From: a virus
Reading direction: 5' to 3' (one strand)
Virus record (IMG/VR): IMGVR_UViG_3300029923_000876
Location: 1 to 41,025 of that record
Length of the DNA: 41,025 nt
This document shows, in pieces, positions 1-41,025 of the stretch; positions within the stretch are counted from its first letter, which is position 1, and each line of letters opens with the position of its first letter. The position numbers and the translations under genes were made by a program. The notes under the pieces were generated by a model. That model made no database searches, had not been told where the DNA came from, and saw only the letters and a program-made list of their open reading frames with translations.

Positions 1-822
1 TTATTTGTGCTTATACAGCATAATGTCAGTATAGCGTGAGATGTGTGTAACGTTCTGTGCGCACTCCTTTTTAATCGCCCCATGAAATGGGTTATCAGCC
101 TTTAGGTTTATTTCCATCCACCTGCAAAATTCCAAAATTGAACTTTTATTTGAAGTGAAATAAAAGTAATTAGTTCCCTGTAACACCTGTAAGACGTCCA
201 AATAATCACCCAACTTCCAGTAGCAGCTATATGTAGAAACGTCCGTACTCAAATAGGGCGGATCAACGAGAAATACAACATCCGGGTGTGGGTACCACAC
301 CCGGAAGAGGTCTCGATAATCCTGTTTTACTACTTCTATGCCATCTAAATATCCATCGGCATTATATTCCGACAATCGCAGCTTATTATAAAGTGTCTGC
401 TTTGACATCTCAGCATAGTTTGTTGCGTAATTCATTGAGAACAAGAGGCTGCTTGACAGGGTAATATAATCAACAAAACCGCCTTTTTCATCCTGCTTAA
501 TGCGCTCTAATACGGCTTTCTTTACTAGTTCGCTCACCTTTTTATCCGCTTCCGTAGTGGCAAGCAACACACGAATATCTGACAATAATTTATTTGTCCT
601 GGACATATTTTCTATACGCACATGGTAGTCGTCAAAATCGTTGTAAATAACACGGCAATCCGGTCGCTCTTGCTTGACAATGTGGCTCAATAACCCACTA
701 CCGCCGAATAGGTCGACAAACACGGTAGCATCAGAGAACTGTTTTAACGCTGCTTTAAACTCATTTACGAAACGCCGTTTTTGACCCTGAAACGGTAGCG
801 GGGATTGAATGTGATTTTTCAT
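1..822 (-). CDS. D12-class N6-adenine DNA methyltransferase
   Basis: A 273-aa Dam/D12-type adenine methyltransferase, which would move a methyl group from S-adenosylmethionine to the N6 of adenine in a short DNA site. Visible motifs: an N-terminal PFQGQKR stretch (residues 10-16, the usual P-x-x-G-x-K-R start of the family), the AdoMet-binding FGGSG loop (39-43) and the catalytic DPPY (187-190). Length is normal for the family and the ORF is complete, with its TAA at 1-3. It is the last leftward gene in view, downstream of the tail fibre gene and separated from it by a large inverted repeat. No restriction endonuclease is visible, so it is probably a solitary phage methylase protecting phage DNA or altering host methylation. 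The target site cannot be read from sequence. Confidence 0.9.
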   Translation of the reverse strand: MKNHIQSPLPFQGQKRRFVNEFKAALKQFSDATVFVDLFGGSGLLSHIVKQERPDCRVIYNDFDDYHVRIENMSRTNKLLSDIRVLLATTEADKKVSELVKKAVLERIKQDEKGGFVDYITLSSSLLFSMNYATNYAEMSKQTLYNKLRLSEYNADGYLDGIEVVKQDYRDLFRVWYPHPDVVFLVDPPYLSTDVSTYSCYWKLGDYLDVLQVLQGTNYFYFTSNKSSILEFCRWMEINLKADNPFHGAIKKECAQNVTHISRYTDIMLYKHK

Positions 823-849
823 TTCTTAAAAAAATATATACTTTTGTAA

Positions 850-945
850 TCTCAGGTAAACATAAAGGTGCCATAACACCAATCAAAGGCTTTTAAGCCC
901 TTGTCGTGGTGTTATGGCACCTTTGCTTTTCGGTATTGCCTGAGA
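850..945. terminator. Nested inverted repeat, likely bidirectional terminator
   Basis: A perfect 18-bp inverted repeat (864-881 with 907-924, unit AAAGGTGCCATAACACCA) lies inside an outer 10-bp repeat (850-859 with 936-945, one mismatch). The 25-base loop holds a further short stem (caaaggc / gcccttg). It sits between the end of the tail fibre gene and the start of the methyltransferase gene, both leftward. The simplest reading is a strong transcription terminator or an mRNA-stabilising structure, so the methylase may have separate expression. The length and nesting are greater than a terminator needs, so a recombination or protein-binding site is an alternative. Confidence 0.6.
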
Positions 946-988
946 AACGTACCGAAGGGAGATGGGGGCTTTCGTTTACCCCGCTATT

Positions 989-3352
989 TTAATTCACAAC
1001 AAAAAAGTCAATAGCCATTTCCGCCGTTGGAGCCGTGGAAAGATAAATAGTAAAGCTGCCAGCACTTTTTACTGTGCTTTCTATTACTCCACCCGTGCCA
1101 TGTGTGGCGGCAACGGCTGTAATTATCGAATTGGCGGTTACCAGGCTATTGGTAACTACAATAGAGGTTGCTCCTGCTGCTACATTTACACGGCCTGCAC
1201 TTTTGTTGATTGTTTGTGCTCCTGTGGTTCCAACCGGTGTTATCGTGGCTCCGAATGTCAAGCTATATGAGTATATATTTTTGATGGCATTAGATGCTCC
1301 GCCAAACGTAAGTGAATTGTCTGCAACCGGGGTTAATTGGTTTGCCGTGTTTAGCTGCAATTTTATCACATCGTTTACGCCTAATTGCAGGGAGGTATTG
1401 TCTCCAAAAATACGATGGGCATACATGGAAAGTGCAGGATTGGTATTGCTGCCAACAATGCTTACATCGGAGGATATAAACGAGATGTTTCCGCTTATTC
1501 CTGTTAGGCTGGTGATGTCGGAATTTGCTCCACTGGCAGCGGTGCCTAGGTTGGCACGTGCAGCTGATGCTGTAGTTGCACCTGTACCTCCTTGAGCTAA
1601 AGATAAAGCAGTAGTAAGACCTGTTAAAGATGTAATGTCAGAATTAACTCCACTCGTAACATGGGCAACGGCTGTATCATTGGCAGGTGTGTAATTATAT
1701 GCTGTATATATTTGACCTGTTGAATCTATTCTAGGTACACCATTCCAAGGTGACACAGGTGCTGAATATTGTTTTAATACTCCCGTAGAATATAAGTATA
1801 AAAGTTTTTTAGTGATAGGGTTTATAACCATATCTTGTTGCGAAGTAGTTAATCCACCATCCGATTCGAATAAAGGAATCATGTTCACAAAACAATTTGA
1901 ATCCGATGTATCGGATATTGTAGAATGAACATCTGTTGAGTACTGAACTAGATAATTAATCCCACCTGTAACTTTTCTTCCCATTACATAAACACCCCCT
2001 ACTGTAGCGGACACTAAATATGGGTACATTCTAGTTACTGACATATTACATCTAGTAACAGTTGATAAAGACCAAGCTGTTGCAAGTGTTACTATATTAA
2101 TAGCATTATCATAAGGTAGATAAATAGTTTTTCCATCAGGAGAAATATCAAAACCGTGGATATAAGTGTAAGTAATAGAAATACTATTACCTGTATAGGA
2201 AACAGTAACAGCATTGCTCATTACTGTCATGTTATATTCAAGTAATTTATTAGATGTTAGAATGTACATTTTTTTCTCATCGGGAGAAATTCTAAGGCCT
2301 ACAATTGAATTAGTTAATTCACTTCCATAACCAGTTATTAAAATATCTTGAATATAGGTAGTTATATCTGTTGGTGTATTTGTAGAATATCTTACGATAG
2401 ATAAAGTGTTAGAACTAGATATATACTTTCCTACATACATGTGCGTTGCATCGGCATTTAAACCAAATGCAACATTATCACCTGTAACTATATTATTTAA
2501 TAGTGTGAATGTTTTTGAATCATTCGTAATATCTCCTATATTTTGTGTGTTAGAATAAAATACAACATTACCAGCAATATTTGTTTTTGAATTAAACAAC
2601 TCATTAACAGCTCCTATAAGATTTTTACTTGTTGTTAATAATTCTGAAAACGAAACGTTTTGAAGCCAGTATTTAAAAGCTGTAAATATTCCAAGTACCG
2701 TTGCGCGCTTGCTATTGTCAGTGCCAGAAACGAAGTCGCTATCTGTAGCAATAGTAGCATCTAAGGCATCCGTTTTTGTTTTGTCAGCAGCGGATTGAAG
2801 TCCGGCGGTACTTTCGGTAGCCAAATCAACCTGATCTATTCGTATGTATGAACCCGAATAACGATAAGAGTAATTAGTTGCTAAGTCAACGTAAATTTTC
2901 CCAGACTCACCCGTTATTGCTGTTGTGAGTGCTGAATCGGAATAAAACACAGAATTGCTGTAATAGCCTTCCACCACGTCGTCCACATAGGATGGTAATT
3001 GTGTGGCTGGCACTTTTCCATTTTCTAAATCTGCTTTCAAATTGAGCTGAGCCGTAACCGCAGCATTTGAAGGATAAAATGTTGTGGATGTTTTATTTGT
3101 ATCGGTGATTTCCGTCACCTTATTTCTTGCATCTTCTTTTAAAGATAATAGATTATCCGCGTCCGTCTTTGTATAGACTACCGCGCTTTCCGCTTTGCTA
3201 TTTAAGGTGTCTGTGAGGCTATCTATATTTGACATCGGAATAGTATCATCTTTATGATAAAAACTATCCATCCATGCCCAAAATTGTTCCTGAGTAGGAT
3301 AAAGTCCTTTGCTAAACCACGCTTTTAGCTGTGAAAGTGCTGTCTTTGCCAT
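989..3352 (-). CDS. Tail fibre protein with beta-propeller-like insert
   Basis: A 787-aa tail fibre. The N-terminus is short and helical (KAWFSKGLYPTQEQFWAWMD), typical of Bacteroidetes phage fibre proteins that dock on the baseplate. Fibre-like low-complexity repeats follow: two SG[VA]NSDITSLTG repeats flank a GGTGATTASAARANLG segment, as in many caudoviral fibres. The C-terminus is a Thr/Ser/Val-rich tip of beta character. Residues about 260-545 differ: they contain ISPDxKxxYI-type motifs (RISPDEKKMYIL, ISPDGKTIYLP) that look like beta-propeller blades, and the DNA coding for them is clearly more AT-rich than its surroundings. It probably recognises a host surface glycan or protein. No invertible segment or reverse transcriptase for tip variation is visible. 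Confidence 0.85.
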   Translation of the reverse strand: MAKTALSQLKAWFSKGLYPTQEQFWAWMDSFYHKDDTIPMSNIDSLTDTLNSKAESAVVYTKTDADNLLSLKEDARNKVTEITDTNKTSTTFYPSNAAVTAQLNLKADLENGKVPATQLPSYVDDVVEGYYSNSVFYSDSALTTAITGESGKIYVDLATNYSYRYSGSYIRIDQVDLATESTAGLQSAADKTKTDALDATIATDSDFVSGTDNSKRATVLGIFTAFKYWLQNVSFSELLTTSKNLIGAVNELFNSKTNIAGNVVFYSNTQNIGDITNDSKTFTLLNNIVTGDNVAFGLNADATHMYVGKYISSSNTLSIVRYSTNTPTDITTYIQDILITGYGSELTNSIVGLRISPDEKKMYILTSNKLLEYNMTVMSNAVTVSYTGNSISITYTYIHGFDISPDGKTIYLPYDNAINIVTLATAWSLSTVTRCNMSVTRMYPYLVSATVGGVYVMGRKVTGGINYLVQYSTDVHSTISDTSDSNCFVNMIPLFESDGGLTTSQQDMVINPITKKLLYLYSTGVLKQYSAPVSPWNGVPRIDSTGQIYTAYNYTPANDTAVAHVTSGVNSDITSLTGLTTALSLAQGGTGATTASAARANLGTAASGANSDITSLTGISGNISFISSDVSIVGSNTNPALSMYAHRIFGDNTSLQLGVNDVIKLQLNTANQLTPVADNSLTFGGASNAIKNIYSYSLTFGATITPVGTTGAQTINKSAGRVNVAAGATSIVVTNSLVTANSIITAVAATHGTGGVIESTVKSAGSFTIYLSTAPTAEMAIDFFVVN

Positions 3353-3357
3353 GTTAT

Positions 3358-4296
3358 TTATTGTATTTTAATTATAAATGGAATTACAAAATAAGGAGGT
3401 AGATGTTTAAAGGGTTGTCCGCCCCCATTTGTCATTGCTGCGATAAACGCGGATGAATTATAATTATACGATGCTCCGACCATGTCAAAAGAGCTCCAGC
3501 TTGGAGCTTGATAATAGCCATTATCAGCATTATGTCTATATTTTATCTCATGCGTATGGGTAGGCATCTCATCTATTGTCAGCGTATGTTCTTTTGCGTC
3601 GGAATATTTTCCGATTTCATTAAAATCATTATCATTGGCATTATATGCAACGGGGAAACGGCTACGCATATCCGGCAGCTTGAAGGTATCTCCACTTCCG
3701 CCAAATGTGATACCTATCAGGGCAAATAACTCTGCGTAAATATTTTTATTCAGGCTTGACCCATCACAAAGAGCCCAAGTAGTGGATGGCATCGTAAGAG
3801 CAGGCCACATTTTTATCGTACCTACCGCTTCGGGGGTTTTGGACGCTAAATCGGTTTGCAGCTGCGTTACTTTTTCAGATAATGAAAGATTTGTTTCTAC
3901 CGTTTTAAATTCTGTAATGTCAAATTTTTCAGAGCCTACGCCATGTGCGCAATAACGGTGCAAATAAGCCCCCGAATAAGAATACCCATTTGCCGTGATA
4001 CTATCTGTATCTGTTTGTAGATAGATAGTGTCTTGTGAGCCGGAAGCCACATATAAAAGTTCGCCTTTTGGGAACATCATTGTTGCTGTAAAAATATAGC
4101 CTTCGCTATATGTATTGCCTGTTTTAACACATCCGCTTAGGATGTATTTACTACCTCCTAGATTTCCTAAAATAGAAAGCAACGCTTCGTTCAATTGCAA
4201 GTCATAAAGTCCGTCGCAATCGAGTGGAAAACTTTTATTGGTAAATAGCTCAAAATCACCAAGCGTGTGGCCGGTAGGTATTATCCCGTCATTCAT
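3358..4296 (-). CDS. Tail collar domain protein (short fibre)
   Basis: A 312-aa protein with a phage tail collar domain in its C-terminal half. Landmarks are GTIKMWPALTMPSTTWALCDG, then ITFGGSGDTFKLPDMRSRFP, and the closing HLPPYFVIPFIIKIQ, the typical order of this family. The N-terminal part is unique and may attach to the baseplate. It lies immediately upstream of the long fibre gene (5-base gap) and downstream of the gp48-like baseplate gene, the usual position for a fibre or fibre-connector protein. Expected to be a virion component at the tail tip. Confidence 0.88.
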   Translation of the reverse strand: MNDGIIPTGHTLGDFELFTNKSFPLDCDGLYDLQLNEALLSILGNLGGSKYILSGCVKTGNTYSEGYIFTATMMFPKGELLYVASGSQDTIYLQTDTDSITANGYSYSGAYLHRYCAHGVGSEKFDITEFKTVETNLSLSEKVTQLQTDLASKTPEAVGTIKMWPALTMPSTTWALCDGSSLNKNIYAELFALIGITFGGSGDTFKLPDMRSRFPVAYNANDNDFNEIGKYSDAKEHTLTIDEMPTHTHEIKYRHNADNGYYQAPSWSSFDMVGASYNYNSSAFIAAMTNGGGQPFKHLPPYFVIPFIIKIQ

Positions 4297-4307
4297 ATTT
4301 CAATCAA

Positions 4308-4796
4308 TTAGTTAATTACAATATCAAATCGTTTACCCGCGAGCTTAAACACATTGGTGAGTGCTCGTATTTGTTGTTTTTGTGATGAAATGTCGGAAGG
4401 AATCAGTACGATGAAGTCAAAACCATTTGTGCTCGAATATCCCCTTGATGAAACGATATATTCACCGGACGATCGAAGCGGAATTCCAACAAGTCGTTGT
4501 TCTTCACGCCAGTATATTACATCCACCTCCGTGGTGTCAGCATCCTGTATCCGTATCCGGCGTTCCACAGTGTCAAATTTATCATTGAGTGCTGCCTGTA
4601 GGTAGCACATTTGCCCGTTGTGCTGAAGTTGGTACAATATATCTTTTCTATATTGCAGAAACCGGACGTGTATATTGCTAACCGGACTTGTAAGCAACTG
4701 ACACAAACTACCCAAAATTGGTTTACGTAGCATGGTAGGCAATAGCATTACGGCTAACTTTTTAAAGTCGATCATGTAGGATTGATTAGCCTTCAT
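4308..4796 (-). CDS. Baseplate/tail protein, Mu gp48-like by position
   Basis: A 162-aa protein between the J-like baseplate gene and the fibre genes, the place occupied in Mu by gp48 (tail protein I family). The ATG at 4796 overlaps the stop of the upstream gene by 11 bases. An internal ATG at 4775 (MIDFKKLAVMLLP) is an alternative start. There is a short hydrophobic stretch near the N-terminus, then mixed alpha/beta sequence (VERRIRIQDADTTEVDVIYWREEQRLVGIPL). Assignment to baseplate assembly is mainly positional; I do not recognise family-defining residues. Confidence 0.6.
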   Translation of the reverse strand: MKANQSYMIDFKKLAVMLLPTMLRKPILGSLCQLLTSPVSNIHVRFLQYRKDILYQLQHNGQMCYLQAALNDKFDTVERRIRIQDADTTEVDVIYWREEQRLVGIPLRSSGEYIVSSRGYSSTNGFDFIVLIPSDISSQKQQIRALTNVFKLAGKRFDIVIN

Positions 4797-5634
4797 ACGC
4801 TCTCATTTCAATGTTCAAATTGTCCTCATTGTACGTAAAATAGCCTGCTGCAGGCACCACTTTTTCGGCTATTCCTACAAGCGGTGTTCCTGAGCTGGCC
4901 GACTTGAAATCGGCTATTTTTACCCCATCCACGGCCTGCACGGCATCTATAAGAGCCATGTTGCTATATTCGCCGTTAAAAGGCAAACCCTGTATATAGC
5001 CTTGAATAGACGTTTTAACAGCGGTTAAAACGTCGGACTCCGACAAAATAGGGTTGTAATAAACAACGATTTTAGAAGCGAAAGCATCCCCAACCTGATT
5101 TATTACGCTAAAGCGTACGCCTGCATATTTTATTTGCTGAATATAGGCAGTGAATTGTGTTAATTCCGGATTGGTATCTGTATCGGCAATGGGCGCAAGG
5201 CTTCCCACTTCGCCCGTGGCTATCTTTATAATTAGCAATGAGCTTCCACTTTCTTCTATAGCAGCCGCGTATTTGATTATTTTAGCTTTTGTTATATCCG
5301 CTTCGCTCATGTTTGACGTGTCGTATTCGTCCGTATCATCAACCAGGGGTTGGCCTTTCAAAAAAGAAAGGGCTTTATCTCGATACCATTTAGGTGTGCC
5401 GGGTATCATGTCTTCTACTATTTCGTTCACATCGCTTTTATGTGCATCGAATAAACACTCAAGCAGATAAGCTGCCGCGGAAAACAGATAAAACAATAAG
5501 TTTTCTACACTTACTTTTGAAAATTTAGCGTCAAAATCATCCCCGGGTGTAAATCCGTAAGCGCTCGCTAGTACTGAGTTGCTCATAAACTCTGTTGTCA
5601 GTCCCTTTTTTATTTCTGAAATTGTTCGTGCCAT
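4786..5634 (-). CDS. Baseplate J-like wedge protein (Mu gp47-like)
   Basis: A 282-aa protein of the baseplate J family, forming the baseplate wedge of contractile tails. Support comes from its place right after the LysM-like and gp25-like genes and from its C-terminal half. There a segment resembling VSVVNQVGDAFASKIVVYYNPILSES precedes DVLTAVKTSIQGYIQGLPFNGEYS and MALIDAVQAVDGVKI, the characteristic 'I...v..ay...l.fng.....l...i..v.GV' pattern. It overlaps the downstream gp48-like gene by 11 bases, suggesting translational coupling. Confidence 0.8.
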   Translation of the reverse strand: MARTISEIKKGLTTEFMSNSVLASAYGFTPGDDFDAKFSKVSVENLLFYLFSAAAYLLECLFDAHKSDVNEIVEDMIPGTPKWYRDKALSFLKGQPLVDDTDEYDTSNMSEADITKAKIIKYAAAIEESGSSLLIIKIATGEVGSLAPIADTDTNPELTQFTAYIQQIKYAGVRFSVINQVGDAFASKIVVYYNPILSESDVLTAVKTSIQGYIQGLPFNGEYSNMALIDAVQAVDGVKIADFKSASSGTPLVGIAEKVVPAAGYFTYNEDNLNIEMRAYEG

Positions 5635-5637
5635 ATT

Positions 5638-5922
5638 TTAGCTTACAATTAAATCAAGTTGAATACCCATGTAATTTATTCCGCCAAAAACGGTATCCTT
5701 ATCTGAGAGTCCGGTGGCGGGTACGATACTTTTTAACACATACGCGGAAACCACTTCCAAATTTTGTACATCGGTTAAGGTCAAAGAGCTTCCGGTGGTC
5801 AAATCATCCGTAATGCTAACCGCGTTTTCCGAAGCCAACGCGAAGGCTGTTTCAATGCTGCCTAACTTTTGTATGGCAACATCCAATATCGTTTGTCTCG
5901 ATTTTACCGTGATACTACTCAT
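5638..5922 (-). CDS. LysM-like tail protein (gpX-type)
   Basis: A 94-aa protein whose core, SRQTILDVAIQKLGSIETAF then ALASENAVSITDDLTTGSSL, fits a LysM-like fold: an opening 'g.TL.DIA', a middle 'A..N...i...L', and a final turn 'G..L'. Small LysM-type proteins of this kind sit in the baseplate region of Bacteroidetes Mu-like phages and correspond to tail protein X of other contractile phages, stabilising the hub or tube end. It overlaps the gp25-like gene upstream by 8 bases. The function is inferred from fold and position. Confidence 0.6.
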   Translation of the reverse strand: MSSITVKSRQTILDVAIQKLGSIETAFALASENAVSITDDLTTGSSLTLTDVQNLEVVSAYVLKSIVPATGLSDKDTVFGGINYMGIQLDLIVS

Positions 5923-6244
5923 ACACTGCTTTTAAAATCATTTCACCCGTTGACTTATCAATGGTTAATGTATCTACCTTCATGCCATCTTTCGCGAGTT
6001 CTTCACGAATGCTTTTTTTCCAAGGTAAGACGTCCTCATCGTTTGCCATATCTTCAATACCAACACCGAGAAGCGGGTTTTCTTTCAATTCTCCTTTTTG
6101 TGCTGAAAGAATGATATATTGATTTTGATACAGCGTGTCACCAATTACCAAACCTGACGTTATTAACCCCTCACTATCCTTCTCAACATTTATCAGCAGG
6201 TCGAGGTCTGAGCTTATTTGTAATCCGGTTTGTTTAACGTTCAT
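5915..6244 (-). CDS. Baseplate wedge protein, gp25/gpW-like
   Basis: A 109-aa protein of the gp25/gpW group (Mu gp46 equivalent), which initiates sheath polymerisation at the baseplate. The segment QYIILSAQKGELKENPLLGV matches the family pattern of a Q-x-I-L-x-A-x-x-G-x-x-K-x-x-P-x-x-G. The C-terminal part (VLPWKKSIREELAKDGMKVD) matches the conserved helix and following strand. It lies between the spike and LysM-like genes with almost no gaps. Confidence 0.78.
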   Translation of the reverse strand: MNVKQTGLQISSDLDLLINVEKDSEGLITSGLVIGDTLYQNQYIILSAQKGELKENPLLGVGIEDMANDEDVLPWKKSIREELAKDGMKVDTLTIDKSTGEMILKAVYE

Positions 6245-6248
6245 TTAA

Positions 6249-6704
6249 TTAGTGTTTAAATGTTTTATCTTCAATCCCTGTAGGGCTATCAGTTGTTATC
6301 GTTATCGGAGCTCCAAGTCCATTAAGGGCTGTTGATATTGTAGTTAAGTCGGTTTTAACTTTCGCCATCCAAGCCGTAAGCACATTTATGTTTACCAGTC
6401 CACCATTTGAGCCTCCATTCACGGTAATATGATCTATTTCGGTGAACTGAAATACGGTTAAATCCCGGCTTTCTCCACCCATATCAATAATACCGACAAC
6501 CGAACCCACAACCGGGGTAATTATTAGCTTATTTGTGCTATCATTACTCACGGCGTTAAGACGAATATCAGGAATCTGCAAGCTGTTTACCTGCACGGTG
6601 CAAGTGTCGCCCTCCACGCTCACCACTTCCGCCGTGAAGGCACCAATTTCAGAGCCGCCGGCTATCTTTCGTATTATTTCCTTTATCTTTTGCGCGTTTG
6701 TCAT
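6249..6704 (-). CDS. Baseplate spike/assembly protein, gpV/gp45-like
   Basis: A 151-aa protein with an OB-fold-like beta-rich middle (AEVVSVEGDTCTVQVNSLQI then IITPVVGSVVGIIDMGG) and a Gly/Asn/Thr-rich section before a C-terminal HIS/THR-rich end. This matches the size and layout of small central spike proteins of contractile phages (Mu gp45). It sits between the hub gene (upstream) and the gp25-like gene (downstream). The spike would form the membrane-piercing tip of the tail. Confidence 0.72.
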   Translation of the reverse strand: MTNAQKIKEIIRKIAGGSEIGAFTAEVVSVEGDTCTVQVNSLQIPDIRLNAVSNDSTNKLIITPVVGSVVGIIDMGGESRDLTVFQFTEIDHITVNGGSNGGLVNINVLTAWMAKVKTDLTTISTALNGLGAPITITTDSPTGIEDKTFKH

Positions 6705-6707
6705 ACG

Positions 6708-7682
6708 TTAGCTTATTTTTTTGCCTACCGTTACCTTTCGCTTGCCGCCCGATTGCGAAAATTCCGTTTCCACGGCCAACACGTAATAATTGCCTTTTTT
6801 CACTGGATAATCCGCATCATATATACTTACCTTATAGCCCGCGTTGCAATAAGGTACCAGCCAACCGTCAAAGCTGCCTTCATATCCGGTATATTGTTTC
6901 GCTTTCAATGCTTCATTAGCCATTTTCAGCAAACTGTCTTTTTTGGAAACGCCCGATATTTTCAGCTTCATTTTATCACCACCTGTAGTTCCTACCTCAA
7001 CCTTGATAGTTTTACCATCAGCCCCTTTGCCTTCCACCTCAACAAGATATTTTCTATCAGACTCTATTTTGTATTTCAAATCCGATTTTTCAATGTTCAC
7101 CGCGAAATTATAATCAGCCGTACCGAATATCTCACTATATTGCGGGTGTACGTGCAGTACGGTGCCTTTCATATACACGTTTGGTTTAGCCTCCTCCTGT
7201 ATCTTTTTCAGCACATCATAGCCGGTGGTCGAACGGATTACGAACTTATCGTAACTGAAATCGTAATCGCAGGATAGGGTAAAGCCTTTTCCTATTTTAG
7301 TGTTTACATAGGTCAAAATTTCGTTTACGGATATTCCTTTTGCTTTTGCGGTTTTATTTATTAATACGACATCGGCAAGGCTTACGCGATAATTAAATAG
7401 CTCGTCCTCACAATTCAGGGTAATAGCCCCGTCGTCCGTGCTAATGCTTTCAATGTAGCCCTCAAATTCCGTTACCAGGTTATCATCATAACCCAGCTTG
7501 ATAAGTACCTTGTCACCTCGCGCTATTTTACTTTCCACTTCCAAATATTTGTTAAAAACAGACCCCGGTAACAAGATAGTGGCCGTGTCAGACAGTTGTT
7601 CGACGGATGTTTTTATTTTTACCGAATCGACCATCATCAATTGATAATTGCCTATTTCTATGTGGAAATTCATGTTTAACAT
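6708..7682 (-). CDS. Baseplate hub protein (gpD/Mu gp44-like)
   Basis: A 324-aa hub protein of the late-control-D/Mu gp44 group. Typical parts are an N-terminal beta domain with 'TSVEQLSDTATILLPG' and 'GDKVLIKLGYDD', a middle section 'DVLKKIQEEAKPNVYMKGTV' and 'SDLKYKIESDRKYLVEVEGK', and a C-terminal swap domain ending in a basic KRKVTVGKKIS. It would trimerise on the spike and start the tail tube. The start at 7682 (MLNMNF) or 7673 (MNF) cannot be separated. It follows a short gap with a hairpin after the DUF6046-like gene. Confidence 0.78.
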   Translation of the reverse strand: MLNMNFHIEIGNYQLMMVDSVKIKTSVEQLSDTATILLPGSVFNKYLEVESKIARGDKVLIKLGYDDNLVTEFEGYIESISTDDGAITLNCEDELFNYRVSLADVVLINKTAKAKGISVNEILTYVNTKIGKGFTLSCDYDFSYDKFVIRSTTGYDVLKKIQEEAKPNVYMKGTVLHVHPQYSEIFGTADYNFAVNIEKSDLKYKIESDRKYLVEVEGKGADGKTIKVEVGTTGGDKMKLKISGVSKKDSLLKMANEALKAKQYTGYEGSFDGWLVPYCNAGYKVSIYDADYPVKKGNYYVLAVETEFSQSGGKRKVTVGKKIS

Positions 7683-7732
7683 ATAAATTCTTGTTCAAAA
7701 CCTTTAATGAAATTTTCTGTAGCTTTCTATAC

Positions 7733-7765
7733 AAATAGCGAGATTCTCGTAAAATCTCGCTATTT
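7733..7765 (-). terminator. Hairpin after the DUF6046-like gene
   Basis: A 13-bp perfect inverted repeat (7733-7745 with 7753-7765, arm AAATAGCGAGATT) that overlaps the TAG stop of the upstream gene. There is no clear U-tract on the leftward transcript, so it may be an attenuator or an RNA-stabilising structure within the tail operon rather than a full terminator. It occupies the only sizeable gap in the baseplate cluster. Confidence 0.5.
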
Positions 7766-8392
7766 CAATACATTTTTTTCAACCAGCAACGTGTAATTGT
7801 CGTCGCTATAGCCGTTAATGGTGAATGCCTGATTTTCAATTCCCTTTGTAAAGGGAAAATCATAACTTTCAATAGAAATTTTGAATATTCCAAACACGGA
7901 ATTCAGAAAATTACACACGATGCCTACACTCTGTGAGGCTTCGCAAAATAGGCGAAGTTGCTCCTCATAATACGCGACATCAAAGCCATCATCAGAGGTT
8001 AAAAGTCCACTTATTTGAATAGAATAATCATCCTGACTCCAACGTTCTTTAATGGATCCTCTCATTTTACTTTTTGACACGTAACGCCGGGTGATAATAT
8101 TTTTTCCGCTTATGCTAACCAGGGGGTCAATCGGCAGCAGAAAATCGCTTTCGTCTGCTTTCAACTTTTCAAATGTGATGGGTACCTGCCAATAAGTAGA
8201 ACCCAACGCGCTGAGGCCATTGTTTATTTGTTCTTGCAACGCCGGGTCTGTCACGCTGCCATCTGTGCTATTCTTTACCGTAACCACGGTTTTGAACGGC
8301 ACTATGGGAATCAGCGAATAGCCTAGTGCTATCTGACTATTAAGGGCTATGCTTGTAGCATCATCTATCGGTTGTGTAAAGCTTCCTGCCAT
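7760..8392 (-). CDS. Baseplate/tail-tip protein, DUF6046-like
   Basis: About 210 aa, with the start set at the ATG at 8392 (MAGSFTQPI), which leaves one base after the tape measure stop. A longer reading from 8416 would overlap the tape measure gene. It lies between tape measure and hub, where Mu has gp43 (gpN, the tail-tip/circularisation protein). The C-terminal half (WSQDDYSIQISGLL, YYEEQLRLFCEAS, FPFTKGIENQAFTINGYSDD) resembles a distal-tail or tail-tip beta domain conserved in Bacteroides phages. The name DUF6046 is from memory of that context. The exact role is inferred. Confidence 0.6.
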   Translation of the reverse strand: MAGSFTQPIDDATSIALNSQIALGYSLIPIVPFKTVVTVKNSTDGSVTDPALQEQINNGLSALGSTYWQVPITFEKLKADESDFLLPIDPLVSISGKNIITRRYVSKSKMRGSIKERWSQDDYSIQISGLLTSDDGFDVAYYEEQLRLFCEASQSVGIVCNFLNSVFGIFKISIESYDFPFTKGIENQAFTINGYSDDNYTLLVEKNVLK

Positions 8393-8393
8393 C

Positions 8394-10202
8394 TTATTGT
8401 GCGCTTTCGGCAGCATAAAGTACTCGCATCAGAGCCTCCTCCACCTGCCGGGTTACATCCTGTGCATTTTCTTTTATGCCTCCTTGGAACACGATGTTTT
8501 CTACCATCTTGCCCAGGTTTATTGTTATTTGCGTGTTGCGGGTACCACCGCTGGCCACGCTTTCAGCCGTTTTCTTGTTTTTTGCCTTTCCATCACCGCC
8601 GGCAGCAGCGGCACCTGCCGTGCCGGGTATCTTTGCCGGGGCTATTCCGCCTGCACTTTTAGCCGTCTTTTCCGCGTTACTTTCGGGGGTTATCAGGTTA
8701 AGGCTTTTTCTTAAGTTAGCTATCATCTGCTCACCTCTTCCTGCTAAATATCCAAGTCCTGGTATATGTGCTAACAAACCTAATAATTGTTGCACGGGAT
8801 AAAGTATCGCATCGAGCAGAACGACACCAACACGTTTCAAACCACGGATAATATGTCCACCCGAAAATGCCTGGTCAATTGAATCCCAGTTATTCTTTAA
8901 GGCCATTACCATATTAACTATTAAACCAATAGGACCTAACACGAGCAACAAAGCAGCCCCCCATTTTGAATAAGCATTGATTGCCGACCATACTATAGCA
9001 ACTAAGGCTGCAATAGCCAGCACAATTAATCCCACAGGATTCGCATCCATAGCCGCGTTAAGAATCCATTGTGCCGCGGCAAATAACTTCTCTTTCACGC
9101 TTGCAGTTAAAAAGGCATCGCCCAATACATTTATTGAAATAAGTTGAATGCCCTGCCATAAGGCTGCCAGCTTTGTGATAGCTATCATACCAAGCGCAAT
9201 AGCTTTATATGCAGCAATAGCTCCTATCAAGCTCCAAATAATTGGATTGCCATCTTTAATGCCTTTAAATATCCAAGCTATGATATTAAATAGCGGCTTT
9301 AACACAACGGAAACTAAGCCCTTGAGCACTCCACCCACAAACCCTGCGATGCTCGCAATATCCGCCTTGTTTTCTTCCAAATAGTCTCCGAGTTCGGAAA
9401 ACAGGCCACTCACGTAATTGAAAACAGGTTCAAGTGCACCGGCTACGGTTAGCAGGGTGGTGCCTACTTTATCCTTGAATTCATCCATCATTTTTTTGTA
9501 ATGGATTAACGGGGTGGCATCGTAAGCCGACTTTGCCGAACCGCCGAATTCGCTTTGTAATTCGTTGAGTATAAGCTGCTGTGCCGCTTCTTTTTTCCCG
9601 GCTTCAACCAGCTTTTTCACGTGTTCTGTTTGTTCTGCCGACAAATTCACGCCTACACGCCGTAGGGCTGTCATGCCCAGTACCGGGTCTTGAAGTGCTT
9701 TGCCTACTTGGATGGCAGTGCTCTGCACGTCCTGATGCATACGGGTGGCCATGTCGGCTACGATTTGCGAGGCTGCACCGAAATTCTTTTTTGTTATGCC
9801 GGGAAAAGTAACGAGTAACGAACTCATTTTCATAAGTTCTTCACGCGTGAAGGTGGATGAATTATAAATACCCTTGTTTATCTTCTCAATATCGGCAAAG
9901 CCAACGCCCGCCGCGTATCCGGTACTTTCCAACCCTGTTTTAACCTGTTCTTCCGCTACTTTAAGTTTACTCGCCTCTTCAAAAGCACTGGTAAAATATT
10001 CGGCTATTTTAAACAAGCCGAGACCTACACCCATGGTCATAGCGATGCTATTCAACGAGGTAAAAGCCCCTTTAAGTTTTGAGGTAGAAGCATGTAACTT
10101 TTCGCTTTCATTTTTCGTATGCGAAAATTCCTTACCTATTTTTTCAAGACCGCCGGTCATGGCATCTTTCAAGGTCATTACAAATTCTACCGCTCCACTC
10201 AT
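8394..10202 (-). CDS. Tail tape measure protein
   Basis: A 602-aa tape measure protein setting tail length. The N-terminus has the typical 'VEFVMTLKDAMTGGLEKIGKEFS' helix and heptad-like stretches. A conserved block follows (VTFPGITKKNFGAASQIVADMATRM, then ALQDPVLGMTALRRVGVNLSAEQ), as in lambda-type and Mu-type tape measures. Several hydrophobic helices lie in the middle (residues about 280-460), and the C-terminus is disordered and Ala/Lys-rich. It follows the two chaperone ORFs, the standard order chaperone - frameshift product - tape measure. At 602 aa it implies a fairly short contractile tail. Confidence 0.9.
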   Translation of the reverse strand: MSGAVEFVMTLKDAMTGGLEKIGKEFSHTKNESEKLHASTSKLKGAFTSLNSIAMTMGVGLGLFKIAEYFTSAFEEASKLKVAEEQVKTGLESTGYAAGVGFADIEKINKGIYNSSTFTREELMKMSSLLVTFPGITKKNFGAASQIVADMATRMHQDVQSTAIQVGKALQDPVLGMTALRRVGVNLSAEQTEHVKKLVEAGKKEAAQQLILNELQSEFGGSAKSAYDATPLIHYKKMMDEFKDKVGTTLLTVAGALEPVFNYVSGLFSELGDYLEENKADIASIAGFVGGVLKGLVSVVLKPLFNIIAWIFKGIKDGNPIIWSLIGAIAAYKAIALGMIAITKLAALWQGIQLISINVLGDAFLTASVKEKLFAAAQWILNAAMDANPVGLIVLAIAALVAIVWSAINAYSKWGAALLLVLGPIGLIVNMVMALKNNWDSIDQAFSGGHIIRGLKRVGVVLLDAILYPVQQLLGLLAHIPGLGYLAGRGEQMIANLRKSLNLITPESNAEKTAKSAGGIAPAKIPGTAGAAAAGGDGKAKNKKTAESVASGGTRNTQITINLGKMVENIVFQGGIKENAQDVTRQVEEALMRVLYAAESAQ

Positions 10203-10203
10203 T

Positions 10204-10958
10204 TTATCTACCTGCTTTTTCTAGTTCTTTACTTTCCAACTGGCGGTATAACCATACATCAAGTACGGATTCGCACCAAACATCATCTTTTAATTTTTCG
10301 GGGTGTATTTCATGTAGGTAGAATCGGATTAGTGAATGTCCGGCGCGGATAGTTATTTTATCAATAAATTCATCCAGCTTGCTTTGTTCTTCACCGCTTT
10401 CAACCTGCCAAAACACAGAGCCCTTTAGGCGTTTTTTATGCTTACCAGGTGCTTTTCCCGTAAGTCCTTCAAGATACGCAACACGGGCATGTGGTAATCC
10501 AGGTTCGAGGCATCCTTTAGTTCTGAATCACCATCCAACCACATGGCTTCAAGCATGTTTTGCTGGGTTTTAAATGGAATATTGTCCGGGTTATTCCGTT
10601 CTGCATTGGTAGTTATTTCAATGCTTACCGGGCGTAGGCGACAGGCTTTGTCCAACACGGTTATCTTATAGGCATTGCCGTCTTTTTCCACTTCTGCATC
10701 GGCGTAGGTAATAAAGGCATCTATTTCATCGGCTATGTCCTCAATGTAAGGGCTTTCAAGCAACGCCTTATCCCCTGCCACATGGCAATTAATAGCCATA
10801 GCCCGCTTAAATTCGGTTGTGCTCTTTTCAATTGCTTTCAGTGCAAAACGCCAAATTCTCAAATCCGGCTTACAGAAATAGCCGGTAAGGCCATCAATGG
10901 TTATAATCTTTATATCCCCGTATTTTTCTTTTAGTTCGTCGATATTTACTTTTTCCAT
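10204..10958 (-). CDS. Predicted -1 frameshift tail assembly chaperone fusion
   Basis: The predicted extended tail assembly chaperone, about 251 aa, made by -1 ribosomal frameshifting from the 177-aa ORF (10425-10958) into a second ORF ending at 10204. The second ORF (FWQVESGEEQSKLDEF... to ESKELEKAGR, 70 aa) has no ATG; its only candidate initiator is a GTG at 10416. Its frame is exactly -1 relative to the first ORF and is open from the slippery site onward. In long-tailed phages such G/GT pairs sit just before the tape measure gene, as here, and chaperone the tape measure and tube. The frameshift is inferred from sequence. Confidence 0.7.
10425..10958 (-). CDS. Tail assembly chaperone (short, unshifted form)
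   Basis: A 177-aa cytoplasmic protein between the tail tube and tape measure genes, the position of the Mu gp41/lambda gpG group. It is helical, acidic at the N-terminus (KVNIDELKEKYGDIKIITID), and ends in SIKNA just after an A_AAA_AAC heptamer. This would be the abundant short form of the chaperone pair; the longer form arises by frameshift. Sequence similarity to lambda G is not evident, so the assignment relies on position and the frameshift architecture. Confidence 0.72.
   Translation of the reverse strand: MEKVNIDELKEKYGDIKIITIDGLTGYFCKPDLRIWRFALKAIEKSTTEFKRAMAINCHVAGDKALLESPYIEDIADEIDAFITYADAEVEKDGNAYKITVLDKACRLRPVSIEITTNAERNNPDNIPFKTQQNMLEAMWLDGDSELKDASNLDYHMPVLRILKDLREKHLVSIKNA
10431..10437 (-). 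promoter_or_regulatory. Programmed -1 frameshift slippery heptamer A_AAA_AAC
   Basis: On the coding (minus) strand the end of the first chaperone ORF reads ATA AAA AAC GCC TAA. The heptamer A AAA AAC is in the correct zero-frame phase for -1 slippage, and the stop codon follows after one sense codon. Slippage gives N-R-L-K-G-S-V-F-W and runs straight into the second ORF. No clear downstream pseudoknot is visible by eye. Confidence 0.75.
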
Positions 10959-10972
10959 GATATTATTTTAGA

Positions 10973-11392
10973 TTATTTAGGTAATGTTCTTTTTCGAAGG
11001 AAAATAAAAGGCAGTTTTATTTCCGTGAATTTATCTCCTTGTTTCCAGTCCTTTGCGTCCTCGGTAAATTGAACGCCTTGTAATACATCGGTAATGATCA
11101 CATCGCCTTTTGACGGATTTCCATAACACACAACGCAATTGAGCTGCAAGCTCAACACCGAACCATCCGTTGCATTCGCTCGTAAGGTTTCATAATCGCT
11201 CTGCAACATAGAAAGTTCGCCGTCGAATGTTATGTTTCCTTTTTGTATTTTCAGCGGTAGGTTTCCTTTACCAAATACCGCCTCTTTTTCCTGCTTTGAG
11301 CCATATTTTACGCCCCTGATTCCGGTAATGTCTTTACCGCCTACTAGCAGGGTGATGTCCGCCCATTCATATTCTCTACTATCAAATGCCAT
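10973..11392 (-). CDS. Tail tube protein (Mu gpM-like)
   Basis: A 139-aa tail tube protein located directly downstream of the sheath gene, as in Mu (L then M). The beta-rich sequence fits the tube family: an opening SREYEWADITLLVGGKDI, a central GNITFDGELSMLQSDYETL and a closing QGDKFTEIKLPFIFLRK. These proteins stack as hexameric rings inside the sheath. It is followed by the chaperone ORFs and tape measure. Confidence 0.82.
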   Translation of the reverse strand: MAFDSREYEWADITLLVGGKDITGIRGVKYGSKQEKEAVFGKGNLPLKIQKGNITFDGELSMLQSDYETLRANATDGSVLSLQLNCVVCYGNPSKGDVIITDVLQGVQFTEDAKDWKQGDKFTEIKLPFIFLRKRTLPK

Positions 11393-11404
11393 ATCGTTCT
11401 ATTT

Positions 11405-12607
11405 TTAAGATGTTGTTTTAAATCCCAAATAAATATTGATGTATTTAGCGTAACCATACGGTTTTACCCTCAATTCTATCTTTATAGTCGAGTTAGTAAC
11501 CACATCCTGCGTTTCATCAATGTAGGTTTCCACACCGGTATCTGTTGCATCGCCGGGGTCGTTACCCAGGTTACCGTAAGCTGTCATTTGGTTTTCAATA
11601 GCTACATCTATTTCATTCTGAATGTGCTTCACGATAGCCGCCGGCATGGTACCTGAATCGGTTACGGGAATTTCATCCGAAAGCTCATTTACGGCTGTTT
11701 TATAGGCTATACGGTAAGCCTTATCTATCACGGCACGGCGAGGGATAAGAGCATAATCATCGGTAGCCGATGTTGCCAGCTTGTCATCACTCCAGTAGTA
11801 ACCCGATTTACCGATAAATGTACGGGCGGTGATATAGCCGGAATTGTGTATAGTAGCCGGTTTTCCGTTTTCGGCAGCCACACTTCCTATATAAATATTA
11901 TCTACCCCTATAGCCCCCGTTTTCACACGAGCAATAGAGCGTTGCACGGGTATGGCCGCGATACGTCCGGCAAGCAAGCCAACACAGGCAGCGGTACTGG
12001 ATACAACGGTGTCGGCTATTAACACACCTATACGGTTGTCCGATCCGGTGGCCAAATCGGCCAAATCGGAAGGTGTACCGGAATAATGGCGGCCTTCGAT
12101 AAGAATAAAAAAGGGAGCATACAGGCTTTCGGTGTAGTATTCCGCTAAAGCCTGTCCTTTGGATAGTGCCGTTGGCACGTCACTATCCAGCCCATTCAAA
12201 ATGGTTGCTTCATAGCCTGTAGGGTCTGATTTTGCTACAATAAGGTAAGTAATAGCCCCTTTGGCACTCTCTATCAGCTTCGCGGCATATTCACCATCCT
12301 TATCCAGTATTTCCGAAACCTTTAGCGTGTTAGCTACACCCATAATCCACATAACGGAATCCAGCGGGGCTTCGGTATAGAATTCGGACACGGCTTTATA
12401 TAGCCGGGCGTTATTGCCAGATGTAACCCCTAAATCCCCCAAATCAGCAAGCGAGGTTAATTGATACGCCGTGCCGAGTACAAAGGTGGTACTCACGGAA
12501 ACGGCACTAACTACGAGACCACAAACGCGGTCGTCAATGGCATCGCTGGCACCGATGTTGCCGTTTTCAAAATAAATTTTCACACTGGGTAATCCTGTAT
12601 TTGCCAT
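11405..12607 (-). CDS. Contractile tail sheath protein (DUF2586/Mu gpL-like)
   Basis: A tail sheath of about 400 aa. The start is taken as the ATG at 12607 (MANTGLPSVK), one base after the stop of the preceding gene; the longer reading from 12619 would overlap it. Family landmarks include the N-terminal VYDDRVCGLVVSAVS-like region (SDAIDDRVCGLVVSAVSVST), a middle LADLATGSDNRIGVLIADTV and VGLLAGRIAAIPVQRSIARV, and a C-terminal INIYLGFKTTS after a beta strand. It is a Bacteroidetes version of the DUF2586 sheath and proves a myovirus-type contractile tail. Confidence 0.85.
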   Translation of the reverse strand: MANTGLPSVKIYFENGNIGASDAIDDRVCGLVVSAVSVSTTFVLGTAYQLTSLADLGDLGVTSGNNARLYKAVSEFYTEAPLDSVMWIMGVANTLKVSEILDKDGEYAAKLIESAKGAITYLIVAKSDPTGYEATILNGLDSDVPTALSKGQALAEYYTESLYAPFFILIEGRHYSGTPSDLADLATGSDNRIGVLIADTVVSSTAACVGLLAGRIAAIPVQRSIARVKTGAIGVDNIYIGSVAAENGKPATIHNSGYITARTFIGKSGYYWSDDKLATSATDDYALIPRRAVIDKAYRIAYKTAVNELSDEIPVTDSGTMPAAIVKHIQNEIDVAIENQMTAYGNLGNDPGDATDTGVETYIDETQDVVTNSTIKIELRVKPYGYAKYINIYLGFKTTS

Positions 12608-12608
12608 T

Positions 12609-12995
12609 TTATTCAGCATTAAAAGTTTCTAATTCTCCACCTACTTTTTCCAAATGTCCTTCGGCTGATGTTTTTTGTGTAAACCAGTAGCCGTCTTTCG
12701 TTCGGTATATTTTTATCGCACCGCTGTTATTCATTAGCTGTTTTGCCAATGTCTGTTTTGCTGCCTGTTCTGCTGCCGCTTCGGTGTCAGCTTTAGTTGT
12801 ATCGGTTGCAGTAGTGTCGGTACCGGTAGTGTCAGCTTTAGTGGTATTGGTACCCGTAGTGTCTACTTTAGTGGTATCAGTTGCAGTAGTGTCGGTACCG
12901 GTAGTGTCTACTTTAGTGGTATCGGTTGCAGTAGTGTCGGTACCCGTAGCATTTGCTTTTGTAGTATCCGTTTCAATAGTTGAATCTTTTGCCAT
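12609..12995 (-). CDS. Repeat-bearing protein upstream of the sheath, unknown
   Basis: A 128-aa protein of two parts. Residues about 5-75 are a Thr/Asp-rich repeat with a 15-residue period (TDTTATDTTKVDTTG). Residues about 76-128 form a short folded-looking tail (IYRTKDGYWFTQKTSAEGHLEK). The repeat is extremely hydrophilic and probably disordered. Mu has a small unknown gene (gp38) in the same position ahead of the sheath. It could be a virion decoration or a chaperone. The 86-aa gene at 13808-14068 ends in a similar Thr/Asp/Ala tail, so the two may be related by low-complexity spread. Function unknown. Confidence 0.6.
   Translation of the reverse strand: MAKDSTIETDTTKANATGTDTTATDTTKVDTTGTDTTATDTTKVDTTGTNTTKADTTGTDTTATDTTKADTEAAAEQAAKQTLAKQLMNNSGAIKIYRTKDGYWFTQKTSAEGHLEKVGGELETFNAE
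12786..12960. repeat. 45-bp tandem coding repeat
   Basis: About four imperfect copies of a 45-bp unit within the gene above; on the plus strand, stretches such as GTAGTGTCGGTACC and GTGGTATCGGTTGCAG recur. Some copies are identical over more than 30 bases, pointing to recent duplication or slippage. Unit length is a multiple of three, so copy-number change keeps the frame. Confidence 0.85.
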
Positions 12996-13008
12996 AATCG
13001 TTGTTTAA

Positions 13009-13503
13009 TTAAAGTTTAATAATTCCAAATCGTTTTAAAATGAAGAAAACAGCGATAACAACACCCACTCCGATAATCCATGCTAGAATCACGAAAAAAG
13101 AGGAGGTTTTTGTTTGTTGTTTTACTGTCTGTTTTGTTTGTATGCTGGCCTTGCTTTTCGCGGTTGAATTGTCTGTTTTGGTTATAGCCTGTGTGATGGC
13201 ATTTTGTGTCTTGCTTACCTGCTTTTTTTGAGTTGTAGCCACGTGAGTTATATATTGGTGTCCAACGCTATCGGGTTTACTAAAATAGGTATCGGTTATC
13301 TTAGTAATGATACTGTCTGTTTTACGGGTAGTATCAATAGTTTGCACGTGTTCGGTAATAGCATTTTGTATTACCGATGTGGTATTAGTCTTTTGCTCGA
13401 GGCTGCTTTTTACCGTCCTGCAACTCATGAATAACGGGACAATCAACAGCATGAGGACAGGTATTCGTTTTTTCAAATGCTTTTCTAAATTTTTCCAGTT
13501 CAT
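13009..13503 (-). CDS. Lipoprotein with C-terminal membrane segment, spanin-like
   Basis: About 164 aa if started at the ATG at 13503 (MNWKNLEKHLKKRIP); a longer open frame reaches 13602. From that start there is a positively charged n-region, a hydrophobic stretch VLMLLIVPLFM and a lipobox cysteine (LFMSC), then a long Thr/Gln/Lys-rich linker. A C-terminal transmembrane helix (FFVILAWIIGVGVVIAVFFILK) ends in a basic tail. An outer-membrane lipid anchor plus an inner-membrane helix is the topology of a unimolecular spanin, which joins the two membranes in the last step of lysis. It overlaps the upstream gene by 119 bases in another frame, as Rz1 does with Rz, and lies in the lysis cluster. 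Confidence 0.65.
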   Translation of the reverse strand: MNWKNLEKHLKKRIPVLMLLIVPLFMSCRTVKSSLEQKTNTTSVIQNAITEHVQTIDTTRKTDSIITKITDTYFSKPDSVGHQYITHVATTQKKQVSKTQNAITQAITKTDNSTAKSKASIQTKQTVKQQTKTSSFFVILAWIIGVGVVIAVFFILKRFGIIKL

Positions 13504-13747
13504 TTTTGACGGCTTTAAGTTGGTTTGTAACTTCTTTATTTGCTTTTTTTTGCTCCTCATTTTCAGCCTTTCGAGCTTCATTTTCGGACTTTTGAGCCTC
13601 AAGCACCTTTGACATTGTTTCTATGCTGATTTTAGCTACTTGAGCTTCAATCAGCGGTTGCCGTTTTTTTAATGTCATTTTAGTAATTACCACCGTGGCT
13701 ACGCTGGAAAATAGGATAGACAACACGGCGGTTATTGCTGTAAACAT
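13385..13747 (-). CDS. Membrane-anchored coiled-coil protein, i-spanin-like
   Basis: A 120-aa protein with an N-terminal membrane segment (residues about 2-24, ITAVLSILFSSVATVVITKM), then a long charged coiled coil with Ala/Lys/Glu repeats (EAQKSENEARKAENEEQKKA). A short Cys-containing end (NTCPHAVDCPVIHEL) follows. This is the layout of an inner-membrane spanin subunit or an Rz-like protein. Its 3' part is overlapped by the lipoprotein gene in a different frame. Whether it works with that lipoprotein as a two-part spanin, or the lipoprotein works alone, cannot be decided from sequence. Confidence 0.6.
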   Translation of the reverse strand: MFTAITAVLSILFSSVATVVITKMTLKKRQPLIEAQVAKISIETMSKVLEAQKSENEARKAENEEQKKANKEVTNQLKAVKNELEKFRKAFEKTNTCPHAVDCPVIHELQDGKKQPRAKD

Positions 13748-13764
13748 ATATTGCGTTTTTTCAA

Positions 13765-13796
13765 AATAAGCTCAGAAAAAACTTCCTGAGCTTATT
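13765..13796 (-). terminator. Hairpin ahead of the spanin-like genes
   Basis: An 11-bp perfect inverted repeat (13765-13775 with 13786-13796, arm AATAAGCTCAG) with a 10-base loop, in the 60-base gap after the 86-aa gene. On the leftward transcript it is followed by TTTTG and then an A-rich run, so any termination would be partial. It may adjust the amount of spanin relative to holin and lysin. Confidence 0.45.
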
Positions 13797-13807
13797 CAAT
13801 AGGTACT

Positions 13808-14068
13808 TTATTCTGTTTTTTTTTCACTGTCGGTTGCAGCAGCTTCTGTGTCGGTTTTAGCGGCATCCGTATCGGTAGTAGCAGCTGTTTCATCAACCAA
13901 TTCATCTTCCCAAAACGGTACTAGCGATTCTGTTACAACATTTACGGAATAAGAAATCCGGCCATCTTCATATACAATGGCCTCTTTGATAGTTCCTGTT
14001 ACCTTGTTACCTTCAGAATCGGTGAACGTTCTTTTCGTGTTCACGTCTGCTTTGAATTCTTGTGTCAT
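13808..14068 (-). CDS. Small phage protein with acidic Thr/Asp/Ala tail, unknown
   Basis: An 86-aa protein. The first 55 residues look like a small beta fold (KRTFTDSEGNKVTGTIKEAI, then VYEDGRISYSVNVVTESLVP). The rest is a low-complexity acidic tail (TDTDAAKTDTEAAATDSEKK) that resembles the repeats of the gene at 12609-12995. It sits between the holin-like gene and the spanin-like genes. No membrane segment or signal is visible. Function unknown. Confidence 0.55.
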   Translation of the reverse strand: MTQEFKADVNTKRTFTDSEGNKVTGTIKEAIVYEDGRISYSVNVVTESLVPFWEDELVDETAATTDTDAAKTDTEAAATDSEKKTE

Positions 14069-14095
14069 AATCTTGAATTTTTATTTGTTAATAAA

Positions 14096-14317
14096 TCATT
14101 TATCAGTTTTTGTTAGTTGAGCCGTAACCCCGGTAAATGCAGCTGCAACAATGATGTATTTAAACACATCAAGTAATGTTTCCGGTAAATTCAACCCCAT
14201 TGTTGAGTTTGCCGTCCACGCAGCAGTAGCACCAGAAGCTATGTATATAGCTATGCTTCTTACTTTTTTAAAGAAATCGGGCGTTTCAGCTTTCAGCCTG
14301 TTAATTAATTCTTTCAT
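14096..14317 (-). CDS. Holin-like small membrane protein
   Basis: A 73-aa protein with two predicted membrane segments (IAIYIASGATAAWTANSTMG at about residues 22-41 and YIIVAAAFTGVTAQL at about 54-68) and a charged N-terminus (MKELINRLKAETPDFFKKVR). Size, hydropathy and location directly after the muramidase genes fit a holin that opens the inner membrane to release the lysin. The ATG overlaps the stop of the upstream gene by one base. The holin role is inferred, since holins share little sequence. Confidence 0.7.
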   Translation of the reverse strand: MKELINRLKAETPDFFKKVRSIAIYIASGATAAWTANSTMGLNLPETLLDVFKYIIVAAAFTGVTAQLTKTDK

Positions 14318-14562
14318 TATTCAAATACTCGTGTTGTCCAGCCTTTGTAGAATTTCCATTGTCCGGGGTTACGTTTACAGATAGTGTAATAGCGTTTAAG
14401 CCTTTCGTACTTATATAGCTTAATAAAGTTTTCTGAGGTCATTACAGGCCTCTTGTTGAGCTTTTCGATGCTATCTTTCAGTATAGCTACGTTATCTTTT
14501 ACCGGGGCTTTTGCAAAGCAAATAGCCGGGATAAAAAGGAGTAGAAATATCAGTTTTTTCAT
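14317..14562 (-). CDS. Exported C-terminal part of a split GH108 muramidase
   Basis: An 81-aa protein with a clear signal peptide (MKKLIFLLLFIPAICFA) followed by about 64 residues. Its end, ENFIKLYKYERLKRYYTICK then NPGQWKFYKGWTTRVFE, matches the closing segment of GH108 muramidases (peptidoglycan-binding type 3 domain: F...R..YY......N..Q..F..GW..R). The preceding gene carries the catalytic half and stops just where this part would continue. The ATG lies in a TAATG overlap, so the two are translationally coupled. Either the lysin works as two chains or this is a rearranged remnant. Confidence 0.65.
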   Translation of the reverse strand: MKKLIFLLLFIPAICFAKAPVKDNVAILKDSIEKLNKRPVMTSENFIKLYKYERLKRYYTICKRNPGQWKFYKGWTTRVFE

Positions 14563-14978
14563 TAGGCTAAATCGTTAATATGTCCTATTGTATTACCCTT
14601 ATCCCATGTACCCAATACAGTACCGGCCATTGATAAGGCAGGAGCTACACCGTTATTTATCGCTGTATCCATCAGCTCGTCGGCAATCGCTTGATTGTCG
14701 ATGGCATCACCGCCTACTTTATCCCAAAATTCCGTTTTGTAAAAAGAATTTATCAGTTGCAATAAAGTAGCATCCTGCTTGAGTGAGTAAGGAAAATTAG
14801 CATCTTTTTTATGTCTATCAACTAATGCCCAGCCTTGCCAACCGGGATTCATATTGCGGGCAATGCCTGCCACGGTTTCGCCTCCGCGGTCGCGGGGTGT
14901 GTTGTTATATCCAAGCTTTTTATTTGTAGCTCCTTCGTTAGCAAGCGCTTTATTCAGTGCTTCATTCAAGTTTGCCAT
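14562..14978 (-). CDS. GH108-family muramidase, catalytic part (endolysin)
   Basis: A 138-aa protein with the N-terminal domain of the ZliS/GH108 lysozyme family, cleaving the glycan of peptidoglycan. The catalytic glutamate is E15 in LANEGATN, followed by the family block NTPRDRGGETVAGIARNMNP (residues 26-45) and later FYKTEFWDKVGGDAI and ELMDTAINNGV. Usual members are about 170-200 aa because of a C-terminal binding domain; this one stops early in that domain (NTIGHINDLA). The missing end appears in the next gene. It has no signal peptide and would rely on the holin. Confidence 0.85.
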   Translation of the reverse strand: MANLNEALNKALANEGATNKKLGYNNTPRDRGGETVAGIARNMNPGWQGWALVDRHKKDANFPYSLKQDATLLQLINSFYKTEFWDKVGGDAIDNQAIADELMDTAINNGVAPALSMAGTVLGTWDKGNTIGHINDLA

Positions 14979-14995
14979 TCGATTTTATTTTTTTT

Positions 14996-15026
14996 CAATA
15001 AGGTGGGATTTGAACCCACCTTATTG
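14996..15026 (-). terminator. Strong hairpin after capsid gene, T-loop-like loop
   Basis: A perfect 12-bp stem (14996-15007 with 15015-15026) with a 7-base loop, starting 7 bases after the capsid stop codon. On the minus strand the loop is TTCAAAT, which fits the tRNA T-loop consensus (T-T-C-R-A-N-Y), on a GTGGG/CCCAC stem like a T-arm. The leftward transcript continues into A-rich sequence rather than a U-tract, so a processing or stabilising element is as likely as a terminator. It would separate the very high capsid expression from the lysis genes. Confidence 0.65.
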
Positions 15027-15032
15027 GTTTAT

Positions 15033-16199
15033 CTATGCCGCGGCTTGGCTAACCGTTACCGTTTTTGTTTTTCCTGACAACACCAGCGTTACGGTAAAGG
15101 TACCTGTACGAGCTGCACCTGTATTAGCAGCAGCTACCACGCGCACCGTATTATCTACTTGTGTTACGGTAAACCAGGCCGTTGTACCATCCACGGCTAC
15201 AGTCCAGTCCTCTGTTGCTGTAATAGCCACACTCTTTGTTTCACCTGCCGCTACCACATCCACGGCATCAGCGGCGGATACGGAATTGGTGTCAAGAAGC
15301 ACAACCTCTTCACCAAAAGCGATATTGGTATCCGCCTTCATGAGCATTTTAAAGAAGTAGAGTTCACCGGTATTGGTTACTTTCTCGATTTGAATTACAT
15401 CCATGTCATCCTGCAAGTTCACGGCAGCCCAAAGATTCGTGCCATAATCCATACCCGTGATGATTGCAACCAAGTAGTTAGAAGGCCAGTTTGCCAACTT
15501 TTCAATAGCGATGCCTTTAAATTGCTGTTTGTTAATAGATGTGTAATCTGCACCTTTGTTTGGCTGTTGTGTTAATTCTGTATCGTAAATGTCGAATTCA
15601 TCGTAAGACATCAGGATACGCAGGTTAGGATTTTCTCTAATAGCTTTTGGAATCTTTGCTTTCAAGTCGGTAAGTTTTCCTACCATTGTTGTAGCCACTG
15701 AGGTTACTCTAATTACATCCGTATCATGAATAATTCGATATAAAATACCGTTGAACAACTGAGCATCGGTTGTACCGTATTGACCTTGAATAAAATGAAA
15801 TCCAAGTTCGAACGTAACCTGTTTTGCCATTGCAGCTAACAAGGCGTTTTGTGCTTCCGGTGGAAGTTCGGCAAACACTAAATTGCCCTTGGGTTGCCAT
15901 TGCCGCCAAACTTTTTCAAAAGATCGTGGATTAAAGGTGGTAAAAGCCATAAAGTCAACCGGCTTTAGTTCATGCTCGGAATAATTATGGTCGCCTTTGC
16001 TATCGGCAACATCCGGTTGTTCTTTCCGCTTTTGCAGCATGGTTCCTGTTTTCAGGCGCGGAATGCTGAATTTTAGAGATACGTTTGGTTCTACATGTAT
16101 TAAGCCTTTTTCAACAAGGTCATTGCCGGTTGTTGCAACGGTTAAAATCTGCTCTAGTACCTCACCGTCGTAGTTTGAATTCTGAATATTAATTGCCAT
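15033..16199 (-). CDS. Major capsid protein with C-terminal BACON-like Ig domain
   Basis: A 388-aa major head protein (Mu gpT equivalent by position, after the protease/scaffold gene). Residues 1 to about 305 are the shell part, with a capsid-like helical and beta pattern (AINIQNSNYDGEVLEQILTV at the start, then AQNALLAAMAKQVTFELG). Residues about 308-388 are a separate Ig-like domain of the BACON type: AAGETKSVAITATEDWTVAV, a conserved W-F pair, RVVAAANTGAARTGTFTV and a closing VTVSQ. BACON domains occur in gut Bacteroidota proteins and phages and are thought to bind glycan or mucin. The domain would be displayed on the capsid surface. Confidence 0.85.
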   Translation of the reverse strand: MAINIQNSNYDGEVLEQILTVATTGNDLVEKGLIHVEPNVSLKFSIPRLKTGTMLQKRKEQPDVADSKGDHNYSEHELKPVDFMAFTTFNPRSFEKVWRQWQPKGNLVFAELPPEAQNALLAAMAKQVTFELGFHFIQGQYGTTDAQLFNGILYRIIHDTDVIRVTSVATTMVGKLTDLKAKIPKAIRENPNLRILMSYDEFDIYDTELTQQPNKGADYTSINKQQFKGIAIEKLANWPSNYLVAIITGMDYGTNLWAAVNLQDDMDVIQIEKVTNTGELYFFKMLMKADTNIAFGEEVVLLDTNSVSAADAVDVVAAGETKSVAITATEDWTVAVDGTTAWFTVTQVDNTVRVVAAANTGAARTGTFTVTLVLSGKTKTVTVSQAAA

Positions 16200-16205
16200 A
16201 TCTTT

Positions 16206-17228
16206 TTATTTTTTTTGTAGGTTTTCTTTAATTTGTGCCATTCGAGCCTCCCAAGGGCTTTTTTTATCAGCATGAGGCGTGTCGACTGCCGATTTTTTTT
16301 TCGGTAGCGCATCCAACACGGCCTTCCCATTTGTGAAATCGGAAGTAAGCAAAGCCACATAGGTAGGAACCTGTACTTCGGTAATGCGATGCTCTTCTTT
16401 TGCCGCATTCACAATACTGTTAATTTCAGCCGTATGAGCTTCTGTTTCCTTTTTCTCGTAAGCAGTCAGCTTGTTTTGATACTCGGTTAACTTATCATTC
16501 AAGCCCGGCACCTTGCCGGCTTCTGTTTCAATTTGTCCGATGCGTTCTAACACATCTTTATCAGTTGCACAATTGGCAAACATGGGACGTTCTCTTAATG
16601 TTTCAAACATAGTTGTCTGGTTTGTTATTCTGTTAGTAAATAAATTCATAAGTGCTTCCGGCGTTAAATCACCCGGAACGGGCTCCACGTCATAAAGGCC
16701 ATCAATCAGACCTAATGCCAAGGCTTCCTTCGCGGTAAACCAATGTTCGTTGCCGTCAAAATAGGCTGCTTTAATTTCGTCCGGTGTTTGCCCTGTTTTT
16801 TCAGCATAAATATTAGCCAGCGTATCTTCAAGGGAATCCAGCATATCAAGGGTGCTTTGTATTTTACTTTTATCACCATAACAACCGCCTTGCACGCTAT
16901 GTATCATGATACGAGCGTATTTACTGGCCTCAACCGGTTTTCCACAAAGAGCGATAACACTTGCTATGCTTGCAGCAACGCCGTCGATGTATATCTTGAT
17001 ATTCGCCGTGCTATTTCGTATAGCATTAAAAATAGCGATGCCTTGAAAAACATCCCCACCTACCGAATTAATGCGAACATCAATGTTATTGTAAAGAGCC
17101 TCCAGCTGCTTGAACTCGGTAACAATGTCATCCGCACTCACATCACCCTGAAAGTCCGATATGCCCTTGTATATCAATAAGCATACTCCATTATTTCCGT
17201 CCGGTATCGCGTTAAAATATTTTGTCAT
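16206..17228 (-). CDS. ClpP-type prohead protease fused to scaffold (Mu gpI-like)
   Basis: A 340-aa protein. The N-terminal ~190 residues are a ClpP/S49-type serine protease: oxyanion glycines in RINSVGGDVFQGIAIFNAIR (G58-G59), nucleophile S87 in DGVAASIAS, and catalytic H110 in ARIMIHSVQGG. The C-terminal ~130 residues are a charged, partly coiled-coil region (ETEAGKVPGLNDKLTEYQNK, AYEKKETEAH) typical of a scaffold. As in Mu gpI/Z, the protease would mature the procapsid and remove the scaffold. First gene of the leftward late operon. Confidence 0.87.
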   Translation of the reverse strand: MTKYFNAIPDGNNGVCLLIYKGISDFQGDVSADDIVTEFKQLEALYNNIDVRINSVGGDVFQGIAIFNAIRNSTANIKIYIDGVAASIASVIALCGKPVEASKYARIMIHSVQGGCYGDKSKIQSTLDMLDSLEDTLANIYAEKTGQTPDEIKAAYFDGNEHWFTAKEALALGLIDGLYDVEPVPGDLTPEALMNLFTNRITNQTTMFETLRERPMFANCATDKDVLERIGQIETEAGKVPGLNDKLTEYQNKLTAYEKKETEAHTAEINSIVNAAKEEHRITEVQVPTYVALLTSDFTNGKAVLDALPKKKSAVDTPHADKKSPWEARMAQIKENLQKK

Positions 17229-17237
17229 GTTTCATAA

Positions 17238-17266
17238 AATCAATTATTCGTAGCAATCAATTATTC
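17238..17266. repeat. 12-bp direct repeat in the divergent late promoter region
   Basis: The sequence AATCAATTATTC occurs at 17238-17249 and again at 17255-17266, a 17-base spacing. It lies just downstream of the leftward late promoter and upstream of the protease start, so it could bind a late activator or repressor, or act in the 5' leader. No protein partner can be named. Confidence 0.5.
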
Positions 17267-17280
17267 CCTGTTCGTTGATG

Positions 17281-17312
17281 CAAAATTGAAGGATAAAAAA
17301 CAGCAGCACAAA
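17281..17312 (-). promoter_or_regulatory. Leftward late promoter (candidate)
   Basis: On the minus strand a TTTG box (17309-17312) is followed after 20 bases by CAATTTTG (17281-17288). This fits the Bacteroidetes TTTG/TAnnTTTG pattern except for C in place of T at the first -7 position. It lies about 53 bases upstream of the protease start and would drive the head-lysis-tail operon. Confidence 0.5.
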
Positions 17313-17337
17313 AAGTTATGCAATGTTTGCCCACATA

Positions 17338-17369
17338 TTTCATTTACGCGTGAAAACGGGTCAATTTTG
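17338..17369 (+). promoter_or_regulatory. Rightward late promoter (candidate)
   Basis: On the plus strand TTTC (17338-17341) is followed after 20 bases by CAATTTTG (17362-17369), the same -7-like octamer as in the divergent promoter. It ends 18 bases before the ATG of the terminase small subunit. The shared deviation from consensus suggests both late promoters use the same phage activator. Confidence 0.45.
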
Positions 17370-17387
17370 CGATAGAAAAAGGAAAAA

Positions 17388-17852
17388 ATGGCAAGAGATT
17401 TAACAACATCGCAAAAAAAAGAGCTGGCTAAAACACTCTATTTAGATAGTAATAGCCGACTTACCATACAGGAGCTGGCCGCTAAAGTAGGCGTAAGCCG
17501 AAACACCATGTCCAAATGGATCAATGCCGAAAACTGGGATGAACTCAAAGCGGGCATTACCATTATGCCCTCTGAGCAAATAAAGATGTGGAACAGGCAG
17601 ATCATGGAAATAAATAACAAGATAGCAGGCCGACCCGAGGGGCAACGCTTCGCGAATAATGCCGAGGCCGACACGCTGGTGAAGCTATCAACCGCTATAA
17701 AGAAAATAAAGACGGAATCAAACATCTCGGATGTTATCGCGGTGTCCATCGAAGTAACTCAATTCATCGGCAAGTTCGATTTTGACTTTGCCAAAAAAGT
17801 GGCTGAATATTTCGACAAGTTTATCGCTCAAAAAATGGACAAAAAGGTATGA
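17388..17852 (+). CDS. Terminase small subunit
   Basis: A 154-aa DNA-binding packaging protein. An N-terminal helix-turn-helix is clear (LTIQELAAKVGVSRNTMSKWINAENW, residues about 25-50), followed by helical sequence with an oligomerisation-type middle and a C-terminal KFDFDFAKKVAEYFDKFIAQK. It precedes and overlaps the large terminase gene by four bases (ATGA), as usual. It would recognise the phage end; Mu-type phages package by the headful method from the left end. First gene of the rightward late operon. Confidence 0.8.
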   Translation: MARDLTTSQKKELAKTLYLDSNSRLTIQELAAKVGVSRNTMSKWINAENWDELKAGITIMPSEQIKMWNRQIMEINNKIAGRPEGQRFANNAEADTLVKLSTAIKKIKTESNISDVIAVSIEVTQFIGKFDFDFAKKVAEYFDKFIAQKMDKKV

Positions 17853-19393
17853 CACAGGAGGAGCGCAATAAAATAAGAGCCTGGCAGGAATTCATTAACG
17901 GAATACGCCATGCCACTTCTGTGGATGATACGATAAGCTACGAGGAGCTGGAAAAGAAACGCCTTTACCTTGAAAAACATCCCGTGGAATGGATGCAATA
18001 CATGTTCCCGAATTACGCGAAATATGAGTTTACCTACTTCCACAAAGCGGCCATCAACCGGATAATAAAAAACGAGGAGTGGTTTGAAGTGTTGAGTTGG
18101 AGCCGCGAGCTGGCAAAAAGTACTATTGTCATGTTTTGCATAATATTCCTGGTACTTACCGGGAAGAAAAAAAATATTATCCTAACCTCCAACAACGAAA
18201 CAAATGCGATAAGGCTACTCGACCCCTACCGGGCTAATTTCGAGGCCAACGGACGGATAAAGCAAATGTATGGCGAACAGCAAACCGTGGGTGACTGGAG
18301 CGAAGGTGAATTTGCCTGCAAATGTGGTGCGGTGTTCCGCGCACTGGGTGCCGGGCAAAGCCCACGAGGTAGCAAAAATGAAGCAATACGCCCGGATGTA
18401 CTGTTAGTGGATGACTTCGATACCGATGAGGACACTCGCAATCCTGATATTATTGATAAACGGTGGAAATGGTGGGAAAATGCCCTATATCCTACACGGT
18501 CTATTTCGGAACCGACAACCATTATTTTTTGCGGCAACATTATCGCGAAAGATTGCTGCGTGGTGCGTGCCGGGGCTATGGCCGACCACTGGGATATCGT
18601 TAACATACGGGATGAAAACGGAATTTCCACATGGCCGGCAAAAAATACAGAGGAGCTTATTGACCGGGCGCTTTCTAAGATATCTACCCAGTCAGCACAA
18701 GGCGAATATTTCAACAACCCGGTTACCGCGGGTGAAATATTTAAAAACGTGCAGCTTGGTAAAATACCGCCATTAACAAAATTCAAATTCCTTATCGTGT
18801 ACGGTGACCCGGCACCAGGTGAAAACAAAACCAAAAATTCGAGTACCAAAGCGGCATGGATTTGCGGAAAATTAAACGGCATTTTATACATCATTAAAGG
18901 CTATTTAAACAGGGGGCTGAATTCGGAATTCATTAAATGGTATGTGTTGCTTGATGAATATGTTGCCGGGAAAACAACCGTGTATAATTACATGGAAAAC
19001 AACAAGCTGCAAGATCCATTTTTTCAGCAGGTATTTAAGCCGCTCGTATATCAAAAGCGAAAGGAACTAGGCGAAAACGGAAAACCGTCAACGCTTAATA
19101 TTTTACCGGACACGGAAAAAAAGACAGATAAGGCAACACGTATAGAAGCCAACCTCGAACCACTCGACCGCGAGGGTAAATTGATATTCAACATTGCCGA
19201 AAAGGACAATCCAGATATGCAACGCCTTATAGACCAATTCAAACTATTTACATTAAAACTTAAATATCCAGCCGATGGCCCTGATTGTATCGAAGGAGCT
19301 AACCGAATTTTAGATAAAAAACAGGCCGAAATGTTGCCGGATGTAACGATTCCAGTAAAAAGAATTACAGCAAAAAATAAAAGAAGACTATGA
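17849..19393 (+). CDS. Terminase large subunit
   Basis: A 514-aa packaging motor. The ATPase shows a deviant Walker A (SRELAKST, 85-92, as in Mu-type terminases where Gly is replaced) and a Walker B with DVLLVDDFD (183-191). The C-terminal RNase H-like nuclease starts at YGDPAPGENK (first metal-binding Asp at 320). Full length. It overlaps the small subunit upstream and the gp36-like gene downstream by four bases each. It cuts and pumps DNA into the procapsid. Confidence 0.92.
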   Translation: MTQEERNKIRAWQEFINGIRHATSVDDTISYEELEKKRLYLEKHPVEWMQYMFPNYAKYEFTYFHKAAINRIIKNEEWFEVLSWSRELAKSTIVMFCIIFLVLTGKKKNIILTSNNETNAIRLLDPYRANFEANGRIKQMYGEQQTVGDWSEGEFACKCGAVFRALGAGQSPRGSKNEAIRPDVLLVDDFDTDEDTRNPDIIDKRWKWWENALYPTRSISEPTTIIFCGNIIAKDCCVVRAGAMADHWDIVNIRDENGISTWPAKNTEELIDRALSKISTQSAQGEYFNNPVTAGEIFKNVQLGKIPPLTKFKFLIVYGDPAPGENKTKNSSTKAAWICGKLNGILYIIKGYLNRGLNSEFIKWYVLLDEYVAGKTTVYNYMENNKLQDPFFQQVFKPLVYQKRKELGENGKPSTLNILPDTEKKTDKATRIEANLEPLDREGKLIFNIAEKDNPDMQRLIDQFKLFTLKLKYPADGPDCIEGANRILDKKQAEMLPDVTIPVKRITAKNKRRL

Positions 19394-19815
19394 GTGCATT
19401 TATAACAACAACCGATTATAACGCCAGCATCCATGCTGAAATACTAGATGCCCTTATACGCTCTGATGAGGCTATCGTGGAGGTATGCGAGGACAGAGCT
19501 ACCGCTGAAATGAAAGGCTATATGAGCAAACGATATGATTGCGATATCATTTTTGCCCAAACGGGTGACAACCGTAACCAACTCATTTTAATGATGGCAC
19601 TCGACATCGCTATCTATCACCTCTTTTGCATACACAACCCGCAAAAGCTATCGCAAGTGCGTAAAGATAGATACGATAGGGCTGTAAGCTGGCTCAAAGC
19701 GGTAAATACCGGGGCAATCAATATAGACGGGGCTCCGATGCTGGAGGAGGAGCAACTGGCAGACAACAGCCGCTTTATAATGGCTAGTAATCCAAAACGA
19801 CAAAATCACCTTTAG
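19390..19815 (+). CDS. DUF1320 / Mu gp36-like head-tail protein
   Basis: A 141-aa protein with the DUF1320 pattern: an N-terminal helix containing ILDALIRSDEAIVEVCEDRA, the block EMKGYMSKRYDCDIIFAQTG, and a helix IAIYHLFCIHNPQKLSQVRK followed by a short loop with NTGAINIDGAP. In Mu the homologue (gp36, gpJ region) is a head-completion or connector protein encoded after the capsid; here it lies between terminase and portal, an order common in Bacteroidetes Mu-like phages. Confidence 0.8.
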   Translation: MSAFITTTDYNASIHAEILDALIRSDEAIVEVCEDRATAEMKGYMSKRYDCDIIFAQTGDNRNQLILMMALDIAIYHLFCIHNPQKLSQVRKDRYDRAVSWLKAVNTGAINIDGAPMLEEEQLADNSRFIMASNPKRQNHL

Positions 19816-19818
19816 ACC

Positions 19819-21144
19819 ATGGCAGAAAAAAAAATCATACAGGGAGGCTTGTTGCCAAACCCCAACCAAACAGAACCAAACACCGTTATTTTAACAGCAC
19901 CGCGTCGATTTGGTATTGACATAGAGTATTACATGCATACCATTCGTGGAGCGGATAACATCGATTACGCGCTGCGAACAAAGCTTTTCGACCTCTACGT
20001 TGACATATTGAGTGACGCGCACTTGTATGCCGTGATACAAAAACGAAAGAGTGCCATTTTAACCGCTCCTATTCAATTCCAACGCGGAGGTGTACCGGAT
20101 GACAAAGTAAACGAGCAAATACGCTCACCCTGGTTCTTTAATTACCTGGGCGATTTATGGGATACCAACTTGTACGGATTCACCCCCTTTCAGTTTGACA
20201 AAGAAAACGGGTGGATAACCTATCAGCTTATTAACAGGAAAAACGTTGACCCGATACGCCAACTGATACGGAGAAACCAAACTGATATTAACGGAACGCC
20301 CTTCGATGAATTTTACAACATTCTATTCGTTGGTGATAAGCGTGATTTGGGCTTGCTGGCAAAAGCGGCTCCTTATGTATTGTACAAAAGAAACGCGCTT
20401 GGAGACTGGAGCCAATTTGCTGAAATATTCGGCATGCCCATACGTGAATATATTTACGATGCCGCGGATGAGGAGACACGCCAACGGGTAACCAAAGATG
20501 CCATGGAGCAGGGCGGTGCAGGGGTGTACATACACCCGGAAGGAAGCAGTATGAAACTCATCGAATCAGCGCAAAAAACGGGAAGCGCGGATGTTTTTGG
20601 AAAGCTCACCGACTTTTGCAACGCGGAAATTTCCAAATTAATATTAGGAAATACACTTACCACACAGGCGGGGGATAAAGGCACGCAGGCACTGGGAACC
20701 GTGCAAGCCGATGGTGAAAAGAATTTGAATCTTGCCGATAGGCAATACATCTTAAATATTCTGAATTATCAGATGTCGGATATATTCGCCGCTTTAGGGG
20801 TTAACACCAAAGGCGGTGAATTCATCTTTCTCGAAACGGAAGATAAAGACATTACCACGCAATTAACCATTGTACAAGGGTTGTCAGCCATGGGATTGCC
20901 TATTTCAAATGAATATTTGTATAAAACATTTGGGATAGAAAAGCCCGAAAATCCAATAGAACCCGGGAATAAACAACCGGACACGGTACCTGAGCCTACA
21001 CCCGAACAAACACCCACACCGAAACCAAAAGAACCCGAACCAACACCAACGGAACCTACCTCCAATTTTTGGAAGTCGTTTTTTAATCATGCACGCCATT
21101 TTTTCGGGAACGCCCCGGACAACAACGGGGCTTTAAACTGGTAG
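19819..21144 (+). CDS. Portal protein (DUF935 / Mu gp29-like)
   Basis: A 441-aa portal, forming the DNA gateway ring at one capsid vertex. DUF935 landmarks include DLYVDILSDAHLYAVIQKRK, the WFFNYLGDLWDTNLYGFTPF segment, an AAPYVLYKRNALGDWSQFAE block and KLILGNTLTTQAGDKGTQAL. The last ~60 residues are a Pro/Thr/Glu-rich linker (PTPEQTPTPKPKEPEPTP) followed by a short aromatic tail, probably a flexible extension. It lies between the gp36-like and F-like genes. Confidence 0.9.
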   Translation: MAEKKIIQGGLLPNPNQTEPNTVILTAPRRFGIDIEYYMHTIRGADNIDYALRTKLFDLYVDILSDAHLYAVIQKRKSAILTAPIQFQRGGVPDDKVNEQIRSPWFFNYLGDLWDTNLYGFTPFQFDKENGWITYQLINRKNVDPIRQLIRRNQTDINGTPFDEFYNILFVGDKRDLGLLAKAAPYVLYKRNALGDWSQFAEIFGMPIREYIYDAADEETRQRVTKDAMEQGGAGVYIHPEGSSMKLIESAQKTGSADVFGKLTDFCNAEISKLILGNTLTTQAGDKGTQALGTVQADGEKNLNLADRQYILNILNYQMSDIFAALGVNTKGGEFIFLETEDKDITTQLTIVQGLSAMGLPISNEYLYKTFGIEKPENPIEPGNKQPDTVPEPTPEQTPTPKPKEPEPTPTEPTSNFWKSFFNHARHFFGNAPDNNGALNW

Positions 21145-21161
21145 TTGATAGTTGTTACTAT

Positions 21162-22424
21162 GTGGATAATGTTACACGTTTTAATAATGAATCCGGCTTC
21201 TCGTTTTCCGATGACGTGATAGCAAAAGCATTAAACAACATATACAAAAAAGAATGTGATGTAAAGAAGGACATCGAACCGAATATTTTTAAGGAGACCT
21301 TCCGAATTATTAACGAGGCCGCCGACAAGGGGGTAGCGCAAAGTACCGTTAATACTTCCGATGCCTTCAATAATGCCTTACGCTACAATAATGCCGTGTA
21401 TGCCGCTTTCCGTACGCACCGGATGCAAAATGACATAGCTACCCAACTACTGGACGACAAAGGTAAATTAAAGCCCTTCGCGGCCTTTAAAGCGGATACG
21501 GAACCGCTTGTAAGCCACCATGTGAATGCGTGGCTGCAAACGGAATATGACACCGCCATCCGCCGCGCCCATTTGGCCGCCGACTGGCAACGCTTTACCA
21601 GCGAAAAAGATGTGCTGCCTAACCTGGAATGGCTACCCAGTACAAGCATTACCCCCGGTGAAGATCACCGCCCGTTTTGGGGCATGATAGCCCCTATTGA
21701 TGCACCGGAATGGGATATGAACCGCCCGGGCGACCGCTGGGGGTGTAAATGTGGATTGAGAAGTACGGACAAGACACCTACACCGATACCACATGGCACG
21801 GAAAACGATAAACCTTCAGCCGGACTGGAAAATAACCCCGGCAAAGATGCCATGCTGTTTGCACCCACGAACCCGATGCAAGCAAATGCTTACCCGGGGG
21901 CTGAAAAGGCGGTCAGCGGATTTATCGATGAATTAGTGGCACAAAAGGAAATTGAGGACGTGGATTTTGACCCCGAAAAAGAAGCAAAAGAAAAGAATAT
22001 TGCCAAACAAAAAATTGTTGCTTCGCGAAACGAGGTGAAGGACTGGGCGGACAAGGAAATACCCAAAGGAAAAGCACTTAACATAAAGATAAACGACAAA
22101 TACATAAACAAAATAACCCTTACCCGTGCGTCGGTAAAAACATTAGTATCAAAGCCACATTCTGACATTATACAAAGAAATAACGCCGTGATGAATATGA
22201 AAAAGTTATTTAACAAGGCGGATTTTTACGGCTGGGCGGAAGACGAAAAAATAAACGGGATAAAGAAACACCCGGATGTGGATTATTGGATGTACTACAA
22301 ATCGGATGAGTGGTATGTCTGCGTGAAACGCACGATGGATAAGCTCTATAAGCCTTATGCCATAGTGGATGAAAATGATTTCACTAAAATTGTGGGCGTA
22401 AAAAAAGAAAGCCCAATAAGGTAA
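21162..22424 (+). CDS. Mu F-like head protein with C-terminal toxin-like domain
   Basis: A 420-aa head protein of the Mu F/SPP1 gp7 family, started at GTG 21162 (no good ATG in frame). The conserved core is around residues 155-200: TPGEDHRPFWGMIAPIDAPEW, then PGDRWGCKCGLR. Residues about 290-420 are an extra domain with KGKALNIKINDKYINKITLT, HSDIIQRNNAVMNMKKL, KKHPDVDYWMYYKSDEWYVC and a final YAIVDENDFTKIV. The order resembles the phage-borne barnase/EndoU/colicin-type nuclease domains (PBECR group) known at the end of F-like proteins. It might be carried in the virion and injected. The domain call is by pattern only. Confidence 0.75.
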   Translation: MDNVTRFNNESGFSFSDDVIAKALNNIYKKECDVKKDIEPNIFKETFRIINEAADKGVAQSTVNTSDAFNNALRYNNAVYAAFRTHRMQNDIATQLLDDKGKLKPFAAFKADTEPLVSHHVNAWLQTEYDTAIRRAHLAADWQRFTSEKDVLPNLEWLPSTSITPGEDHRPFWGMIAPIDAPEWDMNRPGDRWGCKCGLRSTDKTPTPIPHGTENDKPSAGLENNPGKDAMLFAPTNPMQANAYPGAEKAVSGFIDELVAQKEIEDVDFDPEKEAKEKNIAKQKIVASRNEVKDWADKEIPKGKALNIKINDKYINKITLTRASVKTLVSKPHSDIIQRNNAVMNMKKLFNKADFYGWAEDEKINGIKKHPDVDYWMYYKSDEWYVCVKRTMDKLYKPYAIVDENDFTKIVGVKKESPIR

Positions 22425-22498
22425 GCTTGCAGGTAAAACCTGGGCATCTCTTAAAGGACTTTCCGAATACAAATTTACAAATTTATTTCAAGAAAACA

Positions 22499-23068
22499 AT
22501 GACTCCTGACGAATTTTTAAAACAACTGCAATCCAATTCCGCCGACATAAAAAAAGCCATTAACCGGACAATACCTGTAAAAATGTGCAACACGGCCATG
22601 GAATATTTCCGTGAATCGTTTATAAAAAGCGGTTGGGAGGGTAATGCATGGAAAAAAACGAGACGGCAGGAAAGCGGTGACGAATCGGCGGCGGCCAACT
22701 ACAAACCACTCACCAGTAGCCGCAACCACCTGATGAGTAATTTCACCAAAGAGATAGCCCCGGGAAAAAGTATCGTACGAAATAAAACGGAATATGCCGA
22801 AATAAATAACAATGGCGGCACTATCAACACCCACCCTAATATTACTACACAAATGCGCAAAATGGCGTGGGCACGCTTCTTTAAAGCGAAAGAAAGCGGC
22901 AATGAAGCCGAGGCGGGAAAATGGAAAGGGCTGGCATTAACCAAGAAAACACAACTTAACATAAAAGCGGTGATTCCACAGCGGCAATTTATGGGAGAAT
23001 CAGAAACACTACGCACGGAATGCCGCAATATAATAACAAAAGAATTAACCAAAATAATTAAAAAGTAA
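22499..23068 (+). CDS. Virion morphogenesis protein, Mu G-like
   Basis: A 189-aa protein from the ATG at 22499 (MTPDEFLKQL); a longer frame begins at a TTG at 22427. It has the pattern of Mu gpG/phage tail-completion proteins: MEYFRESFIKSGWEGNAWKK, then the block KPLTSSRNHLMSNFTKEIAP, YAEINNNGGTINTHPNIT, and IPQRQFMGESETLRTECRNI near the end. These proteins act at the head-tail joining step. It is followed by the next gene in a TAATG overlap. Confidence 0.8.
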   Translation: MTPDEFLKQLQSNSADIKKAINRTIPVKMCNTAMEYFRESFIKSGWEGNAWKKTRRQESGDESAAANYKPLTSSRNHLMSNFTKEIAPGKSIVRNKTEYAEINNNGGTINTHPNITTQMRKMAWARFFKAKESGNEAEAGKWKGLALTKKTQLNIKAVIPQRQFMGESETLRTECRNIITKELTKIIKK

Positions 23069-23556
23069 TGGAACAACTGTTTATAAACCTGCAAAAACAC
23101 ATCAAGGAAAGTTTAACCGCGATTGTTTGGGTGGATGAAAACTACGGACAATTGCAAACGCAGGAGGACACTTACCCGATACCCTTCCCGTGCGTATTGA
23201 TAGACACGCCCAGCGTGCAGTGGAGCGACGTGGAGGGTAACAGCCAACTGGGCACCGTTACCGTGATACTGAGCCTGGCTATTGATTGCTATCACGACAC
23301 GTATGCAGGTAGCGGACAAGAAGCGTATGCCGCCGAAAGGCAGACTATGAACCATGACCTGCACAAAGCAGTGCAAGGATATATAGCAGGTGAGCATTGC
23401 GGTAAACTTATCAGGCAGTCCTCCAGGTTTTACTCCCTACCTGGTGCCATAAAAGTGTATGAAACTACCTATACGTGCCCGATAAAAGATATAATTAAGC
23501 CAAATTACACGGAAGTGGCAAGGCCTACTATAAAGATAAAACCAAGTATAACATAA
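23068..23556 (+). CDS. Head-tail/tail completion protein, unknown family
   Basis: A 162-aa protein, last of the rightward late operon. Its alternation of strands and helices (FPCVLIDTPSVQWSDVEGNS, TVTVILSLAIDCYHDTYAG, LHKAVQGYIAGEHCGKLIRQ, VYETTYTCPIKD) resembles minor tail or tail-terminator proteins (Mu gp37-type fold). Start overlaps the previous stop (TAATG). Ends at a strong terminator. Assignment by position and pattern. Confidence 0.6.
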   Translation: MEQLFINLQKHIKESLTAIVWVDENYGQLQTQEDTYPIPFPCVLIDTPSVQWSDVEGNSQLGTVTVILSLAIDCYHDTYAGSGQEAYAAERQTMNHDLHKAVQGYIAGEHCGKLIRQSSRFYSLPGAIKVYETTYTCPIKDIIKPNYTEVARPTIKIKPSIT

Positions 23557-23581
23557 AAAAAGCCCCTCTAAAAGAGGGGCT
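23554..23581. terminator. Convergent intrinsic terminator
   Basis: A 9-bp GC-rich stem (23561-23569 AGCCCCTCT with 23573-23581) and a 3-base loop, flanked on its left by a run of seven A. Read leftward it is a stem followed by seven U, a textbook intrinsic terminator for the leftward secreted-protein gene. Read rightward it ends the terminase-portal operon. It insulates the two. Confidence 0.85.
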
Positions 23582-23628
23582 TCAAACATTAATTAACTCT
23601 ATAACATTGAATCTGCCAACGGTTTTTA

Positions 23629-24237
23629 TTATTTAATTTTGAAGGTATTGTAATAATTAAAACTTATATCTCCTTTAGCTATATTTATTTTATAAGTATT
23701 AGGTCTATCTAAGCCTATAAGCGAAATCCGATCACCCATAATATCAAAATAGGCTATTGTACCTTTTTTATATCCACCAAAATTTATTCTTTGCGGCCAA
23801 TATGACAAAAATAATTTTATTATTAAATCAGTAGAACCCGTTATATTGCATTCTGTAATCGTAATACATTTGCCGTCGTCCGTATCAATATAAGGTTTAT
23901 TATCCGTTTTCTTTACTTTATAGGAAACTGTTAGATGTTGTTTTCCTGTTGAAACATGAGGTATATATGTTTCAGTAATCAAAGTTGGAGTATTTGAATT
24001 TTTAGTTGGCGTTAATTTCATATCATCTTGTAAATACATTGAAAAACGCATATCTGCAAAATTCACATCAAGGCCGACAAATGTAGTAAATAGGTTATTT
24101 CTTGAAATTGAGGACAAGTTTAATTCGAGGAGTTTGTAACCTGAAATATGTTGTATAGTTGTATCTTGTTCTTTTTGTGCATTAGAAGCAAACGCAAAAA
24201 GGATAGCAAATGATAATAGCAATACTAATCTTTTCAT
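23629..24237 (-). CDS. Secreted protein of unknown function, likely moron
   Basis: A 202-aa protein with an N-terminal signal peptide (KRLVLLLSFAILFAFASNAQ, residues about 2-21, cleavage near SNA-QKEQ) and a beta-rich mature part (FADMRFSMYLQDDMKLTPTK, KQHLTVSYKVKKTDNKPYID). No membrane anchor or lipobox is visible. It stands alone between two phage operons, has its own promoter-like boxes, is AT-rich, and is closed by a terminator. These are the marks of a cargo gene expressed from the prophage, perhaps altering the host envelope. No family recognised. Confidence 0.75.
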   Translation of the reverse strand: MKRLVLLLSFAILFAFASNAQKEQDTTIQHISGYKLLELNLSSISRNNLFTTFVGLDVNFADMRFSMYLQDDMKLTPTKNSNTPTLITETYIPHVSTGKQHLTVSYKVKKTDNKPYIDTDDGKCITITECNITGSTDLIIKLFLSYWPQRINFGGYKKGTIAYFDIMGDRISLIGLDRPNTYKINIAKGDISFNYYNTFKIK

Positions 24238-24266
24238 AATAACTTATTTTTTTATATGTATGGATA

Positions 24267-24300
24267 CAAAAGTAAAAACCCTATTGCAAAATACAATAGG
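24267..24300 (-). promoter_or_regulatory. Promoter of the secreted cargo gene
   Basis: On the minus strand ATTG (24294-24297), a 19-base gap, then TACTTTTG (24267-24274), matching the Bacteroidetes -33/-7 pattern with one mismatch in the -33 box. A 7-bp inverted repeat (24280-24286 with 24294-24300, CCTATTG) covers the spacer and the -33 box and could be an operator. It lies about 30 bases upstream of the ATG. Confidence 0.5.
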
Positions 24301-24365
24301 ATTATAATTGATTTTTTATTGCACAAATTTAATAATAGATTGTGAAATATATGTTTTTTTCATGT

Positions 24366-24620
24366 TTAAAATAGTTTTAATTGCCGTTTATCATCCGGTT
24401 CGGCATCCGGGTGAATGCTAAGATAATCAAAAAAAGTACGTTCGCAGATCGCGTATTGCTTTTTTACAATATTGCGATATATCCACGATTTACACCTGTC
24501 TTGTCGGCCTGGCTCGTAATGCTCAGATACGATACGCTGTATTTCAAGTGCGCGCGCTATGGTACTTTTATGTTTGTGCATATCCGGAATTCTTTTTACA
24601 TTTGTGGTGTCGAGCCACAA
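24366..24620 (-). CDS. Conserved small protein, candidate late regulator
   Basis: An 84-aa basic protein (or 71 aa from the ATG beginning MHKHKSTIARA). Its central part, ARALEIQRIVSEHYEPGRQD, then RCKSWIYRNIVKKQYAICER and TFFDYLSIHPDAE, looks helical with a helix-turn-helix-like end ('ICERTFFDYL'). It is the last gene of the early operon, where Mu places its middle/late activators (Mor, C). I infer a DNA-binding regulator, but no residue proves it. Confidence 0.5.
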   Translation of the reverse strand: MWLDTTNVKRIPDMHKHKSTIARALEIQRIVSEHYEPGRQDRCKSWIYRNIVKKQYAICERTFFDYLSIHPDAEPDDKRQLKLF

Positions 24621-24654
24621 AATGCTCTCATTCTTCCGGGGGTGGGGGCTTTTT

Positions 24655-25086
24655 TTATTCCTTTATATTACCATAATAAAAATTACGTTGCTCATCGGTA
24701 AGCAGCTCCGAAAAAACGGGCGGGATAACATCGAAAATACCGGTATCATTTCCAACAGGGAAAGGGATTCTTAACAACCGGGGATTCTCCAGTTCCAACA
24801 CCCAAGAATCTACAGTGTAAAATGAAAAAGCTTTAGCCTCATCAATAGGCCTCATAGGTCGATAGCCTACCACTGCTACTACGCCAACGACACATCCGCC
24901 ATTAGCTGACATATCTAAAAAATCGGGTATGTCAAGAAGTCCGGGAACCTCCCAGGGCGCGAGACATTCACCTGCCCTTATCAGAAGGTCGCCCCTATAG
25001 TCTATATCTTTGTCTCTTACAAGCAGTGTTTGTTTTCTACTCGCTATTAGTTGTGCGCGTGGGTTATTTATCGTTATTGCTTTCAT
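24655..25086 (-). CDS. ASCH-domain protein
   Basis: A 143-aa protein starting MKAITINNPRAQLIASRKQT, then YRGDLLIRAGE. This is the ASCH opening pattern (I..P.A.LI..g.K..e.R...yRG.lLI.A). A later GCVVGVVAVVGYRPM and a YTVDSWVLELENPR segment match the beta barrel that follows in this family. ASCH domains bind RNA or modified nucleosides, and some hydrolyse acetylated cytidine. In a phage it could act on host RNA or modified bases. It overlaps the upstream small gene by 23 bases. Confidence 0.72.
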   Translation of the reverse strand: MKAITINNPRAQLIASRKQTLLVRDKDIDYRGDLLIRAGECLAPWEVPGLLDIPDFLDMSANGGCVVGVVAVVGYRPMRPIDEAKAFSFYTVDSWVLELENPRLLRIPFPVGNDTGIFDVIPPVFSELLTDEQRNFYYGNIKE

Positions 25087-25264
25087 GTAATTGTGTTTTA
25101 AGTTCTTTGTTTAGTATTTTTTCTCGTAGTTTGTTTTTTAGCTGTTTAAAATAGGAAGCCTCAGCGTTATGCCGCCGCCATTTCAGATAGGCTTTTAGAG
25201 GCTTCTTTTTCGTAAATCCATGCAGATACAGGTATGCTTCACGTTCTAAATTATCCTTACTCAT
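25064..25264 (-). CDS. Small basic early protein, unknown
   Basis: A 66-aa protein started at the ATG at 25264, which overlaps the upstream stop in an ATGA junction; a longer frame to 25330 would lie inside the upstream gene. It is strongly basic and helical (LEREAYLYLHGFTKKKPLKA, YLKWRRHNAEASYFKQLKNK). A nucleic-acid binding role is possible but unproven. Confidence 0.5.
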   Translation of the reverse strand: MSKDNLEREAYLYLHGFTKKKPLKAYLKWRRHNAEASYFKQLKNKLREKILNKELKTQLHESNNDK

Positions 25265-25626
25265 ATTCTTTCTAATGTATTTAGCTCCAATGCTTTTTCG
25301 GTTGCCAGTTCGCACCTTGTATCGTTCCATTCTTTCAATGCTAGGTTAAATTCTTTTCCTTGCTTGTTGTCGAGTAAGCTTTGTTTTTTAGGTGGGTCGT
25401 ATCGAATATCGACTACTAATAACCCGCCTCGGCATTTAGGGGTGGAGAACACGATGCGCACCTTTATGCCTGTGTCCACCCAGTACCAATAACCATAACT
25501 CCAGCACCCGCTTACCGGGGCGTATTGAAATTTATCCTTTTCGATAAACCGCCAGTCGGCTGGGATTTCAATTGTTTGAAAGAACTCAAGCGGGGTTTCG
25601 TCTTTTATGATAGGCTTTCGCCTCAT
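25261..25626 (-). CDS. Early protein of unknown function (121 aa)
   Basis: A 121-aa protein rich in aromatic residues in its middle (QYAPVSGCWSYGYWYWVDTG), followed by a beta segment (VRIVFSTPKCRGGLLVVDIR) and a helical end. It begins in an ATGA overlap with a 58-aa gene upstream and ends in an ATGA overlap with the gene downstream, so it is clearly part of the operon. No family recognised. Confidence 0.55.
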   Translation of the reverse strand: MRRKPIIKDETPLEFFQTIEIPADWRFIEKDKFQYAPVSGCWSYGYWYWVDTGIKVRIVFSTPKCRGGLLVVDIRYDPPKKQSLLDNKQGKEFNLALKEWNDTRCELATEKALELNTLERI

Positions 25627-25799
25627 CTATAAAAAGTATATGTTTGTTCTGCATATAGACATCTATGCTTAGCGCAATAATTTTCAACAGCTTTACGTGT
25701 TTTAAATTTTTTCACTTTTTCATTTTCCTTAACTGTTTGAAGGACTTCGTTTGTAAGAACAAGAGGTACAAATTCAGTTTGTGTCATGTATTTTTTCAT
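25623..25799 (-). CDS. 58-aa early protein, unknown
   Basis: A short ORF (MKKYMTQTEFVPLVLTNEV... ending AEQTYTFYR) filling an otherwise empty 180-base gap. Its stop overlaps the next ATG in an ATGA junction. It is basic with a helical middle (QTVKENEKVKKFKTRKAVEN). The tight coupling argues that it is translated. Confidence 0.5.
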   Translation of the reverse strand: MKKYMTQTEFVPLVLTNEVLQTVKENEKVKKFKTRKAVENYCAKHRCLYAEQTYTFYR

Positions 25800-25807
25800 A
25801 TCGTTTT

Positions 25808-26062
25808 TTAATTTTCGTTATTTATAGATACAGTTTTACGCATTCGTGTAGAATACCAAAATTCTACTTCTATTTTTCTTACCGCTAGCACTACGCCTGT
25901 TACTGTAATCAAATTCGTTTTCATAATCTCATCTCGTATGGCATTTTTAAGTGCCATTTCTCCTACTTTTTCGGGTTCGAGCTCATCGCTTGGAAATCCG
26001 AAAATCCCGGTTATGGTTCTCGTTTCTTTGTCCGACTTAAGCTGTAATGTTACCTGATACAT
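25808..26062 (-). CDS. Early protein of unknown function (84 aa)
   Basis: An 84-aa protein, beta-alpha-beta in appearance (MYQVTLQLKSDKETRTITGI, then PEKVGEMALKNAIRDEIMKT, then VLAVRKIEVEFWYSTRM). Overlaps the upstream gene by 26 bases in another frame. No family recognised. Confidence 0.5.
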   Translation of the reverse strand: MYQVTLQLKSDKETRTITGIFGFPSDELEPEKVGEMALKNAIRDEIMKTNLITVTGVVLAVRKIEVEFWYSTRMRKTVSINNEN

Positions 26063-26279
26063 GTTCTTTATTTGTTATTAATAGATTATTCTTTACACTG
26101 TCAATCTCGCTAAAAAATGCTTCTTTATCGTTACCAAGTGCGTACTTATAAGCCGCTTGCATGATAGCTTCTACCGTGTTTCTGTCAACCAAAAAATGGT
26201 TATTGCCTATTTCGCCCGGATCTACTTTATTAGACTTGCGAAAAAGCTGCCTTGATCTAGAAATCGTTACGTCTGCCAT
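26037..26279 (-). CDS. Early protein of unknown function (80 aa)
   Basis: An 80-aa protein with a central helical stretch (DRNTVEAIMQAAYKYALGND). It starts 33 bases after a T-arm-like hairpin that follows the upstream gene and overlaps the downstream gene. No family recognised. Confidence 0.5.
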   Translation of the reverse strand: MADVTISRSRQLFRKSNKVDPGEIGNNHFLVDRNTVEAIMQAAYKYALGNDKEAFFSEIDSVKNNLLITNKEHVSGNITA

Positions 26280-26311
26280 ATTCTTATTTTTTTTAGTTAG
26301 GTTTTGTCCCT

Positions 26312-26334
26312 ATGGGCGGAATCGAACCACCCAT
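26312..26334 (-). ncRNA. T-arm-like intercistronic hairpin
   Basis: On the minus strand ATGGGTGG - TTCGATT - CCGCCCAT forms an 8-bp stem (one G-T pair) with a 7-base loop matching the tRNA T-loop consensus. It lies between the stop of one early gene and the start of the next. There is no D-arm, anticodon arm or acceptor stem, so it is not a tRNA gene. It could attract tRNA-processing or -modifying enzymes, or simply be a stable hairpin. The type is assigned loosely. Confidence 0.4.
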
Positions 26335-26351
26335 TGAAACCGTTTAGGGTA

Positions 26352-26681
26352 TTATAGCGTGTCTTTTTCCGCTTTTTTTATCACAGATTCGATAATGGCA
26401 CATATCTCATCCTCATCTTTTCCTAAAACTATTGCTCGCAACGATAGTTTCAGAGCATCAAGCATTTCGGGTGCGGAGGCAATTAAATTAGCCCTTTGTA
26501 TAGTTTCCTTCTTGTATTCAGATTTTAAACTATTATCCCAGCCATATGGGCAAGCCACAATAGCAATTGGTGTATTATCCGTGTCGTTTCGACGAATCTT
26601 AAGATTATTTACAACCTCACGAGTATCACCTTCTCCTATTAAGGTTGGATGATTGAATATTATCCATTTTTCGTTATCCAT
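26352..26681 (-). CDS. Conserved phage protein with 'ANLIASAPEMLDAL' motif
   Basis: A 109-aa protein carrying ETIQRANLIASAPEMLDALK, a signature seen at the end of many unrelated phage and plasmid proteins of unknown role ('A..LIAaAPeLLeAL'). The N-terminal half is beta (KWIIFNHPTLIGEG, NTPIAIVACPYGWDN). Part of the early operon; starts in an 8-base overlap with a 31-aa ORF. Function unknown. Confidence 0.6.
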   Translation of the reverse strand: MDNEKWIIFNHPTLIGEGDTREVVNNLKIRRNDTDNTPIAIVACPYGWDNSLKSEYKKETIQRANLIASAPEMLDALKLSLRAIVLGKDEDEICAIIESVIKKAEKDTL

Positions 26682-26769
26682 GTTCTTCTATTTTATGTCG
26701 TTCAAATCCATTAGCTATTATTTTATCAATTGCGCCAAGAATAACAGTTCCTTCATACCATTGATACAT
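26674..26769 (-). CDS. Tiny early ORF (31 aa), possible
   Basis: MYQWYEGTVILGAIDKIIAN then GFERHKIEEHG, filling the gap between two early genes, with its stop overlapping the next ATG (ATGGATAA). The junction type repeats elsewhere in this operon, which is the only support. It may be a translated leader or a real small protein. Confidence 0.35.
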   Translation of the reverse strand: MYQWYEGTVILGAIDKIIANGFERHKIEEHG

Positions 26770-26774
26770 GCTGT

Positions 26775-27194
26775 TTAATTTTTAGGGTTAGACTTAAAAA
26801 AGGAAAATAAACCTCGTTTTTTAGCCGGCTGTTTTACTCGGATAGCGTACACGGTAGTTGTTTTTTCTTCAAAATCAACATCCTTTAGAAGTCTTTGCCT
26901 CGTGTCTGTAGTTCCGATAGGAAGCTCGTCTATGGTGATGTTAAGTTTAAAGCCTTCGAGCAGTGCGCGGTCAAGCCAATCGGCTGTAACTTTTTTGCTG
27001 TCAATTTTTGTTTTATTCGTTACTCGTCGCTCGATAGTTAGGTTATCTATCTCAATCGGGTTCGTTATGCCTATCGTTTTTGCATAGCGCAACAAATCTT
27101 CTTTGAGCGGTGTTATGAGCTCGTTAAGCTCTTTTACTTTGTTCTGCAACTGGCAGTAACTTTTTGCTTTTCTGTAAATTGTTCTTTTTTTCAT
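26775..27194 (-). CDS. Coiled-coil early protein, possible Gam-like end protector
   Basis: A 139-aa protein: an N-terminal coiled coil (CQLQNKVKELNELITPLKED), a middle beta hairpin with a basic patch (NPIEIDNLTIERRVTNKTKI), then DSKKVTADWLDRALLEGFKL and a basic C-terminus. Mu Gam and Gp157-type proteins share the order long helix - beta hairpin - short helix, and Gam follows the ATPases in early Mu-like operons. The match is structural in feel, not proven; it could bind DNA ends and protect them from host nucleases. Confidence 0.45.
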   Translation of the reverse strand: MKKRTIYRKAKSYCQLQNKVKELNELITPLKEDLLRYAKTIGITNPIEIDNLTIERRVTNKTKIDSKKVTADWLDRALLEGFKLNITIDELPIGTTDTRQRLLKDVDFEEKTTTVYAIRVKQPAKKRGLFSFFKSNPKN

Positions 27195-27196
27195 AA

Positions 27197-27343
27197 TTAT
27201 TTAGTTTTAGAAAATTGCTTTAATTGGTTAGTCAGTTCTTTTCTTCTTTTCACTAGCTTATCCCATTCGGGCGAAAAAATACTAATAGCACAAAGTCTCG
27301 ATCCTATTTTATCAATCTGAGTTATCAGCTCCGTCTTGTTCAT
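27197..27343 (-). CDS. 48-aa early protein, unknown
   Basis: MNKTELITQIDKIGSRLCAI followed by SIFSPEWDKLVKRRKELTNQ and a basic end. It overlaps the upstream zinc-finger gene by 32 bases and fills the gap to the coiled-coil gene. Helical and basic. Support is limited to position and open length. Confidence 0.4.
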   Translation of the reverse strand: MNKTELITQIDKIGSRLCAISIFSPEWDKLVKRRKELTNQLKQFSKTK

Positions 27344-27593
27344 CCTTTATTATTTTGTAGTAAATAAGTTTTTTGTCGTTTCTATTATCAAAAGAACAGA
27401 AACTGCAAAGCTGATTTTCACACAAAAAGCATTCAGATTCCATACTTGCAGCAAGAAGAAAACCACATTCTACACAACCATATTTATTGTGCTTATCTAA
27501 CATTACTTCCATTTTCCCTATTCCGTCGTAATTGAATATTTCTCCGACAGGCATTTCAGGAATTGGCTCTCCGTTTTTAAATCGTTGTTCCAT
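27312..27593 (-). CDS. Small zinc-finger-like early protein
   Basis: A 93-aa protein from the ATG at 27593 (MEQRFKNGEPIP); a longer frame overlaps the upstream gene. It has three CxxC pairs (C-V-E-C in YGCVECG, then CFLC, and CSFC) in the middle, a typical double zinc ribbon. It probably binds nucleic acid or protein. Position among early genes suggests a regulator or inhibitor, but that is inference. Confidence 0.55.
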   Translation of the reverse strand: MEQRFKNGEPIPEMPVGEIFNYDGIGKMEVMLDKHNKYGCVECGFLLAASMESECFLCENQLCSFCSFDNRNDKKLIYYKIIKDEQDGADNSD

Positions 27594-27597
27594 TGTA

Positions 27598-28038
27598 TTA
27601 ATTATTTTCTTGTTGATATTTAATTCTTTCACGTTCAATAGCATCTTTGCGTAGGATGCTTTCCAGTTTCGGTATTAGAGCCTGCAACTCATCGTTTGTC
27701 ATAGCGTATAGTCGCTTTCCGGCTATTTTATCACTCTCAAGAAATTTGTTTACCGTATTCCAATCCGTTGTATCAATTCCGTGCTTTTGAAGCCGAAGCA
27801 ACACGGATGAGCGTAACCGCTTTTGTTCTCTGTCTATTTCTTCTGCTTTTGGTTGTGGTACTTTCTTTTGCAAGTCGTCGAGCATTGCCTTGTAACCTAA
27901 AGGGTTTTTATCTCTAAACTCACTAAGCGATGTGGTAAGCATGTTGCTATACGTCCAAACAAGCTCCTCCTTGTCAGCCCCCGGAAGTTTTGCCAGTAAG
28001 GCAAAAAAACGGGCATGATTGTTTTTTGTTTGTTTCAT
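27598..28038 (-). CDS. GemA-like early phage protein (conserved in Bacteroidetes)
   Basis: A 146-aa protein. N-terminal HARFFALLAKLPGADKEELV and the C-terminal HGIDTTDWNTVNKFLES, KIAGKRLYAMTNDELQALIP form the signature of a small protein common in Bacteroidetes phages; the second half is reminiscent of the C-terminus of Mu GemA (gp16), a modulator of host transcription. Basic and helical, cytoplasmic. I am confident it is a real conserved phage gene, less so of the GemA link. Confidence 0.55.
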   Translation of the reverse strand: MKQTKNNHARFFALLAKLPGADKEELVWTYSNMLTTSLSEFRDKNPLGYKAMLDDLQKKVPQPKAEEIDREQKRLRSSVLLRLQKHGIDTTDWNTVNKFLESDKIAGKRLYAMTNDELQALIPKLESILRKDAIERERIKYQQENN

Positions 28039-28040
28039 AA

Positions 28041-28700
28041 TTATGTCCAGTATTCGTTGTACATTTTTTCGTCCACTATCACAAAAGTCCCTTTTTCCGA
28101 TTCTCGGATACGGCTTTCGCAGGTGAGTTTGAAGCGTTCAACACGCATCTTTACATTTGCATCGTATCGCACATCATCGCCTATCGCGCCCTTGGGGTTT
28201 GCCCCTTCCGCCTGCGAGATGAATATAAATAAATGGGTAGCGGCGAACTCCTCTTTTAGCTCATAATAGAATTGTGAGCCATATACTTTTGCAAATACTT
28301 GTAAGGAATCCATGAAAACAACGCGGGGCGTTTTGGGGTCGCGCAACCGCGCTTTGAATTGCTCGAAGGTTTCGCCACCGGGCACAAAGAACATTCGCTT
28401 TTTCTGTTTCGGATTCAGCCGGGCACGAATCAAAGCATCCTGCAGGGGGTCGCTTAGCCCCTCCTCTTTGCTCCAGTACATTACTTTTTCAAAGTCGGTA
28501 AGATATTTTGCCAGCTTCATGGCTGCTGTGGTTTTTCCGTTGCTGGTTTGCGCCCAAATAATCCACACGCCCACGAGGGCGGGGCACCCGATAAGCTTAC
28601 GCCATTCGCCCTGAAATTCTACCCGCTTAAACTTTATGCTTAACACGGTGTCGGCGTTAAGCAGGCGAACTGCACGTTTCTTTTCTTGTGTGTTTTCCAT
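28041..28700 (-). CDS. RecA/DnaB-type P-loop ATPase
   Basis: A 219-aa ATPase of the RecA-like fold. The Walker A region is WAQTSNGKTTAAMKLAKYL (residues 49-67), where the first Gly of the usual GxxxxGKT is Ala (A50). Walker B is PRVVFMDSLQVF with Asp131, and a later LFIFISQAEG fits the motif 3 'sensor' region of this group. Truncated relative to DnaB/RadA (no primase-binding or Lon domain). It could act as a single-strand DNA motor or recombination helper for phage replication. Confidence 0.7.
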   Translation of the reverse strand: MENTQEKKRAVRLLNADTVLSIKFKRVEFQGEWRKLIGCPALVGVWIIWAQTSNGKTTAAMKLAKYLTDFEKVMYWSKEEGLSDPLQDALIRARLNPKQKKRMFFVPGGETFEQFKARLRDPKTPRVVFMDSLQVFAKVYGSQFYYELKEEFAATHLFIFISQAEGANPKGAIGDDVRYDANVKMRVERFKLTCESRIRESEKGTFVIVDEKMYNEYWT

Positions 28701-28703
28701 CGT

Positions 28704-28949
28704 TTAGAGCTTTTTTTTATCTGTACCCAAAAGGTTGCTACTTTTAATAAAGTCACCGGTTACATTTGGATTTTCCGCCTTTGATATTACTCTAAGGGCA
28801 TCTACTTCTACTTTTGCACTATCAATAATTTGCTTGGAAATATTACAAACAGAATCCGCCTGTTCTGTTGATGTTGCCCCACTTTTAATTCCTTCGATGC
28901 AATCAAACAGATGATTTCGAAGGTCTGCTAATGTTGTATTATCTGCCAT
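28704..28949 (-). CDS. Early protein of unknown function (81 aa)
   Basis: An 81-aa helical protein (TLADLRNHLFDCIEGIKSGA, then NISKQIIDSAKVEVDALRVI). Its start overlaps the HNH gene by 11 bases. Proteins of this pattern are common in Bacteroidetes prophages; no biochemical role is known to me. Confidence 0.5.
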   Translation of the reverse strand: MADNTTLADLRNHLFDCIEGIKSGATSTEQADSVCNISKQIIDSAKVEVDALRVISKAENPNVTGDFIKSSNLLGTDKKKL

Positions 28950-29472
28950 GTTTCTTTTGTTTTATGGTTGTTTTCAAAATGTTGTGTACGTGTATTAATT
29001 CCAAAAGGCCGGGAACTTTAGCTTCTTTTCTATTTTCTTGATTTAGCTGATCCTTGCGTGAAATCATATATAGATTTTCCGGCGAAAAATTTTGACAATT
29101 TCCATCTTTAAACCGAACAATATATCCGGGTGGAATTTCTCCATGTAATTGTTCCCAAATAAGGCGGTGTTTAGCCTTAAACGTGTTTGGTTGAGCTGTC
29201 TTTACATATGTATATCCACTTTTTTTAATTATTTCATAACCAACAGGCTTTGTGTTTGCCGGAATAATTCCTTTTTTAAATTTTGTAGGGATATTCTTGG
29301 GCTTGGAGAAGAAACCATCTGCTTTATGCAACTTATGTTTATATGCATAATTAACTATTACAGAGTAAGTACAGTTAAATCTTTTAGCTAAAACCTTGTT
29401 TTTTATGTTTGGATAAAGGGATAAAAACTCTTTAATCATTTCATCGGTGAATGGATACTTTGTGGTAAACAT
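28939..29472 (-). CDS. HNH endonuclease-like protein with N-terminal HTH
   Basis: A 177-aa protein. Residues about 8-50 look like a helix-turn-helix (FTDEMIKEFLSLYPNIKNKV, LAKRFNCTYSVIVNYAYKHK). Residues about 98-145 follow the HNH pattern: KAKHRLIWEQLHGEIPPGYI, then VRFKDGNCQNFSPENLYMIS. The first histidine and the two asparagines are present. The residue that is His in 'I-x-H-x-D-G' is Arg here (VRFKDG), so catalysis may be altered or lost. It lies directly after the NUMOD-tailed recombinase. Function could be DNA nicking, homing, or a non-catalytic DNA binder. Confidence 0.7.
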   Translation of the reverse strand: MFTTKYPFTDEMIKEFLSLYPNIKNKVLAKRFNCTYSVIVNYAYKHKLHKADGFFSKPKNIPTKFKKGIIPANTKPVGYEIIKKSGYTYVKTAQPNTFKAKHRLIWEQLHGEIPPGYIVRFKDGNCQNFSPENLYMISRKDQLNQENRKEAKVPGLLELIHVHNILKTTIKQKKHGR

Positions 29473-29489
29473 GATTACAATTTAAAAGG

Positions 29490-30281
29490 TTAATGTTCAT
29501 CGGCATATATCCATTCAAAGCCATAAGCATTTTGCTGAGAACCGGACAAGCAGCGGCGAATTGTTGAACGGAAATAGCTCGTTTTCTCCTCTATTTCTTT
29601 GAATGAATTCCATTCTTTTATTAAAATTCCATTCAAGTCACATTGCTGTATTTTTTTATCAATTATAGGCCTCGTGCCTAAATCATTTCTAGCCATCCGC
29701 TTTATAAAGTCATCCACCGTTAACCGATGGCAGCCCAATAGCCGACCGATGGCACTTTTTGAAATGCCTTTATCCAGCAATTCTTTTATTTCCGCCTCAT
29801 GCCCGGTTAGCCTTACCTTGTTGCTTCGTGTGCCCCGAGGGCGACCTAATATAACTCCTTCGGCTTTTTTGCGAGCCAATGCTTCTTTGGTGCGTTGGGA
29901 TATCAGGTTTCGTTCTATCTCAGCTGACAGGCCAAAGGCAAAAGCCAATACCTTGGAATTAATATTATTGCCCAGTTCGTAATTTTCCTTGATGGTGAAA
30001 ACCTGTATGTTATTTTCCATACATCGGTTTAGAATGCTCATTATTTGCATCAGATTACGCCCTAGGCGAGAAAGTTCCGAAACAATTAAAATATCACCCG
30101 TTTTCATTCGATTCAGTAACCCGCCAAACTTTCGGTCTTCCAGCTTTTTCGTAGCACTAATGGTTTCTTCTATCCATTCGCCAATGGGCATATTTTTTTG
30201 TTTTGAAAATCCTTCTATCTCAAACCGCTGATTTTCAACTGTTTGCTTATCTGTACTTACTCTTATATATCCGTATATCAT
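29490..30281 (-). CDS. Serine recombinase with NUMOD-like C-terminal domain
   Basis: A 263-aa resolvase/invertase-family recombinase. The catalytic domain shows Y-I-R-V-S9-T, the R/L-R active-site block SELSRLGRN, and the E-helix FAFGLSAEIERNLISQRTKE. A helix-turn-helix follows (ISKSAIGRLLGCHRLTVDDF). Residues about 207-263 are an added domain (IQQCDLNGILIKEWNSFKEI, then SGSQQNAYGFEWIYADEH) resembling the NUMOD1 DNA-binding repeat of homing endonucleases. It sits between the MuB-like ATPase and the HNH gene. It might resolve cointegrates made by replicative transposition or invert a segment elsewhere. Confidence 0.88.
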   Translation of the reverse strand: MIYGYIRVSTDKQTVENQRFEIEGFSKQKNMPIGEWIEETISATKKLEDRKFGGLLNRMKTGDILIVSELSRLGRNLMQIMSILNRCMENNIQVFTIKENYELGNNINSKVLAFAFGLSAEIERNLISQRTKEALARKKAEGVILGRPRGTRSNKVRLTGHEAEIKELLDKGISKSAIGRLLGCHRLTVDDFIKRMARNDLGTRPIIDKKIQQCDLNGILIKEWNSFKEIEEKTSYFRSTIRRCLSGSQQNAYGFEWIYADEH

Positions 30282-30296
30282 TTGTTTAATCGTTGT

Positions 30297-31253
30297 TTAA
30301 ACAGTAATTTTCCATATCGTTTTAAAGAACTCGCAGGTAAGAGGCGTTTTAAGTTCTTCCGCCTTTTTCTTTGCCGGTACCAGGTAATCGTTTAGCATAC
30401 GATAGTCTTTGCACAAATCGCGTAATAGGGCTTGCAGGCTCAAATCGGGGATGTCGTCGAAAAACTCGCTAAAGGTTTCGTAATCCTTTGTTTGCTTGTT
30501 AATTTTCTCAATCGGTTCTAGGTAAACCGTTGCGGTACGGAAGCGGCTGCAAAATTGGGGGATGCCTGTACTGTTTTTCTTTTCGAGCATGGTAAGTCGG
30601 CTTTCAAGTTGCGATGTGCCTACCATCAATATGCTGCAATAGTCGCGTACGGCATCATATAGCGTTTTGATAGCCCGAAGTACGCCAACGGTAGCGTTTT
30701 CGGCCTCGTCGAAAGCAAGCAATACGATGTTATTCATGTCCGCAATGTTGCTTATACGAGCTGCTATATTGCGAATACAAGCGGTATTGGAGGTTCGATA
30801 TTCCGCCCGAATAACCCGGCATACATCTTTTAGCAAGTCGGCAACCCGATGTTGGCCGGATAGGGTAATGACAAATGTTTTTTTAGGGTTCATCTTTTTA
30901 AAACGGGCTAGGGTAAAGGACTTACCGCAACCCGTTTCGCCTATAATCATACCCCTAATAGGCATTTTCTTTGCTTCCGATAGACGGTAGAACATTTCTT
31001 TAAACTGTGCCGTGTTTTGCTTTTTCCAGTACTGTGAATCAAGGTCAATATCAAGCACTTGAGCTAAGCGGATAAAATGTATGTCGGAAATTTCAGCCCC
31101 GTTGTAATATTCTTTTTTGCCTTGTAATATTTGTTGCAAGTACGATTTATTCACCCCTGAAAACTCGCTCAAGTCAGCGATACTCAAATCAGAATCCGCC
31201 ATATAGCGGTTTAGCTCCTGTGATATTTCCTGTTTTTTTTGTAGTGTAAGCAT
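30297..31253 (-). CDS. MuB-like AAA ATPase, transposition target protein
   Basis: A 318-aa protein with an N-terminal helix-turn-helix (DLSIADLSEFSGVNKSYLQQ) as in Mu B, then an AAA ATPase with Walker A GETGCGKS (105-112) and Walker B VLLAFDEAEN (Asp182-Glu183). A sensor-like ILMVGTSQLES follows. MuB binds target DNA, activates the transposase and gives target immunity. Directly downstream of the transposase gene, as in Mu. Complete length. Confidence 0.88.
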   Translation of the reverse strand: MLTLQKKQEISQELNRYMADSDLSIADLSEFSGVNKSYLQQILQGKKEYYNGAEISDIHFIRLAQVLDIDLDSQYWKKQNTAQFKEMFYRLSEAKKMPIRGMIIGETGCGKSFTLARFKKMNPKKTFVITLSGQHRVADLLKDVCRVIRAEYRTSNTACIRNIAARISNIADMNNIVLLAFDEAENATVGVLRAIKTLYDAVRDYCSILMVGTSQLESRLTMLEKKNSTGIPQFCSRFRTATVYLEPIEKINKQTKDYETFSEFFDDIPDLSLQALLRDLCKDYRMLNDYLVPAKKKAEELKTPLTCEFFKTIWKITV

Positions 31254-31271
31254 TGTGTATATTTTTAAGTG

Positions 31272-33434
31272 TTAATTTCCAAAATCGACCGATTTACTTA
31301 TTAAATCAAAGAAGGCATCGGTGGTGTTTTTATTTTCTTTTACCCTTTGTTTTTCCAGTTTGCGAAAATCCGCTTGTTCCTGTTTCACCGTTTCCAAATC
31401 GGGCTCGTAATACTCTCCGTGAATAGGACTTACGCTTTCGGGTTGAGCATCAAGTTCAGCAGCTGTTTTATCCACATTTATAATTGCCAGTTTTGCCAAA
31501 TGCTGTTGTTTTTCCCTTGTCATTTTATCAAACACGGCCTGTTGCTTGTTGAATTCCAGTGCGGCCTGCTCGTCAGCTTCCGTGCGCTCCACTTTTGCCT
31601 CGTTGTAGGGTTCTATCGCTTTGCAGGTACAGATATACCGCCCGTTTTGATAGATATACACCTCGTTGATGTCCTTTGCCTCCAAATAATACGCCTGCAC
31701 GGTAAGACTCTTTAGCTTTTTAATTATTTCCGCGCTGGGTAACGCGTATTTTTTTCCTTGCACCGTAACCCATTGCGAGCGATGTACTGCTGCTTTGTCG
31801 CTACATTCGCCCAAATGGAACGCGAGTACCGGCATCGGATGACGGGGCAAATTAGGATTCACGTTCTCAACGAGTACCTCCCAGCGTGTTTTGCCGGGGA
31901 AACGATTTTGGTCGGGGTGCAAACTGTTGTTGTAATTATTAATATCCTCCTCCTCGTTTGCAATAATGTCTTTCATCGTGTAGCGGACATTGTTTTTATC
32001 TGTGTTTAGCCGGTTTGCTTCCATCCGTGCGAAGGGGCGGCGTTGGAATCCTTCCCGCTTGGCCTGTTGCCCGTATTTTTTTTGTTTAATGAAGCCCTCA
32101 GCTCTTTTGCCTTGTGGCATCCCACCGCGCTGAAAAGAAACGAAAGGAAATAGCGTGCCGGCGGTAAGTAGGTCCTCCTCAAAAGAGCCATCCGGGTTTT
32201 CTTTCCCGGTCAAGGTGTTAGCTAAATGTTGCTCGCACTCTATTTCAGCAGGAAAACCCCAATCATTGCGAATGCAGAGTTTCATCATATCCTTTAGGGA
32301 GTCTATAAGCATATCCACGCCCTTATCTTTTGCATACGCACGGCCTACCACGCAGGTACTAAGGGTGTCAAAAACCTGATAAGCCCAAACACGGGTACCA
32401 TCCGCCCGCCGAAATGGTACCGCGATGTCGTCCATAGTTAGTTTGCTTAAACTGTATCTTGCAGCATGGCGATGATGAATAGGCCTATTGCGTGAATTCC
32501 AAAACAATTCCGAATTTCGACCCTTCTCTAAGGCGTTGGAATTCTCCAGTTTTTTGATGTAATTTTGCACGGTGGTACCACTAATAGAAATAGGATTTCC
32601 GTGTTTATCAAAAAAATCTTCCCGGTTAAAGAACTCACCCGTTTTAATATTAACCAAATCAAGCCCTCCACCAAGAAACTGCAAGTAAATGCCGTGCACG
32701 CTATTTGTTTCGCCGTATTTGCTCGTCATGTAAGGCTTTGTGTCCATGTAATGAATGGAAAGAAGTAAATCCTCCACCAGTTGCGTTACCTTTTTTGCGT
32801 TTTGGCTACCGAAATTTTTATGTATCAGCCCGGCGTACCCATCAGCATTGTATTTTTTGTATTGTCGCTCCAATACGCGTTCGTTTTCTGATAGAGAATG
32901 TGGATAAACGGGTGTGCCGTCAGCTGTTTTAAGCTTTCGTAAGTCTTTCACCGCTTCCACCAAACCCGGCCATGGGTTTTTCATTTTTCCGGCAATGATA
33001 GCCGCTATTTGTTTTTTCTTTTGTATCGCCAACTTGATAGCGTTAAGCACTTGCACGTTGGTGTAATATTCAGTTTGCACGTCGGCGGGCAATGACTTTT
33101 CATAACCTTGTTCGCCGTATGTATATTCAGCAAAATACTTTATCGCCTCGCTATCGGTTTGTATATAGCCTTTCAGCAAATTTTCTTTTATCAACTCGCG
33201 GGGATGACAGCCTAATTTGGATTCTACAGCCTGCTTTATGTCTATTCGTAAACTCTCATACTCAACCATTGCCCCAACACCGGAACCTCCACCTCTTACA
33301 ACCACTTCAATACGACCACGGGTATTTAGCTTATCATAATTAGACTTGCTTATTACGCCGCCCAACTCTGTAGAGTAGAGCCATCGAGCGGCAACACAAA
33401 TCCTTTTATTTATAAGTCTAAAATATTCGTCCAT
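31272..33434 (-). CDS. MuA-like DDE transposase
   Basis: A 720-aa transposase. The N-terminus carries DNA-binding domains (residues 1-250). The catalytic core begins with MDDIAVPFRRADGTRVWAYQ (first acidic residue near 333) and VFDTLSTCVVGRAYA; a WGFPAEIECEQHL segment lies where the second acidic residue is expected, and KRAEGFIKQ (Glu near 444) is the likely third. The C-terminal part has the beta-barrel (WVTVQGKKYALPS) and charged tail seen in MuA. It would drive integration and replicative transposition. It fixes the element as a transposable (Mu-like) phage. Size is normal (MuA 663 aa). Confidence 0.9.
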   Translation of the reverse strand: MDEYFRLINKRICVAARWLYSTELGGVISKSNYDKLNTRGRIEVVVRGGGSGVGAMVEYESLRIDIKQAVESKLGCHPRELIKENLLKGYIQTDSEAIKYFAEYTYGEQGYEKSLPADVQTEYYTNVQVLNAIKLAIQKKKQIAAIIAGKMKNPWPGLVEAVKDLRKLKTADGTPVYPHSLSENERVLERQYKKYNADGYAGLIHKNFGSQNAKKVTQLVEDLLLSIHYMDTKPYMTSKYGETNSVHGIYLQFLGGGLDLVNIKTGEFFNREDFFDKHGNPISISGTTVQNYIKKLENSNALEKGRNSELFWNSRNRPIHHRHAARYSLSKLTMDDIAVPFRRADGTRVWAYQVFDTLSTCVVGRAYAKDKGVDMLIDSLKDMMKLCIRNDWGFPAEIECEQHLANTLTGKENPDGSFEEDLLTAGTLFPFVSFQRGGMPQGKRAEGFIKQKKYGQQAKREGFQRRPFARMEANRLNTDKNNVRYTMKDIIANEEEDINNYNNSLHPDQNRFPGKTRWEVLVENVNPNLPRHPMPVLAFHLGECSDKAAVHRSQWVTVQGKKYALPSAEIIKKLKSLTVQAYYLEAKDINEVYIYQNGRYICTCKAIEPYNEAKVERTEADEQAALEFNKQQAVFDKMTREKQQHLAKLAIINVDKTAAELDAQPESVSPIHGEYYEPDLETVKQEQADFRKLEKQRVKENKNTTDAFFDLISKSVDFGN

Positions 33435-33463
33435 TATGGTTTGTTTTTTTCCTATCCGGGAAA

Positions 33464-33500
33464 AATGCTTAATTTTGATTCTTCAAAAACATTAAGCATT
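33464..33500. promoter_or_regulatory. Inverted repeat with promoter-like box upstream of transposase
   Basis: A 10-bp inverted repeat (33464-33473 AATGCTTAAT with 33491-33500) lies 30 bases upstream of the transposase start. On the plus strand TAATTTTG (33470-33477), with a T-rich stretch 19 bases before it, resembles a rightward promoter. It could be a protein-binding site controlling transposase or a rightward transcript. Confidence 0.45.
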
Positions 33501-33591
33501 ATGAAAAATGAAAATTCAAAAACATGGAGGGTAAATGTTGTAATATCATTCTACACTCCATTAGTAGAATTAGGATACAAGACACATTATA

Positions 33592-33876
33592 TCAACATCC
33601 TAAAATCGCTTGCAGCTCTCTACGCGCTTGACTTTTCGTCACCTTCCGACCAATCAAAAGAGCAAACGCTTCTTTCCGCTGATAACGGAGAGCAATACAG
33701 TTTGCACCTTGTCTATCTCCGCTCGACTCAAGACACCCTAATAGATTCAAAGACTTTTCGTAAGCTTCTGAATGACATGTTCGGCACATCAATTCCTGTA
33801 ATGAAGCTTCATGCAGATGTTGGTTGCATGCGTTACAACCTTTTATCTCAATTTCCTTTTCCTTGTTAGTTTCCAT
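33592..33876 (-). CDS. Zinc-ribbon early protein upstream of transposase
   Basis: A 94-aa protein with CxxC pairs at C14-x2-C17 and C31-x2-C34 (KGCNACNQHLHEASLQELMC, then RTCHSEAYEK), a typical small zinc ribbon. A helical tail follows (KVTKSQARRELQAILGC). Its ATG overlaps the stop of a 48-aa ORF (ATGGAAACTAA). A rival rightward frame covers 33501-33869; the coupling and the zinc pattern favour the leftward gene. Probably a regulator. Confidence 0.6.
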   Translation of the reverse strand: METNKEKEIEIKGCNACNQHLHEASLQELMCRTCHSEAYEKSLNLLGCLESSGDRQGANCIALRYQRKEAFALLIGRKVTKSQARRELQAILGC

Positions 33877-34012
33877 TATTTTTTCTTTTTAAGGTAATGT
33901 TCAATGCTTCGAGAAATTCAGAGGGTTTGGCATAGTCGGTTAAATCCCACGCGGCCAAGGCTCCCATTATTGCAAAAGCAATAAGTATTGCGTATCCTAT
34001 AATATTCCACAT
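33866..34012 (-). CDS. 48-aa small membrane protein
   Basis: MWNIIGYAILIAFAIMGALA then AWDLTDYAKPSEFLEALNIT. One N-terminal membrane helix and an amphipathic tail. It sits in the early operon and overlaps the zinc-ribbon gene by 11 bases. Possible roles are superinfection exclusion or membrane targeting; unproven. Confidence 0.5.
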   Translation of the reverse strand: MWNIIGYAILIAFAIMGALAAWDLTDYAKPSEFLEALNITLKRKNNGN

Positions 34013-34016
34013 TGTA

Positions 34017-34193
34017 TTAGTTTTTTATAAAATATTCCTTGTCATTTTCATTATGCGCAATAAGTCTTATCCCATTTAAGGGGCTAAATTTCCATCTACA
34101 AAAAGCAATAGCTTTTTCAATATTTTCAGCATCAAAAGAATAATGTATTCCATTCATTTTTTCCGTATCAAATACAGCTGTGTATTCATTCAT
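34017..34193 (-). CDS. 58-aa early protein, unknown
   Basis: MNEYTAVFDTEKMNGIHYSF, then AFCRWKFSPLNGIRLIAHNE and a charged end. A small soluble alpha/beta protein. It lies 4 bases ahead of the membrane ORF and 12 bases after the Ner-like gene, in the same direction. No family recognised. Confidence 0.5.
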   Translation of the reverse strand: MNEYTAVFDTEKMNGIHYSFDAENIEKAIAFCRWKFSPLNGIRLIAHNENDKEYFIKN

Positions 34194-34205
34194 GATTTTA
34201 TTTTT

Positions 34206-34412
34206 TTAATGTGTTACGACTTCCGTTTCTTCACTTATGGTTACGGCCTTTACTTCTATACCTCCAAGTTGTAAAGCCATTACCCGTATTTTCTTTTGCA
34301 GTGCGGTGTTTTCGCTTCCATTCAGAGCCGTGGAAATGGTAGGATAGCTACAATTAAAAGCCGCTCTTATTTTATTTCTCACGCCCAAATCGACTAAAAG
34401 TTTATTTGCCAT
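34206..34412 (-). CDS. Ner/Cro-like early regulator
   Basis: A 68-aa protein from the ATG at 34412 (MANKLLVDLGVRNKIRA); a much longer frame to 34643 crosses the operator and is not credible. The region VRNKIRAAFNCSYPTISTAL is a helix-turn-helix, followed by a short beta tail (KAVTISEETEVVTH). First gene of the early operon, divergent from the repressor. Mu's Ner has the same size and place and represses both promoters to allow lytic growth. Confidence 0.7.
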   Translation of the reverse strand: MANKLLVDLGVRNKIRAAFNCSYPTISTALNGSENTALQKKIRVMALQLGGIEVKAVTISEETEVVTH

Positions 34413-34455
34413 ATTATTTATATATTTGTAATGTGCTTTAATGTTTAAAACAATA

Positions 34456-34486
34456 CAAAAATAAGGATAATTTTCACGATAACAAA
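34456..34486 (-). promoter_or_regulatory. Leftward early promoter
   Basis: On the minus strand TTTG (34483-34486), 19 bases, TATTTTTG (34456-34463), an exact match to the Bacteroidetes promoter pattern. It lies about 43 bases upstream of the Ner-like ATG and drives the early operon. The repressor operator overlaps its spacer and -33 box, so repressor binding would block it. Confidence 0.75.
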
Positions 34487-34505
34487 TTTTATCGTGAAAA
34501 TTATC
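34466..34505. promoter_or_regulatory. Repressor operator, 17-bp inverted repeat
   Basis: Perfect 17-bp arms (34466-34482 and 34489-34505, with core ATAATTTTCACGATAA) around a 6-base spacer. It spans the early promoter and ends 16 bases before the repressor ATG, so it fits an operator for autoregulation and for silencing the early operon. The arms are long, suggesting two dimers or a wide site. Confidence 0.78.
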
Positions 34506-34520
34506 ACAAAATATTGCAAA

Positions 34521-34931
34521 ATGATTGATAGAATTGCAAAATTCATTGAAAGACAGGATATTAGCGTTAGTGCTTTTGAAAAGACAATAGGAGCTAGCGA
34601 CGGAATGATACGCCGTGCGATTAAGAATAAAACTGATATTCAAGCAAAATGGATATGCGCAATATCGGATAATTATCCGAATTTAAACTTAAATTGGCTG
34701 ATAACCGGAAATGGAGAGATGATAATTAATATGGATGTTGATGTTGTTGCAGAATCACAAGCAAAATATGTAAAATCACCTATAAATAATAGGGAAAAAG
34801 ACTTAGAACAGACCATAGAGGCACAAAAACGGACAATAGAAACGCAGCAGGAAATAATAAACCTCTTAAAAACGCAACTAAGCGAACAAGAACGGGATGC
34901 ACCCGGTGCCGAGGTTGCAGATGTCGGGTAG
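34521..34931 (+). CDS. Prophage repressor (Mu c-like, HTH plus coiled coil)
   Basis: A 136-aa protein from the ATG at 34521 (MIDRIAKFIERQDISVSAFE). N-terminal helix-turn-helix (FEKTIGASDGMIRRAIKNKT, then WLITGNGEMI, the Bacteroidetes HTH-repressor signature). A C-terminal coiled coil for oligomerisation follows (KDLEQTIEAQKRTIETQQEI). No protease domain, so not a LexA-type repressor. Divergent from the early operon, transcribed towards the phage left end. Keeps the prophage silent. Confidence 0.82.
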   Translation: MIDRIAKFIERQDISVSAFEKTIGASDGMIRRAIKNKTDIQAKWICAISDNYPNLNLNWLITGNGEMIINMDVDVVAESQAKYVKSPINNREKDLEQTIEAQKRTIETQQEIINLLKTQLSEQERDAPGAEVADVG

Positions 34932-35053
34932 TTTCCGGTAAATTTATCCCTCTTTTTTAGTGCTTTTCGGCGCAAATAGGTAAAAAAACGAGAAACACAG
35001 CAATAACAGTACTGATATTCAGCTGGTTGAATAGCAAATAAGAAAAAATAGAT

Positions 35054-35101
35054 ACACGAAAAAACAGCGTTATAGGTAATTATAACGCTGTTTTTTCGTG
35101 T
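35054..35101. terminator. Strong hairpin after repressor
   Basis: A perfect 21-bp inverted repeat (35054-35074 with 35081-35101) with a 6-base loop. The arms contain CACGAAAAAACAGCG and its complement, so reading rightward the stem ends in a T-rich half followed by TTTTC, giving terminator character for the repressor transcript. The same arms contain a motif like the MuA end-binding consensus, so a dual role is possible. Confidence 0.65.
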
Positions 35102-35159
35102 TTTTCATTCGTTTTTATTGCTTATGTATGCAAAAATCAGGTTGTTTTTAACGTGTTTT

Positions 35160-35191
35160 GTCCGTCCTAGTGTCCGTCCTAGTGTCCATCC
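35160..35191. repeat. 12-bp tandem repeat near the phage end
   Basis: GTCCGTCCTAGT occurs at 35160-35171 and 35172-35183, followed by a partial copy GTCCATCC (35184-35191). It lies in the expected left-end region. It may be part of transposase-binding sites or of the host target; not resolved. Confidence 0.6.
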
Positions 35192-35249
35192 AAGATAAAA
35201 TATACAAGTTTCTGGGTAAAAATAAACCGGGGTGTAATGAAAAAAGAAA

Positions 35250-35278
35250 CGCCCTATATCAACTAAGATTATAGGGCG
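35250..35278 (-). terminator. Leftward intrinsic terminator
   Basis: A 9-bp stem (35250-35258 CGCCCTATA with 35270-35278) followed on the minus strand by TTTCTTTTTT. It would end leftward transcripts coming from the flanking DNA, for example from the repressor-like remnant at 35520-35768. Confidence 0.7.
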
Positions 35279-35519
35279 TAATGTCTGTGTATTATTTGCT
35301 GTTTTGCAGCGATTTAAAGGGTTTATTGTGCATTTATAAGCAATTATACCTGAGATGACAACGAGATGTAAAAAAAGCGGCTCAAGTACCGCCCGAAATG
35401 CACACTCAATGCACACCAATGTAAAGCTTCATGTACTTTTCTTTTCTTTATTGCTTTATGTAATTAATTGTTATTCTTTGTTTTATGTTTTTAGTGTTGT
35501 ATCTTTCTTTTTGATGCCC

Positions 35520-35768
35520 CTATATGAAGATATTTAAATTTTCTATTTTTATCGGTTCTTTGTTCTGGGAGGACAAAATCATGTTTCCTTTTCCTGTTAA
35601 AAGCCATCTGGCATTATATTGTGGATAGACTTCGATAATTTTCGACAGCCAGACGCTACTTATATCAGTCCCCTTTAATATACATCGCCCAATTACACCA
35701 TTCGAACATCCGATGGATTGCTCAAACATTCGTGTGCTAATTTGTTCATTATGAATTATCTTCTTTAT
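35520..35768 (-). pseudogene. Headless relative of the phage repressor
   Basis: The frame IKKIIHNEQIS, TRMFEQSIGCSNGVIGRC, ILKGTDISSVWLSKIIEVYP and ARWLLTGKGNMIL lines up with the resident repressor (ERQDISVSAFEKTIGASDGM, WLITGNGEMI), but it has no start codon: homology stops near 35768 and a TAA lies upstream in frame. The 69-aa part from the internal ATG at 35729 could still be translated but lacks the first helix. It is likely the remnant of another phage or host regulator, cut by the event that also cut the OmpA gene next to it. Confidence 0.7.
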
Positions 35769-35777
35769 GTTCTGAGA

Positions 35778-37244
35778 TTACTTGGGTCGCAAGTTAATTC
35801 AAATGGCAATGAAGTATTCCCCACCATTACTTCGGATGGCTATCTTTATTTTAGTAGCGATGGAAGGTCTGGATTAGGCGGTTTGGACATATACCGGATA
35901 CCATTGTAAGATGCTCTTGCGGGGATAGGAATGTTGGAACACCTTCCATACCCTATAAATAGTTCCGGTGATGATTTCGGATGGACACAGGAAAATTCGG
36001 CATTGCAAGCCTACTTTACGTCAGATAGAATTACCAGCGACGATAATATCTATAATGTGAGATATGATGCCGTAACGGCAAAGAAGCAGATACCGACACA
36101 GAAAAAGGAAATGCAAATGCAAACATCTGTTTTCCAGGGTTATGTGTTGAATAGACAGGCTATGGAGCCAATGAAAAATGTTACCGTTTTTATGCTTAAT
36201 AAATGTAGTGGCAAAGTTTTGGTGGCAAAAACCACAGAAAATGGAACATACATCTTCCCTCTAATTAAAGATTGCGATGTTGTATTTAGAGCTGTTGGTC
36301 CTGAATTTTCGACAGATTGTTTTCCTCTGAAAGAAGGTAAAATTGGGGAGGAAGAAAAAACAAAAAAAATTCCTCAGGACTTATTGATAGATAAATATCC
36401 TGAAAACTTCAAATGGAAATTAAAAAACATCTACTATGATTTTAATCAATGGAACCTTCGTGTTGATGCATATCCGGTACTAGATAGCTTAGTGAAAATC
36501 TTGAAAAATTATCCTATTAAAGTTGAATTATCTTCTCACACAGATTGTAGAGGATCTTATCAATACAACAATTTGCTATCCCAAAAGCGGGCACAATCAG
36601 CTGTAAATTACATTTTAGCTAAAGGAATCAATAACAAGAGAATCATAGCCAAAGGATATGGAAAATATCGACTTGTCAACCGCTGTGCCGATGGAGTTCC
36701 ATGCACAGAAAGCGAACATCAAGCCAATAGACGTACCGAAGTTAAAGTACTGGCAAGTGCCACAAAAGGCAATGTTATAAATAATTTTGACCCCTCAATA
36801 TTTAAGGCCGGTCAAGAGCTGGATACAAATCAACTGCCGGCAAGATTCTTTAGAAATGATGCTACATCCATTAATAGTAAACCAATAAACACTAAATATG
36901 AGCTGGAAAAGAAAATAGAAGCGGTAGCAAAGGAAAATAAATCGTTAGGCTTACCTGTGCCGAAAAAAAATATCACAGCCGAGAGTCTTGAAATAAATAA
37001 ATTTTCAGTGCAAATATTGGCAATGAAAGGAACATTTCTGAATGCCAGAGCTCTAAGGAAATTGCACAACGTTTTTGATGTAGCTTGTGCCGACGGGTTT
37101 ACACGTTACTTGGCTGGAAAATATAGTACCGAAGCGGAAGCAAATGTAGCCTGCGAAAGAATTCACAAGCTGGGAGCAATGTATAAAAATGCTTTTGTTG
37201 TAAATACTCAAGAGCTCAAAATTTTAAGCTCTTCCGAGAAATAA
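35778..37244 (+). pseudogene. OmpA-family envelope protein, beheaded and interrupted
   Basis: Order: PD40-like blade remnant (GSQVNSNGNEVFPTITSDGY, LYFSSDGRSGLGGLDIYRI), a carboxypeptidase-like beta domain (GYVLNRQAMEPMKNVTVFML), and an OmpA C-terminal domain (YYDFNQWNLRVDAYPVLDSL, ELSSHTDCRGSYQYNNLLSQ, KRAQSAVNYI, ANRRTEVKV). A C-terminal region like a SPOR domain follows (KFSVQILAMK, KYSTEAEANVACERIHKLGA). Such proteins link the outer membrane to peptidoglycan and some belong to the type IX secretion apparatus. The signal peptide and N-terminal half are missing, and an in-frame TAA (35907-35909) splits the rest. From the ATG at 35931 a 437-aa piece could be made but without export signal. 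Confidence 0.8.
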
Positions 37245-38035
37245 AATACCTGTCTATATTCATCTTTGCAATAATACATTAAATTGTTTTTACATTGGTT
37301 GTTGTGCTTATATAAAAGTCTGGCTTGTGATAAGTCGGGCTTTTATTCTGTTTAAGAAATGTATCAAATTTGGTGAAAAATTAATAACTATAAAAATGGA
37401 AAAGAAGGAAGTTGAACTTTTCGACTATTACTAAAATACAAAAGGATTTGAAAATTAGCCCTTTATTAATCGGCTCCAAGACAAATACATAGAAAGTCAA
37501 ACTGATATTCAATATAAACCCTATGGATGTAAAAGATGTCTCAAAGTGTATTCCCTCATATTGGAAACACGTGTTTACCCTGTTTTATGTCGATTCTGAT
37601 GCGCTGAAATTGATAGACCCACAGATGGATGCTTTAAATGCCAAGAAATTATAAAAAATATTTATCATACAGATGATAATGAGATAAATAACAAATTACT
37701 ATCATACAGCATTTTAGTTTTTTCTTGTTTGAAAATCTATAAACAAAAAAAATATTTTTTTATGTTTTGCTGAACAACTTTTTAGTAATGTTGTTTTATA
37801 GTTACAATCGAAAGAAAAAGATTTTATATGTTTAATATTTATATTTTCTAGGTGTTACGATGAATAATCCTTTTTAACTAAAAGAAGATTGAATTAAATG
37901 AATTTTTTATTAAACGTAAAATAATATTTAAGCTTATGTTCCCAATTAATAATAGTTTATATATTTGCACATCAAGTCATCATTAAAAAAGCAGAAAATA
38001 TTATTTTTTTCGATGCTTATTAAATTTCCCCCAAC
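37245..38035 (+). other. AT-rich gene-poor stretch with decayed coding pieces
   Basis: No intact gene. Near 37397-37650 there are broken coding scraps: MEKKEVELFDYY followed by a stop, a CKRC...CFKCQE zinc-finger-like scrap in one frame, and a 43-aa open frame in another (37523-37654, ending YVDSDALKLIDPQMDALNAK). These look like remains of a gene. The rest is AT-rich with no terminators or promoters that I trust. Confidence 0.5.
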
Positions 38036-38146
38036 ATGAATATCACAAATTTTAATATTATCAACAATTTCAGCTTTATTAACAATGATTTATTGTTAAT
38101 AAGCGAATTTATGTTAGAGAGAGAGAGAGAGAGAGAGAGAGACTAA
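38036..38146 (+). CDS. Short ORF ending in a GA-repeat tract, doubtful
   Basis: A 36-codon ORF (MNITNFNIINNFSFINNDLL, then MLERERERERERD) that ends just after the GA tract encoding Glu-Arg repeats. One extra GA unit would shift it into a frame that is open for about 100 more codons (TNLESSRAYDTKNQKI..., hydrophobic). It may be chance. A TATATTTG box upstream near 37968 could be a promoter. Confidence 0.2.
   Translation: MNITNFNIINNFSFINNDLLLISEFMLERERERERD
38116..38142. repeat. (AG)n dinucleotide tract, 27 bases
   Basis: A pure alternating AG run of about 13.5 units. Such long dinucleotide runs are rare in bacteria and prone to slippage. It may be a contingency locus, a local oddity, or an assembly/linker artefact. 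Confidence 0.9.
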
Positions 38147-38147
38147 C

Positions 38148-38628
38148 CTAGAGTCATCGCGCGCATATGATACTAAAAATCAAAAAATAAGCAAGAACCC
38201 TTTTGTTTTTTTATCCTTATTTTTTTATAGTTTTACCTTTGGTCGACTTTTTGATGTCGTTCAAGGGTTTTTTTGTGCTTACCCATTTTCTACCAAAAGA
38301 CATTTGATCTCCATTTTGCCGAATCTTCCGGTTGTTCAAGTTCTGCTTTTGCATATATGGATCGGATTTACTCTTTGTATCCAGTCCTGTTTGTTGAACA
38401 GAATAAAAAATCCACAAGTTTTTTTTAATTTTCTAATAAAACATCAAACACAATGTTGAGCAAAGTGTAATAAAATAACTAATATGTTATTAAGTATGCT
38501 TTTAGCATAATCTAGCATGCTTTTTTCTTAGTCTTTAATGGTTGGCAGACCAATTGAATTTGTTTAAAAAATAGTAATTGCAGGTATTATAATACCCAAA
38601 AAGAGTGTTTAATTAATTTCATAACAGA
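38148..38628. other. Intergenic DNA, uncertain ORFs only
   Basis: A 66-aa basic leftward ORF (38217-38417, SFGRKWVSTKKPLNDIKKST) and a hydrophobic rightward frame on the opposite strand overlap here; neither has a recognisable family or clear start context. A perfect 14-bp palindrome (GGTATTATAATACC) lies at about 38583-38596, just upstream of the next small gene, and may bind a regulator. Confidence 0.35.
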
Positions 38629-38787
38629 ATGAAAAAACATATTACAATGGAAAAAATTCTTCCCCTCTTTCACAAACAACCGGAAGTTGCTTTTTGGCGG
38701 GTCGTGTGGGTTTTACTTACTATAATGATTTTCTTTTTTCTCATCGGACTTTATATTTATCTTATAGATGCTTTAATAAGAGCTTGA
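38629..38787 (+). CDS. Small single-helix membrane protein (52 aa)
   Basis: MKKHITMEKILPLFHKQPEV followed by a strong membrane helix (WVLLTIMIFFFLIGLYIYLI). A second ATG (MEKILP) is seven codons in. A cytoplasmic basic N-terminus and single transmembrane span suggest an inner-membrane microprotein. No family recognised. Confidence 0.4.
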   Translation: MKKHITMEKILPLFHKQPEVAFWRVVWVLLTIMIFFFLIGLYIYLIDALIRA

Positions 38788-38944
38788 AATCAATATTGTA
38801 AAGAGAAATATACTATTAAAAAATGATAATTAAAACGGCATTTTTTACTCTAATACTTTTGGAAATTATGAAATGCAAAAATATAATACATCTTTCAAAG
38901 TCAGACATTTCTAGTCTGCTTTAAACTTCGCCTCTCCCTTTAAA

Positions 38945-38978
38945 ATGATCGTTGGCTGATCCCCCAGCCAACGATCAT
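38945..38978. terminator. Hairpin, 14-bp perfect stem
   Basis: ATGATCGTTGGCTG (38945-38958) pairs with 38965-38978, loop ATCCCC. No T-run follows, so it may be a terminator of the 52-aa gene region or an extragenic palindrome. Confidence 0.55.
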
Positions 38979-39005
38979 CCTAAATTGAGGAAAAAAATGA
39001 CATAC

Positions 39006-39160
39006 GAAGCGTCGCTTTGGGTTAATGTACAGAAAAATCAGGTAACCCCCTTGCTTGGAGATCAAATGGGTTTTACGTTATTCATTAGTCTGTTGTCCTA
39101 AATTAACCCAACCTATGTATCCTTTCATATTTAGGAATTGTTAATCCAAAGTGCCGCTTT
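39006..39160. repeat. Imperfect inverted repeats, possible MITE-like element
   Basis: 20-base ends (39006-39025 and the complement of 39141-39160) agree at 16 of 20 positions and enclose about 115 bases without an ORF. The size and non-coding middle resemble a small non-autonomous element, but no target duplication was identified. Confidence 0.3.
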
Positions 39161-39429
39161 AGTTTATTGTTACTGAATTATATACAAAGATGCAAAATCA
39201 TCCGGGGTAAAAATAAAAAGGAGGAAAGCAATCGAAAAATATACTTTCAGATAGCACATTAAAAAGAAATTTAAGATAAAGAAACCGCTTTACTATTATT
39301 CTATTCAAGAGAACCCAATAGGGTTTCCCATTTCTGCTCAATGACGATGATATTCAATCATCCAAAATGTTTCCGAAAGGAGATTAAAGAAACTATCATG
39401 CTATCAGAGAACATAAAAACATAACTGCT

Positions 39430-41025
39430 ATGAAAAAGTTACTGATTTTTATCGGTTTAATTATTGCCGGAGTAGTACAGGCCTCAAATGTGGATGTGTA
39501 TGTATCAGGAACCTATGCGGCAGGTTATTCTACATTAAATGCTGCCTTTGCTGCCATCAACGCTGGCACACATAAAGGTTCGTTGACCGTTAAAATTAAT
39601 GCCTCTACCACCGAAACTACCAAAGCGGTACTCTACCAAAGCGGTTACAACAGCACCTCCAGTTACACCTCTATTTATGTGCACCCCACGGTAAGTGGTT
39701 TAAGCATAACAGGTTCGTTAGCCCTGCCTTTGATTGATATAAATGGTGCCGACAACGTGGTGATAGACGGACGCGTAAATGGAACGGGGAGTACCAAAGG
39801 ATTAACTATCAGCAATACCTCCACTGCTTCCACCGCCGGCACCTCCACCATTCGTTTTATCAACGATGCAAGTGGTGATATGGTGAAGTATTGTACCATT
39901 AAAGGTTCTACCCAGGCAACAAACGGAGGCGTGGTTTTCTTTTCAACTGGACTCTCAACTAAAAATATAAATGATACAATAGACAACAATGATATAACTA
40001 CCGCTGATGATGCCACCCGCCCGGTATACACACTATTTTCAGCAGGAAGTGCATCGTATCTAAACACGGCAATAGTAATAAGCAACAACAATATATACAA
40101 CTGTTTGAGTAAAACGGCAACAAACTCATATGCCATACACTTTGCCTCCAATAGTACCGCGTGTACCATCTCCGGCAACAGTATATACGAAACCACATCG
40201 TTTGCACCAGTCGCAGCTACTACTTATCGATTGATTCATATGGTAGGATGTACCAACCAAAAGGTAATAGGAAACTACTTGGGCGGAAGTGGGCCTCAAT
40301 GTACGGGCACCTGGGTTAAAACCAATGCTAATGCCAATGGCTTGTATGGTATCAGTTTTAATGGAAGTCTTAATTCGGTACAGGGTAATACTATTAGCCA
40401 TATTGATTGGAATAATTCTTCAGCCGCATTTCCTAGTTTGTATGGGATATACAATACCACTACGGCTGATATTACGGGTAATACTATTGGAGCAACTTCC
40501 GGGCTAGGAGCTATTAAGTTAACTAATGCATCAGGAGGGGGAAGTTTATGGTGTATTTACAGTAGTGGAGGTACTGTATCAAACAACACAATAGGTTCGT
40601 TGGAAGCCGCATCTTCTGCTAGCGCTTCAGGCACAGGTTTTTATGGAATTTATGCTAACGTTCCCTTGGCTGCTGCGTTAACAATTAGTAACAATTTAAT
40701 AGGCCATGCCTCTCAGGCTAATAGTATTTATTGCTCTTCGGCTAGCTCGAGTACAGCACAAACTTTATCTGGTATTTATTGTACTGGTGGAGGAACTGTA
40801 ACAGTTAGTAAAAATGTTATTGCTAATTTGAATAATGGCACAACCAATACTGAACCATCAACCATAGGATTTGTAACGGGTGTTTCTTGTAATTCCATTG
40901 CGGCTACCGTAACAAATAACACAATCCATGATTTAACCATCGCCAATGCCAACGTATTAGATTCAACGGCATCCGCAATAGGAATCTCCTTTAATAACCA
41001 ATCGTTTAACAATATAGCCACAGGC
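39430..41025 (+). CDS. Secreted beta-helix surface protein (partial, runs off window)
   Basis: Starts with a signal peptide (MKKLLIFIGLIIAGVVQAS) and stays open for at least 532 codons to the window end. The mature part is a repetitive right-handed beta-helix: strings such as VISNNNIYNCLSK, CTISGNSIYETTS, TVSNNTIGSLEAA and TVTNNTIHDLTIA recur ('I.nN.I' turns with small residues between). Rich in Ser, Thr, Asn and Gly. Proteins of this type in Bacteroidetes are usually secreted by the type IX system and bind or cleave polysaccharides; the sorting tail would be beyond the window. No catalytic residues can be identified. Confidence 0.85.
   Translation, partial: MKKLLIFIGLIIAGVVQASNVDVYVSGTYAAGYSTLNAAFAAINAGTHKGSLTVKINASTTETTKAVLYQSGYNSTSSYTSIYVHPTVSGLSITGSLALPLIDINGADNVVIDGRVNGTGSTKGLTISNTSTASTAGTSTIRFINDASGDMVKYCTIKGSTQATNGGVVFFSTGLSTKNINDTIDNNDITTADDATRPVYTLFSAGSASYLNTAIVISNNNIYNCLSKTATNSYAIHFASNSTACTISGNSIYETTSFAPVAATTYRLIHMVGCTNQKVIGNYLGGSGPQCTGTWVKTNANANGLYGISFNGSLNSVQGNTISHIDWNNSSAAFPSLYGIYNTTTADITGNTIGATSGLGAIKLTNASGGGSLWCIYSSGGTVSNNTIGSLEAASSASASGTGFYGIYANVPLAAALTISNNLIGHASQANSIYCSSASSSTAQTLSGIYCTGGGTVTVSKNVIANLNNGTTNTEPSTIGFVTGVSCNSIAATVTNNTIHDLTIANANVLDSTASAIGISFNNQSFNNIATG

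Follow-up and report, generated by a model that had tools for sequence, protein, structure and literature searches.

Within a 41,025 nucleotide stretch of viral DNA (hereafter ‘the window’), the space between a probable tail tube gene and the tape measure gene is occupied by two short minus-strand reading frames, the second of which is offset by one base from the first. Are these two frames joined by a programmed -1 ribosomal frameshift, as are the G and T frames of phage lambda, or is the second expressed separately, or joined to the first by other means? A first-pass annotation had favored the G/GT arrangement. Comparison with relatives supports that interpretation through the gene order, a -1 ORF that has no conserved start, a conserved slip site and in-frame fusion of the same two segments elsewhere; we consider a lambda G/GT-type -1 frameshift in the window to be very probable.

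The locus and its gene neighborhood

The minus strand encodes, in order, the tail sheath, tube, G, T and tape measure, followed by baseplate and hub genes. The sheath (DUF2586; 11405-12619) matches PF10758 with an E value of 5.1e-63, as well as phrog_907 (tail sheath). The protein encoded directly upstream of G (10973-11392) is the probable tail tube, a role assigned by its position: it matches phrog_4579 (tail protein) and is annotated as a tail protein in Peternella_1, and it matches phrog_9206 (labelled major head protein) better than phrog_4579. The tape measure protein (8394-10202) matches several PHROG tape-measure families and also TMP_2 (E = 1.3e-6), the latter match falling slightly short of the Pfam cut-off. 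An ORF upstream of the sheath (12609-12995) consists largely of TDTTKADTTGTDTT-type repeats.

The description of this virus as a Mu-like phage is borne out by its portal (Portal_Mu, E = 1.1e-79), Gp36 (E = 1.1e-14) and F genes (the last a weak match to Phage_Mu_F), which are accompanied by an AAA/TniB-like ATPase. A 720-residue ORF adjoining that ATPase (31272-33434), in the position of a Mu-like transposase, has no Pfam match; we regard it as a putative transposase, the Mu-like assignment being made from gene content.

The G ORF (10425-10958) encodes a 177-residue zero-frame product, a predicted tail assembly chaperone that matches phrog_19076 (E = 4e-14). Its 3′ end reads GTA AGC ATA AAA AAC GCC TAA on the minus strand (ATA through TAA corresponding to 10425-10439), placing the heptamer A_AAA_AAC (10431-10437) in X_XXY_YYZ phase and one codon before the stop (GCC TAA, 10425-10430, with TAA at 10425-10427). 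The next ORF, the T segment (10204-10431), lies in the -1 frame, open from the heptamer for 75 codons before its own TAA (10204-10206); its peptide, RLKGSVFW...EKAGR, would be translated only after a shift, as part of a GT product. It contains no ATG, and its only start-like codons are one GTG (10414-10416, codon 6) and one late TTG. Phase, spacing, frame and lack of ATG all agree with what had been reported, while the gap to the tape measure start, given earlier as two bases, is a single base (10203) preceding the ATG at 10200-10202. Since AAAAAAC is abundant in the window (44 occurrences versus 29 expected), the heptamer by itself proves nothing, and the case rests on relatives.

The G protein is assigned as a tandem duplication because each half matches the single-domain family and because of the branching of the two copies in a tree. 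Using hmmsearch with a single-domain G profile, and hhalign of first or second G halves, each against single-domain G, we found that residues 3-92 (10683-10952) score 43.3 bits with an hhalign probability of 98.4, and that residues 93-166 (10461-10682) score 21.9 bits with a probability of 95.2 (E = 2.6e-8). Direct hhalign comparison of the two halves of duplicated G against each other was not significant. A model of the protein (pLDDT 87) shows a hairpin-helix unit that is repeated. In the tree, the first copies from the window subfamily and from a second group, of prophages, cluster together, as do the second copies; this is consistent with one duplication, tentatively so because branches in the tree are long. 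The prophage G proteins (L175-L180, L225, L249 and L250; 184-207 residues) carry the same tandem duplication.

All single-domain G proteins match phrog_19076, a family whose function is labelled unknown. Searches of G and T against Pfam, NCBIfam and named PHROGs returned no tail chaperone family above curated cut-offs; G matches phrog_19076 only, in keeping with the earlier remark that likeness to known chaperones is not obvious. Foldseek comparison of the G model with RBSTP2171 (3fgx, DUF6848) gave a probability of 1.00 and a TM score of 0.65 by target length, with a non-significant E value of 0.096 (0.2 for the G profile against 3fgx). Comparison with the HK97 tail chaperone (2ob9) was not significant either (probability 0.41-0.51, E = 1.4-2.2). 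We treat the likeness of the modelled fold to 3fgx and, weakly, to 2ob9 as leads, not proof.

Conservation of the -1 reading frame and the slip site

A direct search of viral contigs with window G recovered two copies, one identical and one close; the same search of genomes and phages recovered none. With the tube protein as query, 28 viral loci were recovered, and its alignment then yielded 36 genome loci and 80 viral loci. G was located by profile, in the equivalent position, in 156 of the 160 loci of the redundant set, leaving 107 non-redundant relatives. All 36 loci from named genomes belong to Bacteroidota, so the host of the window phage is presumably also a member of that phylum.

The relative frame of the two ORFs is kept almost throughout this family: in 106/107 non-redundant relatives, at least 45 uninterrupted -1-frame codons follow the G stop, whereas the +1 frame is open to that extent in only five. 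The single exception is L126, whose G ORF terminates early. T peptides could be aligned for 105 loci, and the window T fits their common block (approximately NAQLRYYLHI.DPDSLSDEEWA.R.KELEWIRK.E) with its own conserved stretch, LIRFYLH..P..L.D..W......R..E (10225-10350), in which W52 is invariant and which is modelled as three helices (pLDDT 87.5). T has no PHROG match and appears in no library that we searched, and its model has no significant structural neighbor. The dN/dS ratio of T is 0.23 between the window and its close relative L003, and 0.23-0.38 within the five-member close group (the window, L003, L008, L086 and L089) where it could be computed; the other reading frames of the same region, again for the window versus L003, look non-coding. 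In the alignments, the -1 ORF is under purifying selection.

These same alignments bear on whether T might be translated alone, with no fusion protein being made, through direct initiation or re-initiation at a codon such as the GTG at 10414-10416. Coupled re-initiation is common at gene overlaps, and this codon lies in frame shortly after the G stop. However, the GTG is present only in the window and L003; it is missing from L008, L086 and L089, and T of L008 has no ATG, GTG or TTG at all. The residues RL[KT]G, encoded 5′ of the GTG, are kept in all five members of the close group, and T conservation includes the residues directly 3′ of the G stop. More widely, an independent T start was looked for among homologues and none is conserved: in 55 of 100 relatives, the interval from the preceding -1-frame stop to the T block contains no ATG, GTG or TTG. 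In 35/106 loci the -1 frame is closed no more than three codons before T begins. Initiation would also assign no role to the A_AAR-type slip codons that are selected upstream of the stop. We therefore consider separate translation of T very unlikely, and return to the -1 frameshift.

In almost every locus, a slip site is found at one shared codon position. The heptamer A_AAA_AAC is invariant in the close group, so the expectation that homologues would retain it holds for that subfamily (5/5), and only in part for the wider family, which often swaps in other sites near the same position. These comprise G_GAA_AAG (30 loci), A_AAA_AAG (28), G_GTA_AAG (13), another base before GTA AAG (5), A_AAA_AAA (8), G_GGG_GAR (5) and G_GGA_AAG (2), besides the five with A_AAA_AAC, the rest being ones and twos; L101, L107 and L143 have A_AAT_TTA one codon later. 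The G_GGG_GAR site (L004, L010, L044, L050 and L059) is unusual and could re-pair with G-U wobble after a shift. Four loci (L020, L124, L144 and L219) have the -1 ORF but show no evident slip motif where one would be expected; two of them, L124 and L144, end in TTY TRA and perhaps slip at the stop.

Codon usage at the site is strongly constrained and far from neutral. Lysine in the P site is AAA in 41/41 cases (15.1 expected) and P-site valine is GTA in 22/22 (7.2 expected), while the preceding isoleucine is ATA in 29/30 (8.5 expected) and A-site lysine is AAG in 79/88 (39.0 expected), the P values of this test being overstated because the loci share ancestry. Bias at the last sense codon, which overlaps T, may stem from dual coding. 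Taken jointly, the heptamer in five close loci, the retained -1 ORF and the codon bias are not a chance pattern; the geometry, its conservation, and selection acting on the slip site as well as both ORFs are all legible in the compared sequences.

The six consecutive A residues at the window site raise another route to a fusion protein, namely transcriptional slippage on the A run, with GT made from the slipped message. Such slippage is a known alternative route to fusions of this type (PMC5009743), yet many relatives have the same geometry without a long homopolymer (G_GAA_AAG, G_GTA_AAG and G_GGA_AAG), a preference for in-phase codons accords with re-pairing of tRNAs, and the SD-like element found at a fixed distance in many relatives would act on ribosomes. 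We judge this route very unlikely as well. Finally, although an indel can yield two adjacent ORFs one base apart, the idea that a single gene was broken by sequencing error or a recent frameshift mutation is refuted by the occurrence of the same offset at the same codon in more than 100 divergent loci, from isolates as well as genomes, and is hardly credible.

Eleven further G homologues (L181-L189, L232 and L236) end instead in GAR/GAY TTT TTT CG[CT] GCN TAR and are followed by a +1-frame (or -2) ORF of 56-58 codons that extends up to a next gene whose beginning resembles a tape measure. The product of that ORF is unrelated to family T by hhalign. Judged by these reading frames, the direction of the shift seems to have switched within one homologous family.

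Natural in-frame G-T fusions are found in L238-L242. In L276, a Flavobacteriales tail-like island without an obvious tape measure, an in-frame G-T fusion and a separate G-only gene (6546-7016, 14262-14720) follow the sheath and tube. G003, G798, G806, G826 and G830 likewise have G matches of both kinds, which lie near one another in all but one of these five. In such islands, frameshifting appears to have given way to a G gene and a G-T fusion gene encoded separately.

An SD-like element upstream of the slip site in many relatives

Stimulatory signals were sought at the window site and across the family. The window site has no unusual downstream fold (dinucleotide-shuffle z of -0.2 to +1.5) and no match to Rfam, and neither it nor its subfamily has an upstream SD-like element. 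Downstream structure across 106 loci shows no excess over control windows. In E. coli, A_AAA_AAC is among the low-efficiency heptamers, which counts against a -1 shift, as do the lack of a stimulator at the window site, the relatives without an obvious motif and the absence of a match to a named chaperone.

Across the wider family, an SD-like GGAGG or AGGAG lies 20 to 4 nucleotides upstream of the site in 40/106 loci, versus 16.6 expected from synonymous resampling, and 38 of the 40 start exactly 13 nucleotides upstream. In the A_AAA_AAG/A class the element is present in 29/36 loci (about 12 expected), a number reached in none of a million simulations. An SD-like sequence precedes the G start codon in 1/106 loci. 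Bacteroidota ribosomes rarely use an SD for ordinary initiation. The element in relatives is notable because these ribosomes hide the anti-SD.

In Bacteroidia, whose ribosomes sequester the anti-SD, 72 percent of genomes nonetheless retain prfB frameshift sites with an SD; the prfB site is missing from Weeksellaceae, a family reported to include hosts with altered anti-SD (PMC8710568). Among host-sampled loci, the element occurs in 0/20 from Weeksellaceae, 8/29 from Bacteroidales, 1/13 from other Flavobacteriales and 4/25 from Sphingobacteriales, a breakdown that is only suggestive because numbers are small and codon usage differs. Experiments in E. coli have been cited beside an SD-like element at slip sites (PMC4066793). 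The spacing and enrichment of the element raise the possibility, which we hold tentatively and rate slightly below even, that elongating Bacteroidota ribosomes read an internal SD, and that this drives the -1 shift in many relatives. If true, SD-dependent recoding in Bacteroidota would comprise two classes, this one and prfB.

Proposed mechanism and relation to known systems

By analogy with lambda (PMC5009743), most ribosomes would terminate at the TAA and release the 177-residue chaperone G, while a minority positioned on AAA AAC would slip back by one base, bypass the stop and add 75 residues. The resulting GT product would be about 251 residues in length, comprising G through Asn176 and the 75 residues of T. 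Many G molecules and few GT would coat the tape measure protein, with the T part recruiting tube subunits. The slippage, its rate and the chaperone roles are all drawn from that analogy.

The window and lambda have in common the order tube, G, T and tape measure, a T frame at -1 without its own conserved start, and a slip site at the 3′ end of G that is conserved among relatives. Unlike lambda, the window phage is contractile and Mu-like, its site is A_AAA_AAC, its G is a tandem duplicate, and its proteins lack sequence matches to the Pfam, NCBIfam or named PHROG chaperone families. Mu itself is also a contractile, transposable phage with a frameshift in its tail assembly genes, but it shifts by -2 (PMC5009743), whereas the window family is predicted to shift by -1. 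The prfB sites of Bacteroidia likewise have an SD-like element upstream of the slip site, in organisms whose ribosomes conceal the anti-SD (PMC8710568); that shift is +1 and serves host regulation, while the one proposed here is -1 and serves phage tail assembly, with the element found in relatives and not in the window.

Three isolated phages of the Winoviridae (Peternella_1, FPSV-S1 and vB_FspM_lotta8-1) share the sheath-tube-G-T-tape measure order, a slip site (here A_AAA_AAG) with the -1 ORF, and the T motif, and have low sequence identity to the window. G is annotated as hypothetical in these isolates, and T is absent from the annotation of Peternella_1 and FPSV-S1 and truncated from an internal ATG in lotta8-1. 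The available portions of texts on Bacteroidetes Mu-like phages (PMC7761591, PMC12135933 and PMC8776804) and on Baltic Flavobacterium phages (PMC7077304) make no mention of this frameshift. The frameshift device itself is already known; as far as the papers compared here show, the new elements are its presence and conservation in this group of Bacteroidota phages, a T domain overlooked in isolates, the duplication of G, and the SD-like sequence carried by many relatives.

The analysis points to a likely function for phrog_19076, a widespread unnamed family, and brings to light a partner domain, T, that annotation has missed or truncated in Bacteroidota phages, including growable isolates. The G/GT device of lambda would thereby extend to Bacteroidota phages of the Mu-like type, whereas Mu itself shifts by -2. 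The family may also offer natural tests of the rules of recoding: a single position is occupied by different slip sites, an SD-like element is selected in hosts whose anti-SD is hidden, one sublineage apparently shifts +1, and some islands have separate G and G-T fusion genes.
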